IMG/VR virus record: IMGVR_UViG_3300031753_000015
Span: 1 to 42,919 of that record
DNA: 42,919 bases
Reading direction: 5' to 3' (one strand)
DNA from: a virus
Of the stretch, positions 1 to 42,919 are shown one piece after another (positions within the stretch are counted from its first letter, which is position 1; each line of letters begins with the position of its first letter). The notes below the pieces were generated by a model. The model saw nothing but the letters and a program-made list of their open reading frames with translations, was not told the DNA's origin and ran no database searches. The position numbers and the translations under genes are program-made.

Positions 1-227
1 GGAAGTCGTGCTCGACGAACAGGCCGAAGCGCTTTCCAACAAAGTCCCACTCCCCGCCGGCCCGCGACAGGCCGCCGAGCTGGAAGCGGGGGCGCGGGTC
101 GGGCGCGATGGAGAGCGAGAACGCTGGCTCCTCGCTCGGCTTGCCGGTCAGCGCCGGCAGGGCGGTGCCGCCGTAGGGTAGGCGCGGCAGCTTCTGCTCG
201 GGGTAGGTGGTGGTTACCGGCTGCTCG
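1..227. repeat. Terminal direct repeat, left copy (circular assembly overlap)
   Basis: These 227 bases are the same as 42693-42919 apart from base 100 (C here, T at 42792). An open reading frame continues in frame from this copy into 42692, which shows that the two ends join. The simplest reading is a circular or circularly permuted genome of about 42,692 bp. A genuine short terminal repeat is possible but is not distinguished by the sequence. Confidence 0.9.
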
Positions 228-655
228 TCGGCCGGAGGCGAAAAAGGGGCGCCAGGCCCCGTGACGGGTCCAGGCCGGCGGCCGTCTTCGGCCGGCTGCC
301 ATCCGGGAGCTGTCGGTGCCTGGCGCTTCTTCTTCGTCCCGGGCTTCGGCGCCTGGCGCACGGTCTGCCCCTGGCGCAGGACGGGGTACTTTGCTTCGAG
401 CTCCGCCGTGCTGAGCTGGCGCTGCACGGCCTGCGCCACCACCACCGGCTGCGCGGCTTGCAGCAGCTCCTTGCCGCGGTTGTAGCGGTTCACCACCGAG
501 CTGACCAGCCACGCCAGCAGCACCAGGAGGACCACCACGGCGCTGATACCGGCCGTGTGCCAGACGTGCCGCCAGACGCTGCGGACCGGCGCCGCGACGC
601 CCGCTTCCAGGCGCGCCAGGCGGTCGTGAAGGCCCTGCGCTTCGGGATCGGTCAT
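1..655 (-). CDS. Single-pass membrane protein crossing the contig join (5' part)
   Basis: The full gene is complement of 42526-42692 joined to 1-655, 273 aa. It starts at ATG 655 and overlaps the stop of the upstream gene (ATGA). Residues 1-25 are soluble. One membrane helix follows (about residues 31-50, rich in Val/Leu/Ala), then a coiled region, a basic Lys-rich stretch (GTKKKRQ), a Pro-rich linker and a C-terminal domain of about 110 aa with many aromatic and Gly residues. The type II layout suggests a periplasmic or outer-facing domain anchored in the inner membrane. It sits at the end of the lysis/envelope block, just before the fibre-like gene. I do not recognise the family; a spanin-like or exclusion role is only a guess. 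Confidence 0.8.
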   Translation of the reverse strand, partial: MTDPEAQGLHDRLARLEAGVAAPVRSVWRHVWHTAGISAVVVLLVLLAWLVSSVVNRYNRGKELLQAAQPVVVAQAVQRQLSTAELEAKYPVLRQGQTVRQAPKPGTKKKRQAPTAPGWQPAEDGRRPGPVTGPGAPFSPPADEQPVTTTYPEQKLPRLPYGGTALPALTGKPSEEPAFSLSIAPDPRPRFQLGGLSRAGGEWDFVGKRFGLFVEHDF

Positions 656-1023
656 TGGTGCCGCACCTCTTCGAGAAATGCGATGGACTCGTCGTAGGTC
701 ATCCAGCCCCGCCGCCGGCCCTCCCGCCAATACCAGAGGGTGCGCCGCCAGCCGAGGGTGCGGAGCATCCAGAGCCAGCCAGCAAGCCGACCGACGCGCG
801 CATGCCGATACTTCTTCTGCGCGGAGGAAGCCGCCCCGTTCGGATCGTCGCCCGCGCGCGTCAAGCGTGCAGGCTCCCCTCGCAGGGCATCTGATTCTAC
901 CCTCATCCCGCCCCCTCCCGCCCGCGCCCGCGGGCAGAGCACCTCTCCGACGAGGCCCAGCACGCAGGCCAGCGTCAGGCCGGCGCCGGGGAGCAAGAGG
1001 CAGGCCCAGCCGGGGAGGGTCAT
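652..1023 (-). CDS. Small membrane protein, unknown function
   Basis: The protein is 123 aa. It starts at ATG 1023, which overlaps the TGA of the upstream gene, and its own TGA overlaps the next ATG (655). The N-terminus is strongly hydrophobic (WACLLLPGAGLTLACVLGLV, residues 6-25) and is followed by a basic, Arg-rich tail, giving a single N-terminal membrane anchor. The C-terminal 45 residues contain many Trp residues (LAGWLWMLRTLGWRR) and could lie along the membrane face. It belongs to the closely overlapping lysis/envelope block. An internal ATG near 906 is a possible alternative start, but the overlap favours 1023. I do not recognise a homologue. Confidence 0.65.
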   Translation of the reverse strand: MTLPGWACLLLPGAGLTLACVLGLVGEVLCPRARAGGGGMRVESDALRGEPARLTRAGDDPNGAASSAQKKYRHARVGRLAGWLWMLRTLGWRRTLWYWREGRRRGWMTYDESIAFLEEVRHQ

Positions 1024-1325
1024 CCCGGACCGCCTTCCCGCGAACGCCAGTCCTCGCCAGGCGCGCCTTGGTTCATCTCGCGGCCCGGGAGCAGCTCGCC
1101 AGCCGGCGGAATGACTCCGAGGCGGCGGAGGTCAGCGAGGGCCTTATCCGCCCTGGCGAGCGCCTCTCCATGACGGTGGGAGGAAGCAACTCCCGCGCGC
1201 CAAGTGATCATCATCACCCCGCGCGCCTCCGCCAGCGCCTTCCAGGCATCGCGCTCGGCCAGCAGTGGCGCGACGCGCCGCTGCTCCTCGCGGACCGCTT
1301 CCTCTTGCGTCAGCACCCGATTCAC
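1020..1325 (-). CDS. Small soluble protein with helical region, unknown
   Basis: This is a 101-aa product from GTG 1325, chosen because this GTG overlaps the stop of the 37-aa gene upstream (GTGA) and lies 8 nt after a GGGAG motif. The much longer frame running to 2018 is not used, because its upstream part is out of frame with the clear lipoprotein gene. The first 75 residues are Glu/Arg/Ala-rich (LTQEEAVREEQRRVAPLLAE) and predict a long helix, possibly a coiled coil. A helical rod next to small membrane proteins and lipoproteins would suit an Rz-like role, but there is no membrane segment, so the function is unknown. Confidence 0.6.
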   Translation of the reverse strand: MNRVLTQEEAVREEQRRVAPLLAERDAWKALAEARGVMMITWRAGVASSHRHGEALARADKALADLRRLGVIPPAGELLPGREMNQGAPGEDWRSREGGPG

Positions 1326-1435
1326 CACAGCAGCTCCCGCCAGCCGCGGTGCAGCAGCGCCGGCAACGCGGCCAGCGCAGCGACGAGCCCGCACTCGAGG
1401 AGCAAGCCGCCGTAGATGAGGGCGGCCCCGCTCAC
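1322..1435 (-). CDS. 37-aa membrane microprotein
   Basis: This short gene starts at GTG 1435, overlapping the stop of the 200-aa lipoprotein gene, and its TGA overlaps the GTG start of the next gene. Both junctions are the GTGA type seen throughout this block, which is the main reason to believe it. The product is one hydrophobic helix (ALIYGGLLLECGLVAALAAL) followed by a short Trp/Arg-rich tail (HRGWRELLW). It could be a small holin-like, antiholin or lysis accessory peptide. The function is inferred only from position and shape. Confidence 0.6.
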   Translation of the reverse strand: MSGAALIYGGLLLECGLVAALAALPALLHRGWRELLW

Positions 1436-2034
1436 CGCGGTGGCACTCCCGCCGACGCGAGCGCGCGGGCAAAGGCGTCCGCGTCGAGGCCCCACCAGTT
1501 GAAGCCGGCCCGGTGGCCGTCGGCGTCGAAGAAGTCATCCGTAGCAGAAGGCGCCCTGTCGAACGCGAGCCCCGGCGCCGCGACAGTCTTTGCCGGGAGA
1601 TGCGTAGGCGCCTTCTGCTGCGGACCACTGCATGGATCTTCCAACCGGATGTCATAGCCTCGCAGCAGCTGGCACGTGGCCCAGCAGCCCAAGGCCGGCG
1701 CCGGCCCCTTGCAAGTCGCCGCGCACGCGCCGTTCGGGTTGGCGTCGAGGAGATGGAAGAGCCGGTCCGTCGTGGTGTCCACGTCGTAGCCGCCCACCAG
1801 GCGCGCCGCCTGATCCATCCCCGGCGGCTGGTCCGGGTCAGGATGACAGAAGACGGCGTCGCTGTTGGTAGACACCAGCCAGACGCGCTCGCACTTCTCG
1901 ACGAGGACCGGCGGCGCGTGGCGAATAGCGTCGATCCAGGGGAAGCGGGCCAGCGGCGTGCGCGTGGTGCTCGCGCAGCCGGCCACGGCGAGGAGCAGCG
2001 ATGTTTCGATGAGGCCAAGGGCGATGCGCTTCAT
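1432..2034 (-). CDS. Phage-encoded lipoprotein, 200 aa
   Basis: The start is ATG 2034, overlapping the stop of the smaller lipoprotein gene upstream (ATGA). Residues 1-19 form a type II signal peptide with a Lys/Arg n-region, hydrophobic core and lipobox LAVAGC, so Cys20 should be lipidated. The mature part has six further Cys residues (for example CKGPAPALGCWATC), which suggests disulfides outside the cytoplasm. It lies in the lysis block with a second lipoprotein, a layout expected of outer-membrane spanin or superinfection-exclusion lipoproteins. At about 180 mature residues it is long for an o-spanin. The mature sequence is not recognised. Confidence 0.82.
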   Translation of the reverse strand: MKRIALGLIETSLLLAVAGCASTTRTPLARFPWIDAIRHAPPVLVEKCERVWLVSTNSDAVFCHPDPDQPPGMDQAARLVGGYDVDTTTDRLFHLLDANPNGACAATCKGPAPALGCWATCQLLRGYDIRLEDPCSGPQQKAPTHLPAKTVAAPGLAFDRAPSATDDFFDADGHRAGFNWWGLDADAFARALASAGVPPR

Positions 2035-2222
2035 GGCGTTCCTCCGTTCGGTCCCGGCTGGTCATCCCCCGGGCACCCGTTGCTCGTCGGGCAGCTGCCG
2101 TCCGGACATGGGCTGTAGGGGTAGCATGGACAGGTGCCGTGCGGGCAGACGTGGTAGCTCGCGCAGCCGGCGAGCAGCGCGGCGAGGGCGAGGGCGGCGA
2201 GCAGGCAGAGGGCGCGGGTCAT
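2031..2222 (-). CDS. Small Cys/Pro-rich lipoprotein
   Basis: This 63-aa product has a signal peptide (MTRALCLLAALALAALLAGC) ending in lipobox LLAGC, so the mature lipoprotein is only about 44 residues. The mature part carries seven more Cys residues in a loose repeat of CPxGxCP spacing, with Pro and Gly filling the gaps, which fits a small disulfide-rich surface peptide. Its stop overlaps the ATG of the larger lipoprotein at 2034, so the two are probably made together. Short phage lipoproteins act as outer-membrane spanins or block the phage receptor; either is possible here, and neither is shown. Confidence 0.8.
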   Translation of the reverse strand: MTRALCLLAALALAALLAGCASYHVCPHGTCPCYPYSPCPDGSCPTSNGCPGDDQPGPNGGTP

Positions 2223-2449
2223 GGGTTGATTTCCACCTCAAGGTCGGTGATGGCCATGTGCCACTCCACCTGGACGCCTCCGCTGCTCGTCGGTACGATG
2301 ATCGCTTGCTGACTCCATTCGGGACGGAGCATTTCCAGCAGGAGCCGGCAATCGGCGATGCACCGCTTGTCGATGGCCGCCGCGCCATAGCTGTCCCACC
2401 CTGGCGTCAGGGTTGCGAGGTGGTCCAGCGTGTCTAGCTGCTTGCTCAC
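2219..2449 (-). CDS. Small protein with GWDSYGA motif, unknown
   Basis: This 76-aa gene starts at GTG 2449, which overlaps the TGA of the upstream 82-aa gene. The protein opens with a short helix and then LTPGWDSYGAAAID, a motif that recurs in many small phage and plasmid proteins of unknown function. The second half has alternating hydrophobic residues typical of beta strands (QQAIIVPTSSGGVQVEWHM). The longer frame reaching 2932 is a readthrough of non-coding frames. It lies between zinc-binding-like and lipoprotein genes in the overlapping block; no function can be assigned. Confidence 0.65.
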   Translation of the reverse strand: MSKQLDTLDHLATLTPGWDSYGAAAIDKRCIADCRLLLEMLRPEWSQQAIIVPTSSGGVQVEWHMAITDLEVEINP

Positions 2450-2694
2450 CGCCCCGCCTCCGGCGCCGCCCCCGCGGGCTGTGGCCAGCGCGCGAAGGCA
2501 TTCTCCCGGCACCATTGCTCCCAGGCCGCGCAACAGAGAGCGCAGTCGGAAACCAGGCACAGGACGCGATGGCGCTGCCTGGCGATCCAAAACGGCTTCG
2601 TCGGAATGAGGGCATACCAGTGAGAGCGTAAATCCTCCCCGCTGGCAGTCAGCGGCGATTCCTTGCGCAGAGTGGAGCGGGATTGCAATCTCAC
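2446..2694 (-). CDS. Small Cys/Trp-rich protein, unknown
   Basis: The product is 82 aa from GTG 2694, in a GTGA overlap with the upstream gene and following a purine-rich GGAGGG. It contains CLVSDCALCCAAWEQWC in the middle, five Cys residues in 17 positions, which could bind a metal or form disulfides. The N-terminus is basic. The existence of the gene rests mainly on the precise overlaps at both ends and on the block as a whole; composition alone would be weak evidence at this GC content. No family is recognised. Confidence 0.55.
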   Translation of the reverse strand: MRLQSRSTLRKESPLTASGEDLRSHWYALIPTKPFWIARQRHRVLCLVSDCALCCAAWEQWCRENAFARWPQPAGAAPEAGR

Positions 2695-3011
2695 CCTCCC
2701 CCTCCCTTCCCACCTGCGGCCTGTGCGTGGAGCGCTTCACCGTGGATATCCACACAGCTGCCGCCGTGGCCACGCGGCATTGCGCAACCGAGGTAGGGGC
2801 ACCCGCCCGCGGCTGCCGGAGCAGCGAGGAGCGGCGGCTGGGCGGCGCTCCACTGGCGAACAACAGCGATGACGGCCGCGGTGCATTCCTCGCAGAGATC
2901 TCCGCAGGAGTGCAGCGCGTCGCACTCGCCATCTAGCGATGCAAAGAGCTCGACCTCGGGAAGCGGCCTCCGTCCTGACTTGCCGCAGTGGTCACACGAG
3001 TGCGTGGTCAC
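2691..3011 (-). CDS. Zinc-finger-like small protein
   Basis: The protein is 106 aa from GTG 3011, overlapping the stop of the holin candidate. It has a run of CxxC-like pairs: HSCDHCGKSG at the N-terminus, then CDALHSCGDLCEEC, then GGCPYLGCAMPRGHGGSC. These pairs and a nearby His suggest one or two zinc-binding knuckles. It ends with a Gly-rich tail (GGKGGGG). Position between lysis genes does not explain the role. Small zinc proteins of this type are common phage accessory products, often host-takeover factors. The function is unknown. Confidence 0.65.
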   Translation of the reverse strand: MTTHSCDHCGKSGRRPLPEVELFASLDGECDALHSCGDLCEECTAAVIAVVRQWSAAQPPLLAAPAAAGGCPYLGCAMPRGHGGSCVDIHGEALHAQAAGGKGGGG

Positions 3012-3394
3012 GGCGCCGCTCCCGCCCCGCTGGCGACCGCCGGGGGCGCGCCGTTGCCCGCAGCCTGCTGCGCGGCGATGGCCACGCTGGCCGCCGTCTG
3101 CTTGTTCTTCGCCCTGTAGTTGAGCAGCAGGGCGATCAGCGGCACCAGGATGGCCGTCACCGCGGCCTGCGCCACCGGGTTTGTGCAGAACTCCATCGCG
3201 CTCCGCAGGTCGAAGAAGGCCGCCGCGTCCGCCACTGCGGCGAAGTTGATGACCAGCCCCACGGCGAGCCACAGCAGCGGCGAGCTCGCCCCGCCCTGGC
3301 TGGCCGGGTCGCTGGCTACGAAGGGCGCGGGCGCCTGCCCGGGGAGCAGGGAGCGCAGGCGGCTCTCGGCGTCGGCGAGGGAGGGGAGGATCAT
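3008..3394 (-). CDS. Holin candidate
   Basis: This 128-aa membrane protein is encoded one gene after the endolysin. Hydrophobic segments cover about residues 40-62 (LLWLAVGLVINFAAVADAAAFF) and 75-93 (AVTAILVPLIALLLNY), the second followed directly by a positively charged RAKNKQ. The C-terminal tail is Ala/Gly-rich and polar. Two membrane helices, small size and position in a lysis cassette fit a class II or class III-like holin that would release the GH19 endolysin. ATG 3394 overlaps the upstream stop. The assignment is by topology and context, not by a recognised family signature. Confidence 0.68.
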   Translation of the reverse strand: MILPSLADAESRLRSLLPGQAPAPFVASDPASQGGASSPLLWLAVGLVINFAAVADAAAFFDLRSAMEFCTNPVAQAAVTAILVPLIALLLNYRAKNKQTAASVAIAAQQAAGNGAPPAVASGAGAAP

Positions 3395-3651
3395 CGCGTC
3401 GCCTCGGTGCTCGGAAGCCCGCAGGCGCGTTCCAGCGCCAGCAGCTCCTCACGGTAGTTGGGGCCGCTGTACGGCATGCCGTGAACAGCAGCCAGGGTCC
3501 AAACGCCCCGCGACGCCTCCTCGACAACGTAGATCTGCCGGAGGAGGGCGACGGCCTTCTCGCGCAGCTTGTCCGCCGCGGCGAGCTTCGCTCGCAGGAC
3601 GGCGCCGTTCGATTCGGCGAGAAGCTCAGGCGACCAGTCGCTGGCGCTCAT
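3391..3651 (-). CDS. Small helical protein between endolysin and holin
   Basis: This 86-aa protein starts at ATG 3651 in an ATGA overlap with the endolysin stop, and its own stop overlaps the holin candidate start. It is mostly helical (AVLRAKLAAADKLREKAVALL near residues 17-37) with a conserved-looking PYSGPNYREELLALE segment in the second half. There are no membrane segments or Cys residues. Its position could suggest a lysis regulator, but no family is recognised and the role is open. Confidence 0.65.
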   Translation of the reverse strand: MSASDWSPELLAESNGAVLRAKLAAADKLREKAVALLRQIYVVEEASRGVWTLAAVHGMPYSGPNYREELLALERACGLPSTEATR

Positions 3652-4379
3652 GCCCCCAGCACCTCCCGGGCCTTGGCGTAGTACGCCTCTCGGCTCGCCA
3701 GGCCGTTCAGGCCGCCATTGATGGCGCGGGTGATCGCGGTGAAGTCCTGCGCATCAGCGAGGGCGTTGCAGCCGGCGATCGGCTGGCCCCATCGGTCGGT
3801 GGCCGGGTGCGTCGTCCAGTACCAGCCTGCGACGCGGAACCCCACCTGGGGCGTCGCGGCCTGCGCCGGGTCGCCCTCGAGGTCCAGCCCGAGCGCCGCG
3901 CCGCACGCCCGGTAGTTGGCGCGGCCGGTGAGCTGGATCGGCCCGCGGCCCTTGTACCGCACGCCGTCTCCCGCGTAGAAGTTCCCGAGATCCGCGCGCC
4001 CCTCGTAGGCCGCGCCGGAGGCGATCTCCTGCATGTAGGTCAGCTCGCCTGACTCGTGCGCGAGCTGCGCCAGGAAGGCGGCGATCCGCAAGGGGGTGTC
4101 GATCGCAAACTCCACCATGGCCCCGTTCAGCCAGGGGAGGTACTCGGCGAGATGCCCCGCCGAAAGGTGCGGCATGATCGCCTGGACGGTGCCGGCCGTG
4201 ACGCCAGAGAAGCGTGCAACCGGAGCCTCCGGGACGGCAGGCGCTGCGCTCGCGGGCTGCGGCGCGGGCGTCTCGTAGTAGTCGGCCCAGGCCGGGTCCG
4301 TGGGCGCCTGCGCTGCGGCGACGCCCCCTGCACGCCAAGCGGCGAAGAGCCCGCGGAGGAGGTCCAACAGCGTCTTCAC
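3648..4379 (-). CDS. Endolysin, glycoside hydrolase family 19 (chitinase-like lysozyme)
   Basis: The protein is 243 aa from GTG 4379. Residues about 60-243 match GH19 phage lysins: AFLAQLAHESGELTYMQE (about residues 101-118) holds the expected catalytic Glu109 and Glu118, followed by YKGRGPIQLTGRANYRACG (142-160) and a closing ITRAINGGLNGL substrate-site segment. GH19 endolysins cut the glycan strands of peptidoglycan. A Pro/Ala-rich linker of about 35 residues precedes the domain. The N-terminal 25 residues are amphipathic and weakly hydrophobic, perhaps a membrane-association helix but not a clear signal sequence. It overlaps the 32-aa membrane peptide gene upstream and sits two genes before the holin candidate. 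Confidence 0.93.
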   Translation of the reverse strand: MKTLLDLLRGLFAAWRAGGVAAAQAPTDPAWADYYETPAPQPASAAPAVPEAPVARFSGVTAGTVQAIMPHLSAGHLAEYLPWLNGAMVEFAIDTPLRIAAFLAQLAHESGELTYMQEIASGAAYEGRADLGNFYAGDGVRYKGRGPIQLTGRANYRACGAALGLDLEGDPAQAATPQVGFRVAGWYWTTHPATDRWGQPIAGCNALADAQDFTAITRAINGGLNGLASREAYYAKAREVLGA

Positions 4380-4474
4380 TTCTTGTGCCTCGCGAGGTAG
4401 CCGACGACGAAGAGCGCGCAGACGCAGAGCGCCAGCGCGGCGAAGCCGATGCCCATCACGGCCCCGGCGGTCAT
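4376..4474 (-). CDS. 32-aa membrane microprotein before the endolysin
   Basis: This gene is too short for usual gene finders. It starts at ATG 4474, overlapping the stop of the 67-aa gene (ATGA), and its TGA overlaps the GTG start of the endolysin. The peptide is essentially one transmembrane helix (MGIGFAALALCVCALFVVGY) with a short basic end (LARHKK). A one-helix peptide directly upstream of, and coupled to, an endolysin is a good candidate for a pinholin, antiholin or lysis-timing peptide. Both overlaps and the clear helix make the gene credible; its function is inferred. Confidence 0.68.
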   Translation of the reverse strand: MTAGAVMGIGFAALALCVCALFVVGYLARHKK

Positions 4475-4674
4475 CGCTCGCCGTCCCGCAAGGTGACGAA
4501 GATCGCCATTTCCTTACTTAGGTAGACGACCGGAGAGCTACCGCGTCGCCACAGCCACGTCGAGGCTACGTCGCACGTCCACTCCCAGCCGGCGTCGCGC
4601 AGAAACCGCTCTTCTGCGGACTCCAGCGCCGCGCGCGCCCTCTCCATCTCCCGCCTGCGCCGCGCGAAGGTCAT
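4471..4674 (-). CDS. Small protein, unknown
   Basis: The product is 67 aa from ATG 4674, which overlaps the stop of the 378-aa gene. The N-terminal 27 residues are a highly charged helix (ARRRREMERARAALESAEE), and the rest is Trp-rich with probable beta strands (WEWTCDVASTWLWRR, then VVYLSKEMAIFVTL). The long frame that includes it up to 5397 is rejected, because the upstream part is antiparallel to nothing sensible and the 378-aa frame is clearly coding. No homologue is recognised. Confidence 0.62.
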   Translation of the reverse strand: MTFARRRREMERARAALESAEERFLRDAGWEWTCDVASTWLWRRGSSPVVYLSKEMAIFVTLRDGER

Positions 4675-5807
4675 CCGAAGAGCACCTTGACCATGCCGAC
4701 CAGTCCAGCCACCACCGCCAGCGCCGCGAGCAGCCCCGGCAGGCAGCCAGCGTGCTTGGCCGCGGCCTTCGGGGCCGGCAGCGGGCCTTGCGGGCGCGCG
4801 CCGGGCGGCGGGGGCAGGTTGGGCTGGACAGCCCCGTCCGGCTGCGTCGAGCCGCTCCCGAGGCGGTAGACCTTCGCCCCCGCCGGCAGTGGCATGTCCA
4901 CCGGCTTGAAGATGCGGCTGGTGTAGTGCGCCACACCCCCGGAGACGACGCAGCGCGCGCCGTCGCTCTGCTCGCGGATGCGCGCGACCTCGCCCGTCTT
5001 CGCGTCCTGGACGCCCCAGGGGGGGGCGGGCGCCCAGGTCGTCAGCTTGAGCGTCCGCGAGCGCTTGCCGGCGAGGCAGGCGATGGTGTTCGCGTCCACG
5101 CTGGCGTCGAGCACCACCATCGCTTCCGCCGGCCCGAGGTAAAAGGTGACCGGCGTCGCCATCTTCCAGGCGGGATTGGCGAGCGGGCGGTCGCACAGTG
5201 CCATCAGCTCCGGGAGGACCGCCTTGACCATCAGCTGGTCGAAGGTGGGCGGCGTCGAGGAGGGCGCCGGCCCGCGGCCGGCCAGGTATTCCATCGTCTC
5301 GTCGCAGAACGTCCACTCGTCGAGCCCCGGCAGCACCGAGCGCTGGCCTGTCATCGGGGCGCCGGTGTTCGCCCAGAACCGCACCAGGTCGAGCCACTCC
5401 CAGGCGAGCGCCTGGACTGCGGGCGAGCCCTTGCGGACCAGCCCGCAGACGGCGACGAGGAAGAAGTACCAGTAGCCGCCGTCGCGGCTGCCGACCTCGT
5501 TGCCCATCCAGCCGCGGGTGGTCTTCAGCGTGGTCAGCCAGGAGAACGCCTCCGCGTCAGCGCCCTGCACAGCGGCGCACACGCCATCGGCGAGAGCGAG
5601 CAGGACGTAGTTCTCGCTGCTGCCCCGCTTCGCAGCGTCCTCGTAGTCGTGGATCTTCGCGAGGGCGTAGGCGCCTGGGTCGCCGCCGGGCCAAAGCTCC
5701 AGGGCATCGACGAAGCTTCCCTCGACGAAGGGATGCGGGATGCGGCGCGGCGGCCGCACGCCCAGGAAGCGCGCCAAGCTGCTGCCGAGGTTCTGTTCGG
5801 TCTGCAT
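4671..5807 (-). CDS. Tail-anchored protein of unknown function, 378 aa
   Basis: This is the largest unknown in the lysis block. ATG 5807 forms a TGATG overlap with the Xre-type gene. Residues 1-210 are helical with many aromatic residues (DGGYWYFFLVAVCGLV, LAWEWLDLVRFW), and residues 215-325 look beta-rich. A Pro-rich linker (PNLPPPPGARPQGP) leads to a C-terminal hydrophobic segment (CLPGLLAALAVVAGLVGMVK). This gives a cytoplasmic protein anchored in the membrane by its tail. The helical half faintly resembles alpha/alpha-barrel repeats, which I cannot confirm. It could act in lysis control, superinfection immunity or membrane remodelling; nothing in the sequence decides. Confidence 0.75.
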   Translation of the reverse strand: MQTEQNLGSSLARFLGVRPPRRIPHPFVEGSFVDALELWPGGDPGAYALAKIHDYEDAAKRGSSENYVLLALADGVCAAVQGADAEAFSWLTTLKTTRGWMGNEVGSRDGGYWYFFLVAVCGLVRKGSPAVQALAWEWLDLVRFWANTGAPMTGQRSVLPGLDEWTFCDETMEYLAGRGPAPSSTPPTFDQLMVKAVLPELMALCDRPLANPAWKMATPVTFYLGPAEAMVVLDASVDANTIACLAGKRSRTLKLTTWAPAPPWGVQDAKTGEVARIREQSDGARCVVSGGVAHYTSRIFKPVDMPLPAGAKVYRLGSGSTQPDGAVQPNLPPPPGARPQGPLPAPKAAAKHAGCLPGLLAALAVVAGLVGMVKVLFG

Positions 5808-6016
5808 CAGTTCGCCTCCTCCTTGAGTCGCTCGTCCAGCAGCAGCCGCACGCGCGCTTCCGCCTCGGGCGAGAAGCGCCGCGAGCCCCGCTCGACCTCT
5901 CCGATGTGGACCGCGGTCATCCCCGCCAGCTCGCCCAGCGCGCGCAGGCTCAGCCCCGCGCGCTCGCGGAGCGCGCGGAGGGGGGCGCCGGCGAGTGGGA
6001 TGAGATCGGTAGCCAT
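5807..6016 (-). CDS. Xre/Cro-type helix-turn-helix regulator, leaderless start
   Basis: This is a 69-aa DNA-binding protein. Residues about 11-55 form the five-helix Xre/Cro fold: LRALRERAGLSLRALGELAG, MTAVHIGEVERGSRR, then the final helix in the Glu/Arg-rich tail. The start at ATG 6016 is chosen because a promoter of the shared TATGCTTACG family lies immediately upstream (-10 at 6024-6029) with no room for a ribosome binding site; the ATG at 6052 would overlap the -35. The protein is short, with only the DNA-binding domain. Because its own promoter belongs to the family, it is the best internal candidate for the factor that recognises these promoters and would be autoregulated. Confidence 0.85.
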   Translation of the reverse strand: MATDLIPLAGAPLRALRERAGLSLRALGELAGMTAVHIGEVERGSRRFSPEAEARVRLLLDERLKEEAN

Positions 6017-6023
6017 TGCCGTA

Positions 6024-6052
6024 AGCATACGACAGCTCGGCGGCAAATGCAA
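6024..6052 (-). promoter_or_regulatory. TATGCTTACG-family promoter, copy P1
   Basis: On the minus strand TTGCAT (6047-6052), 17 bp, TATGCT (6024-6029), then TACGGCA and ATG 6016 at seven bases. It drives the small Xre-type regulator in the middle of the minus-strand late genes, allowing its expression apart from them. Confidence 0.78.
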
Positions 6053-6062
6053 GCCCTTTCTT

Positions 6063-7073
6063 CTACCCGCCGAATTCCTGCTTGAACGCTACCTCGTAGA
6101 GGTCCTCTTCGCTCACCCCGGCCCGCCGAGCTTCGGCCGCGCTCGTCGCGCCCTTGCCGTGCGCGGTCAGCTTCGCCACCTTGCTGACCGTCGTCGGCGC
6201 GCCGCCGGCCTGGCTGAGGCTCCCGGCCTCCGGCGCTCGGGCGGCGGCCTGCATGTCGCGCACGCGGCGCGCCGCCGGCGAGGGCGGCGGGGGGGGCGCC
6301 GCGGCGGCCGGCGCGGCGGCGTGGCCGTTGCCGCCGTAGGTCAGCATCTGGTGCAGGTACTGCGCCGGGTGGAAGCCAGCCGCCTCGCCCCGCTTCCAGA
6401 CCGCGTGAAGGTCGCGCACCGCCATCTCGTTGGCCTGTGCCTGCGGGTGGCCGAGGGCCATGTAGGTGGCGGCGATGCGCTCGGCGGCGTCGTGGACGAC
6501 GGGCAGGTACGCTGGCACCGCGGTCTGGTACTCCACCTCGAGCTGGTTGACGCGGCCGGCCTCGGCCTGCCCGGCGCTGCGCTCCTGCTCGGCCGCCTGG
6601 CGTTGCTGGCCGGTCTGCATCTGGCCGAGCATGTACTGGTAGATGGGGCCGAGGGCGGTGACCATGCCCTGCTGGTACTGGCGCGCCGTCTCACGGTCCC
6701 GCCATAGGTACCAGCCCTTCGGGTCCTGCTCGAAGACCGGCTCCGGGTCCGGGTTGGCCGGCGCCGGCCGCGGGCCCTGCGCCACCTGCTGCTTGATGGC
6801 CGCGAGCTCGCGCTCCATGCGCTCGCCGCGCTGCTGCGCCTCGCTGAGCGCGCGCTGCGTCGCCTGGCGCGCCTCGTACCTTTGGCGCCAGTGCGCGGCG
6901 TGCTCCGGCGTCGCCGGGCCGGCGGCAGGCTCCGGCGCCGGCTCCTCGGCGCGGGCCGGCGCCGCGGGTGCACCGCGCTCCTCGCGGGCTTCTTCGACGA
7001 CGCTCTCCAGGTAGGATTCGCTGGCGGCGACGTCGCCGTCGAGCTGGGTGTCTTGGGTCAGCGGCTCGGACAT
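6063..7073 (-). CDS. Probable scaffolding protein
   Basis: The protein is 336 aa, directly downstream of the portal gene (3-bp gap). It is acidic and Ala/Glu/Gln-rich, with a disordered Pro/Ala N-terminus, a coiled-coil core (ALSEAQQRGERMERELAAIK near residues 75-95), a helical middle (about 150-255) and a second disordered Ala/Pro stretch. The C-terminus ends in EDLYEVAFKQEFGG. This composition and place after the portal match scaffolding proteins of podoviruses, which guide capsid assembly and leave the head. Oddly, the capsid gene is not next to it but about 7.7 kb further along the circle. No sequence family is certain. Confidence 0.6.
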   Translation of the reverse strand: MSEPLTQDTQLDGDVAASESYLESVVEEAREERGAPAAPARAEEPAPEPAAGPATPEHAAHWRQRYEARQATQRALSEAQQRGERMERELAAIKQQVAQGPRPAPANPDPEPVFEQDPKGWYLWRDRETARQYQQGMVTALGPIYQYMLGQMQTGQQRQAAEQERSAGQAEAGRVNQLEVEYQTAVPAYLPVVHDAAERIAATYMALGHPQAQANEMAVRDLHAVWKRGEAAGFHPAQYLHQMLTYGGNGHAAAPAAAAPPPPPSPAARRVRDMQAAARAPEAGSLSQAGGAPTTVSKVAKLTAHGKGATSAAEARRAGVSEEDLYEVAFKQEFGG

Positions 7074-7076
7074 GGC

Positions 7077-9521
7077 TTACGCTCCTTGGGGCGGCGGGGC
7101 CGCGGGCGGCGCGCCCGGCGGCGGGGGGATGAGGTTGTTCGGGTCGAGCGGCGGCGGGGGCGCCGGCGGCTCCGGGTGTGGCGGCGGCTGCGCGCCGGCA
7201 GCCGTAGCGACCGCTGCCGCGCCGTGCAGCTGCTGCTGCGGAGAGGGCGTCGGCTGGATGCCCTGCTGCTGCCAGAGCTGATTCGCCTCGCTCGGGTCCG
7301 GCTGGAGAGCGCCCTTGAGCTGGATGCTGACCTTCGGCGGCTGCTGGTGGGTCGGCAGCTTGATGCCGGCCTTGTCCAGCATTTGCTGGATCTGGTCGGG
7401 GCCCATGCCCTGGAGCTGCTTGACCAGCGCCTGCGGGTCGGGCCCCTGCTGCTGCTGGTCGATCTGCTGCTGGATCTCGTCGGCGAGGTCCGCGCCCATG
7501 GTGCCGGGCAGCGGCGCGATCTTCATCAGCGCTGGCATGACCAGGTTCCCGAAGCCGGCCTTGACCAGCGTGCCGATGAGGTCGGTGACGACGAAGAGCG
7601 AGAAGGCCGCCAGCTTCTGCGTCGGCGACGCCTGCCCCGTATCGACGGTCACGTCAAAGTCGAAGGGGTCGGACGCCTTCAGGATGTCGGAGGGCTTGAT
7701 CGGCCGCTGCATCTTGCCGGGCATCGGCTGGCCGTCCGGGCCCGCGGGGCCCGGCGTCATCTGGCCGCCGTCCTCCGGGGTCGCCGAGGGGTCGTCGACC
7801 AGGATCGGCGTCGGCTGGCCGGGCTTCCCGGTCTGCGGGTCGGGCTGGCCCTGCTGGACGGTCAGGCCCATGACCGGCTTGACGTCGCCGAGCATCTTGT
7901 CGATCTCGGCCGCCGGCAGGTGGCGCAGCACCATCGCGCCGCACAGCAGCCCTTCCTCTTGCAGGAAGAGGTTGTAGGCCCGGAAGAGCAGCCCCAGGCC
8001 CTGCTGGTTGTGCTCCTGGAGGTTCGCCAGCGCGACGTTCGAGGCAGCGTCCTGGCCCTCCGTCGTCCCCATCTGCGCCTTCGAGATCAGCGAGATGTCG
8101 TTGAGCGTCCCGATGCAGAACTGCATGAAGCTCTCGATGCCAGGCGGGACCGGCTGCACCTGCTTCGGCTCGATCTTGTTGCCGGAGAGCGCCTCGGCCT
8201 TGACCTTCGTCCAGCTGCCGGGGGTGGACTGCGCATCGGTGAAGTCCTTGTCGCTCCCGACCGTGACGTTTTCCTCGTAGAAGCCGCCGCCCTTGGCGCC
8301 GCGCATGAGGATGTCGAGGTAGGTGGCGATCGACTTGTTCACGAAGAGCTGGGGCTGGTAGATCATCCTCCCCAGGCCGAAGAAGCGGATGCGCCGCTCC
8401 TTGGGCTTCTCCCAGGCGAAGCCCGTCAAGGCCTGGATGGGGAAGCGGTCCACGGTCAGCTCCTCGCTGACCAGCACGGTACCCTGCCCGCTCGCGTTGC
8501 CGGCGACGCCGGTCGAGATGTAGGCCTGGTACCAGCGGACGCCGCGGTACTGGTGGACCTCGCCGACGCCATCCGGGAAGGGCTTGGGGCCGACGACGGG
8601 CTGGCCGGTCGCCGGGTCGTCGCCCCGCTCGCCATCCATCTTTCGCAGCTCGTCGTCGCGCTGCTCGTACTCGTGGAAGGGGCCGTCCATCTCCTCGCCG
8701 GTCTGCGGGTCGACGTAATAGGCGCGGGGCATGTAGCGGCAGTACAGCAGCCGGTAGATCTTGATGCGCTGCCGGCCGGCGCCGGGAGTCTGCGTGCCGC
8801 CGCCGGCCACCTGGGTGCTGGAGCTCGGGAGCGGCCCCTTGGCGCCGGTCTCGAGCTCGCCCTCGAGCGCCTCCGCCTTCTTGCCGAAGCGGGCCTGCAC
8901 TTCCTCGAGGAGCCACTCCCGCTCGTGGATCAGGAATTTCGCGTCGGAGAGGTTGGTGTCCTTGGCGTCCGGGTCGGGCCAGATCTCGTGGAAGGGGATG
9001 TAGGTGCGGCGAGTGCGGATCGGGATGCGGCTCGTGTCGAGGTAGGTGTCGGTGAAGCCGTAGCCGGTCAACAGCATGCTGCGCAGCGCGCGGCTGTCCG
9101 CGTCGTGGCCGTTGCAGCGCTGGACCTCCTGGCGGACGATGGTGGTCAGCCAGTCGCCCTTGGCATCCTCCGCCTCGCCCATGTCCTGGCCGCGGAAGAT
9201 GGCGTCCTTGGGCGGGTTCATGCCGTCGAAGGTGTTGATGGTGGCGGCGGCGAAGTTGAAGGAGACGGGGGGGCGCTTGGTCTGCTCGAGGAAGAGCTGG
9301 TCGGTGGGCGAGAGCGTCTCGCCGGCGTACATGTCGAGGATCAGCTCGGCTTCGGTGCGGGCGTCGGCGAAGAAGGCGGTACTCTGGTCGAGGCTCTCGT
9401 GGAAATACTTCAGGAGGTCGTCGTCGTCGAGCGGGACGCCGTAGTTGAGCTGGCCGGAGCTGGTGACGCCGGGCTTGGCGTCGGCTTCCGCTGCCTTCCC
9501 GCGAGGGCGCCCGATGGGCAT
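7077..9521 (-). CDS. Portal protein
   Basis: This 814-aa product starts at ATG 9521 (MPIGRPRGK), overlapping the terminase stop as TGATG; the frame extends upstream to 9677 but that part lies inside the terminase. The core (about residues 40-640) has the features of large P22/N4-type portals: an N-terminal SFNFAAATINTFDG helix region, the RSMLLTGYGFTDTYLD segment, PFHEIWPDPDA, and a wing/stem/crown region with QMGTTEGQDAASNVALANLQ. The last 170 residues are Gln/Pro-rich (QQQIDQQQQGPDPQ and a run of Pro), like a disordered barrel extension. The portal forms the dodecameric DNA channel at one head vertex and docks the terminase made from the gene just upstream. Confidence 0.88.
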   Translation of the reverse strand: MPIGRPRGKAAEADAKPGVTSSGQLNYGVPLDDDDLLKYFHESLDQSTAFFADARTEAELILDMYAGETLSPTDQLFLEQTKRPPVSFNFAAATINTFDGMNPPKDAIFRGQDMGEAEDAKGDWLTTIVRQEVQRCNGHDADSRALRSMLLTGYGFTDTYLDTSRIPIRTRRTYIPFHEIWPDPDAKDTNLSDAKFLIHEREWLLEEVQARFGKKAEALEGELETGAKGPLPSSSTQVAGGGTQTPGAGRQRIKIYRLLYCRYMPRAYYVDPQTGEEMDGPFHEYEQRDDELRKMDGERGDDPATGQPVVGPKPFPDGVGEVHQYRGVRWYQAYISTGVAGNASGQGTVLVSEELTVDRFPIQALTGFAWEKPKERRIRFFGLGRMIYQPQLFVNKSIATYLDILMRGAKGGGFYEENVTVGSDKDFTDAQSTPGSWTKVKAEALSGNKIEPKQVQPVPPGIESFMQFCIGTLNDISLISKAQMGTTEGQDAASNVALANLQEHNQQGLGLLFRAYNLFLQEEGLLCGAMVLRHLPAAEIDKMLGDVKPVMGLTVQQGQPDPQTGKPGQPTPILVDDPSATPEDGGQMTPGPAGPDGQPMPGKMQRPIKPSDILKASDPFDFDVTVDTGQASPTQKLAAFSLFVVTDLIGTLVKAGFGNLVMPALMKIAPLPGTMGADLADEIQQQIDQQQQGPDPQALVKQLQGMGPDQIQQMLDKAGIKLPTHQQPPKVSIQLKGALQPDPSEANQLWQQQGIQPTPSPQQQLHGAAAVATAAGAQPPPHPEPPAPPPPLDPNNLIPPPPGAPPAAPPPQGA

Positions 9522-11203
9522 CACGCCGCCTGCCAGCTTGGGCCGCTCGTGCCGCGGCCCTGCTTGGCGCGCGCCTGCTCCATCGCGGCGGCGTAGAGGT
9601 CGTCGGGGGTGGGCTGGTCCTCGGTCACGTCCTGCGGGTAGGTCAGGAGCTTGCGCACGCTCTCCTGCTCCGGCCACGCCATGGCGTCCAGGCAGTCGTC
9701 GTTGTGCGCCAGCCCCTTGGCCGGCGTCCAGTACTTGTACTCCTCCTCCAGAAACTGCTCGAAGGTGTCGCGGGTGTCACCCTGCGAGCCGTGGCCAAAG
9801 CCATCGCGGGGGAAGAGGTGCTCGCCGCGGGCGAGCGCGGGCACCAGGCCGCCTACACCGCCGCCGGAGATGCGCGTCTCCTTGGGCGTCGCCGCCGCCT
9901 GCTTCGGGAAGAGGCGGACGCGGAAGCGGTAGGTGCGCCGCTCCATCTCCGCCTCGAGGTTCTTCTTCACCAAGTCATCCTCCACCCAGAGGGTGTGCAG
10001 CTTCCAGTATGCAACGGCGGCAAAGATGATGTCCAGCGCGCCTTGGCCGGCGGCCGCGGCCTTCTCCCGGATCAGGTCGAGATGGTAGCGCAGGCGGTCG
10101 CGCCCCAGGCCGATGACGGAGATGACCATAAAGTCGTCCGCGAGGCCGCTCGAGTAGTCGAAGAAGCCGTGCGGCACCGTGTCGGGCCAGACCTCCCGGG
10201 GCTTCTTTCCGTAGCGGACGTCGATCCACTGGAGCAGCAGCCCCTGGTTGTCCTTGGCGATCGGCTTATTTCGCATTTGACAAGAAAAGATATAAGGGCC
10301 TTCCTTGCGCTCCCAGGCCCGGAGGAAGCGCACCGACTTTAGCCGCGGCGTCACGCCGTCCGCCTGGTAGCAGTCGCCGGGGCGCCAGCTGTCGCCGAAG
10401 AAGCCCTGCTTTGCCAGGCGGCAATTAGAGTCGTTTGCATCCCAGATCGTGCCGACGTGCGCCCACCGGGTGTCGTCGGTCCCGAGGTTTACGGCACGCT
10501 TGAGGTCCTCCTCGGTTTCCTTGATCATTCGCAGCGATTCGACCACCTGCTGCGTCACCGCGTCGTCGACGACGATGTGCCGGTAGTGGCCGGAGGTCGG
10601 CTGCTGGCCGAGACTGTGGATCGAAAAGGAGGGCTCCTTCGGCCCCGGCTTGCGGATGATGGTGGCGGCGGTGTTCGTCCAGAGGGGATATTCCTTCTTC
10701 TCGGGCCTCAGGATGTCCGGCCAGTGGTCAAGCAGGACCTGGTTCTTTTCCAGCTCCTCGAGCAGCCCCTTGAACACCGCCTCGCCCACCTGGTCGACCT
10801 TGTGCATGAGGATGGCGGTGGTCATCGACGGGTCCTTGAGCGTCAGCCAGATCGTCGCGAGCTTCGTGCGGATCTCGGTCTTGAAGTGCTCGCGGGGCTC
10901 GAAGATGGCGTCGACGTCCTTCCAGCTGTCGAGCGCCTCCTGGATGCGCCGGCAGAGGTCGAAGACGTAGGGCTCGTCGACCCAGAAGCCGGGCTTGCCG
11001 TCGCGGATCAGGTGCGGGTGGCCCGGGTCCTTGATCTGGTGCTTGCCGAAGGTCGCCGCCCACTTGCAGAAGGCGTAGAAGTCCGCCTCCGCGAGCGCGC
11101 GAAACTTCGCCCGCGCGAGCTTCGGGTCGAGCGTCAAGCTGATGTCGTTGATGACGTCGAGGTACTGACGCGCGTCTGGGCTGCCCGGTAGCTGCCAGCT
11201 CAC
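9521..11203 (-). CDS. terL: Terminase large subunit (DNA packaging ATPase/nuclease)
   Basis: The protein is 560 aa from GTG 11203 in a GTGA overlap with the upstream 65-aa gene. The ATPase domain shows a variant Walker A, EPREHFKTE (residues 102-110), in which Glu replaces the usual Gly; the same REHxKS/T form occurs in other phage terminases. Walker B is HIVVDD (209-214). The C-terminal RNase H-like nuclease begins at FFDYSSGLADD (about 347-357, Asp349), and HNDDCLDAMA near residue 515 should supply the last acidic residues. It pumps DNA into the prohead through the portal encoded next door. Circular permutation of the assembly would fit headful packaging. Confidence 0.93.
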   Translation of the reverse strand: MSWQLPGSPDARQYLDVINDISLTLDPKLARAKFRALAEADFYAFCKWAATFGKHQIKDPGHPHLIRDGKPGFWVDEPYVFDLCRRIQEALDSWKDVDAIFEPREHFKTEIRTKLATIWLTLKDPSMTTAILMHKVDQVGEAVFKGLLEELEKNQVLLDHWPDILRPEKKEYPLWTNTAATIIRKPGPKEPSFSIHSLGQQPTSGHYRHIVVDDAVTQQVVESLRMIKETEEDLKRAVNLGTDDTRWAHVGTIWDANDSNCRLAKQGFFGDSWRPGDCYQADGVTPRLKSVRFLRAWERKEGPYIFSCQMRNKPIAKDNQGLLLQWIDVRYGKKPREVWPDTVPHGFFDYSSGLADDFMVISVIGLGRDRLRYHLDLIREKAAAAGQGALDIIFAAVAYWKLHTLWVEDDLVKKNLEAEMERRTYRFRVRLFPKQAAATPKETRISGGGVGGLVPALARGEHLFPRDGFGHGSQGDTRDTFEQFLEEEYKYWTPAKGLAHNDDCLDAMAWPEQESVRKLLTYPQDVTEDQPTPDDLYAAAMEQARAKQGRGTSGPSWQAA

Positions 11204-11397
11204 GGCGTGTCCGGCGTGCTCGGCTCCGCCTCGGCGGCGTCGGCGTGGCGCGCCGCCACCTCCAGCCGGCGCACCTGCTCGCGCTCGGCCGGCGTCACGT
11301 AGCCGTCCGGGCGCTTGGCGAGCTGGGCGCGCAGGTGCGCAAGCTGCGCGCGGGCGTCCGCGTGGTGCGGCAGGTGGTCGGGATCAGGATCCGCCAT
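11200..11397 (-). CDS. Small charged protein in the packaging block
   Basis: This 65-aa protein is rich in Ala, Asp, His and Arg. It starts at ATG 11397, nine bases after a GGAGA, overlaps the previous gene by 14 bp and ends in a GTGA overlap with the terminase large subunit. It is predicted to be almost all helix (RAQLAHLRAQLAKR in the first half, EREQVRRLEVAARHA in the second), ending in a short acidic and Pro tail. Small helical genes often lie between the terminase subunits. The function is unknown. Confidence 0.65.
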   Translation of the reverse strand: MADPDPDHLPHHADARAQLAHLRAQLAKRPDGYVTPAEREQVRRLEVAARHADAAEAEPSTPDTP

Positions 11398-11602
11398 TCG
11401 GGTTCTCCCCCAACACCGCGTTCGCCTTGCTGTCGATCACGTCCTTCATCCTGGCGGAGAGGTTCTTACGCCCCGTTCCCGCCGCGCGGCTCTCGGCGTT
11501 GGCGGCGTGGGCGGCGTCGTTGATCGGGTACTTGCGCTGCGAGGGGATGGCGAATTCCGAGTCGGGCAGCGCGTTACGCTCGGCGGTGGTGAGTCGGGCC
11601 AT
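11384..11602 (-). CDS. Small protein of the LT.AERNALPDS.FA type (DUF6582-like)
   Basis: The protein is 72 aa from ATG 11602 (TGATG overlap with the small terminase). The opening LTTAERNALPDSEFAIPSQR followed by KYPINDAAHAANAESR is a pattern seen in many phage and prophage small proteins that lie beside structural genes (DUF6582-like, from memory). The conserved motif describes a short domain of unknown role. The basic C-terminus (SARMKDVIDSKANAV) could bind nucleic acid. Its place in the packaging region fits a virion or assembly accessory factor. Confidence 0.72.
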   Translation of the reverse strand: MARLTTAERNALPDSEFAIPSQRKYPINDAAHAANAESRAAGTGRKNLSARMKDVIDSKANAVLGENPNGGS

Positions 11603-12366
11603 CAGCTTGCCTCCTGGAGGTCCTCGCCCGCGGTCGCCAGCGCGGCCTGCGCGGCGAGCTGGGCGACGGGCTTGGCGTCGGCGCGGAAGCTCGCCAGCCA
11701 GCTCGCCTGGCCGGCGGCGTCCTCCGCGGTCACGGCGACGCTGCCGGAGTGGCGGACGTCGAGCTTCGTCGAGTACTTCGAGGGGTCGGCGCCTTGCAGG
11801 TAGATCTGGGCGGCCTTGGTGTCGCCCTTGGCGCCCTTGCGCCGCACCGCGTCCTCGACCCGGAAGAGCTGCATGGTCATGATGTCGGTGTAGCGCCGGG
11901 CGAAGGCCGGCGTGGCGCGAGCGTACGCCTGCACCTCCTCCCAGGAGGTGATGCCGGCGGCGTCCAGCGCCGCCGAGCGGTCGTCGTGGTCGCGCAGGGC
12001 GTCGAGGAAGGCCTGCATGCGGGGGTCGAGCGGCTCCGGGTCGTTGATGGTTTCACGTGAAGCATCTGCGGGCGTGTCAAGGTCCGCGCTGGCCCGCGCT
12101 GCTGCCCCCACCCGCGCCCGCTCGCGCTGCTGGGCTCCGGCTTCGCGGCGCAGGCCGGCGGCGCGGAGCTCGGCTTCCTCGACGGACTTGCGCCGGGCCC
12201 GGATCTTCGCCTCCTCCTTGCGGAAGCCGACCGTGCCCTTGCGCCAGCGGGTCATCTGCATGGGCCAGACGCCGAGCCGCTTGCGGAGGGCAGCTTCGGT
12301 GTCGCCGGGCTCGAGCACGCGGAGCTGGGCGAGGTAGTCAGCGGCGGTGCAGCGGGGCGTCTTCAC
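11602..12366 (-). CDS. terS: Terminase small subunit
   Basis: This 254-aa product starts at GTG 12366, preceded by GGAGG at good spacing. The N-terminal 60 residues contain a helix-turn-helix-like region (GDTEAALRKRLGVWPMQMTRW) with basic residues for DNA recognition, followed by a charged linker. Residues about 135-225 form the oligomerisation core seen in small terminases (FLDALRDHDDRSAALDAAGI, ARRYTDIMTMQL). The KYSTKLDVRHSG segment near residue 205 is typical of this family's C-terminal region. It selects phage DNA and delivers it to the large subunit encoded three genes downstream. Confidence 0.78.
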   Translation of the reverse strand: MKTPRCTAADYLAQLRVLEPGDTEAALRKRLGVWPMQMTRWRKGTVGFRKEEAKIRARRKSVEEAELRAAGLRREAGAQQRERARVGAAARASADLDTPADASRETINDPEPLDPRMQAFLDALRDHDDRSAALDAAGITSWEEVQAYARATPAFARRYTDIMTMQLFRVEDAVRRKGAKGDTKAAQIYLQGADPSKYSTKLDVRHSGSVAVTAEDAAGQASWLASFRADAKPVAQLAAQAALATAGEDLQEAS

Positions 12367-12368
12367 GC

Positions 12369-13358
12369 CTACCCTCCGGTGGTCGGGGCTCCGCCGCTCT
12401 GCACTCCCATGAGCGGGTGGAAGGGCATGGGGCTCGGGGCCTTCGGCACCTGGCCGATGGGCTGCGGGCCGCCGCCGGCGCCGGCGAGCATGCCGCCCAG
12501 GCCGCCGCCCATCTGGCCTGGCGGGAAGCCGCCGGGCGGCGTCATCGGGCGGATGCTCTGGTAGATGGGGGGCTGAGCCTGGGGGGCGCCCGGGCGGAAG
12601 CTGCCAGCGCCAAAGCCGCCGTCCACGTTGGGGCCCATCCCCGGACCGTAGCCGGTCGGGTGCGTAACCGGTCCGAGGCCTGGCAGGCCGCCGCCCATGG
12701 ACGGGGCGCCAGCGGCGCCCATGGCGGCCATGTAATTCGGGGCCAGGGCCGGGCGGCCGGACTCGGTGACGCCATTCGTTCCCGGCATCGGCCCGAGCAA
12801 CTGCGCAGGAGGGCCGCCGGGGCCGCCCGCCGAGTTGATGCCGCCGCCAGGCATCCCGCCGCTGATCGAGCCGGGCCCGGAGGGCGTCCCGGTGATGCCG
12901 CCGATGGGGCGCTGCATGGGCTCCTGGGAAATCGGGCCGCCGCCGGCCGAGTCCTTGCCGCCCTGATCATCGGGGAGGCCATTCGTGGAGCGGCCGCCAG
13001 CGCCGCCGCGGCGCATGCCGGCGTCGGCGGCGATGCGGGCCTCCCGCTGAGCGTTGTCTGCCGCCTGCTGCTGCGGGGAAAGGGACCGAAAGCTCCGGTC
13101 CTGGTCGCCGTCAGAGCCCCCGCCGAGCTGCCGCGGCCGGGTGTGCTCGCCACCGGGGCCACCCGGGCGGAAGCTGCCAGCGCCAAAGCCGCCGTCCACG
13201 TTGGGTCCCATCCCGGGACCGTAGCCGGTCGGGTGCGTAACCGGTCCGAGGCCTGGCAGGCCGCCGCCGGGCTTGGCGCCGGCGATCTGCTGGCGGATGC
13301 CGCGGACGCGCGCGGCGACGGGATCACCTGGCATCGGCTGGTCGGGCTTGAAGGCCAT
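12369..13358 (-). CDS. Gly/Pro-rich repeat protein, probable virion component
   Basis: The product is 329 aa from ATG 13358 with a strong GAGGAGG site. It is nearly a third Gly and very rich in Pro, Met and Asn, with low hydrophobicity. A 35-residue unit beginning GGLPGLGPVTHPTGYGPGMG occurs twice, around residues 33-66 and 224-257, encoded by a 107-bp DNA repeat with only two differences. Such sequence is intrinsically disordered or collagen-like. Position just upstream of the small terminase suggests a head or tail decoration or fibre protein, but no family is recognised. The repeat looks recent. Confidence 0.7.
   Translation of the reverse strand: MAFKPDQPMPGDPVAARVRGIRQQIAGAKPGGGLPGLGPVTHPTGYGPGMGPNVDGGFGAGSFRPGGPGGEHTRPRQLGGGSDGDQDRSFRSLSPQQQAADNAQREARIAADAGMRRGGAGGRSTNGLPDDQGGKDSAGGGPISQEPMQRPIGGITGTPSGPGSISGGMPGGGINSAGGPGGPPAQLLGPMPGTNGVTESGRPALAPNYMAAMGAAGAPSMGGGLPGLGPVTHPTGYGPGMGPNVDGGFGAGSFRPGAPQAQPPIYQSIRPMTPPGGFPPGQMGGGLGGMLAGAGGGPQPIGQVPKAPSPMPFHPLMGVQSGGAPTTGG
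12589..12695. repeat. 107-bp in-frame direct repeat, copy 1
   Basis: These 107 bases match 13162-13268 except at two positions near the middle (GGGGCCC here against GGGTCCC, and CCCCGGACC against CCCGGGACC). The copies are 573 bp (191 codons) apart, so both are read in the same frame of the Gly/Pro-rich gene and encode the same peptide. The near identity at a phage locus suggests a recent duplication or gene-conversion. Confidence 0.93.
13162..13268. repeat. 107-bp in-frame direct repeat, copy 2
   Basis: This is the second copy of the unit in the Gly/Pro-rich gene and encodes its N-proximal peptide repeat. Recombination between the copies would delete exactly 191 codons and keep the frame, so length variants of the protein may exist in the population. 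Confidence 0.93.
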
Positions 13359-13359
13359 C

Positions 13360-14007
13360 CTATCCTCCTCGCTTACGGCGCGGCTTGCCGACGTGGCCGT
13401 CGCGGCGCAAGCCCCGCACGGGCTTTGCGGCCCGCGCGGCGCGCAGCTTCTCGAGGTAGAGCTCCTGCGCCGGCGTGCGCATCAGCGGATTCGCGCCGAT
13501 CTGGCTGCGGAGCTCGCGCGCGGCTACTTCTTGGGCTTCCCGAGCTGGTCCGTCCAGTCCTGGGAGGGAATCCGGCCGATCTCCCCCACGTCCCCCTTGC
13601 TCGGCTCTTCCTTCGGCTTCGGCATCGTGTCCAGGTCGATCTTCTTCACGGCTTGGCTCCTTTCGCCAATCGAGCTCCTTGAGCATCCGGTAGAGCGGCT
13701 GCGACACCGGGACCGGGTGGGCTCCTTCGGAGCATCGTAGCACGAGTCGGGCGCGGTCGGTGGAGGAGAAGACGACGAAGCGCCTGTCGGGGCCGAGGTT
13801 GCTGAGTGCCTCGGTGAAGGGCTCCGGCATGGTGACTTCCCAGCGACGGATCCGGTTGTCGCGCAGGTGGGGCCGCTCGAGCGACTTCAGGAGGTCCCAG
13901 ACCTCCCGGTCGATGCCGCCCTGCCAGACCTCGAAGCGGAAGGTGCCGAAGCCGGTGCGGATGAGCACCTGCGGCTGGCCCACTTCGAGGTCCACGGTGC
14001 AGGGCAT
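13360..14007 (-). CDS. Unknown protein with dual-coded C-terminal region
   Basis: This 215-aa frame starts at ATG 14007 (TGATG overlap). Residues 1-120 look like a genuine soluble domain (VLIRTGFGTFRFEVWQGGID, RFVVFSSTDRARLVL). From about residue 120 to 160 the composition becomes Arg/Glu/Gly-rich and unlike the rest; here another frame encodes a neat 41-aa protein with its own ribosome binding site. The last 55 residues (RELRSQIGANPLMRTPAQEL) look coding again. Either two frames are used, or a frame change has joined two genes. No family is recognised. It lies between fibre-side and packaging genes. Confidence 0.6.
   Translation of the reverse strand: MPCTVDLEVGQPQVLIRTGFGTFRFEVWQGGIDREVWDLLKSLERPHLRDNRIRRWEVTMPEPFTEALSNLGPDRRFVVFSSTDRARLVLRCSEGAHPVPVSQPLYRMLKELDWRKEPSREEDRPGHDAEAEGRAEQGGRGGDRPDSLPGLDGPAREAQEVAARELRSQIGANPLMRTPAQELYLEKLRAARAAKPVRGLRRDGHVGKPRRKRGG
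13524..13649 (-). CDS. Nested 41-aa Lys/Asp-rich protein
   Basis: This gene begins at GTG 13649, with AGGAG 8 nt upstream, and ends at TAG 13524, entirely inside the 215-aa frame but in another frame. The product (MKKIDLDTMPKPKEEPSKGD at the start, then IGRIPSQDWTDQLGKPKK) has balanced charge and a normal amino-acid mix, unlike the overlapping stretch of the larger frame. That contrast and the good ribosome binding site make it a probable real gene. Its function is unknown. Confidence 0.5.
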   Translation of the reverse strand: MKKIDLDTMPKPKEEPSKGDVGEIGRIPSQDWTDQLGKPKK

Positions 14008-14294
14008 CAGCCGTCCCGGTTGCGGGCGTTGTCGCCGGTCGAAGCTGCCGGCGCCGGCGGCAGCCCGGGCCGCTTGCGCGGGCGCCGGCCCTTGCGCGGC
14101 AGCGTGTGGGCGGCGATGTCGGGGTCCGGGGCGAGCGCCAGGCCTTGCAGCGCCTGCACGGCGGCCAGCGGGTCGCGGGCCGGGCGGTCGGGCCAGCGGC
14201 CTTCGAGGAGGATGGCGACGATGGCGTCGCGCGCCTGGGGGTCCAGCAGCAGCTGCGGCTGGCGGTTCTCGGCGGCGGCGTAGGGGGGCGCCAT
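14007..14294 (-). CDS. Small basic protein, unknown
   Basis: The product is 95 aa. ATG 14294 follows the upstream TAG directly, and the stop overlaps the next ATG. The first 55 residues are helical (QLLLDPQARDAIVAILLEGR). A strongly basic, Pro-rich tail follows (LPRKGRRPRKRPGLPPAP), which may bind nucleic acid or a partner. It lies in a run of short genes between tail proteins and the packaging genes. No similarity is recognised. Confidence 0.65.
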   Translation of the reverse strand: MAPPYAAAENRQPQLLLDPQARDAIVAILLEGRWPDRPARDPLAAVQALQGLALAPDPDIAAHTLPRKGRRPRKRPGLPPAPAASTGDNARNRDG

Positions 14295-14564
14295 CTACAG
14301 CTCCGAGATGGCGGTGCGGCCGGCAATCGGCTGGTTCGGGTAATAGGCGGTGCCGATCTCGAAGACGCTCTGCGGCGGGTTCGAGGGCGCGCCGTGTACA
14401 AAGCGAAAATTGAGCGGGCCAGCGCCGTGGACGCTCATGAAACAGCCTGAGCGGGTGACCTTCTGAGTGTCGGGGTCCGTGTAGACGATCTCGACGGTGG
14501 GCTGGCCGTTGCCATGCGGGTCGGGACAGGAGGCGAGAGAGAGATCTGCGATGCTGCCTGCCAT
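14295..14564 (-). CDS. Small structural-type protein, unknown
   Basis: The gene is 89 aa from ATG 14564, chosen over a TTG six codons upstream because AAGGAG lies at correct spacing before this ATG. The protein is beta-rich and compact (QPTVEIVYTDPDTQKVTRSG, then a Phe/Arg/His stretch GPLNFRFVHGAPS), with two Cys residues. It follows the fibre-like gene in the same direction and may be a small tail or assembly factor. No family is recognised. Confidence 0.7.
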   Translation of the reverse strand: MAGSIADLSLASCPDPHGNGQPTVEIVYTDPDTQKVTRSGCFMSVHGAGPLNFRFVHGAPSNPPQSVFEIGTAYYPNQPIAGRTAISEL

Positions 14565-14578
14565 GGGAGGCTCCTTTT

Positions 14579-16000
14579 TCAAGGGGTATCCACCAGCACC
14601 ATGAATGCGCCCTTGCGGACGGTCGCGGTGCCGGCGGCGGAAGTGTTTTCAGCGAAGCGCGGGATCAGGGTCCCGGCGGCGTTGACCTGGATGTAACCCT
14701 CGAAGACGATGACGGACTCGCCCGTGAAGGTGGTGAAAGTGATGGCACTCGCAAGCGAGGTCGCGATATTGGTGCCGATGACATCAGTTCCCCCGGAGGC
14801 GAAGATGCCCGCGCCCATCCAGAAAGCGGTCGCGGTCGCGGTCCCACCGTTGAAGTCAAATTGCACGCCTTCGGTGGCCTGACTGTTGACCGCTTTCACC
14901 ACCATCCGCACCAGGTAGAAGCGGCCCGCTTGCAGCGTCGCGGAAAGGCCGGTGATGGCGGCCATGGTCGCGGTGGCGTTGGTGAGGTCGGCGGCGACGC
15001 GCGAGGTGCCTCCGTAGTTGTACCAGCCCGCGTGATTGCCGGCCGCGGTCGTGTCGAGCGAGAAGACGCCAGCGGCCGAACGCGAGAGGAGGGTGTCCTT
15101 GGCCTGCGTGGCGTCGCCGGTCGTGTTCGACCACTGGACCATCTTGTCGGCGGCGAGGTCGAGGCCGTGGCCGCTATAGCCGAGCGTGGCCGGCGGCGTC
15201 GCGGCGTTTCCCGCGAAGAGGGTACGGGCGATGAGGTCTGCGAGGTTCGTGCTTCCCGCCTGCTGCACCTGAAGGCCGGGGGGGCTGGTACCGCAAAAGA
15301 GTCCGATGCCGGGGGCATAGGTGTCGGAGAAAAGACGCACCTGGCCGGAGCCCTTCGGGACGAGAAGGAGCGGAATGTTGGTGTCGGTCCCGGCCGCCAG
15401 GATCTGCGCGGAGACGCCGGTAGCGGCGGTGAGGGTGAGGGGATTGGAGACGCCGCCCGCGGCGTTCGCCCAGCCGGCGGCGCCGGCGGAGCTGGCGGTG
15501 AGCACCTGGCCGCTCGTCGGGGGCGTCGCGGAGAGCGTGATGCCCTGCAAGGCGGCCACCAGCGGGCTGGCGGCGGTGCCGCCGAGGTCGCCGGCGAGCT
15601 GGACGGCGCCAGGGTTGCTGGCGTCGGCGCCGGCGCTGGCGAGATGCTTGTTCGTGAGGGCGCGGAGGATGACGGTGCTGGCGGTGGTTGGGTTCGTCGC
15701 CAGGACCTGCGCGGCAGTCTGGCCGCCGGCGACGCCGAGGGTGAAGGTCCCCGCCGTGGTGATGGTGCTGGCGCCAGCTAGCCAGGGCAGCGCGCCGGAG
15801 AAGGCGAGTCCGACCGAGGTCACCGTGCCGTAGCCGGCGAGAGGGAGACTTCCCCCGGCGCCGAAGGCCGCCTGGTAGAGCACCGCCAGGGCGTTCGCCG
15901 TCTCCTTGAAGCTGCCGACGCCTGGCGCCTCGATCTCGAGGAGGTCGGTCAGCGCGGGCGTCGGATTCGACGTCAAGTCGCTGATTTTCTTGTTCGCCAT
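14579..16000 (-). CDS. Tail fibre/tail spike-like protein
   Basis: This 473-aa protein begins MANKKISDLTSNPTPALTDL, an N-terminal motif of many phage fibre and appendage proteins that attaches to the virion. A low-complexity Ala/Gly/Thr/Ser repeat region (about residues 45-270) follows, typical of trimeric fibre shafts. The C-terminal domain (about 320-473) is beta-rich with aromatic residues (GNHAGWYNYGG, RFYLVRMVVKAVN, VQFDFNGGTATATAFWMG), ends in TVRKGAFMVLVDTP, and is the likely receptor-binding part. No depolymerase signature is visible. It is a candidate host-range determinant, clustered with three other small tail-type genes upstream. Confidence 0.78.
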   Translation of the reverse strand: MANKKISDLTSNPTPALTDLLEIEAPGVGSFKETANALAVLYQAAFGAGGSLPLAGYGTVTSVGLAFSGALPWLAGASTITTAGTFTLGVAGGQTAAQVLATNPTTASTVILRALTNKHLASAGADASNPGAVQLAGDLGGTAASPLVAALQGITLSATPPTSGQVLTASSAGAAGWANAAGGVSNPLTLTAATGVSAQILAAGTDTNIPLLLVPKGSGQVRLFSDTYAPGIGLFCGTSPPGLQVQQAGSTNLADLIARTLFAGNAATPPATLGYSGHGLDLAADKMVQWSNTTGDATQAKDTLLSRSAAGVFSLDTTAAGNHAGWYNYGGTSRVAADLTNATATMAAITGLSATLQAGRFYLVRMVVKAVNSQATEGVQFDFNGGTATATAFWMGAGIFASGGTDVIGTNIATSLASAITFTTFTGESVIVFEGYIQVNAAGTLIPRFAENTSAAGTATVRKGAFMVLVDTP

Positions 16001-16003
16001 GGC

Positions 16004-16180
16004 CTAGAAGGGCAGCATTCGCGTATCGCCGGCGAAGGTGATGCGGGTATCGCCGGCGAAGGTGACCCGGACGTCGTGGACCGGGCCCGGCGCGGGGTTG
16101 CCGCGGCGCCGGCGGCGCCCGGGGCGCAGCAGCAGCGCAAAAAGCAGCTCATCGATCGCGTCGCGGGTGCGGAGGCTCAT
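16004..16180 (-). CDS. Small protein with tandem FAGDTR repeat
   Basis: This 58-aa product starts at ATG 16180 in an ATGA overlap. It has a hydrophobic N-terminal helix (DELLFALLLRP), a run of five Arg, and a C-terminal repeated peptide VTFAGDTR-ITFAGDTR encoded by a 24-bp tandem DNA repeat. The peptide repeat predicts short beta strands. It lies between tail-type genes. The function is unknown and the gene is supported mainly by its overlap with the 104-aa gene. Confidence 0.55.
   Translation of the reverse strand: MSLRTRDAIDELLFALLLRPGRRRRRGNPAPGPVHDVRVTFAGDTRITFAGDTRMLPF
16023..16065. repeat. 24-bp tandem repeat, two units
   Basis: The sequence GTATCGCCGGCGAAGGTGA occurs at 16023-16041 and again at 16047-16065, a period of 24 bp (8 codons). 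It encodes the repeated FAGDTR peptide at the end of the 58-aa gene, so copy-number change would keep the frame. Confidence 0.85.
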
Positions 16181-16491
16181 ACCAGCGCCACGCGGCAGGT
16201 ACCGCCGGCCGACTGGATCAAGTAGAACGGCCAGTCGACGCTGATCGTGGTCAGCGTCGAGGGGGCGACCGTGTACTGATTGACGGCGGAGACGACGGGC
16301 GAGCCCGGAATGGGCGGGTAGGCGCCCGGCGCGAGGCTCGCGGGGTCGACGTCGACGCGGATGACCGTTGCCGTGCAGGCGGCGTCCGTCTCGACGGACA
16401 GCTGGCTGAAGTAGCGCGCCGCGATCGCCAGCTGGCCGGCGGCGGGGATCTGCACCGGGAGGAAGTCGAGGCTGCCGACGTAGAGGGGCAT
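16177..16491 (-). CDS. Small virion-type beta protein
   Basis: The product is 104 aa from ATG 16491, with no clear ribosome binding site upstream. The sequence alternates hydrophobic and polar residues throughout (MPLYVGSLDFLPVQIPAAGQ, STLTTISVDWPFYLIQ) and has two Cys residues. It looks like a small all-beta tail or baseplate protein. It lies between the repeated-domain protein and the 58-aa gene in the tail region. No family is recognised. Confidence 0.68.
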   Translation of the reverse strand: MPLYVGSLDFLPVQIPAAGQLAIAARYFSQLSVETDAACTATVIRVDVDPASLAPGAYPPIPGSPVVSAVNQYTVAPSTLTTISVDWPFYLIQSAGGTCRVALV

Positions 16492-16500
16492 CGCGCAGCG

Positions 16501-17283
16501 TTACGAGGGCACGGTCGGGATGGTGTCCCAGGTGCCGGCGACCGAGCAGACGAAAAACGCGCTCTTGGCGGCGGCGAGCGAGATCGGGGAGCTGGCGGCG
16601 ATGGCGTTGATGACCTCGGTGCCGTTCGCGTAGACGTCGAGGATGTGGGCGCCCTTGTTGAAGACGGCGACGACGTTGCCGGGGGAGCTGGCCGGCAGGA
16701 TGGCCGAATCGTGGTCGGTGGCGACGGTCGTGACCCGGTTGAGCGCCGCGGACAGCAGCGTCGCGCCGCTCTGGCCGCCGCCGGCGAGGGCGGTCAAGGC
16801 ATTCGCGGTCGTGTAGGAGGGCAGTCCCAGGCCGACGCCGCGCTCCGCCCACCAGGCCCCTGCGGCGGCGCAGACGTAGAGCGCGATGGTCATCGCCTGC
16901 TGCGGCACGCCGGTGGCGGTGGCGACGCCGTTGATGGTGTCGGGGGAGGCGCCGTAGACCTGGATCGCCTTCGAGGTCGCGTTGACCACGATGGCGAAGT
17001 TCCCCGCGGCGCTCGCGGGCAGCGCCACGCCGTTGCCGGCGGTGGCGTTCGTCGAGACGACGTTGATGACCGCGGTGAGCGGCGTCGCGCCGGCCTGCGT
17101 CTGCGTGGTGCCGGCCGTGACGGAGGCGGATGCTCCGCCGATGCCGCCGGCGAGCAGCTGCGCCAGCAGGTAGAACTGCGCCTGATTCGTGCCGGGGTCG
17201 TAGGCGAGGACCCGCGGGCCGCTGCTGCCGACCGCGAGCGAATTCAGCGGAATGGTCGAGGGGAAGAGGTCGTCAAAGTCCAC
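16501..17283 (-). CDS. Tail-associated protein with two copies of one domain
   Basis: This 260-aa protein starts at GTG 17283 after a GGAGG. Two domains of about 80 residues line up: the first (about 65-150) contains ALPASAAGNFAIVVNATSKA, VYGASPDTING and MTIALYVCAAAGAWW, and the second (about 180-258) contains ILPASSPGNVVAVFNKGAHI, VYANGTEVINA and SAFFVCSVAGTWD. This LPxxxxGN...VYxxxxxxIN...FxCxxxGxW unit recurs in many phage fibre and head-fibre proteins. The N-terminus (FPSTIPLNSLAVGSSGPRVL) probably docks to the virion. It is likely a tail fibre or head decoration protein; the exact target is unknown. Confidence 0.75.
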   Translation of the reverse strand: MDFDDLFPSTIPLNSLAVGSSGPRVLAYDPGTNQAQFYLLAQLLAGGIGGASASVTAGTTQTQAGATPLTAVINVVSTNATAGNGVALPASAAGNFAIVVNATSKAIQVYGASPDTINGVATATGVPQQAMTIALYVCAAAGAWWAERGVGLGLPSYTTANALTALAGGGQSGATLLSAALNRVTTVATDHDSAILPASSPGNVVAVFNKGAHILDVYANGTEVINAIAASSPISLAAAKSAFFVCSVAGTWDTIPTVPS

Positions 17284-17380
17284 AGTCCCTCCGCGCCGCA
17301 GCGCTAAAGTCGGCCAGAATCGCCCGCTGGCCGGCGCCCGGGGGGCTCGAGGAGACGAGCAGGCTCAGCCGCGAGAGCAT
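17273..17380 (-). CDS. Possible 35-aa peptide at the start of the tail operon
   Basis: A short frame runs from ATG 17380 to a stop that overlaps the GTG start of the 260-aa gene. It lies 11 bp after a -10-like hexamer of a candidate promoter. The ribosome binding site is weak (GGCAGG). The peptide (MLSRLSLLVSSSPPGAGQRA at the start) is unremarkable. It may be a leader peptide or chance; confidence is low. Confidence 0.3.
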   Translation of the reverse strand: MLSRLSLLVSSSPPGAGQRAILADFSAAARRDCGL

Positions 17381-17391
17381 CGCCTGCCCGC

Positions 17392-17421
17392 ATTCTGCGG
17401 CGCCCGCCGGCCAGCTGTCAA
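17392..17421 (-). promoter_or_regulatory. Candidate late promoter for the tail/packaging operon
   Basis: On the minus strand a perfect TTGACA (-35, 17416-17421) is followed after 18 bp by CAGAAT (-10, 17392-17397, four of six matches). It overlaps the end of the C5-methyltransferase-like gene and precedes a long run of minus-strand genes with no other obvious start. Host sigma70 would recognise it. Confidence 0.5.
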
Positions 17422-18026
17422 GGGGCAAGCTGCGCCAGCGAGATGAGTAGATCAGCAAAAGCTGGCGGTGTGAGGGCGCGTTGGCGTTTCGAGAGGCGCT
17501 GGCAGCGGCCGGTGCGGATGGCCCGCTGCCGCTCCTCTCGCGAGTGAAAGCCCTCTTCGGGCCTCACGCCGCGCGGCGCCGGTCCCCACGCGAGCTCTGG
17601 AAGGCGACTCTGACCGCGAGCGTAGAGCCATGTTCCCTTGCGGGCTTGGTGGCCGTAGTGGCCCTGCTCGACATAGCAGGTGAAGCCTCCGTCGCCGGCG
17701 GCAATCCATCCGCCGGCATGGTGTGGCCGCGTAAGACCAAATGCCTTCCAAGCGTGGCTGTCGCGCGGGTGCTCCAAAACACCACCAAACCGGCGCACGG
17801 CGGAGAGAGCTGCCGCGAAGCAACCGTCGTCGTCCCCGAGCAGCCGCCGCGGCGCGGTCATGTTCGGGCCTCCAGACCAGTATCGTCCCCACCGCGCGCA
17901 AGGCGGATGAGCTACGACAGGCCACGGTCCAGCATACAGGCGAGCGTCCCTCCGCTCGGGCCAGATGTCGATGTCGGCGCGGCCCGCATACGGGCCGTCT
18001 TCCAGCACGAACAGCGCTGCGATCAT
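17418..18026 (-). CDS. C5-cytosine-methyltransferase-like protein (HPPC family), leaderless
   Basis: This 202-aa protein starts at ATG 18026, six bases after the -10 of a TATGCTTACG-family promoter, so the mRNA is probably leaderless. VVAHPPCARWGRYW (about residues 37-50) resembles motif IV (PPC) of C5 methyltransferases, GGVLEHPRDSHAW resembles the ENV region, and EQGHYGHQARKGTWLYARG resembles motif VIII (YGxxQxRxR). I cannot find the glycine-rich SAM motif I, and the protein is much shorter than true C5 enzymes. Related short proteins occur in phages, from memory. It may be an anti-restriction or base-recognition protein rather than an active methylase. It stands alone between the control region and the tail operon. 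Confidence 0.75.
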   Translation of the reverse strand: MIAALFVLEDGPYAGRADIDIWPERRDARLYAGPWPVVAHPPCARWGRYWSGGPNMTAPRRLLGDDDGCFAAALSAVRRFGGVLEHPRDSHAWKAFGLTRPHHAGGWIAAGDGGFTCYVEQGHYGHQARKGTWLYARGQSRLPELAWGPAPRGVRPEEGFHSREERQRAIRTGRCQRLSKRQRALTPPAFADLLISLAQLAP

Positions 18027-18032
18027 GTCGTA

Positions 18033-18061
18033 AGCATACGCCTGCCTGCCGCAGGACGCAA
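18033..18061 (-). promoter_or_regulatory. TATGCTTACG-family promoter, copy P2
   Basis: On the minus strand the -35 is TTGCGT (18056-18061), the spacer is 17 bp and the -10 is TATGCT (18033-18038). TACGAC then separates the -10 from ATG 18026 by exactly six bases, which puts the expected first transcribed base at the A of the start codon. Confidence 0.75.
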
Positions 18062-18076
18062 GCAGCGCTTGCTTTT
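18058..18076 (+). terminator. Small hairpin with T-run
   Basis: GCAAGC-AGC-GCTTGC is followed by TTTT on the plus strand, the form of a weak intrinsic terminator. It overlaps the -35 of promoter P2, so it could also be a protein-binding dyad. No plus-strand gene ends just before it. Confidence 0.35.
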
Positions 18077-18258
18077 CTGCTGCTGCTGGCTTTTTTAGCT
18101 CCGTGCTGAGCGGGGGTCAGATCCCTTTTGCGCTGGCGGCCTGCGGCAGCACCCCCCACCCTCTGGCATGAAGCCTAGCCTGCGGCGCTGAGCGCGCGCT
18201 GCCGCGCGCCTGCCAGCAGCAGCAGCTTGCTTGGCATGCAGCTTGCTACGCGCGCACG

Positions 18259-18284
18259 GCACAGCGAGCTTTAGCGAGCTGTGC
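18259..18284. repeat. Inverted repeat in control region
   Basis: GCACAGC at 18259-18265 is repeated as GCTGTGC at 18278-18284 with 12 bases between. The 7-bp arms could form a hairpin or a dyad operator. Confidence 0.5.
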
Positions 18285-18390
18285 TCTTGGGTGGGTGGTG
18301 GAGCTGCGCGGGCGGGCGGAGGAGCTGGCAAGACAGCCAGACGCCAGCCAGCAGCAGCGAGACGCCGGCAGCGCTCGCTTCGCTCGCAGC

Positions 18391-18407
18391 GTGACCCTTC
18401 GGGTCAC
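18391..18407. repeat. Perfect hairpin GTGACCC-TTC-GGGTCAC
   Basis: Seven-base arms with a TTC loop form a stable small hairpin in either transcript. It lies near the middle of the control region, next to GC-rich CGCTCG repeats. Confidence 0.6.
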
Positions 18408-18457
18408 AGCGGGGGAATTATGTCAACTTGCGGACGCTGAGGCGGTGATAACGCAGT

Positions 18458-18472
18458 GCGACAATATGTCGC
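18458..18472. promoter_or_regulatory. Candidate operator GCGACAATATGTCGC upstream of P7
   Basis: GCGACA and TGTCGC are perfect inverted arms around ATA, and a further TGTCGC half-site lies at 18490-18495, four bases before the -35 of P7. The size and symmetry are those of a binding site for a dimeric repressor or activator. Confidence 0.5.
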
Positions 18473-18499
18473 AGGTGGGTGGGGCAGAATGTCGCGGGG

Positions 18500-18528
18500 T
18501 TGACGGCGGGCGGACGGGCTGCGATGCT
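18500..18528 (+). promoter_or_regulatory. Diverged leaderless promoter P7 for the early cluster
   Basis: TTGACG (18500-18505), a 17-bp spacer and GATGCT (18523-18528) precede ATG 18536 by seven bases. The layout is the same as the TATGCTTACG family, with the first base of the -10 changed and without the TACGG extension. Confidence 0.6.
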
Positions 18529-18535
18529 CGGCGCC

Positions 18536-18904
18536 ATGCTGACCGATAAGCAGTGGGACGCGCTCCTCGGAGACATGGCGGAGGAGATGCGCAAGCGTCG
18601 GCAGCACAGCATCGCGGGCGGCCCTGCCGCAGCATCGGCCGGCGCGCTCCGGGAGGGCGGCGCCGCGCCTGGCGCCGGGACAGGACCTGAAGACAGCTGC
18701 GGCCCGGACACCTTGGAGGCCCCGGGCCGCATTCACAACCACCCGAGCGCCAGCGTAGCAGAAGCTGGCAGGCAGGCGCAAGTGCCGGCGGAGCTCGCCG
18801 CCGGTCGGGAACGGCAGCGGGGAAATCCAGGCACCGGCGCGGTACTCCGATCCGCGATGAAGCCCCTACGTCCTGGTCGAACGGCCTCGAGCACCCGAGA
18901 CTAA
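18536..18904 (+). CDS. First gene of the early cluster, unknown
   Basis: The protein is 122 aa from ATG 18536, chosen because it lies seven bases after the P7 -10; the in-frame ATG at 18479 is upstream of the promoter. The first 25 residues (MLTDKQWDALLGDMAEEMRK) are a well-formed amphipathic helix and look genuinely coding. The remainder is Ala/Gly/Arg-rich and probably disordered. A GC-rich hairpin begins at the stop codon. It may be a small early host-interaction protein. No family is recognised, and the C-terminal extent is less certain than the start. Confidence 0.5.
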   Translation: MLTDKQWDALLGDMAEEMRKRRQHSIAGGPAAASAGALREGGAAPGAGTGPEDSCGPDTLEAPGRIHNHPSASVAEAGRQAQVPAELAAGRERQRGNPGTGAVLRSAMKPLRPGRTASSTRD

Positions 18905-18926
18905 CCCGCGAGAAGCGCGCCGCGGG
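18905..18926 (+). terminator. GC hairpin after the 122-aa gene
   Basis: CCCGCG (18905-18910) pairs with CGCGGG (18921-18926) across a 10-nt loop. It begins at the base after the TAA stop. There is no T-run, so termination would be weak; mRNA processing or 3'-end protection are alternatives. Confidence 0.4.
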
Positions 18927-19059
18927 CCTGCCCGCCGCGAGCGCCGCCTGCATCCCAGCAGGCACGACATGCCGAGCCCCACCCCCAAGGCCGAGGGAAG
19001 GGGCGCGCGCGGACGCTTACCTAGACAGCCCAAGGGTGATTGTCCTACAAGAATAGGGC

Positions 19060-19087
19060 TTGACACGCTGGCGCAGGAGCGTATAAT
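19060..19087 (+). promoter_or_regulatory. Strong sigma70-type early promoter
   Basis: A perfect TTGACA (19060-19065) and perfect TATAAT (19082-19087) are separated by 16 bp. It is the best consensus promoter in the window and should be read by the host polymerase at once after infection. Transcription would begin near 19094 and run through the plus-strand cluster to 23616. Confidence 0.9.
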
Positions 19088-19140
19088 CAGAGCATAGAGC
19101 AGAGGCGATGCAGCCCGCGCTCAAGCTGAGGAGACAGCCA

Positions 19141-19290
19141 ATGCCCGACATGAAGGACATCGCCAACTGTGCCATCTGCGGCCGCAAGCTTCGGCCTGCC
19201 GGCCACCGCATCCACGTCGACACGTGCAGCGAGCGCTGCTACAGCAAGCTCCTGGACATCCAGCGCATTCGCGCCGAGCAGGCCGGCTGA
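19141..19290 (+). CDS. Small zinc-finger-like early protein
   Basis: This 49-aa product starts at ATG 19141, with GAGGAG 8 nt upstream; an earlier in-frame ATG at 19108 lacks such a site. It has CAICGRKLRPAGHRIHVDTC followed by SERC, a CxxC...CxxxC arrangement with His residues between, typical of a single zinc knuckle. It is the first gene after the strong early promoter. Tiny zinc proteins in this position often modify host transcription or defence; the exact role here is unknown. Confidence 0.75.
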   Translation: MPDMKDIANCAICGRKLRPAGHRIHVDTCSERCYSKLLDIQRIRAEQAG

Positions 19291-19303
19291 GCCCTGACGC
19301 TAG

Positions 19304-19348
19304 GCCCGCGGCCCCGCGCCGCGGGCTCTGCGCCAGCGCTTACGCTGG
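19304..19348 (+). other. Paired hairpins between early genes
   Basis: GCCCGCGG/CCGCGGGC (19304-19311 with 19319-19326) is followed by CCAGCG-CTTA-CGCTGG (19333-19348). They fill most of the gap between the 49-aa and 97-aa genes. Without T-runs they may act as RNase processing sites, attenuators or mRNA stabilisers. Confidence 0.5.
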
Positions 19349-19393
19349 AAGGCGCCGCAAGCCCGCGCGCGCCGCCTACGCTGAGGAGAGAAC

Positions 19394-19687
19394 ATGTCAG
19401 TCAAGTTCCGCACCAGTAGGGAGGACGGCCTCCTGATCCAGTCCATCGCGGAGCGTGCCAGCGCCCTCGCAGAGAAGGTCGCCGACACCTACCCGCTGAT
19501 GGATGCCACCATGGACGTCACCGCCTGCCACGCGAACGGCAACCCGCTGCGGCTCGCCGAGCTGCTCGCGGCCGACGACGCCAACTTCGGTCACGACATC
19601 TTCGGCATCCGCCGCCACCTGGACCGCACCACGGGGCAGCTGGGCGGCTGCTTCGTGCCCCGCTTCTCGCATCGCAAGCCCGCCTGA
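19394..19687 (+). CDS. Early protein of the DUF6874-like type
   Basis: The protein is 97 aa from ATG 19394 (GAGGAGAGA site). The layout LLIQSIAERASALAEKVAD, then MDATMDVTACHANGNPLRL, then FGHDIFGIRRHLDRTTGQL and FVPRFSHR matches a small protein family common in phage early regions (DUF6874-like, from memory). It is a compact alpha/beta domain with conserved Asp, His and Arg. No biochemical role is established to my knowledge. It is co-transcribed from the promoter at 19060. Confidence 0.75.
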   Translation: MSVKFRTSREDGLLIQSIAERASALAEKVADTYPLMDATMDVTACHANGNPLRLAELLAADDANFGHDIFGIRRHLDRTTGQLGGCFVPRFSHRKPA

Positions 19688-19700
19688 CCGCTGGCCGCAG

Positions 19701-19730
19701 GCGCCCGCCGGCAGGCTCCGCGGCGGGCGC
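19701..19730 (+). other. Strong GC hairpin between early genes
   Basis: GCGCCCGCC (19701-19709) pairs perfectly with GGCGGGCGC (19722-19730) across 12 nt. It lies 14 nt after the stop of the 97-aa gene and before the GAGGAGA site of the next gene. It is the third such hairpin directly after an early gene. Confidence 0.55.
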
Positions 19731-19782
19731 TCACGGCGAGCAGTGCAGGCAACCGGCCGCAAGGCCAAGGAGAGAGGAGACG

Positions 19783-20331
19783 ATGGACGGCTACATTCGC
19801 AGCACCTCAACGCCGACCGGCTACTTCCAGCGCCGCAACGAAGGGCGTGCGGCGTGGACCGACCTCGAGGGCGTGCGCGTTTACGGTGAGTCACCAGGAC
19901 ACTGCGGGCTTCAGGTGTGCGGCTGCATCCAGCAGCTGCCGGCGGGCCAGAATGCCTGGCCCGCTTTCATGCACGCGCGCCTCAACATCACCCAAGCCCG
20001 AGCCGTCGCCACCGCTCTCCTTGAGTGGATCGGCGTCCAGGAGTCTTACACCGGCGCCGCCGAGCGCGCGGAGGCCGCGCACGCGCAAGCCTGCCGCGAC
20101 CGCGACGACCAGCAGCAGACGCCGGCAGGGCTCGAGGCGGAGCTGATCGCCGACGCCGCGGAGGCCCGCCGCGCAGCCGGCCTCACGCTCTCCGCGATAG
20201 GCTTGGAATTCGGAGTCTCGCGCCAGGCCGTCCACGAAGCGCTGCGCCTCCGCGATCCCGAGATGAAGCGAAAGCTACGCAGGCGCCAGGCAGACAATGC
20301 CCTGAGGCGCTATTACGCTGGTCGCCGATGA
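19783..20331 (+). CDS. Early protein with C-terminal helix-turn-helix
   Basis: This 182-aa product starts at ATG 19783 after AAGGAGAGAGGAGA. The first 95 residues look like a mixed alpha/beta domain (GLQVCGCIQQLPAGQNAW, HARLNITQARAVATALLEW). After a charged linker, residues 128-165 form an HTH (AARRAAGLTLSAIGLEFGVS, RQAVHEALRLRD), followed by a strongly basic tail. The domain order suggests a DNA-binding early regulator with a separate effector domain. Its stop overlaps the next start (ATGA). No close family is recognised. Confidence 0.7.
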   Translation: MDGYIRSTSTPTGYFQRRNEGRAAWTDLEGVRVYGESPGHCGLQVCGCIQQLPAGQNAWPAFMHARLNITQARAVATALLEWIGVQESYTGAAERAEAAHAQACRDRDDQQQTPAGLEAELIADAAEARRAAGLTLSAIGLEFGVSRQAVHEALRLRDPEMKRKLRRRQADNALRRYYAGRR

Positions 20332-20600
20332 ACGCCCTCGACCGCCACCTGGCGCGCATCCGCAGGATCCGCACGCCGGCCCGCACTGCCGCCAGCCGGC
20401 GGGCCGCCGCCGCCAGCGCTGCGAAGCGTCGCAAGCTGGACGCGGAGAAGGCAGATGCGCTGCGGCGCCTGGCCGCGAGCGGGGAGTGGACGCAAGCCGA
20501 GCTGGCGACGGCCTTCGGCATCAGCCAGAGCCTTTGCAGCCTTACACTCAGCGGGAAGCGCTACGCGCCGCCCGCACAGCCCGAGGAGACAACGCCATGA
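20328..20600 (+). CDS. Small basic helix-turn-helix protein
   Basis: The product is 90 aa from ATG 20328, in an ATGA overlap on each side. The first 45 residues are extremely rich in Arg and Ala. The C-terminal half (DALRRLAASGEWTQAELATA, FGISQSLCSLTLSGKRY) is a clear HTH like that of small phage and transposase-associated regulators. A basic arm plus HTH suggests a DNA-binding regulator, perhaps acting with the HTH protein encoded just before it. Confidence 0.7.
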   Translation: MNALDRHLARIRRIRTPARTAASRRAAAASAAKRRKLDAEKADALRRLAASGEWTQAELATAFGISQSLCSLTLSGKRYAPPAQPEETTP

Positions 20601-21025
20601 AGATCGACCCGTTCCCGCCGCAGACCGACAGCGGCACGCTGGACCCCGCTCGCACCGTCGCCCTGCGCCCGCCCACCGCCACCGAGCTGACCCTGCTGCG
20701 CAGCGCGAGCATCGGCCTGGCGAAGGTGATGGAGGCGCTCGAGAAGCCGCCCACGCTCGCGCAGCAGCTCGAGGCCGAGCTCCGCCGCCAGCGCGACCTC
20801 AACCTCCCCGCCGAGTGGCGGAACGCGTTCGCCGCGGGCTGGAAGGACGCCCTGCGCCGCGCCGGCGTGCCCTTCCTGCTCGCCCTCGCCCTGCTGCTGC
20901 CCGCCAGCGCGCACGCCAGCAGCCGGCCGCGCGGCTACCACCCGCGCCCGCTGCCGCCCATCCACACCATCCACATCCCCGCGCGGCCGCGGCCGCGCCC
21001 GCACGGCCCGCGGAGGCCGCGGTGA
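20597..21025 (+). CDS. Membrane-anchored early protein with Pro/His/Arg tail
   Basis: The gene is 142 aa from ATG 20597 with a GAGGAGA site. The N-terminal 90 residues are soluble and helical (TELTLLRSASIGLAKVMEAL). One membrane segment follows (AGVPFLLALALLLPASAHAS, about residues 94-113), ending in an AHA-S sequence that resembles a signal-peptidase site. The C-terminal 30 residues are almost only Pro, His, Arg and Ile. It is probably an inner-membrane protein; a role in superinfection exclusion or host interference is a guess. Confidence 0.65.
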   Translation: MKIDPFPPQTDSGTLDPARTVALRPPTATELTLLRSASIGLAKVMEALEKPPTLAQQLEAELRRQRDLNLPAEWRNAFAAGWKDALRRAGVPFLLALALLLPASAHASSRPRGYHPRPLPPIHTIHIPARPRPRPHGPRRPR

Positions 21026-21243
21026 AGACCGAAGACATTCACGAGGGAGGCCGCTACGCCCGCACCGAGGGCTCCAAGTACGGCGCCCGGCGCATCGTGC
21101 GCAGGGTCACGAGGGTGCGTCCCAACCACTGGGAGGGGCGAACCTACATCAGTTATGAGCGCCTCGAAGGGCGGGGCTCCCGCGTGCGCGACACGGTCCT
21201 ACTCACGACCTTCGCCACTTGGGCACAGGAGGAACTGCCATGA
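21022..21243 (+). CDS. Small basic early protein, unknown
   Basis: This 73-aa product starts at GTG 21022, overlapping the preceding TGA (GTGA), and ends overlapping the SSB-like gene start. The sequence is compact with alternating strands (YGARRIVRRVTRVRPNHWEG, RTYISYERLEGRGSRVRDTV) and a net positive charge, in the form of a small beta barrel. It could bind nucleic acid. It lies immediately before the SSB-like gene and is presumably made together with it. No family is recognised. Confidence 0.62.
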   Translation: MKTEDIHEGGRYARTEGSKYGARRIVRRVTRVRPNHWEGRTYISYERLEGRGSRVRDTVLLTTFATWAQEELP

Positions 21244-21884
21244 ACGTCGCCGACGCCTGCATGGTGCCCGTAGGCGGCACCGTCCAGCAGCTGGTGGCTG
21301 TCGTTGCCCGCGCCAAGTTCGGCGTATCGACCGCCGGCGCCTACGCCCTCGGCACGCTGCGCGACGCGACGGGGACGATCGATTTCATGTTCGACCGCCC
21401 CCCCCAGGGCATCGCCGCTGCCACGATCGAGAACCAGGCAATCTCGATCGAGCTGGCGCACGTCCAGGACTACAAGGGCAAGAAGCGCCTCAAGTTTGAC
21501 GCCGCCGCCTTCGCGCTCGCCGCCGGCTCGCCGCTGCCGGCCGCGGCGCCCGCCCCGCTCCCCACCCCCCATCCGCAGCAGCAGCAAGCGCCGGCAGGCT
21601 TCCAGCAGCTGCCGGCGCCTTCCCTCCCTCGCCCGCAGTTTCAGGCGCCGCAGCCGCCGCCGGGTCAGCCCACGCTGGCAAGCTGCCTCGCCCTGATCGA
21701 GCAGGCCGCTCCTATCGTCGGCCAGGCGCTCTCCGTCATCGCTGGCAGCGCAGCGCCAGAGGCTCGCGTGGAGGCCGGCGGGGCGCTGCTCTCCACGCTC
21801 CTCATCGCCTATACCTCCGAGAAAAGCACGCTGCACTTTGCGCCGCTCCTCATGAAGGACATCGACGATGACATTCCCTTCTGA
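21240..21884 (+). CDS. Single-stranded DNA-binding-like protein with DDDIPF tip
   Basis: The protein is 214 aa from ATG 21240, with GGAGG 7 nt upstream and an ATGA overlap. Residues 10-95 are beta-rich with OB-fold character (VQQLVAVVARAKFGVSTAGA, TIDFMFDRPPQG, DYKGKKRLKFDAAAF). A Pro/Gln-rich linker follows (about 100-145), then a helical segment. The protein ends in DIDDDIPF. This is the exact acidic tip used by bacterial SSB to recruit repair and replication enzymes. Neighbouring nuclease and RusA genes support a recombination or replication role. The OB-fold is inferred from pattern, not from a recognised family. Confidence 0.7.
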   Translation: MNVADACMVPVGGTVQQLVAVVARAKFGVSTAGAYALGTLRDATGTIDFMFDRPPQGIAAATIENQAISIELAHVQDYKGKKRLKFDAAAFALAAGSPLPAAAPAPLPTPHPQQQQAPAGFQQLPAPSLPRPQFQAPQPPPGQPTLASCLALIEQAAPIVGQALSVIAGSAAPEARVEAGGALLSTLLIAYTSEKSTLHFAPLLMKDIDDDIPF

Positions 21885-22050
21885 CGCGACGGCCGACGCC
21901 CTCGGCCGCGGGGTAGTGGCGACCAGGAACGGAGTCGCGATCGTGGGGCTCCGCGAGGGAGAAGCGCTCTCTCCCGCGGAGGCCGAGGCGCTTGCCCGCG
22001 CCCTCTCCGACCTCGCGATGTTCTCCCGCGCGTTTCGGGAGGTGCTGTGA
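21868..22050 (+). CDS. Small early protein, unknown
   Basis: This 60-aa product starts at ATG 21868, 17 bp inside the end of the SSB-like gene, and its stop overlaps the nuclease start (TGATG). A beta hairpin (GRGVVATRNGVAIVGLREGE) leads into a helix (SPAEAEALARALSDLAMFSR). The close overlaps on both sides and the balanced composition support it as a real gene. It may be a partner of the nuclease or SSB-like protein. Confidence 0.6.
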   Translation: MTFPSDATADALGRGVVATRNGVAIVGLREGEALSPAEAEALARALSDLAMFSRAFREVL

Positions 22051-22829
22051 TGCCCTCCTTCGCCTGCACGCCGCTCGCCGGCCCCGCGCTGGAAGCCAGC
22101 CCGGGCTGGCAGGCGGTCGCCCGCGCGCTGCGGGCGCGCCGCCGACCGCCCAACCCGGACCCCTTCAGAATCTCCGTCACCGAACTACTGCAGCCGCCGC
22201 GCATCCGCGCGCTGGCCTGGCAGCACGCCCGCGAGCTCTACGAACGCCCCGCCGACGCCGAGCGCGAGATGTGGGCCATGCTCGGCGCCGGCATCCACGC
22301 CGTCATCGCCGAGGCCCTGCCGGACTCTTCGCACGGCGAACAGCGCCTCGAGGCCCGCTGCGGGCGCTGGACGGTTCACGGACAGCGGGACCTCCTGACG
22401 CCAGTCGTGGACGCCATGAGCTACGCGATCACCGACCACAAGAGCACCTTCATCCCGACGCAGCGATACCCGCCGAGCCGCTGGAAGGACTGGGTGACGC
22501 AGCTCAACCTCTACGCCTGGCTGGCGCGGGAGGCCGCGCCGGCGGATGCTCCGGTCGCGATCGTCTCCGCCGAGGTCGACGTCATCTACCGCGACTGGAA
22601 GGCGAAGGACGGCGCCGCCGGCGTCCCCCCGGTCGAGGTCTACCAGGCGCCGGTCTGGTCGCACGAGGAGTGCCAGGAGGTCCTTGACTTCCGGCTCGCC
22701 GGCCACGCCGAGTGGCTGGACCACGACGAAGCCCTGCCGCGCTGCACGCGCGCCGACACCTGGGGCGGCGCCCGCTGCGCTGGCTATTGCGACGTCGCCC
22801 GCTTCTGCCCCGTGGAGGAGAGGCCATGA
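22050..22829 (+). CDS. PD-(D/E)XK nuclease, RecB/Cas4-like, with C-terminal Cys cluster
   Basis: The product is 259 aa from ATG 22050. Motifs of the RecB-type fold are in order: GAGIHAVIAEAL (His83), HGQRDLLTP (Asp114), TDHKST (Asp129, Lys131), and the QLNLYAWL helix (Gln151) of RecB-family motif. Four Cys residues near the end (Cys232, 243, 247, 253, in RCTRADTWGGARCAGYC then RFC) resemble the iron-sulfur or zinc cluster of Cas4/AddB nucleases. It probably degrades or resects DNA ends for phage recombination or replication. It lies between the SSB-like gene and a RusA resolvase gene, a usual recombination-module arrangement. No annealing protein is recognised nearby. Confidence 0.82.
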   Translation: MPSFACTPLAGPALEASPGWQAVARALRARRRPPNPDPFRISVTELLQPPRIRALAWQHARELYERPADAEREMWAMLGAGIHAVIAEALPDSSHGEQRLEARCGRWTVHGQRDLLTPVVDAMSYAITDHKSTFIPTQRYPPSRWKDWVTQLNLYAWLAREAAPADAPVAIVSAEVDVIYRDWKAKDGAAGVPPVEVYQAPVWSHEECQEVLDFRLAGHAEWLDHDEALPRCTRADTWGGARCAGYCDVARFCPVEERP

Positions 22830-23122
22830 CAATCGCCCAGAGACTCGAACAGCAGAGCTTGCGCCGTCGCGCTTGCCGCAAAGAACGGAGGCCGCACATG
22901 TTGATTTTGTCCCGCCCCCAGGCCGCCATCGTCCGCCTCTACCAGCGGCGCTACGGCGCCCGCTCGCTCCGCGCCGCCCTCAGCAGCTTGCTGCTAGAGG
23001 CGGACGCGGAGATGGCCGCGGAGGAGCGCTGCGAGCAGCAGTATGCCCGCGAGGAGCAATCGCGGCTGCCGGCCGGCGCTGGCGTGCCGGTCTACCGGCG
23101 AATGCCACGGGGCATCCTTTGA
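22826..23122 (+). CDS. Small basic protein between nuclease and resolvase
   Basis: The product is 98 aa from ATG 22826 (GAGGAGA site, ATGA overlap). It is Arg-rich with helical segments (SRPQAAIVRLYQRRYGARSL, then RAALSSLLLEADAEMAAEER). It might be a ribbon-helix-helix or other small DNA-binding protein. The stop overlaps the TTG start of the RusA gene, so translation is probably coupled. No family is recognised. Confidence 0.6.
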   Translation: MTIAQRLEQQSLRRRACRKERRPHMLILSRPQAAIVRLYQRRYGARSLRAALSSLLLEADAEMAAEERCEQQYAREEQSRLPAGAGVPVYRRMPRGIL

Positions 23123-23616
23123 TCTCCTTTTTCGTAGCAGGCACCCCGCGGCCGGGCGGCAGCAAGCGCGCCGGCCGCGGGCGCACCGCCGGCGGGTTCA
23201 CCAAGATCGTCGAGAGCGGCAAGTACACCGCCGCCTGGCGCGAGGCGGTGGGCTGGGCCGGCCAGGGGGCCATGCGCAAGGGCCAGCCGCTGCCCGGCGG
23301 CAAGCGCACGCCGGCCTGCAAGCCCTTCAGCGGACCGCTCTATGTCGTCTTCACCTTCACGATGCCACGGCCGCGGCGGCCAACGCACCAGCACCCTGTC
23401 GGACGTCCGGACGTCACGAAGCTGGTACGGGCTGCCGAAGACGCGCTGACCGGCGTCTGCTGGGTGGACGACGCGCAGATCGTCTCCCAGAATGCCACCA
23501 AGTGGTACGCGGACGACAGCGGGGAGCACCCGGCCGGCCTCTTTGTCGAGGTCTGCCGCTTCCCGCCAAGCCCCTACGAGGGTCCCTTCCCGGGCACGCC
23601 GCCGCTCTGCGTCTAG
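23119..23616 (+). CDS. rusA: RusA-family Holliday junction resolvase
   Basis: This 165-aa protein starts at TTG 23119, in a four-base overlap with the preceding stop; no ATG lies at a better position. The RusA fold is shown by FFVAGTPRPGGSKRAG (N-terminal strand and basic loop), GRPDVTKLVRAAEDALTG (Asp98) and VDDAQIV (Asp117/Asp118), the catalytic acidic residues being in the expected places. RusA dimers cut four-way DNA junctions, clearing branched DNA before packaging. It ends the plus-strand early cluster; its stop shares a CTAG with the stop of the convergent gene. Confidence 0.9.
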   Translation: MISFFVAGTPRPGGSKRAGRGRTAGGFTKIVESGKYTAAWREAVGWAGQGAMRKGQPLPGGKRTPACKPFSGPLYVVFTFTMPRPRRPTHQHPVGRPDVTKLVRAAEDALTGVCWVDDAQIVSQNATKWYADDSGEHPAGLFVEVCRFPPSPYEGPFPGTPPLCV

Positions 23617-23786
23617 CCCGGCACGTCCTCCCGCCTGACCCAGCGGGCCGGCTTGCCCGGCTCGCGCACGCGGACGAAGCGGCCATCCTCGCTCTCGCGC
23701 TCGACGTGCACCTTGGGCTTGGGGTGCGGCGCCCAGGCCATGCGCGCCGGCAGGCCGTCCTCGCCAAGCTGCACCCGCCAGCCCAT
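23613..23786 (-). CDS. Small protein, unknown
   Basis: The product is 57 aa from ATG 23786 (TGATG overlap). It is a compact, mixed-charge protein (GWRVQLGEDGLPARMAWA, then KVHVERESEDGRFVRVRE), probably a small beta sheet. Its stop and that of the RusA gene on the other strand share CTAG at 23613-23616. It is the last gene of the minus-strand replication-side operon. No family is recognised. Confidence 0.62.
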   Translation of the reverse strand: MGWRVQLGEDGLPARMAWAPHPKPKVHVERESEDGRFVRVREPGKPARWVRREDVPG

Positions 23787-24022
23787 CAGCCCCTCTTCGC
23801 GGGCGGCGCTGCCGGCGCGGCTTCGAGGTCGCGCTGGCGCACCCGGTACTCCTGCGGCAGCGGCACCACGACGTCTCCCACCCGAGCATGACCCTCGCGG
23901 GTCACGATGGCGTCTCGGCGCTCCGTCTTGCGAGCGTCGGCGGGAAGCAGCAGCGCATCCTTGCGCGGCCACTCCACGGTGATCTCATCCCACGGCTTCA
24001 CGTAGCTCCATGTCTCGCCCAT
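23786..24022 (-). CDS. Small protein, unknown
   Basis: This 78-aa product starts at ATG 24022, with GGAGG 6 nt upstream, in a TGATG overlap with the HTH/replication gene. The sequence has well-formed beta segments (WSYVKPWDEITVEWPRKDAL, ARVGDVVVPLPQEYRV), with a disordered Pro/Ala C-terminus. It is co-transcribed with the possible replication initiator. No family is recognised. Confidence 0.65.
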   Translation of the reverse strand: MGETWSYVKPWDEITVEWPRKDALLLPADARKTERRDAIVTREGHARVGDVVVPLPQEYRVRQRDLEAAPAAPPAKRG

Positions 24023-24588
24023 CACACGCCTCCGTTCTGGCGCTCGCGCGCCTCGTCGTCCAGAGACTTCCAGGTGGTGTAGATGTCATCGCCGTCGTCG
24101 CCGGCCGGCCCCGCCAGCGCTGCGTTCTCGCGCGCGAGCGCCGCCTCGTAACGGCTGAGCGGCGCTTCGGCGGGGGGCGCTGGGTCGTTCCAGCGGTGCG
24201 CGCGCAGCCAGCTGGCCGCCAGCGGGGTGTACTGCCGGCCCCGGGCCTTCCAGTACGGCACCCAGCGCCACAGCGCCGCCAGCACCGCCTCGAGCGCCGG
24301 CCGCACGCTGGCGGTCTGACGCCAGGCCTTGTGCGCGTCGGCCATGGCCTCCTTGCGCGGGTAGTTGTCCGCGAACGCCTCCCAGCCTGCGTCGCTTGCC
24401 GGCGCCGCACGCTTGGGCTTGCGCTTCAGGTAGTTGAGCAGATCCTCGCGCCGGTAGAGCACGCGGGAGCCAGCCTTCGCCTGCAAGAAGGGTGGCCCAC
24501 CGGGCCGCAGGTTGGCGAGGTAGCGCGCCGAGATCCGCAGTACCTCGGCCGCCTCGGGGGTGGTGAGCAGTTGCTCGCTTGGCTCCAT
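24022..24588 (-). CDS. HTH protein with replication-protein-like C-terminal domain
   Basis: The protein is 188 aa from ATG 24588 (GGAGG site); a GTG seven codons upstream lies within the candidate operator and is rejected. Residues 8-58 are a MerR/excisionase-type HTH_17 domain (LLTTPEAAEVLRISARYLAN, then AGSRVLYRREDLLNYL). Residues 70-140 (WEAFADNYPRKEAMADAHKA, then PLAASWLRAHRWND) match the C-terminal module of many phage replication (O/DnaT-like) proteins. It is thus a candidate replication initiator, the only one I find. It has its own promoter and a dyad over the start point, which suggests autoregulation. Confidence 0.75.
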   Translation of the reverse strand: MEPSEQLLTTPEAAEVLRISARYLANLRPGGPPFLQAKAGSRVLYRREDLLNYLKRKPKRAAPASDAGWEAFADNYPRKEAMADAHKAWRQTASVRPALEAVLAALWRWVPYWKARGRQYTPLAASWLRAHRWNDPAPPAEAPLSRYEAALARENAALAGPAGDDGDDIYTTWKSLDDEARERQNGGV

Positions 24589-24601
24589 CGATCCTCCATT
24601 T

Positions 24602-24617
24602 CTGTCCACCAGGACAG
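24602..24617. promoter_or_regulatory. Dyad operator CTGTCC-ACCA-GGACAG
   Basis: Perfect 6-bp inverted arms lie between the -10 (24623-24628) and the start codon 24588, over the expected start of transcription. A bound dimer would block initiation. The HTH protein made from this transcript is the natural candidate. Confidence 0.65.
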
Positions 24618-24622
24618 GGAGG

Positions 24623-24652
24623 ATTATGCCCTTTCCCCTACAGCAACGTCAA
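24623..24652 (-). promoter_or_regulatory. Sigma70-type promoter of the HTH/replication gene
   Basis: TTGACG (24647-24652) and CATAAT (24623-24628) are separated by 18 bp, each five of six matches to consensus. It overlaps the end of the 108-aa gene, so the replication-side genes can be transcribed independently of the late operon. Confidence 0.75.
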
Positions 24653-24975
24653 GCTTTGTCCAGCAGTAACGGACGATCTCCGGTGGCTGCGTAGAGCGCC
24701 ACCACGCGCTCGCCGATCGCCGCGGCGCGCAGCTCCGCGCCTGCGCCCCAGCCGTCGATGACGGCCTGCGCAGTGCCCTTGGGAGCGAGGTCGAAGCGCA
24801 GGAGAAGCGCCTCGGCCGCGCGATGGGCGATGTTGAAGTCCCGCTGCGTCGCGGACAGCGAGTCGTCGCCAGCGATGCCCTCGACCGCGCCCTCGATCAC
24901 TTCCGCCAGGGCATTCTTCTGTGCCAGGGGCGGGCAGCAGATCCCCAGGATGCAACAGGCGTGTCCGTTGCTCAT
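24649..24975 (-). CDS. Small protein with N-terminal double-Cys motif
   Basis: This 108-aa product starts at ATG 24975, overlapping the preceding stop. The N-terminus has ACCILGICCPPLAQKNALAE, a CC...CCPP motif that recurs in small phage proteins, from memory. The rest is helical (FNIAHRAAEALLLRFDLAPK, ELRAAAIGERVVALYAATGD). The four Cys residues may bind metal or iron-sulfur. It follows a membrane protein gene; a role in the virion or host interaction cannot be decided. Confidence 0.65.
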   Translation of the reverse strand: MSNGHACCILGICCPPLAQKNALAEVIEGAVEGIAGDDSLSATQRDFNIAHRAAEALLLRFDLAPKGTAQAVIDGWGAGAELRAAAIGERVVALYAATGDRPLLLDKA

Positions 24976-25283
24976 CGTGACTTCCCCTTCCGTTCGTCGC
25001 GCTCGCTTGAAGATTTCAGCACCGCCACGTCAGACTTGAGGGTGCCGATGTCGATGCCCTGCAACCGCTGCTCCCGCTGGAGCTCGGTCTGCGCCTCCCG
25101 CACCGTCTCCACCACCGCCTCGATCGTCGCTCCCCGCCACACCACCACCACGACCACCCCCACGGCGCTGGCGAACCCCGTCAGAATCGTCGAGACGATG
25201 CCGAAGATGATAAGCAGCGTGTTGAGGTTGACGGCGGGGCCGCGCCCCTCGCGCGCCAGCTCCGCCGCTCGCGGAGCAGGCAT
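24972..25283 (-). CDS. Membrane protein with coiled-coil tail (holin/XhlA-like shape)
   Basis: The product is 103 aa from ATG 25283. One long or two short membrane helices span about residues 19-50 (LNTLLIIFGIVSTILTGFAS, AVGVVVVVVW). A charged coiled coil follows (VREAQTELQREQRLQGIDIG), with a basic end. This shape is common in phage lysis-associated proteins and some tail-associated membrane factors. The gene is not in the lysis block near 3-4 kb, so a second holin-like, immunity or ejection-related function is possible. Confidence 0.65.
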   Translation of the reverse strand: MPAPRAAELAREGRGPAVNLNTLLIIFGIVSTILTGFASAVGVVVVVVWRGATIEAVVETVREAQTELQREQRLQGIDIGTLKSDVAVLKSSSERDERKGKSR

Positions 25284-25474
25284 CAGCCCTCCGGCTTGGC
25301 CGGCGCGTCGTCACCGGCCAACGCCGCTTCCAGCGCGTCGATGCGGGCGTGCGCCGCGGCCAGCTCCCGCGCCAGCGGCTCGTACTCGAACATGGGGACC
25401 GTCTCGGTGCCGATCCGCTCGGTGATCCGCGCCAGGTGTAGGGCGTGGCGCTCGGGGTCGATCTCTAGGGCCAT
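25283..25474 (-). CDS. Small helical protein
   Basis: The product is 63 aa from ATG 25474, with a strong GGGAGGAG 5 nt upstream. Two amphipathic helices (RHALHLARITERIGTE and YEPLARELAAAHARIDALEA) suggest a small coiled-coil. It overlaps the membrane protein gene and follows the 1223-aa virion protein after 27 bp. The function is unknown. Confidence 0.65.
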   Translation of the reverse strand: MALEIDPERHALHLARITERIGTETVPMFEYEPLARELAAAHARIDALEAALAGDDAPAKPEG

Positions 25475-25501
25475 TGCTCCTCCCTTCAGCGGTTGATTCT
25501 A

Positions 25502-28500
25502 TCAGTGAACGACCGTCGTGGGGCCCGGCGCCAGAAGCCCTGCAAGCCACGCGCCGAGGTCCAGCCGCGATCCGCCTGGCGTGGCCCGCTGCGCGCCCGG
25601 CTGGTTGTGCCAGCCGGTGCGCAGGCTGATCGGCACCAGCGGGGCCGCGAGGTTCTGCGTGACGTCCCCGGCGCGCTGCGCCCTGCCTTCGCCCCGCTGC
25701 GGCTTCGCCGCTTCCGCCGCGCGCAGCAGCGAGCCGGGGACCGGCGCGAGCTTGTCGGTCAGCGGCCCCACCACGGACAGATCCTTGCTCGAGCGGCCGG
25801 CGATGCCGTGCGCCAGCTCGAGGTAGTGCTTGCCGACGTTCGTCTCGTAGAGCTTGCCGTCGAGCGGGTTGCGCCACTGCAAGTGGCTGAGCTTGTAGGG
25901 GTCGAAGGTCCCACCCGGGCCGTTCTGCCAGGTGTAGTGGCCGGCGGTCGCCTGCGACAGGAGCTGCATGGCCCCGAACATCAGGCCGTGGTTGATGTGG
26001 TAGTTGATCCCCATGGCCGACTCCACCGGGTTCTTGCTGAAAGGCGAGGCGAACATCTTGGCGCTGGAGATGTTCCACTCCGGCGACAGAAACCCACGCG
26101 CCAGCGCCTGCCGGATGGCCGGATCGGAGGTGATCGCGTTGCGGTGCAGCCTCCACTCCTGCGCGCCAAAGCCGTTGCCCACGGCATTGGCGACGCCCCG
26201 CATGCCCTGCTCCAGCGACTGCGCCCGGATAGCGTTGCGACGGGCGAACCCGCCGACGCCGAGCGCCCAGTTGCTTTGCCCGGAGTGCACCGCCTTGAGC
26301 GCGGCTTCGTTGCGGGCGAACGCTGCGATCTGGAGCCGCGGGCGCAGCTCATGCCAGAGGTACTCCGAATTCAGCTCATGCGCCCTGTTGAGCGCCTGCG
26401 CCGTCCAGGCCACCGGCTTGCCCAGTACCTGCGCCGCTCCCTGCGTCCCCTCGCCCCACCGCTGCACCCCCGCCAGCGTCTTGGCGAGAGCCTGCGCCTC
26501 GCCCTCGATCGGGGCGCCGTGGATGTTGCCGCCGGCGTCGATGTAGCGGAGCGCCGTCGCCTGCTCGGCCGCACTCAACGGCCGCGGGGCCAGCCGCTGA
26601 AGGCCGGGGACGTGGGACAGGAGCTGCCCCGCCGCCTGTCCTTGCGCCTTCACCGCCGATACCAGCCCCTGGAGCGGGTTGGGGTCCATGGCGACGGAGC
26701 TTTCGCCGAGCGCCCACGGATGCATGATCCCCATGAACAGCTCGGCCTGCTTTTCCGTCTCGTTTATGGCGTCGTAGGCCTCGCCGAGGCGGCCGACGTC
26801 GGTCCCGGTGATGATCGGCTTGAGGTTCTTCCACAGGTCCGGGTGGACGTAGAGGTTGCCGTCCCCTGGCACCAGGTCAGAGAGGAGCCGCACCTGGTCG
26901 GCGCGCTGGAAGCCCTTCGGCGGCTCGTAGCCGCGAAGCAGCGCCGGGTTGCCGTCCGGCATCTCCATCGGACCCCCGCCCGGCCCCTTGGTCGCCAGGT
27001 CCTCGACCTTGCCCAGCAGCTCGCGCATCGCCAGCGCCTTGCCGTAGCTCTCGCGGCTGGCGCGGATGGCCCCCACCAGGTCCTCGGTGCCGGGGACGGG
27101 GACCTTCCCCTTGTTCATCGCGTCAGCGAGGGTGGGGTAGGTCCGCTCCTGCTCCGGGCCGATCTTCCCGCTCGCGATCCGCGGGCCCTCCGGCTGGACC
27201 CACGGCTCGTCGTCCTGGAAGCGCAGCGTGAGGTAGTTCTGCCGCGCCGGCACCGGCTCGAGCCCCTGCTGCGCCCGCATGGCGTTGATATCCTCGAGCT
27301 TCCCGGCCGCCTCCTGCTGCCATTGGTTCCACAGGTCGATCGCTCCCTGCGTCCGCGGGTCCTGCGCCAGCCGCTCTTGCAGCGCCTCGGGCGTGTCGCC
27401 GGACACGTTGGGGTTGCCCCGCTTGCTGCCCTCGAGCATGTGCCGGGCGTCGGTGGCGAAGCCTTGCGGCCCCCGGTCGGCGTCCTCGAGCCCCAGGCTG
27501 GCGGCGTCCTCGAGCGACTGCACGCCGGCGGTGAACTCGGCCCGGTTGCCGCGGGTCACGAACGGGTGGCGCAGGTCGTCGTAGAGAAAGTCGTCCGTGA
27601 GCTGCTCCGGCGTCGGCGCGCTCCGCGTGCGCAGGAAGCCGGCTTCCGGGTTGATACCCTCCGGCGCGCCCTGCGGCGGCGGCGCCGGCGGCCGGCCCAT
27701 CCAGGTCGCCGCCGCGTCCTCCTGCGGCAGCATGCTCCCGTAGCCGGGCCGCGCGCCAGCGGCCGGCGGGGGCGACACGTCGGCGAGGGTCGCTCCCTGC
27801 GGCGGCCAGGGGCGCTCCGGCTCCCCGAGCATGGGAGCCCGGCCCCCCGCCGGATTGATCTGCGCGACGTGATTCGACTCGGTGCGATCCACAGGAAGGT
27901 CGGCGGGAAGATCCGACAGCACGCGCCCCGCTGCGGCGTCCTCAAAAGTCGTGCCTCGGGGGTACATGCCTTGGTCGAAGGACCAGGTTTCTCTCGTCCC
28001 CCGGTAGGGCATCGAGTTCCCTACCGGAGTTGGATTCATCTGCACCGCCGAGCGGTAAGCGGCTGCCTGCCCCGGAGTCAGCGGGCCATACTGCGGGTCG
28101 GCATAGCGCGGCGCGTTCTCCCGCGCCGCGAGCGCCGCGTGCGTCGCCTGCGCCTCCGGGCTGCCCGGCGGAGCCATGCCGGTCGACTCCCGCCACAGGT
28201 CGTCGACCTTCGCCATCTCGGCCTGCGTCGCCGCCTGCACGCGCTCCGGCGTCGCGTCCTGCGGCAGGCTGGCCGCGGCGCGGGCCTGCGCCTGGTCCTG
28301 CGCCTGGCGGTAGAGCTGCGAGGGCGGGGGCTGGCCCATGGCGTCGGGGGCGGGAGCCTGGTCCGCGGCGCGCGCCTCGTTGAGGGCGCGGGCGATGGGG
28401 GAGAAGTCGGCGCCCTCCGGGGCCGGCGCACCGTGCGCCAGGCCCCCGGCGGCGCCCCCCATCGCCAGGCCGAGGCCTCCGGCGACCGCCGCGGCCCGCA

Positions 28501-29173
28501 GGCGTTCGCCGGTCGGTGCACCGTAGGCCCCGGAGTAGCCCATAGGCGCGCCCGTCCCCAGCCCCACCGCCGCGCCCCTGCCCACGCTCGCCAGGGTGGG
28601 TGCCGCTCCCAGCCCGGTGAAGCCGGCCGCGGCGCTGCGCGCCGCCGCGGGCACGCCGGCCGCCATGGGCAGGAGGTTCGTCCCCAGCTCGGCGGCAAAC
28701 TCGGCCGCGGCCCCGCCGGTGCCAGGGTGCGCGGCGAGGTACGCCTGCCGCTGCGCCTCCGCCTTGGCGGCGAGATCCGCGGTCAGGCCTTGCGGCACAT
28801 CGCCCACCCCCATAAAGGTGCTTGCCAAGGCAGGGTGCGCCGCCACGAAGTCCCGGATGCTCTCCGCCGCGCCCGCCAGCGCCAGGCCGAAGCTGCGCGT
28901 GGCCGCGCCCTGCGCCGCCGTCCAGATCCCGGCGTCGGGCGTCGGCTCCGGCCCGCTGATCGCGGGCGGGCCGGCCGCCGGCCACTGCTGCACCGGGACC
29001 TTCTCGCCCGTCTTGTCGTTGATGAGGACGATGCCCTTGCGCGTCCAGCCGAAGGCGCTGTCGAGCGCCGCGGCGGCTGCCGCGCCAGGCGCCGACGCCA
29101 GGGTGGGCGGGGGCGCGGGCGGCGCGAAGGCGTCGTCGAGGGCGAAGGCGGCGGCGGCTTCAGCGGAGGGCAT
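25502..29173 (-). CDS. Very large internal virion/ejection protein candidate
   Basis: This 1223-aa protein is the largest in the genome. The N-terminal 300 residues are Ala/Gly/Pro-rich with hydrophobic helices (GLGLAMGGAAGGLAHGAPAP). The middle (about 350-700) is Pro/Gln-rich and folded in parts (ARQNYLTLRFQDDEPWVQPE). The C-terminal third is helical with conserved-looking RAHELNSEYLWHELRPRLQI and AMGINYHINHGLMFGAMQLL. Size, composition and its position as the last of three such proteins after the tail nozzle recall T7 gp16-type core proteins or large polyvalent proteins that enter the cell with the DNA. No transglycosylase or polymerase motif is visible. Confidence 0.68.
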   Translation of the reverse strand: MPSAEAAAAFALDDAFAPPAPPPTLASAPGAAAAAALDSAFGWTRKGIVLINDKTGEKVPVQQWPAAGPPAISGPEPTPDAGIWTAAQGAATRSFGLALAGAAESIRDFVAAHPALASTFMGVGDVPQGLTADLAAKAEAQRQAYLAAHPGTGGAAAEFAAELGTNLLPMAAGVPAAARSAAAGFTGLGAAPTLASVGRGAAVGLGTGAPMGYSGAYGAPTGERLRAAAVAGGLGLAMGGAAGGLAHGAPAPEGADFSPIARALNEARAADQAPAPDAMGQPPPSQLYRQAQDQAQARAAASLPQDATPERVQAATQAEMAKVDDLWRESTGMAPPGSPEAQATHAALAARENAPRYADPQYGPLTPGQAAAYRSAVQMNPTPVGNSMPYRGTRETWSFDQGMYPRGTTFEDAAAGRVLSDLPADLPVDRTESNHVAQINPAGGRAPMLGEPERPWPPQGATLADVSPPPAAGARPGYGSMLPQEDAAATWMGRPPAPPPQGAPEGINPEAGFLRTRSAPTPEQLTDDFLYDDLRHPFVTRGNRAEFTAGVQSLEDAASLGLEDADRGPQGFATDARHMLEGSKRGNPNVSGDTPEALQERLAQDPRTQGAIDLWNQWQQEAAGKLEDINAMRAQQGLEPVPARQNYLTLRFQDDEPWVQPEGPRIASGKIGPEQERTYPTLADAMNKGKVPVPGTEDLVGAIRASRESYGKALAMRELLGKVEDLATKGPGGGPMEMPDGNPALLRGYEPPKGFQRADQVRLLSDLVPGDGNLYVHPDLWKNLKPIITGTDVGRLGEAYDAINETEKQAELFMGIMHPWALGESSVAMDPNPLQGLVSAVKAQGQAAGQLLSHVPGLQRLAPRPLSAAEQATALRYIDAGGNIHGAPIEGEAQALAKTLAGVQRWGEGTQGAAQVLGKPVAWTAQALNRAHELNSEYLWHELRPRLQIAAFARNEAALKAVHSGQSNWALGVGGFARRNAIRAQSLEQGMRGVANAVGNGFGAQEWRLHRNAITSDPAIRQALARGFLSPEWNISSAKMFASPFSKNPVESAMGINYHINHGLMFGAMQLLSQATAGHYTWQNGPGGTFDPYKLSHLQWRNPLDGKLYETNVGKHYLELAHGIAGRSSKDLSVVGPLTDKLAPVPGSLLRAAEAAKPQRGEGRAQRAGDVTQNLAAPLVPISLRTGWHNQPGAQRATPGGSRLDLGAWLAGLLAPGPTTVVH

Positions 29174-29201
29174 TGACTTGCGCCGGGGAGGGGTGTATGC
29201 T
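29173..29201 (+). promoter_or_regulatory. TATGCTTACG-family promoter, copy P3
   Basis: TTGACT (29173-29178), 17 bp, TATGCT (29196-29201), then TACGGC. Here ATT rather than ATG stands at the expected first base, and a GAGGAGGT ribosome binding site leads to ATG 29226, so this copy makes a short leader. The -35 begins on the last base of the start codon of the divergent 1223-aa gene. Confidence 0.85.
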
Positions 29202-29225
29202 TACGGCATTCAGAGGAGGTGAGCG

Positions 29226-29573
29226 ATGCGGTTCAAGGAGACGAAGAAGGAAGCGGAAGTGGGGCTGCCCGGCGTCCAAGCGGCATTCACGATCATCGAC
29301 GGAAGCCTGCGTGACGTGCGCTTGACCGACGCCAGCGGCCGAGTGGTGCTGCTGAGCTGCGACTACGGCCTGCACGTGTCCGTCCCGGCCCCGCCGAAGA
29401 TGGTCAAGCGCTGGAAACTGAGCGGCACCTTCGCCGGTTTCCCCACCGAGCATCTCTACCCCAACAAGTGGGAGGCTGAGCGCAAGAGGGATGCCATGGT
29501 CGAATTGCTGCGCGACGAGTCGGCGGCCGCGCTGACCATCGAAGAAGTCGAGGTCCCGGACGACGACGCCTAG
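29226..29573 (+). CDS. Moron-like gene, unknown 115-aa protein
   Basis: This is a single plus-strand gene between two minus-strand internal virion genes, with its own promoter (P3) and a strong GAGGAGGT site. The protein begins with a basic stretch and has a beta-rich core (AAFTIIDGSLRDVRLTDASG, RVVLLSCDYGLHVSVP), then PTEHLYPNKWEAERKRDAMV and an acidic end (EEVEVPDDDA). The lone, independently transcribed layout is that of a moron. It stops two bases before the convergent gene's stop. No family is recognised. Confidence 0.75.
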   Translation: MRFKETKKEAEVGLPGVQAAFTIIDGSLRDVRLTDASGRVVLLSCDYGLHVSVPAPPKMVKRWKLSGTFAGFPTEHLYPNKWEAERKRDAMVELLRDESAAALTIEEVEVPDDDA

Positions 29574-29575
29574 CC

Positions 29576-31096
29576 TCACTGCTTCGCCCCCGCGATGTAG
29601 GCGTCGATCTGCGCCGCGGGCACGCCCGCCGCGGCCAGCTTCGCCCGCACGCCCGCCTCCCCCAGCGCCGGCAGCGCCTGCTTGACGGCGCCCAGCTTGC
29701 CGGCGTCCAGCGCCGGGGCCTTCCCGGTCCCCACGTTCGCCAGGTTGAGCGGGCCTGGCGGCCCGGCCGGCCCCACCGCCGCGCCGGCCGGCGTGCCGAC
29801 GCGGGCGCCGAGCGTCGGCATGGCAAGGGGCGTCGGGAAGGGGACGGCGCCGGGCGGCTGCACCTTGACGCCGGGCGGCAGCGCCGGCCCGCTCTGCGCC
29901 AGCCGGTCGGTGATGATCTTGAGCGCCGCGGACGGCAGCATCTCCTTGCCCTCGAAGGTGATTTTCTCGAGCTTGGCGTCGTCCTTCATCGCCTGGTACG
30001 TCTCGTGGATCTGGCCCTGCATGGCCTTCGCCGCTTCCGTCCCGGTTAGCGGCTGCGAGGCGGCGGCCTGCGACAGCTGGTGATTGAAGACGGCGAGCTG
30101 CTCGGCCTTGGACAGCTGGGCCATCGCCTCGTCGAGGGACCGGCCGCGGATGAGGCTGTCGTTCACCTTCGCCATCGCCTGCTCGCGCCCGAAGGTGAGC
30201 CCCGCCTCGTAGCGGGCCATGGCCTGCTTCGTGGGCAGCGTCGCTTGCCCCTCCGCCGCCGCCTTCAGCGCCGCCGCCTGCGCCTGCGGGCCGGCGAGGG
30301 CATTCTCCAGCGCCACCTTGTCGCCCCGGGACAGTTCCGCCGCGTGCTGGTCCGTCCAGTCCTTGATGGCGATCGGGTCGTCGACGTTGACGCCCCGCTG
30401 CTTCATCGACAGCCGGGTGGGCATCGCGTCGGCGATCCCCTGCAAGCCCTTGTCGTCCCCAGCCAGGGCGTACATCCGCGCCATCTGCGCCTGACTATCG
30501 TTCGGCCCCAGCCGCTGGGCGATCGAGTTGGCGAGGCTCGCCCGCTGCGTCGCCTGCTGCTGCTCGCGGAGCTGCGTCGCGGAGACGGCCGCGGCCTTGC
30601 TCTGCTGCTCGCTCGCCAGGAGGTCCCGCTGGTACTGCAAGTCCTGCTGCTTCTGATACCTGTCCACCGCCGCGTCCTGCGTCAGCGAGCGGCCGAGCGC
30701 CGCCTGCGCCATCGCCTCCCCGAGGCCGCCCGGCCGCGCCGCGCCGAAGGCGACGCCCATGCGCGCCATGGCTTCCGCGTTCGCCTGGTGCTGCTGCTCG
30801 TCGGGGAGATCCCCGAAGCTCTGCGGGTACTGCGGCGGCTGCGGGATGTCCACCCGCGGGGGCGCCGGCCCCATGAGGTCCTGCGGCGTCAGCGGCGGCG
30901 GCCCGCCGGCCGCGGGCGCCGGCCCTGCCGGCCCCTGCGCCTGCTGCAAGCGCAGTAGCGCCGCCGCCAGCGGCCCCTGCGGCGCCTGCCCGCCAGCAAG
31001 CGGAGGGGCGGGCGGGGGCTGCTGCCCCAGGTAGGGGTAGAGCGTCGGGTCGTAGTTCGGACTCGCGGGGTCGGTCGGGTCGTACGGCCCGGGCAT
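29576..31096 (-). CDS. Internal virion/ejection protein candidate, 506 aa
   Basis: The start is ATG 31096 (MPGPYDPTDP); the frame extends further but crosses promoter P4 and the plus-strand gene, so the later start is used. The N-terminal 110 residues are Pro/Gly/Gln-rich and disordered. The middle 300 residues are Ala/Gln-rich helices (DRYQKQQDLQYQRDLLASEQ, KAAAEGQATLPTKQAMARYE) with coiled-coil character. The C-terminus carries a small helical bundle (GEAGVRAKLAAAGVPAAQID). It resembles helical podovirus ejection proteins that line the DNA path. Confidence 0.65.
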   Translation of the reverse strand: MPGPYDPTDPASPNYDPTLYPYLGQQPPPAPPLAGGQAPQGPLAAALLRLQQAQGPAGPAPAAGGPPPLTPQDLMGPAPPRVDIPQPPQYPQSFGDLPDEQQHQANAEAMARMGVAFGAARPGGLGEAMAQAALGRSLTQDAAVDRYQKQQDLQYQRDLLASEQQSKAAAVSATQLREQQQATQRASLANSIAQRLGPNDSQAQMARMYALAGDDKGLQGIADAMPTRLSMKQRGVNVDDPIAIKDWTDQHAAELSRGDKVALENALAGPQAQAAALKAAAEGQATLPTKQAMARYEAGLTFGREQAMAKVNDSLIRGRSLDEAMAQLSKAEQLAVFNHQLSQAAASQPLTGTEAAKAMQGQIHETYQAMKDDAKLEKITFEGKEMLPSAALKIITDRLAQSGPALPPGVKVQPPGAVPFPTPLAMPTLGARVGTPAGAAVGPAGPPGPLNLANVGTGKAPALDAGKLGAVKQALPALGEAGVRAKLAAAGVPAAQIDAYIAGAKQ

Positions 31097-31108
31097 GAAG
31101 GGGAGCAC

Positions 31109-31137
31109 TAGACGCGGCCCTCGCGGTGGTGTATGCT
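31109..31137 (+). promoter_or_regulatory. TATGCTTACG-family promoter, copy P4
   Basis: TAGACG (31109-31114), 17 bp, TATGCT (31132-31137), then TACGGC and ATG 31144 at exactly six bases. The core ATGC-TTACG-GCAT is an inverted repeat here. It starts 13 bp upstream of the divergent 506-aa gene. Confidence 0.82.
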
Positions 31138-31143
31138 TACGGC

Positions 31144-31686
31144 ATGACCGAGGCAGAGGAGCTCGCCGCGTTCGCCTGGTTCGTCCAGACCGACCTGCTT
31201 CACCCGAGGAGAGGAGGCAGCCCCATGCAAAGGTACATGCCGGCCTTCTACATTTGCCGCCAAGGGATCGACGGCTCCGTGAGCCCCGTGATGACGGCGT
31301 GCGCAGCCGGCGAGTGGGTGCGCTTCGCCGACGTGCCGCAGTTCCCGGAGGTCGCCGCCGCCGAGAAGCGAGAGCGCGAGCTGGCGACGGCAGCGCTGCG
31401 GCAGAAGCAGGCCGCCGAGCGCGAGCGCGACGCGGCGCGCGCGGAGCTGGAGAATCTGCGCCGCGCGCACCGCATCGTGCAAGCCGAGGCCGATGGGCTG
31501 CTCGAGGAGCGCGACTCTCTGCGGCAGATGTGCCTTGAGGGCGCGCTGCCGGACGCCGGCTGGTGCTACGACACCCCGCCACCGCGCGCCACATTCGTAG
31601 ACATGGGGCAGAGCGACTCCCTCATCATTCGCTACGGCGACGCCTGGCGCCGCGTGGAGGCGCCCCCGCGGAAGCCGGCGAGCTGA
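31144..31686 (+). CDS. Moron-like gene, coiled-coil protein, 180 aa
   Basis: This plus-strand gene lies between two minus-strand virion genes. The leaderless ATG at 31144 sits at the expected transcription start of P4; a second in-frame ATG at 31225 has a strong GGAGG and could give a 153-aa form, so both may be used. The protein has a small N-terminal domain (MPAFYICRQGIDGSVSPVMT, EWVRFADVPQF), a charged coiled coil (residues about 85-140, EKRERELATAALRQKQAAER) and a C-terminal strand region (SDSLIIRYGDAWRRVE). No family is recognised. It may be a conversion or defence-related protein. Confidence 0.72.
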   Translation: MTEAEELAAFAWFVQTDLLHPRRGGSPMQRYMPAFYICRQGIDGSVSPVMTACAAGEWVRFADVPQFPEVAAAEKRERELATAALRQKQAAERERDAARAELENLRRAHRIVQAEADGLLEERDSLRQMCLEGALPDAGWCYDTPPPRATFVDMGQSDSLIIRYGDAWRRVEAPPRKPAS

Positions 31687-31687
31687 G

Positions 31688-33688
31688 CTAGCCGTAGGCA
31701 TTGGGATCTCCGCCATAGTTCGGGTCCACCACGTTGCCGCTGCTGTCGTAGATCTGGCCGTCCGAGCCCTGGTACAGGCCATTCCCGAGCGCGGTGGTGG
31801 TGAGGCCGGGCGTCGAGGTGACGGGACTGCCGCCGCCTCCCCCGCCTGGTCCACCGCCCAGGCCGCCGAGCATGTTGCCGAGCCCGCTGCCCAGCTGCGA
31901 GCCGCCGAGGATGCCCGCCATGGTCTGGCCGCCGACGTTCTGCTGCGGCATGTTCCTGAAGTCCGTCCCGGTCTGGGTGGTGCTCCCGAAGCCGTGGGTG
32001 AGGTTCCCGATGATGCCACTCGCCTGCGCCAGCCGGGTCATCGGGTCATAGAACTGCTGCTCCTGGAAGCCCAGCTGCGACTTGCCCAGCGAGACGCCGG
32101 CGAGCGAGGCCCGCAGCTGGTCCGCGGCCTGCTGCGCCGCGACCGCGTTGCGGTCGGCGCCCGCGGACAGGTTCCCGGCCGCCTCGTACCCCGCGTAGGG
32201 GATGTTGCTGATGGCGGGCGCCGCGTTGAGCGCGCCCAGCTGCTCGGCGCCGAAGGCCGTGCTCTGCTGCCCCATCCCCGACAGGTCCGCCAGCTGCCCC
32301 TGCTGCTGGGTGCCGATCGCCGTGCCGAGCTCGCCCATCCGCGCCAGCTGGTCCTGCTGCGCCAGGCTCGCCATCCCGAGGGCGTAGTTCGCCGAGGCGT
32401 TGGTGCGCGCCGCGCCCAGCGTCCCGCCGGCGGAGGCCATCGCCGCCGCGATCTGGGCCGCGTTGTTGCCGGCGCCGACGTTGATGCCCTCGCCGGCCTG
32501 CAAGGCCGCGTTCTTCTGCTGCAAGTACTCCTGGTAGTTCTGCCCCTGGAGGTTGGCGTTGCTGCCGGCGAGCGCGGTCGCGTAGTTGTTCGCCGCCTGC
32601 CCCATCGCCTCCCGCCAGGCGCTCCCGCCCATCAGCCCGGAGCCCATGGAGTCGCTGTTGATCCCGGGCAGCACGCTGTTCTTGAACTGCGTCTCCGTCT
32701 GCCGGTTGGCCGCCTGCATCTCGGCCGCGAGGTTCGGGTCGGAGTTGGGGTCGTACTTCGAGGCCAGCTGATCCTTGATGTACTGCGCGACCTCCGGGAT
32801 GCCGCCGCCGCCCTGGATCGTGACCTGGGTGCCCCCGCCGCCCCCGCCGCCGAACTGCGCCAGCGCCGCGGCCGCCGCCTGCTGCGCCGCGCTGCCGCCG
32901 GCCCCCCCCGAGCCGGGACTGCCAGGGGTCTGGCCGGCGAAGAGCTGCTGGATCATCTGCGCCAGCGCCGGGTTGCCGTTCGCGTAGTTGCTCGCCAGGT
33001 CGGCAAAGGTCTGCGCCTGCATGGGGTTCGTCGACTGCCCCTTCTCGAGCTGCTGGATCATCTGGGAGGAGGGGTCATAGACGGAGCTGCCCTTCGCCGC
33101 CGCGGCCAGCAGCGCCTGGATCGCCTGCGACGTCGACGCGGATTCGCCGGTCAGGCCCGTAGCGCCGGCGCCGGCGGCAGGAGGGGCGCCCCCGGCGGCA
33201 GGCGCGGCGCCAGCCCCCGTATTCGGGTAGGGAGCCGCGGTGGACTCCTTGATGGCACCGCTGCCGGAGTAGCCGGCGAACGGCTGATGGCCGGGGCCGG
33301 CTGGGCCGCCGCCGTAGAAGAGCGTGTTGCCGTTCGCGTCCACCAGCGTGCCGTCCGCCTGCCGGAAGACGCCCTGCGCCACCTGCGTCAGGCCGCTCGA
33401 GCCACCGGCCTGCGCGCTCCCGGCGCCGGTGATCGGCTGGAAGGGGGCCTGCTGGCCGGCGCCCACCGGGGTCGTGCCGCCGTAGCGCGCGGAGTCGCCC
33501 TGGATGGCCCCGTAGACGTCGCTCATCAGGCCCTGGTAGTAGTCCTGCGCCGGCCCCCAGGGGTTCTGCTGCGTCGTCAGGTTGACGTGCCCGGCGTTGG
33601 CGTTGGCCGCGCTGGCGTTCTGGTTCGCCGACACGCCGCCGAAGATGCCGCCGAGCAGACCGCCCAACCCGCCGAGAAGATCGCTCAT
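31688..33688 (-). CDS. Gly/Ala-rich internal virion protein candidate, 666 aa
   Basis: The protein starts at ATG 33688 with a hydrophobic glycine zipper (LLGGLGGLLGGIFGGVSA) suited to membrane insertion. The rest is Gly/Ala/Gln-rich, with helical repeats (ALAQMIQQLFAGQTPGSPGS, KNAALQAGEGINVGAGNNAA) and a Gly-rich run near residue 290. The second half (about 330-560) is helical with NYALGMASLAQQDQLARMGE. A membrane-active N-terminus with a long Ala/Gln-rich body is typical of podovirus ejection proteins such as T7 gp14-like membrane pore components. It is the first of the three such proteins after the tail genes. Confidence 0.68.
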   Translation of the reverse strand: MSDLLGGLGGLLGGIFGGVSANQNASAANANAGHVNLTTQQNPWGPAQDYYQGLMSDVYGAIQGDSARYGGTTPVGAGQQAPFQPITGAGSAQAGGSSGLTQVAQGVFRQADGTLVDANGNTLFYGGGPAGPGHQPFAGYSGSGAIKESTAAPYPNTGAGAAPAAGGAPPAAGAGATGLTGESASTSQAIQALLAAAAKGSSVYDPSSQMIQQLEKGQSTNPMQAQTFADLASNYANGNPALAQMIQQLFAGQTPGSPGSGGAGGSAAQQAAAAALAQFGGGGGGGTQVTIQGGGGIPEVAQYIKDQLASKYDPNSDPNLAAEMQAANRQTETQFKNSVLPGINSDSMGSGLMGGSAWREAMGQAANNYATALAGSNANLQGQNYQEYLQQKNAALQAGEGINVGAGNNAAQIAAAMASAGGTLGAARTNASANYALGMASLAQQDQLARMGELGTAIGTQQQGQLADLSGMGQQSTAFGAEQLGALNAAPAISNIPYAGYEAAGNLSAGADRNAVAAQQAADQLRASLAGVSLGKSQLGFQEQQFYDPMTRLAQASGIIGNLTHGFGSTTQTGTDFRNMPQQNVGGQTMAGILGGSQLGSGLGNMLGGLGGGPGGGGGGSPVTSTPGLTTTALGNGLYQGSDGQIYDSSGNVVDPNYGGDPNAYG

Positions 33689-33710
33689 GGCGCCCCCATT
33701 CTACACCGTC

Positions 33711-34265
33711 CTAATTATGATACACCCGCCAGGCAATGCCCAGCAGCAAGAGAACCTCGGCCTGGGAGTCGACGTTGCGGGTGAAGAGGACACCGAGTCC
33801 CTCCATGGTGGCGAGGATCGGGGAGGCGCTGAGCGTCACCTCGACTGCGTTGACGTTGGAGAGCGAGGGATTGGGCAAGGTGGTGGTGGTCGAGCCGATC
33901 GCTGTCCCCGGCAGGGCAGCCCCGACTCCCACGCCGTTGACCGCCAGCGTCACGCCGTAGACTGTTGACGTCGACACCGCGGCCCGGTACACGGCGCGCA
34001 GCACGATCAGGTGGCTATTCCAGCTGGGCTGTGGGCGCAGCGCCCAGCCGGCGGAGCTGCTCGAGCCGGGTGGGAAGCTCACCACCTGCACCGCGCCCGC
34101 CCCCCCGCTCGCCGCCGAGAGCGTCGCTCCCACCAGCCGCGCCGCACCCGGCGCCAGCCAGCCGGTGTCGCTGGCGAGGTTACTGGCGTCGGTCAGCAGC
34201 TTCAGGTTGGTGTCGTGGATCGACGGCAGCGCCGCCTTGGGGCCCCGCTGGGTGCTGACCGCCAC
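33711..34265 (-). CDS. Small virion-type protein next to the nozzle
   Basis: The gene is 184 aa from GTG 34265, in a TAGTG overlap with the nozzle gene and with GGAGG upstream; the frame's apparent extension to 35366 is a shadow of the nozzle gene. The sequence is beta-rich (AVQVVSFPPGSSSSAGWALR, YGVTLAVNGVGVGAALPGTA, AVEVTLSASPILATMEGLGV) and ends in hydrophobic strands. It is a probable tail protein, perhaps a nozzle tip, fibre connector or beta-sandwich decoration. No family is recognised. Confidence 0.68.
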   Translation of the reverse strand: MAVSTQRGPKAALPSIHDTNLKLLTDASNLASDTGWLAPGAARLVGATLSAASGGAGAVQVVSFPPGSSSSAGWALRPQPSWNSHLIVLRAVYRAAVSTSTVYGVTLAVNGVGVGAALPGTAIGSTTTTLPNPSLSNVNAVEVTLSASPILATMEGLGVLFTRNVDSQAEVLLLLGIAWRVYHN

Positions 34266-37200
34266 TACTTCCTCCCCCGCGGGTGCCAGGTGACGTACAG
34301 CCCGTGGAAGGCGTAGAGCATGTCCGGCAGGGAGATCGGCGCCACGTTGACGGTGAAGATCCACCAATAGGCCGCCATCTTGACCGGGAAGGCAAACGTC
34401 TCGCCGGCCCGCAGCCAGGGCGTCGTCTGCGTGCGGTAGCTGCCGCTGCCCGGCCGCACCAGGGGATTGTTGGCGCACTCGACGGTGATGGACACCTGCG
34501 GCGCCACGGCCGGCGACGTCGAGGACCAGACCGGCGTGATGTCCTCGACGTCGGCCCAGATCTCGTAATCCTGCTGTGGGTCCGGCACGTAGGTGAAGCC
34601 GCGCTGCCGCGGCCCCACCGGCATGCTGACCTTGTCGAGGCCGATCGAGCGCCGCTGCGTCTTGAGCGTCGCCTGCAAAGTCTTCGTGCCGTTGTACTTG
34701 TACCAGCTCGTCGTGCCCGGCGAGACGACGCCGTAGTCGAAGCCCAGCGTGCCGCGCAGGAAGTGGGAGTCGGAGGTCGAGACGTTGAGCTGCCCGATCT
34801 CGTAGCAGGTGGGGCCCGCCGGCAGCGCTGACCAGCGGTCCTCTGTCGGGCTGTAGCAGACGCGCTTGCCGTGCTGCCATGGGGTGTCGGTCAGCCCCTG
34901 GTACTCCCAGAAGATGAGGTGGGCCGCGCGGTCGTACCAGCCCACCATGACCTGGTCCTCGCTCGCCATGTCCGGCGGGTCGTAGGGCTGGATGGCGTTG
35001 GGCGAGCTCACCGGGTCCGCCATGTAGGAGGCGAGGACCTCGTCGCCCACCCGCTCGACCGGGTTCGACGCGCTGTAGGGGTTCAACCGCCAGAAGCAGG
35101 CCCCACCCCAGAAGTAGATGGCGTCGTCCGCCAGCACGATCGAGCGGGGGAACGGCGTCCCGACCGACCGGGTGATCTCGTCGAGCCGAAAGACGCTCTG
35201 GTCGCCGGTCCAGGTCAGGGAGTGGATGGCGTTGCGCTTGAAGATGACGGCGTTGTCGCCGCCCACCAAGCCCATGATCTGCCCGGGCGTCGAGCTCACG
35301 CGGCCGTTGCCGCTCTGGGTAGTGAGGGACGGCGTGAAGGAGCTGAAGTTGCCGCCGGCGCTCCACCAGATCCAGTCCGGGCCGTAGCCGGTCAGGTTGA
35401 TGTCCCCGAGCAGCAGGAACTGCCGCACGATCGCCATGTGCCGCGCCTGCGGCGCCGGGGACGGATCACTGATGAGCGGCGCGAAGAGGCCGGCGCCGGC
35501 GAGCCGCGCCTGGATCGGGTCAACGTAATTGGTGGCGTAGACGTCCGCGCCCACCTGCAAGAACTGCCAGCCGGCGGGGTGCGCGGCGCCCGCGGCGTAG
35601 CCGCCGGAGGCGGAGACGTTGGTAAAGCCGGTCGGGGAGACGGTGTAGAGCTTCGTCGGCGTGCCGGCGTAGATCGTCGGTACGTCCCCCTTGTAGGAGG
35701 TCAGTGGGTCCGGCGCCTCGAGGTCCGCCCAAGAGATCTCCGCGGCCGAGGTCGGGGGGACCGCCAGCTCGAGGAACGAACAGATCCCGCTGCGGGGAGT
35801 GGCGGCGTCGAACTCGATGCGCGCCACCTGAATGTTCGGGCCGAGCGTGAGCTGGAGCTGGAAGGGCTGCCCGGCCGGGATGAGGGCGTCCACCGCCGCT
35901 GCTGCGCTGGCGCCGAGCGTGTGGGAGTAGGCGGTGACGCTCGCGGCCGGCGTGACCGTGAAGCTGTCGATGACGGTCCCGGTGTAGCTGAGCAGCGCCA
36001 GCGTCGCCGAGGCGCCGGAGCCGGAGGCGCGCATGGCGATCACGTAGCCGGTCGGGGAGAGCGACGGCGCGGTGGGCGTCGGCACCGAGAAGATGGTCAG
36101 GGTGGGCGTCCCGGCGGTCTGGGTGTAGACATAGGTCGCGTCGCTGGCGTCCGCCAGCACCTGCCAGGCCTGCGAGCTCGGCGGCGAGACACCGAGCGGG
36201 AAGGCGGAGCTGGTGTTCTGCGCGGTGGGGACACCCGGGGTCTGAAACTGCGTCGACGGGACGTCGACCGGGTAGGAGGCCACGATCGAGCACGTCAGCG
36301 CCGTGTAGTCGGTGATGCCGGCCGCCGTCGCCTCCGGGATCTGCGTCGTGTAGAGGTGCGGCGTCGTCGGGGCGTTGACCAGAACCTGCTGCGCGACGAC
36401 TGCCGCGCCTTGCAGCACGCTGAGCGTCAGCGTCACGCCGGCGTTGCTGGCCGCCAGCTCCGCTTGCAGGGCGTGCTGGGTGCGGGTGATGGGATCCAGC
36501 GCGGTCGGGGCGAGGACGCCGCTGTAGGCGTCGCTGGCGCCCGGTGCGAGCGCCTTACTGACGATGGCAGGCGTGGTGACGACCGGGAAGGTCGCGAGGA
36601 TCTGCCACAGGTTCGTCGAGATGGCGCCGGGCTGCCCTAGCCAGCCGCCGATGGCGGTGTCGGCGGAGGGGTAGACCGGCTGGCCGGTCCCCGGCACCGC
36701 AATCGTCCACTGGAGCGCCAGCTTGGTGTAGTCGGTGATCGCCGCCGCCTCGCCGGTCGTGAGGTTGAAGGACACCGTGAGGAAGCCGGGCTGCGCGGCG
36801 CTGCCGCTGACCGTGCGGTGGGCGAGGTTCGTGCCGGCCGGCTGCTGCTGGAGGTAGAAGTCGATCGTCCAAGCCCCCGTCGTCGCCGGGATGGCGTAGC
36901 GAAACTGGATGACGTGGCCGCTGGTGACGCCCGGCGCGGCGATCGGCGAAAGCGCCAGCTTGACGACGATGCCAGAGCCCGGGGCCGGCACCAGGATGTA
37001 GGCCGCGTCGCTCGGCGTCGACTCGTTGACCTGCTGGTAGAGCGGCTGGCCGTAGGCCGGGTGAGCTTCGCTGCCGACGCCCGGGCCGCCCACGATGTCC
37101 GCGGAGGGCCGCGCGTAGAGCACGGTGCGCGCCTGCTGAAAGGTGTGCACCAGGGCGCCGGTGACCGGGCCGTCGCCGGCAAGCGTCGCCTGCACCTGCT

Positions 37201-37321
37201 TCTGCTGGCAGAGGCGGAAGCTTTGGTGGACGGGGAGCAAGTTGTCGGCGACGGCGAGGTGCGGGCCGACGTCGCCGCTGTCCGGAACCCAGGCGTCGAA
37301 GGTGACGAGCGTGACCGGCAC
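34265..37321 (-). CDS. Tail nozzle/tubular protein, beta-propeller type
   Basis: This 1018-aa protein begins at GTG 37321. Residues 1-500 contain repeated beta-sandwich domains of about 130 residues (for example WTIDFYLQQQPAGTNLAHRT and TPTLTIFSVPTPTAPSLS). Residues 540-900 have the blade signatures of podovirus tail-tube nozzles: ARHMAIVRQFLLLGDINLTG, GPDWIWWSAGGNFSSF, NAVIFKRNAIHSLTWTGDQS, DDAIYFWGGACFWRLNPY, LIFWEYQGLTDTPW. It should form the hexameric tube end that extends from the adaptor encoded next door. At over 1,000 residues it is longer than T7 gp12, because of the N-terminal inserted domains, which may bind the host surface. Confidence 0.8.
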   Translation of the reverse strand: MPVTLVTFDAWVPDSGDVGPHLAVADNLLPVHQSFRLCQQKQVQATLAGDGPVTGALVHTFQQARTVLYARPSADIVGGPGVGSEAHPAYGQPLYQQVNESTPSDAAYILVPAPGSGIVVKLALSPIAAPGVTSGHVIQFRYAIPATTGAWTIDFYLQQQPAGTNLAHRTVSGSAAQPGFLTVSFNLTTGEAAAITDYTKLALQWTIAVPGTGQPVYPSADTAIGGWLGQPGAISTNLWQILATFPVVTTPAIVSKALAPGASDAYSGVLAPTALDPITRTQHALQAELAASNAGVTLTLSVLQGAAVVAQQVLVNAPTTPHLYTTQIPEATAAGITDYTALTCSIVASYPVDVPSTQFQTPGVPTAQNTSSAFPLGVSPPSSQAWQVLADASDATYVYTQTAGTPTLTIFSVPTPTAPSLSPTGYVIAMRASGSGASATLALLSYTGTVIDSFTVTPAASVTAYSHTLGASAAAAVDALIPAGQPFQLQLTLGPNIQVARIEFDAATPRSGICSFLELAVPPTSAAEISWADLEAPDPLTSYKGDVPTIYAGTPTKLYTVSPTGFTNVSASGGYAAGAAHPAGWQFLQVGADVYATNYVDPIQARLAGAGLFAPLISDPSPAPQARHMAIVRQFLLLGDINLTGYGPDWIWWSAGGNFSSFTPSLTTQSGNGRVSSTPGQIMGLVGGDNAVIFKRNAIHSLTWTGDQSVFRLDEITRSVGTPFPRSIVLADDAIYFWGGACFWRLNPYSASNPVERVGDEVLASYMADPVSSPNAIQPYDPPDMASEDQVMVGWYDRAAHLIFWEYQGLTDTPWQHGKRVCYSPTEDRWSALPAGPTCYEIGQLNVSTSDSHFLRGTLGFDYGVVSPGTTSWYKYNGTKTLQATLKTQRRSIGLDKVSMPVGPRQRGFTYVPDPQQDYEIWADVEDITPVWSSTSPAVAPQVSITVECANNPLVRPGSGSYRTQTTPWLRAGETFAFPVKMAAYWWIFTVNVAPISLPDMLYAFHGLYVTWHPRGRK

Positions 37322-37350
37322 TAGACGGAGGCCTCCACCCGCTGTATGCT
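37322..37350 (+). promoter_or_regulatory. TATGCTTACG-family promoter, copy P5
   Basis: TAGACG (37322-37327), 17 bp, TATGCT (37345-37350), TACGGC, then ATG 37357 at exactly six bases. The -35 begins one base after the start codon of the divergent nozzle gene. The dyad ATGC-TTACG-GCAT is complete. Confidence 0.87.
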
Positions 37351-37356
37351 TACGGC

Positions 37357-38193
37357 ATGGCTGGATCGAATGGGCTCATCCGCTACTTCGGCGGCAAGGT
37401 GAAGATCGCGCCGTGGATCGTGGCGCACCTCCCTCCCCACCGCGTCTACGTTGAGCCCTTCGGCGGGGGGGCGGCGGTGCTGCTGGCGAAGCCGCGGGCG
37501 CGCGTGGAGGTCTACAACGACCTCGACGACGGCCTGGTGAACCTCTTTCGGGTCCTGCGGCACCCGACGCAGGGTGAGCAGCTGCTGCGGCTGGTGCGCC
37601 TGACGCCCTACGCCAGGAAGGAGTTCGAGGCGGCCTACGAGCCGACCGACGACCCGGTGGAGCGCGCCCGGCGCCTTCTGGTGCGGTCCCACCTGGGGCA
37701 TGGGGGAGAGGCCACCAACGGCAGAAGGACCGGCTTCCGCCGCGCCAGCCACAGAAAGGAGGCGAGATCCACGCACCCCGCCCTCGATTGGCCGCGGTAC
37801 CCTGCGCGCCTCGCGCGGCTGATCGCGCGGCTGGCCGGCGTCGTGGTCGAGCATCGGCCGGCGATCGAGGTGATGGCGTACTACGATGCGCCGGACACCG
37901 CGACCTACCTGGACCCCCCGTACCTGGTCGAGCTGCTTCAAAATCCCTACGACCGTCTCTACAATCACCCCCTCGCGCCGCTCGGCCACGAGGACCTGGC
38001 AGCGGCGGCCTCCCGCTGCGCCGGCACGGTCCTGGTGAGCGGCTACCACTCGCCGCTCTACGACCGGCTGTACGCGGGCTGGCAGCGCCACGAGCGCCGC
38101 GCGGTGACGACCGGCGGCGGCAGGAGGACGGAGGTCCTCTGGATCAAGCCCGCGGGTCACCAGATCCCCTGTAGCGGCTGCTCTTCGCCGTAG
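37357..38193 (+). CDS. Dam-type DNA adenine methyltransferase (D12 class), leaderless
   Basis: The protein is 278 aa from ATG 37357, with no ribosome binding site because the promoter directly precedes it. The D12-class order is complete: GLIRYFGGK (residues 6-14), SAM motif I VEPFGGGAAVLL (32-43), VEVYNDLDDGLVNLF (50-64), and catalytic TYLDPPYLVE (DPPY at 186-189). The length matches the family. It would methylate adenine N6 in a short site, either to protect phage DNA from restriction or to affect regulation. It stands alone on the plus strand between minus-strand virion genes, in a moron position, and its last 37 bp overlap the 3' end of the convergent adaptor gene. Confidence 0.92.
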   Translation: MAGSNGLIRYFGGKVKIAPWIVAHLPPHRVYVEPFGGGAAVLLAKPRARVEVYNDLDDGLVNLFRVLRHPTQGEQLLRLVRLTPYARKEFEAAYEPTDDPVERARRLLVRSHLGHGGEATNGRRTGFRRASHRKEARSTHPALDWPRYPARLARLIARLAGVVVEHRPAIEVMAYYDAPDTATYLDPPYLVELLQNPYDRLYNHPLAPLGHEDLAAAASRCAGTVLVSGYHSPLYDRLYAGWQRHERRAVTTGGGRRTEVLWIKPAGHQIPCSGCSSP

Positions 38194-38927
38194 CTCGGGG
38201 GCGCCTGCGCGCTGGCGCTCTTCGCCTGCGACACCTGCGTCGAGAAGATCGACACCGCCTCCTGCCACTCCTTGTCCTGAAACTCCTCCTGCTGCGCGTC
38301 CTTGCTCAGCCCGCGGTGGTAGTCGCGCATCACCAGCGCCCGCAGGGCGAACTCGCCGTCGTTGAACCACGGGTTGGTGACGCCGACGCCGCTGGCCGCC
38401 GTGATGAGCGCGCCCGTGGCGCTGTCGCGCGTCGCGTCGCGGAGGTAGTCGCCGGCCAGCTGCTGGGCGCCGGCGGGGATGGGGCCGAGCAGGATCGCCT
38501 CATGGTGGAAGCACCACAGCCCGGTGTAGATGCCGGCGAAGACGACGCGCAGCGAGCTGGCGCGGATCTGCTCGATCGAGCCCCGGCGGATGGGGATGCC
38601 CGGCAAGCCGAAGGCGTTGCCGACCAGCACGTAGAAGCTGTCCATCTCCTGGAAGTCGGGCGGCACGCCCACGACGTAGCCGGGCGGCGGCGTCAGCGCC
38701 GGCGCCGGGCCCACGTAGGGGATGCTGCCCGGCTGGCGCCCGGTCGGGTACTCCTGCTGATTGGCGGTGGTCATGAAGGTGAAGCTCGCCTCCATGAACA
38801 GCGTGCGCACCGTCGAGGCCTTGCGCAGCGAGCGCACCAGCGCCTGCCCGAGGAAGGTCGCGTCGCGGGCCGTGCTCGCGTCCAGCTCGCCCTGGAGGTT
38901 GGCGAGAAAGGTGGGAACGTCAGACAT
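38157..38927 (-). CDS. Head-tail adaptor protein candidate
   Basis: This 256-aa protein starts at ATG 38927. It opens with a helix (DVPTFLANLQGELDASTARD), has a middle beta region (TANQQEYPTGRQPGSI, PDFQEMDSFYVLVGNAFGLP) and a C-terminal helical region (FALRALVMRDYHRGLSKDAQ). The plan and size match the adaptor that sits below the portal in podoviruses, and the gene lies between capsid and nozzle genes as expected. Homology is inferred from layout rather than a diagnostic motif. Its 3' end overlaps that of the Dam gene by 37 bp. Confidence 0.65.
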   Translation of the reverse strand: MSDVPTFLANLQGELDASTARDATFLGQALVRSLRKASTVRTLFMEASFTFMTTANQQEYPTGRQPGSIPYVGPAPALTPPPGYVVGVPPDFQEMDSFYVLVGNAFGLPGIPIRRGSIEQIRASSLRVVFAGIYTGLWCFHHEAILLGPIPAGAQQLAGDYLRDATRDSATGALITAASGVGVTNPWFNDGEFALRALVMRDYHRGLSKDAQQEEFQDKEWQEAVSIFSTQVSQAKSASAQAPPSYGEEQPLQGIW

Positions 38928-38955
38928 TGACTGCCGCCGGCAGGGCGTGTATGCT
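38927..38955 (+). promoter_or_regulatory. TATGCTTACG-family promoter, copy P6
   Basis: TTGACT (38927-38932), 17 bp, TATGCT (38950-38955), then TACGGA and ATG 38962 at six bases. The -35 begins on the last base of the start codon of the divergent adaptor gene, the same geometry as copy P3. Confidence 0.85.
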
Positions 38956-38961
38956 TACGGA

Positions 38962-39279
38962 ATGGATAGATTCCTGCGGTGGGCCGGCACCTCCGAACAG
39001 TATCTGACCGCTGCGGCTGCCGTCCTCCAGGATCGCGGATGGCAGGACCCGCCCATCAATGGGCGGCACGAGGTCGACGAATCGGTGCGACAGGCAGTAG
39101 GCTCTGAGTTTCTGATGCCGATGGCCGCCTGGACCGCGCTTCGCATGCACCTGGGGCGGCACTCCGTTTCCTTCCAGCGGGATCTCCTGCCCCAGCTTAT
39201 CGCCATTCTGCGATCGTCCGCCGTCGCCGCGCGCGAACTCTCCTACCTCGACGAGATCCCCGAAGACGAGGACGACTAG
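38962..39279 (+). CDS. Moron-like leaderless gene, unknown 105-aa protein
   Basis: The start is ATG 38962, at the expected first transcribed base of P6; the in-frame ATG at 38761 is rejected because it lies inside the divergent adaptor gene. The protein is helical (MDRFLRWAGTSEQYLTAAAA, SVRQAVGSEFLMPMAAWTAL), with a basic middle and a strongly acidic end (EIPEDEDD). Acidic tails of this kind occur in DNA-mimic and anti-restriction proteins, but that is only a suggestion. It lies between the adaptor and capsid-side genes and is followed by a strong hairpin. Confidence 0.72.
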   Translation: MDRFLRWAGTSEQYLTAAAAVLQDRGWQDPPINGRHEVDESVRQAVGSEFLMPMAAWTALRMHLGRHSVSFQRDLLPQLIAILRSSAVAARELSYLDEIPEDEDD

Positions 39280-39306
39280 CTCGCTCATCCGCCTCCTTGA
39301 AGCTGG

Positions 39307-39335
39307 CCCCCGCCGGCCTGCGGCGCCGGCGGGGG
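39307..39335. terminator. Strong 11-bp hairpin between convergent genes
   Basis: CCCCCGCCGGC (39307-39317) pairs perfectly with GCCGGCGGGGG (39325-39335) across a 7-nt loop. It lies between the plus-strand 105-aa gene and the end of the minus-strand capsid unit, so it could end transcription from both sides. There is no T-run; in very GC-rich genomes such hairpins can still terminate. Confidence 0.6.
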
Positions 39336-39343
39336 AGGGAGCC

Positions 39344-39874
39344 TTACTTCCAGGTGGCGTAGAGGGTGAAGGTCACCTGCGCCGCGGTGGCCGCGGCCGC
39401 CGTGTTCTGCAACACGATGCGCCCGAAGCCCTGCGCCGGGCCGCCCGTCACGCCCATGCCGCACTGGATGCTGCCCGCCACGCTCGCGGTCGCCTGCGCG
39501 GCCGGGAGCAGCGGGATCAGCACGCCGTACGGCGTCGCCTGCGCCGCGCCCAGCAGCGTCGGCGTCAGCCCGACGATGAACGAGTCGTAGTTGACCCCCA
39601 GCTTGTCGGTCAGGCGCAGCAGCAGGTTCGCGGCGAGCAGCGGCGTGCCGTTGGTGTCCGCTCGGCCCCAGGTCATCTCGACCTTGACGAGCTGCTTGTG
39701 CAGCGGCACCGGGATCAGCTCGATCACGCCGGCCGCGTCGCCCTCGAGCGCCGTGGTCAGCGTCGCCGAGCAGCAATCGCCGTCGATCGCCTCGAGCGCG
39801 TTGTACGGGCGGGGAGAAAGCGGCCGGCCGGGGACCGCCGTCGAGAAGAGGTTGCTGTAGAGAAGGGTCGCCAT
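39344..39874 (-). CDS. Head decoration-type protein downstream of the capsid gene
   Basis: This 176-aa protein starts at ATG 39874, 12 bp after the capsid gene. It is a beta-rich Ala/Thr/Leu protein (HKQLVKVEMTWGRADTNG, LGVNYDSFIVGLTPTLLG, AQVTFTLYATWK at the end). It is co-transcribed with the capsid gene and followed by the strong hairpin, so it should be made in large amounts. Position, size and fold suggest a head decoration or cement protein. No specific family is recognised. Confidence 0.7.
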   Translation of the reverse strand: MATLLYSNLFSTAVPGRPLSPRPYNALEAIDGDCCSATLTTALEGDAAGVIELIPVPLHKQLVKVEMTWGRADTNGTPLLAANLLLRLTDKLGVNYDSFIVGLTPTLLGAAQATPYGVLIPLLPAAQATASVAGSIQCGMGVTGGPAQGFGRIVLQNTAAAATAAQVTFTLYATWK

Positions 39875-39886
39875 CGCATCCTCTCC

Positions 39887-41089
39887 TTAGACGTCGCTGT
39901 AGTGGGAGACGACGCCCCCACCGAACGACTCTTGGTTGCCCTGGTTGAGGTTGACCACCACCCGGTTCAAGCCCCAGTTGGTGTCGACCTGGAAGGTCCA
40001 GTTGCGCAGCAGGGTCACGTCGGTGTAGCCGAAGTGATTGCCGCCGGTGAAGCCGGACCCGTAGGTGCAGTGGCCGCTGCGGGCGCCGAGGAAGAGAGCC
40101 CGCTTGACGTTCGCTTGGTTGGCGCCGGTGCCGAGGGGCGCGCCGGGGCCGGCGTTGACGACGCCAGGCGGCAGGAAGTCGCTCTTGAGCACGACCGTCT
40201 TGCCGTAGCGGAAGCCGTCCGCGGTGATGAGCGGGGAATCGTCGTAACCCTCGCCGCCGGTGATCGCGGCCCGGGCCAGGTCGTAGAAGTCGCTCTGCGA
40301 GCTGTTGAGCTTGATCTGCTGGAAGCCCTGCGGCGACAGGATGAGAACGAAGTACTCACCCCACGGGGTCTGCATGGGAGCCATCGGCCACTCCACGTAG
40401 TCCCGCGACGTCCACCGCTTGACCAGCTCGTCGATGACGCGGGTGGACATCTGGCTCGAGGGAGCATTGGCGATCTGCGTCTCGGTGGTGTTGGAGCCGC
40501 CGCCGGACGGGGGCACCAGGTACCACTTGCCACCCTGACCGTTGGTCTTCGTGCCGTCCGGCGGCACGACGACGTTGCCGCAGGACATCGTGTAGTCGGT
40601 GAAGTTGTTGACGGGCAGCTGCGGGCCGCCGGCGCCGTTCGCCACGGTCCCGGTGAAGCCGGCGAGCTGGCGGAAGATCGAGTACTCCAGATGCTCGGCG
40701 TGCTGCCGCGCGACGCGCCCGATCTCGTTGCGCTTCAGGTTGAAGCTCACCTGGTTCTGTTCGGCGGGGAGGTTGGGGACGCCGCCGTCGAACTTGTAGT
40801 AGCGCATCGACAGGGAGACGTCGATGTAGCTGGTGCCGGACGCCTGGCCGAGCGAGTTGACGAGCGCCGTCTTCGGGACCTCGCCGTGGTTGGGCTGGGT
40901 GAAGCGCATGATGATGGTGTCGCCGCGGCCACCACCGCCCGCATCGGGGCGGTCCTCGTAGACGATGCCGCTCTTGGGCTTGTTGCCCTCGATTAGCTTC
41001 GCCAGGACCTTGCGCTCCGTCTCGACGATGACTCCAGCTCGCCAGTTGAGCTGGGAAAGGGTGCTGCCTGGCAAGATGACGGTCGGCAC
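39887..41089 (-). CDS. Major capsid protein (N4-gp56/DUF4043-like)
   Basis: The protein is 400 aa from GTG 41089, with AGGAGG 7 nt upstream. Residues 20-160 match the N4-gp56-like pattern: an N-terminal ETERKVLAKLIEGNKPKS helix, GGRGDTIIMRFTQPNHGEVP, DVSLSMRYYKFDGG, then FNLKRNEIGRVARQHAEHLE leading to a long spine helix and the FRQLAGFTG turn. The middle and C-terminal parts contain ADGFRYGKTVVLKSDFLPPG and HFGYTDVTLLRNWTFQVDTN. It forms the HK97-fold shell. It has a private promoter and a long leader whose last hairpin hides its ribosome binding site. It is oddly distant from the portal and scaffold genes. Confidence 0.85.
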   Translation of the reverse strand: MPTVILPGSTLSQLNWRAGVIVETERKVLAKLIEGNKPKSGIVYEDRPDAGGGGRGDTIIMRFTQPNHGEVPKTALVNSLGQASGTSYIDVSLSMRYYKFDGGVPNLPAEQNQVSFNLKRNEIGRVARQHAEHLEYSIFRQLAGFTGTVANGAGGPQLPVNNFTDYTMSCGNVVVPPDGTKTNGQGGKWYLVPPSGGGSNTTETQIANAPSSQMSTRVIDELVKRWTSRDYVEWPMAPMQTPWGEYFVLILSPQGFQQIKLNSSQSDFYDLARAAITGGEGYDDSPLITADGFRYGKTVVLKSDFLPPGVVNAGPGAPLGTGANQANVKRALFLGARSGHCTYGSGFTGGNHFGYTDVTLLRNWTFQVDTNWGLNRVVVNLNQGNQESFGGGVVSHYSDV

Positions 41090-41093
41090 TGCT

Positions 41094-41157
41094 GCACCTC
41101 CTGCAAGAGGGTCCAGGTGCTACGATGCGCCGACTTGCTCAGCGCGGCAGGAGGTGC
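41094..41157 (-). promoter_or_regulatory. RNA stem that sequesters the capsid ribosome binding site
   Basis: GCACCTCCTGC and GCAGGAGGTGC form a perfect 11-bp inverted repeat (41094-41104 with 41147-41157) around a 42-nt loop. In the minus-strand mRNA the 3' arm contains the whole AGGAGG of the capsid gene, with only four bases (AGCA) between the arm and the GTG start. Folded, it would block ribosome binding, so capsid synthesis should depend on opening this stem. Confidence 0.8.
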
Positions 41158-41270
41158 TTGAGGAGCTCCGGTCCCTCGTGGCCCCCGGAGGGGCTCACGG
41201 AGCCGGCGTGGCGGGCGCCGGCGGTCCCGGATCGGTTGTTCGTGGGGTCGATCCGCCCCCCGGCTTATGC

Positions 41271-41309
41271 CCCGCTCGGCCGAGCGGGAAGGTAGCCAGC
41301 CCTCTGGCT
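41271..41309 (-). other. Two adjacent hairpins in the capsid leader
   Basis: The 18-bp perfect palindrome at 41271-41288 can form a 7-bp stem with a GGCC loop, and the adjacent AGCCAG/CTGGCT (41294-41299 with 41304-41309) closes a four-base loop. A GGCC loop in a palindrome is also a typical kissing or dimerisation element in RNA. Confidence 0.55.
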
Positions 41310-41356
41310 TGCGGGGTCCCAGGTCCCGGCAGGGCTCGCGTTGCCCCGCAGCGAAG

Positions 41357-41386
41357 ACTTTACGGCGTACGGTTGGCGGGTGTCAA
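41357..41386 (-). promoter_or_regulatory. Capsid gene promoter
   Basis: TTGACA (41381-41386, perfect) and TAAAGT (41357-41362, four of six) are separated by 18 bp on the minus strand. It lies 60 bp downstream of the end of the fibre-like gene, and gives the capsid and decoration genes an independent, presumably strong transcript. Confidence 0.7.
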
Positions 41387-41447
41387 GAGGGCGGCGGGGA
41401 AGGCGGCTCCCGCCGGCACAGCATCCGCGCCGCCCCGCGGCAATTCG

Positions 41448-42515
41448 CTACGGCGTCTTGAAGTGAATCCCCCAGTCCTGGATCGGCTGGAAGGGGATGC
41501 CGTCGTTCTGCGTCCAGGTGTGCTGCGCACCCGTCTTGGTGTCGTGGACGGTCAGCGAACACCCGACGTTGGTCAGGCCGCCGGCGAAGATGCCCCAGCC
41601 GGCGTCGCCGGCCGGCACGATGCCCACCATGACGTCGGCCTTCTTCTTGTCGAAGAACCAGAAGTAGCAGGTACCTCCCTCCGTCTCCGGCAGCGCGACC
41701 GGCGTGCCTGCGCCGCTGAGCAGCTCGGTCTGGCCGTTGGCGATGCCGGTGTGCTTGTAGGTCATGCTGACCTGGAAGCGGTCGAGGAGCAGCAGCGCGC
41801 CGGGCGCGAGCGCCTTGGCGGCAGGCGGAGCGGGCGGCGCGCCGGCAGGCGGCGTCGAGGGGTGGCCCACCGGCGGTGTCCCCACCGGAACGGCCGGCGG
41901 CGGCGACGACGCGACCGGGTTGCCGTGGATGTCCACTTCGTTTAGCGCGGTCCCAGAGTAGATCCGGATCCGGCCGTCCGGTGTCACATAGGCCTGTCCC
42001 TGGAGCATCCCGTCGAACGGCACGGCCGGCACCGGGATCGGCTTGAGCGTCAGCGGCCCGTCGGCGCTAGGGCCTTGCGCCTTCATGGCGAGTGTCCTGG
42101 CCTGCGGGCAGACCTCGCTGTCCAGCTGGTCTTGGAGGTCACAGGTGTACGGCAGGGCGATCTTGCCCTTGAACCAGCCCCCGTAATCCCCGTCGTGGAT
42201 CACCTGGCCCTCGACCAGGAATCCACCCTCGACCCCGCTGCTGCCCCGCCAGTTGTGCAGCAGAGACGGTGCCTCCACGGGAGCGCCGAGCGTCGACGCA
42301 CAGGGCTTGGCGAAGCCCCACCTCGCCAGGCAGGCCGCGGCCCAGGCCGGGTTGTCGACGCCGCCGACCGCCGGCGGGATGTTGGGGACGGAGGGGTCCC
42401 ACTTCCCGGTAAGCACCACGTCTCCGTGCCCCGGCGTGCCGTCTTGACGGAGGTACCCCTCCCCCTGCGGCGGGAGGCCCTCCGATTGGAAGAGCCTTGC
42501 GATCGCGCTGTCCAT
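41448..42515 (-). CDS. Fibre-like protein with bacterial secreted-protein C-terminal domain
   Basis: This 355-aa protein starts at ATG 42515, with GAGGAG 6 nt upstream; the frame's extension to 42608 lies inside the upstream gene. Residues 1-185 are of unknown fold, with Trp/Gly-rich loops (SLLHNWRGSSGVEGGFLVEG). A Pro-rich hinge follows (PPAVPVGTPPVGHPSTPPAG, about 213-240). The C-terminal 105 residues (RFQVSMTYKHTG, CYFWFFDKKKADVMVGIVPA, GIFAGGLTNVGCSLTVHDTK) closely recall, from memory, a domain common in secreted proteins of Acidobacteriota and related bacteria (RFRVxVxW...GYFWFFDPxNVEL...FYGALSNVEYTLTVTDT). The layout suggests a virion surface protein with a host-derived adhesive tip. 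Confidence 0.72.
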   Translation of the reverse strand: MDSAIARLFQSEGLPPQGEGYLRQDGTPGHGDVVLTGKWDPSVPNIPPAVGGVDNPAWAAACLARWGFAKPCASTLGAPVEAPSLLHNWRGSSGVEGGFLVEGQVIHDGDYGGWFKGKIALPYTCDLQDQLDSEVCPQARTLAMKAQGPSADGPLTLKPIPVPAVPFDGMLQGQAYVTPDGRIRIYSGTALNEVDIHGNPVASSPPPAVPVGTPPVGHPSTPPAGAPPAPPAAKALAPGALLLLDRFQVSMTYKHTGIANGQTELLSGAGTPVALPETEGGTCYFWFFDKKKADVMVGIVPAGDAGWGIFAGGLTNVGCSLTVHDTKTGAQHTWTQNDGIPFQPIQDWGIHFKTP

Positions 42516-42525
42516 GCGGTTCTCC

Positions 42526-42919
42526 TCAAAAGTCAATGGCGACCGTGATCGGTACGCCGTAGTCGGTCGTCTTCGCGCCCGGGAGCGCCGAGTAGCCGTA
42601 GCTGGCATAGGGCCGCGCGCCGAGCACGAGCGCGCGGCCGCAGCGCCAGCTCTTGGCCGCGCAGCTGTCGTTGCTGCCGAGATGCACGCTCAGGAAGTCG
42701 TGCTCGACGAACAGGCCGAAGCGCTTTCCAACAAAGTCCCACTCCCCGCCGGCCCGCGACAGGCCGCCGAGCTGGAAGCGGGGGCGCGGGTTGGGCGCGA
42801 TGGAGAGCGAGAACGCTGGCTCCTCGCTCGGCTTGCCGGTCAGCGCCGGCAGGGCGGTGCCGCCGTAGGGTAGGCGCGGCAGCTTCTGCTCGGGGTAGGT
42901 GGTGGTTACCGGCTGCTCG
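42526..42919 (-). CDS. Single-pass membrane protein crossing the contig join (3' part)
   Basis: This is the C-terminal part of the 273-aa protein whose start is at 655; only 42526-42692 adds new sequence, because 42693-42919 repeats 1-227. The C-terminal domain ends in VPITVAIDF and contains two Cys residues ten apart (SNDSCAAKSWRC), which could form a disulfide in the periplasm. Its stop TGA lies beside the GAGGAG ribosome binding site of the next gene (start 42515), so the two are probably translationally coupled. The pattern of alternating hydrophobic residues and the closing beta-like strand resemble small outer-membrane or beta-sandwich domains, but no family assignment is made. Confidence 0.78.
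   Translation of the reverse strand, partial: EQPVTTTYPEQKLPRLPYGGTALPALTGKPSEEPAFSLSIAPNPRPRFQLGGLSRAGGEWDFVGKRFGLFVEHDFLSVHLGSNDSCAAKSWRCGRALVLGARPYASYGYSALPGAKTTDYGVPITVAIDF
42693..42919. repeat. Terminal direct repeat, right copy
   Basis: This is the second copy of the 227-base end repeat, with the single difference at 42792. In the gene crossing the join the mismatch changes an Asp codon (left copy) to Asn (right copy). This could be population variation in the sampled phage or an assembly difference at an unpolished end. Confidence 0.9.

Follow-up and report, generated by a model that had tools for sequence, protein, structure and literature searches.

Structured capsid leaders in the phrog_334 phage family and a plausible leader-gated major capsid gene in a GC-rich phage

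The phage genome and the leader of its major capsid gene

The window analysed here, the whole 42,919 nt of record IMGVR_UViG_3300031753_000015, is a complete phage genome with a GC content of 71%. It has a direct terminal repeat of 227 nt (1-227 and 42693-42919), from which it follows that the record is complete and hence that genes continue across its ends. A P22-type portal and a large terminase are encoded in it, and the region of interest comprises the following features:

39887..41089, minus strand: major capsid gene, GTG start, 400 aa; phrog_334 match, 25% identity to the capsid of relative L015
41090..41447, minus strand: intergenic leader region of 358 nt, without coding signature in six-frame codon log-odds
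41357..41386, minus strand: promoter-like TTGACA-18-TAAAGT, 10/12 consensus match, start predicted near 41350; not in itself evidence of function

The initial annotation regarded the 400-aa ORF as the major capsid gene, and this was borne out both by a profile match to the phrog_334 major head protein (E 1.6e-7, residues 189-357) and by 25% identity to the phrog_334 capsid of the distant relative L015 (E 5e-11). An AlphaFold model of the capsid built without alignment had a pLDDT of 29. Searches with the single capsid sequence in viral contigs, cultured phages and bacterial genomes gave no relatives, and with the portal as query none was confirmed. With terminase profiles, more than 450 viral and 76 genomic relatives could be found; among the matches listed none exceeded about 33% TerL identity to the window. 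Judged by these comparisons, the phage appears to be an isolated lineage.

The leader lies between an upstream 355-aa gene and the capsid gene. The promoter-like site at 41386-41357 has an expectation of 0.1 in shuffles of the 800-nt region, and a transcript starting near 41350 would carry both arms of the inverted repeat over the Shine-Dalgarno sequence (SD). In a search for promoters of the sigma-70 type, none was found between the arms and the capsid start. Comparison with Rfam 15 gave nothing at E<=1, either for the window or for the loci of 12 relatives.

Other promoter-like elements are present elsewhere in the window. A perfect consensus promoter, TTGACA-16-TATAAT, is located at 19060-19087 (+) at the start of the rightward early genes, and the motif GTATGCTTACGGCAT occurs in six copies where 0.3 are expected:

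29195-29209, 31131-31145, 37344-37358 and 38949-38963, plus strand: copies of the repeated motif GTATGCTTACGGCAT
6016-6030 and 18025-18039, minus strand: copies of the same motif

The motif resembles a promoter, the four plus-strand copies each having T[TA]GAC[TG] 17 nt upstream. Each of these copies coincides with the beginning of a minus-strand late gene and has a plus-strand ORF after it; these ORFs are apparently moron-like cassettes facing against the late operon. One of them (37357-38193, +) encodes a D12-class adenine methyltransferase (PF02086, E 6.8e-15). The ATG of this gene and the one at 31144 coincide with the expected start of transcription, which suggests leaderless mRNAs.

The inverted repeat and burial of the Shine-Dalgarno sequence

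The SD of the capsid gene forms part of an inverted repeat, the elements of which are:

41094..41104, minus strand: 3' arm GCAGGAGGTGC, with the SD AGGAGGTG (41095-41102); SD:16S anti-SD duplex of -14.0 kcal/mol
41105..41146, minus strand: 42-nt loop region with an inner 7-bp helix GCGCTGA/TCGGCGC and a second SD-complementary stretch, GCACCT, at 41115-41120 (from folds and sequence)
41147..41157, minus strand: 5' arm GCACCTCCTGC, containing CACCTCCT, whose letters are identical to the 16S anti-SD core
41063..41075, minus strand: early capsid codons CTTGCCAGGCAGC, which in predicted folds pair with the loop side of the 11-bp stem and compete with the stem

The arms are 11 nt each, 100% complementary and separated by 42 nt, in agreement with the exact inverted repeat reported in the initial annotation, with the capsid SD in its 3' arm; the nine G-C pairs counted there are off by one, the stem having 8 G-C and 3 A-U pairs. 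The SD is placed 5 nt before the GTG start (41089) and is the strongest in the genome.

This 71%-GC genome has about ten pairs of perfect arms of at least 11 nt lying within about 60 nt of each other. An exact 11-nt complement covering the SD was obtained in 14 of 20,000 dinucleotide-shuffled leaders, and SD complements of at least 11 nt are expected in 0.005 genes genome-wide, the runner-up among 36 genes having 7 nt. The exact complement to the SD in the window exceeds what chance would give. The burial of the SD is unexceptional for a sequence of 71% GC: its opening energy, about 10 kcal/mol, ranks first or second among 30 genes but belongs to a continuous distribution and is no outlier, and the burial is matched by 4-8% of shuffled leaders. 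For the whole ribosome binding site (RBS) of the capsid gene the z score ranged from -0.2 to +0.9, varying with the stretch folded.

The stem is predicted with P>0.99 on transcripts ending at 41094-41086, that is, once the SD has been transcribed. The probability falls when the transcript reaches 41062, and it drops to 0.06-0.98 with the first 30-90 coding nucleotides added, because the segment 41063-41075 competes for the loop side; alternative minimum-energy folds were also found. A ribosome site enclosed in a helix, as in the T4 e and soc type of leader, is thus present in the window by prediction.

Removal of the 5' arm is not predicted to release the SD. With this arm masked or missing from the transcript the predicted SD opening energy was 6-10 kcal/mol, and for a transcript from 41146 it was still 8-10 kcal/mol; masking of just this arm and the start at 41146 together span 7.4-10 kcal/mol. 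The largest drop of all maskings tested was obtained for 41124-41155 (from about 10 to 5.6-6.7 kcal/mol), and values of about 6 kcal/mol require either a start near 41110 or a ribosome placed over 41124-41155. The folding model therefore describes an SD buried redundantly, with the 5' arm itself redundant. Since the burial is redundant, the picture of a single stem and a single key is too simple, and the earlier view of one very stable stem that must be opened cannot be kept in that form. A transcription start downstream of 41147, which had been put forward as a refutation, would not alone free the SD.

When the exact stem pattern was sought in viral contigs, the only two matches were both in unrelated coding sequences. 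A looser pattern, anti-SD followed by SD and accompanied by a scrambled control, gave many matches on both strands of viral contigs, as pairs of divergent SDs would give.

Capsid leaders of related phages

Capsids of phrog_334 were reached via the terminase relatives, and a capsid profile added 80 loci. In nearly all of these loci a non-coding leader, mostly of 100-300 nt, separates the capsid gene from a scaffold-like ORF of about 300 aa; the upstream neighbour is usually a scaffold-like or small gene. Genes for HNH endonucleases adjoin the capsid gene in three relatives (L516, 598-1173; L517, 1-222; L519, 508-1086), and in L517 (ctDrO704) the first 30 capsid residues are without annotation, as if the start were interrupted or misannotated.

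Compared with dinucleotide shuffles, the RBS was buried in 78 capsid leaders of relatives with a mean z of +1.93 (standard error 0.28; 44% at p<=0.05), versus a mean z of -0.09 (5% at p<=0.05) for 160 other genes of ten relatives. The difference is significant in a Mann-Whitney test (p 3e-12), a value which is optimistic since the leaders are related to each other, while the contrast itself is large. In two groups of related phages the capsid ribosome sites are buried far beyond chance; several relatives, among them KPP25 and Pan3, show no burial. Stretches of at least 7 nt complementary to the SD were present in 9 of 71 relatives' leaders and in 3.8% of control genes, a mild enrichment. Since burial is seen in the capsid leaders of relatives and not in the other genes sampled from them, the family data strongly support the proposal that a major capsid gene is under the control of its own leader; in the window itself the whole-RBS burial does not go beyond composition.

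The highest burial of all groups was found for eleven Bcep22-like phages (POI1126, Skulduggery, PEp14, PBC5, BcepIL02, LASTA, JC1, DC1, BcepMigl, Itty13 and Parlo), with a mean z of +3.45. A conserved GCGCANGANGTGC segment constitutes the 5' arm in these leaders, and it pairs with a stretch located at the SD or the start codon or next to one of them. Pairing of this segment with the ribosome-site region was supported in an anchored test (Fisher p 4e-10), in which it was weak or absent in DC1, Itty13 and Parlo. Matching changes are seen in the two arms (GACGTGC/GCACGTT, GATGTGC/GCACATC, GACGTG/CACGTC and GAGTGC/GCACTC). In the window leader, read directly, the GCGCANGANGTGC anchor is absent.

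In eleven phages the capsid leader directly follows a gene annotated as CsrA-like (BcepIL02, LASTA, JC1, DC1, CSP3, BcepMigl, Itty13, ZX1, SopranoGao, Parlo and Pavtok), in DC1 with a 90-nt reverse ORF between the two, and PEp14 and Skulduggery have at this place a CsrA-like ORF not named as such. POI1126 and PBC5 have no CsrA-like gene directly before the leader, and no CsrA gene (PF02599) was found in the window or in 12 relatives. Among the loci analysed, a CsrA-like gene directly precedes a ribosome-site-burying capsid leader in L521, L523, L525, L528-L532, L534 and L536-L539. Some Bcep22-like leaders contain CAGGAUGU-like sites, and several Bcep22-like anchors lack GGA. We infer that the CsrA-like protein probably reads the capsid leader in Bcep22-like phages. 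Phage csrA genes have been surveyed (PMC7366521), and phage csrA has been called a moron of unknown benefit (PMC9144972); its position upstream of the capsid gene has merely been noted (PMC10269572). Knock-down of csrA in the E. coli phage PTXU04 leads to smaller plaques (PMC11879866), and this phage was considered as a model but was dropped, its csrA not being beside the capsid gene.

The second group is characterised by a small element, often in tandem in the capsid leaders, which consists of TTCGY, 0 to 7 nt, a stem of 4-8 bp and a loop (N)RCGNNA, 20-30 nt in all. The CGY of the linker is able to pair with the RCG of the loop, and we take the geometry, with its short first loop and A-rich last loop, to fit an H-type pseudoknot. 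Such units are found in the capsid leaders of about half of 82 relatives (L405-L495, L516, L518 and L519), including the cultured Rhizobium phage RHph_Y1_10, Microcystis phage Mae-JY35 and Paracoccus phage KLEP18-1. As hairpins of these lengths do not align well, counts of the pattern with controls were used. Discovery and counting drew on one set of leaders, and the weight is therefore carried by the antisense, shuffle and genome-wide controls: 81 hairpins in the 82 leaders versus 2.9 in shuffles, 52 sense units with linker and Y:R pairing versus 1 antisense, and, of 24 units in ten nearly complete genomes, 11 in capsid leaders, a density about 200 times that elsewhere. The Y and R positions, each free for two letters, were in the first set C-G in 28 cases, U-A in 19, U-G in 4 and C-A in 0. 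In the pair count 99.3% were paired, and none of 500 shuffles was as high. Copies within one leader may use different Y:R pairs (L433, L407 and L494). The mini-pseudoknot, with its clear covariation, is a candidate new RNA family; Rfam gave no match to it, and nothing on it was found in the open-access literature searched. The idea of an anti-SD strand in the pseudoknot closest to the SD found no support (p 0.39).

One element of this kind may be present in the window:

41329..41355, minus strand: mini-pseudoknot-like hairpin with linker TTCGC (41351-41355), stem GCGGGGC/GCCCTGC and loop AACGCGA

This hairpin has a TTCGY linker, a stem of at least 4 pairs and an RCGNNA-type loop, and it lies on the sense strand of a capsid leader. 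With a relaxed definition chosen after the window had been seen (RCG followed by any letter, a stem of 6 or more Watson-Crick pairs), it is the single match on both strands of the window (41355-41329, sense); units so defined are present in 0.1% of shuffled leaders, and the relaxed pattern gave 19 sense, 0 antisense and 0.1 shuffled matches in relatives. Its Y:R pair is a C.A mismatch, which occurs in 1 of 64 units of relatives, it is a single copy with no tandem, and the start predicted near 41350 would cut into its linker. We regard it as a candidate, imperfect copy of the mini-pseudoknot.

Gating of capsid translation and known systems

For the family, gating of capsid translation by the leader has good support; for this phage it is plausible, and the window stem taken alone makes a weak case for a switch. 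On balance we would put it at about even chances that the window region is a leader RNA gating translation of the major capsid gene as one instance of a general habit of the phrog_334 podovirus capsid family. This habit would have two architectures: Bcep22-like phages enclose the ribosome site in a hairpin, and the second group has TTCGY/RCGNNA mini-pseudoknots, often in tandem. The device of the window would be the 11-bp stem, formed upon transcription of the SD and backed by overlapping weaker pairings. The gate may lower or delay capsid synthesis until an RNA-binding factor or a refolded leader admits ribosomes, the factor in Bcep22-like phages probably being the CsrA-like protein encoded directly upstream, and the coat protein could in this way be made at the right time and in the right ratio to scaffold and portal. 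More tentatively, it may be proposed that podoviruses with this capsid family share one structured-leader gate, appearing as a CsrA-read hairpin in Bcep22-like phages and as mini-pseudoknot arrays in the larger, mostly uncultured group, with the stem and single degenerate pseudoknot of the window as its GC-rich divergent version.

A by-product of base composition is a possible but less probable alternative. At 71% GC burial of the SD by several kcal/mol would be the rule, a very strong SD, standby binding or co-transcriptional loading would cope with this, and the 11-bp match would be a chance extreme devoid of regulatory function. For other genes of the window the SD opening energies are indeed 7-10.5 and the RBS opening energies 17-18 kcal/mol, the shuffles that reach the observed burial and the whole-RBS z of -0.2 point the same way, and the capsid SD, with its -14 kcal/mol duplex, is the best one in the genome. 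However, an exact SD complement of 11 nt is expected in 0.005 genes, with 7 nt as the next best, and it falls on the one gene type for which burial is selected across relatives.

Release by transcription, following the logic of T4 e and soc, would keep long transcripts folded and silent until a later promoter inside the 5' arm gave a short transcript with a free SD. There is precedent in phages, including the capsid gene soc (PMC3014915), but we consider it improbable here, as the only promoter found in the search for sigma-70-like sites is the one at 41386-41357, with none between the arms and the start, and the transcript from 41146 keeps its high opening energy. Equally improbable is translational coupling, by which ribosomes on a short ORF (GTG 41198 to TGA 41137) would cover the 5' arm and free the SD, as in leader-peptide attenuators; the 19-codon frame does span the 5' arm, and masking of 41124-41155 lowers the opening energy as described, but GTG 41198 has no SD and the frame has no coding signature. 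It is very improbable that the inverted repeat represents the back-to-back SDs of divergent genes with no RNA stem. Many viral contigs do have a CACCTCCT..AGGAGGTG match on both strands, and the plus strand reads GCAGGAGGTGC and then TTG, but the spacing from SD to TTG is very short and no downstream plus-strand frame carries a coding signature.

The reading we prefer, gating by the leader, would have consequences beyond this genome. The amount and timing of the most abundant protein of tailed phages relative to scaffold and portal are usually explained by promoters, to which a family-wide selected burial of the capsid ribosome site, in some phages accompanied by a neighbouring gene dedicated to RNA binding, would, if true, add translational gating. 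It would also offer a testable role for phage-encoded CsrA proteins, so far regarded as morons of unknown benefit (PMC9144972).

The leader had been suggested to be a new type of phage RNA switch, which is too strong: the ribosome sites of the T4 genes e, soc, 49 and I-TevI are masked by RNA helices (PMC3014915), and the masked-RBS leader described here is a variant on these known leaders. As in T4, a cis stem, here a predicted one, encloses the SD of a late or virion gene, and a strong loss of 30S access is predicted. Release in T4 is by late promoters inside the 5' strand, whereas none is seen in the window and, by prediction, the SD stays buried without the 5' arm; moreover, the gene in the window encodes the major capsid protein and not a decoration, lysis or endonuclease function.

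CsrA/RsmA proteins exert translational control via leaders. The Bcep22-like phages resemble such systems in having a CsrA-like gene directly upstream of the RBS-burying capsid leader and some CAGGAUGU-like candidate sites, and differ from them in the several anchors without GGA, while the window and 12 relatives are without CsrA. The mini-pseudoknots, on the other hand, can be compared with the leader of T4 gene 32, in which a pseudoknot is bound by gp32 (autocontrol reviewed in PMC3014915). Both are small pseudoknots in a phage leader and part of translational control, which for the present elements is a prediction, but those described here are 20-30 nt long, often tandem, built with a TTCGY linker and an RCGNNA loop, and placed before capsid genes.
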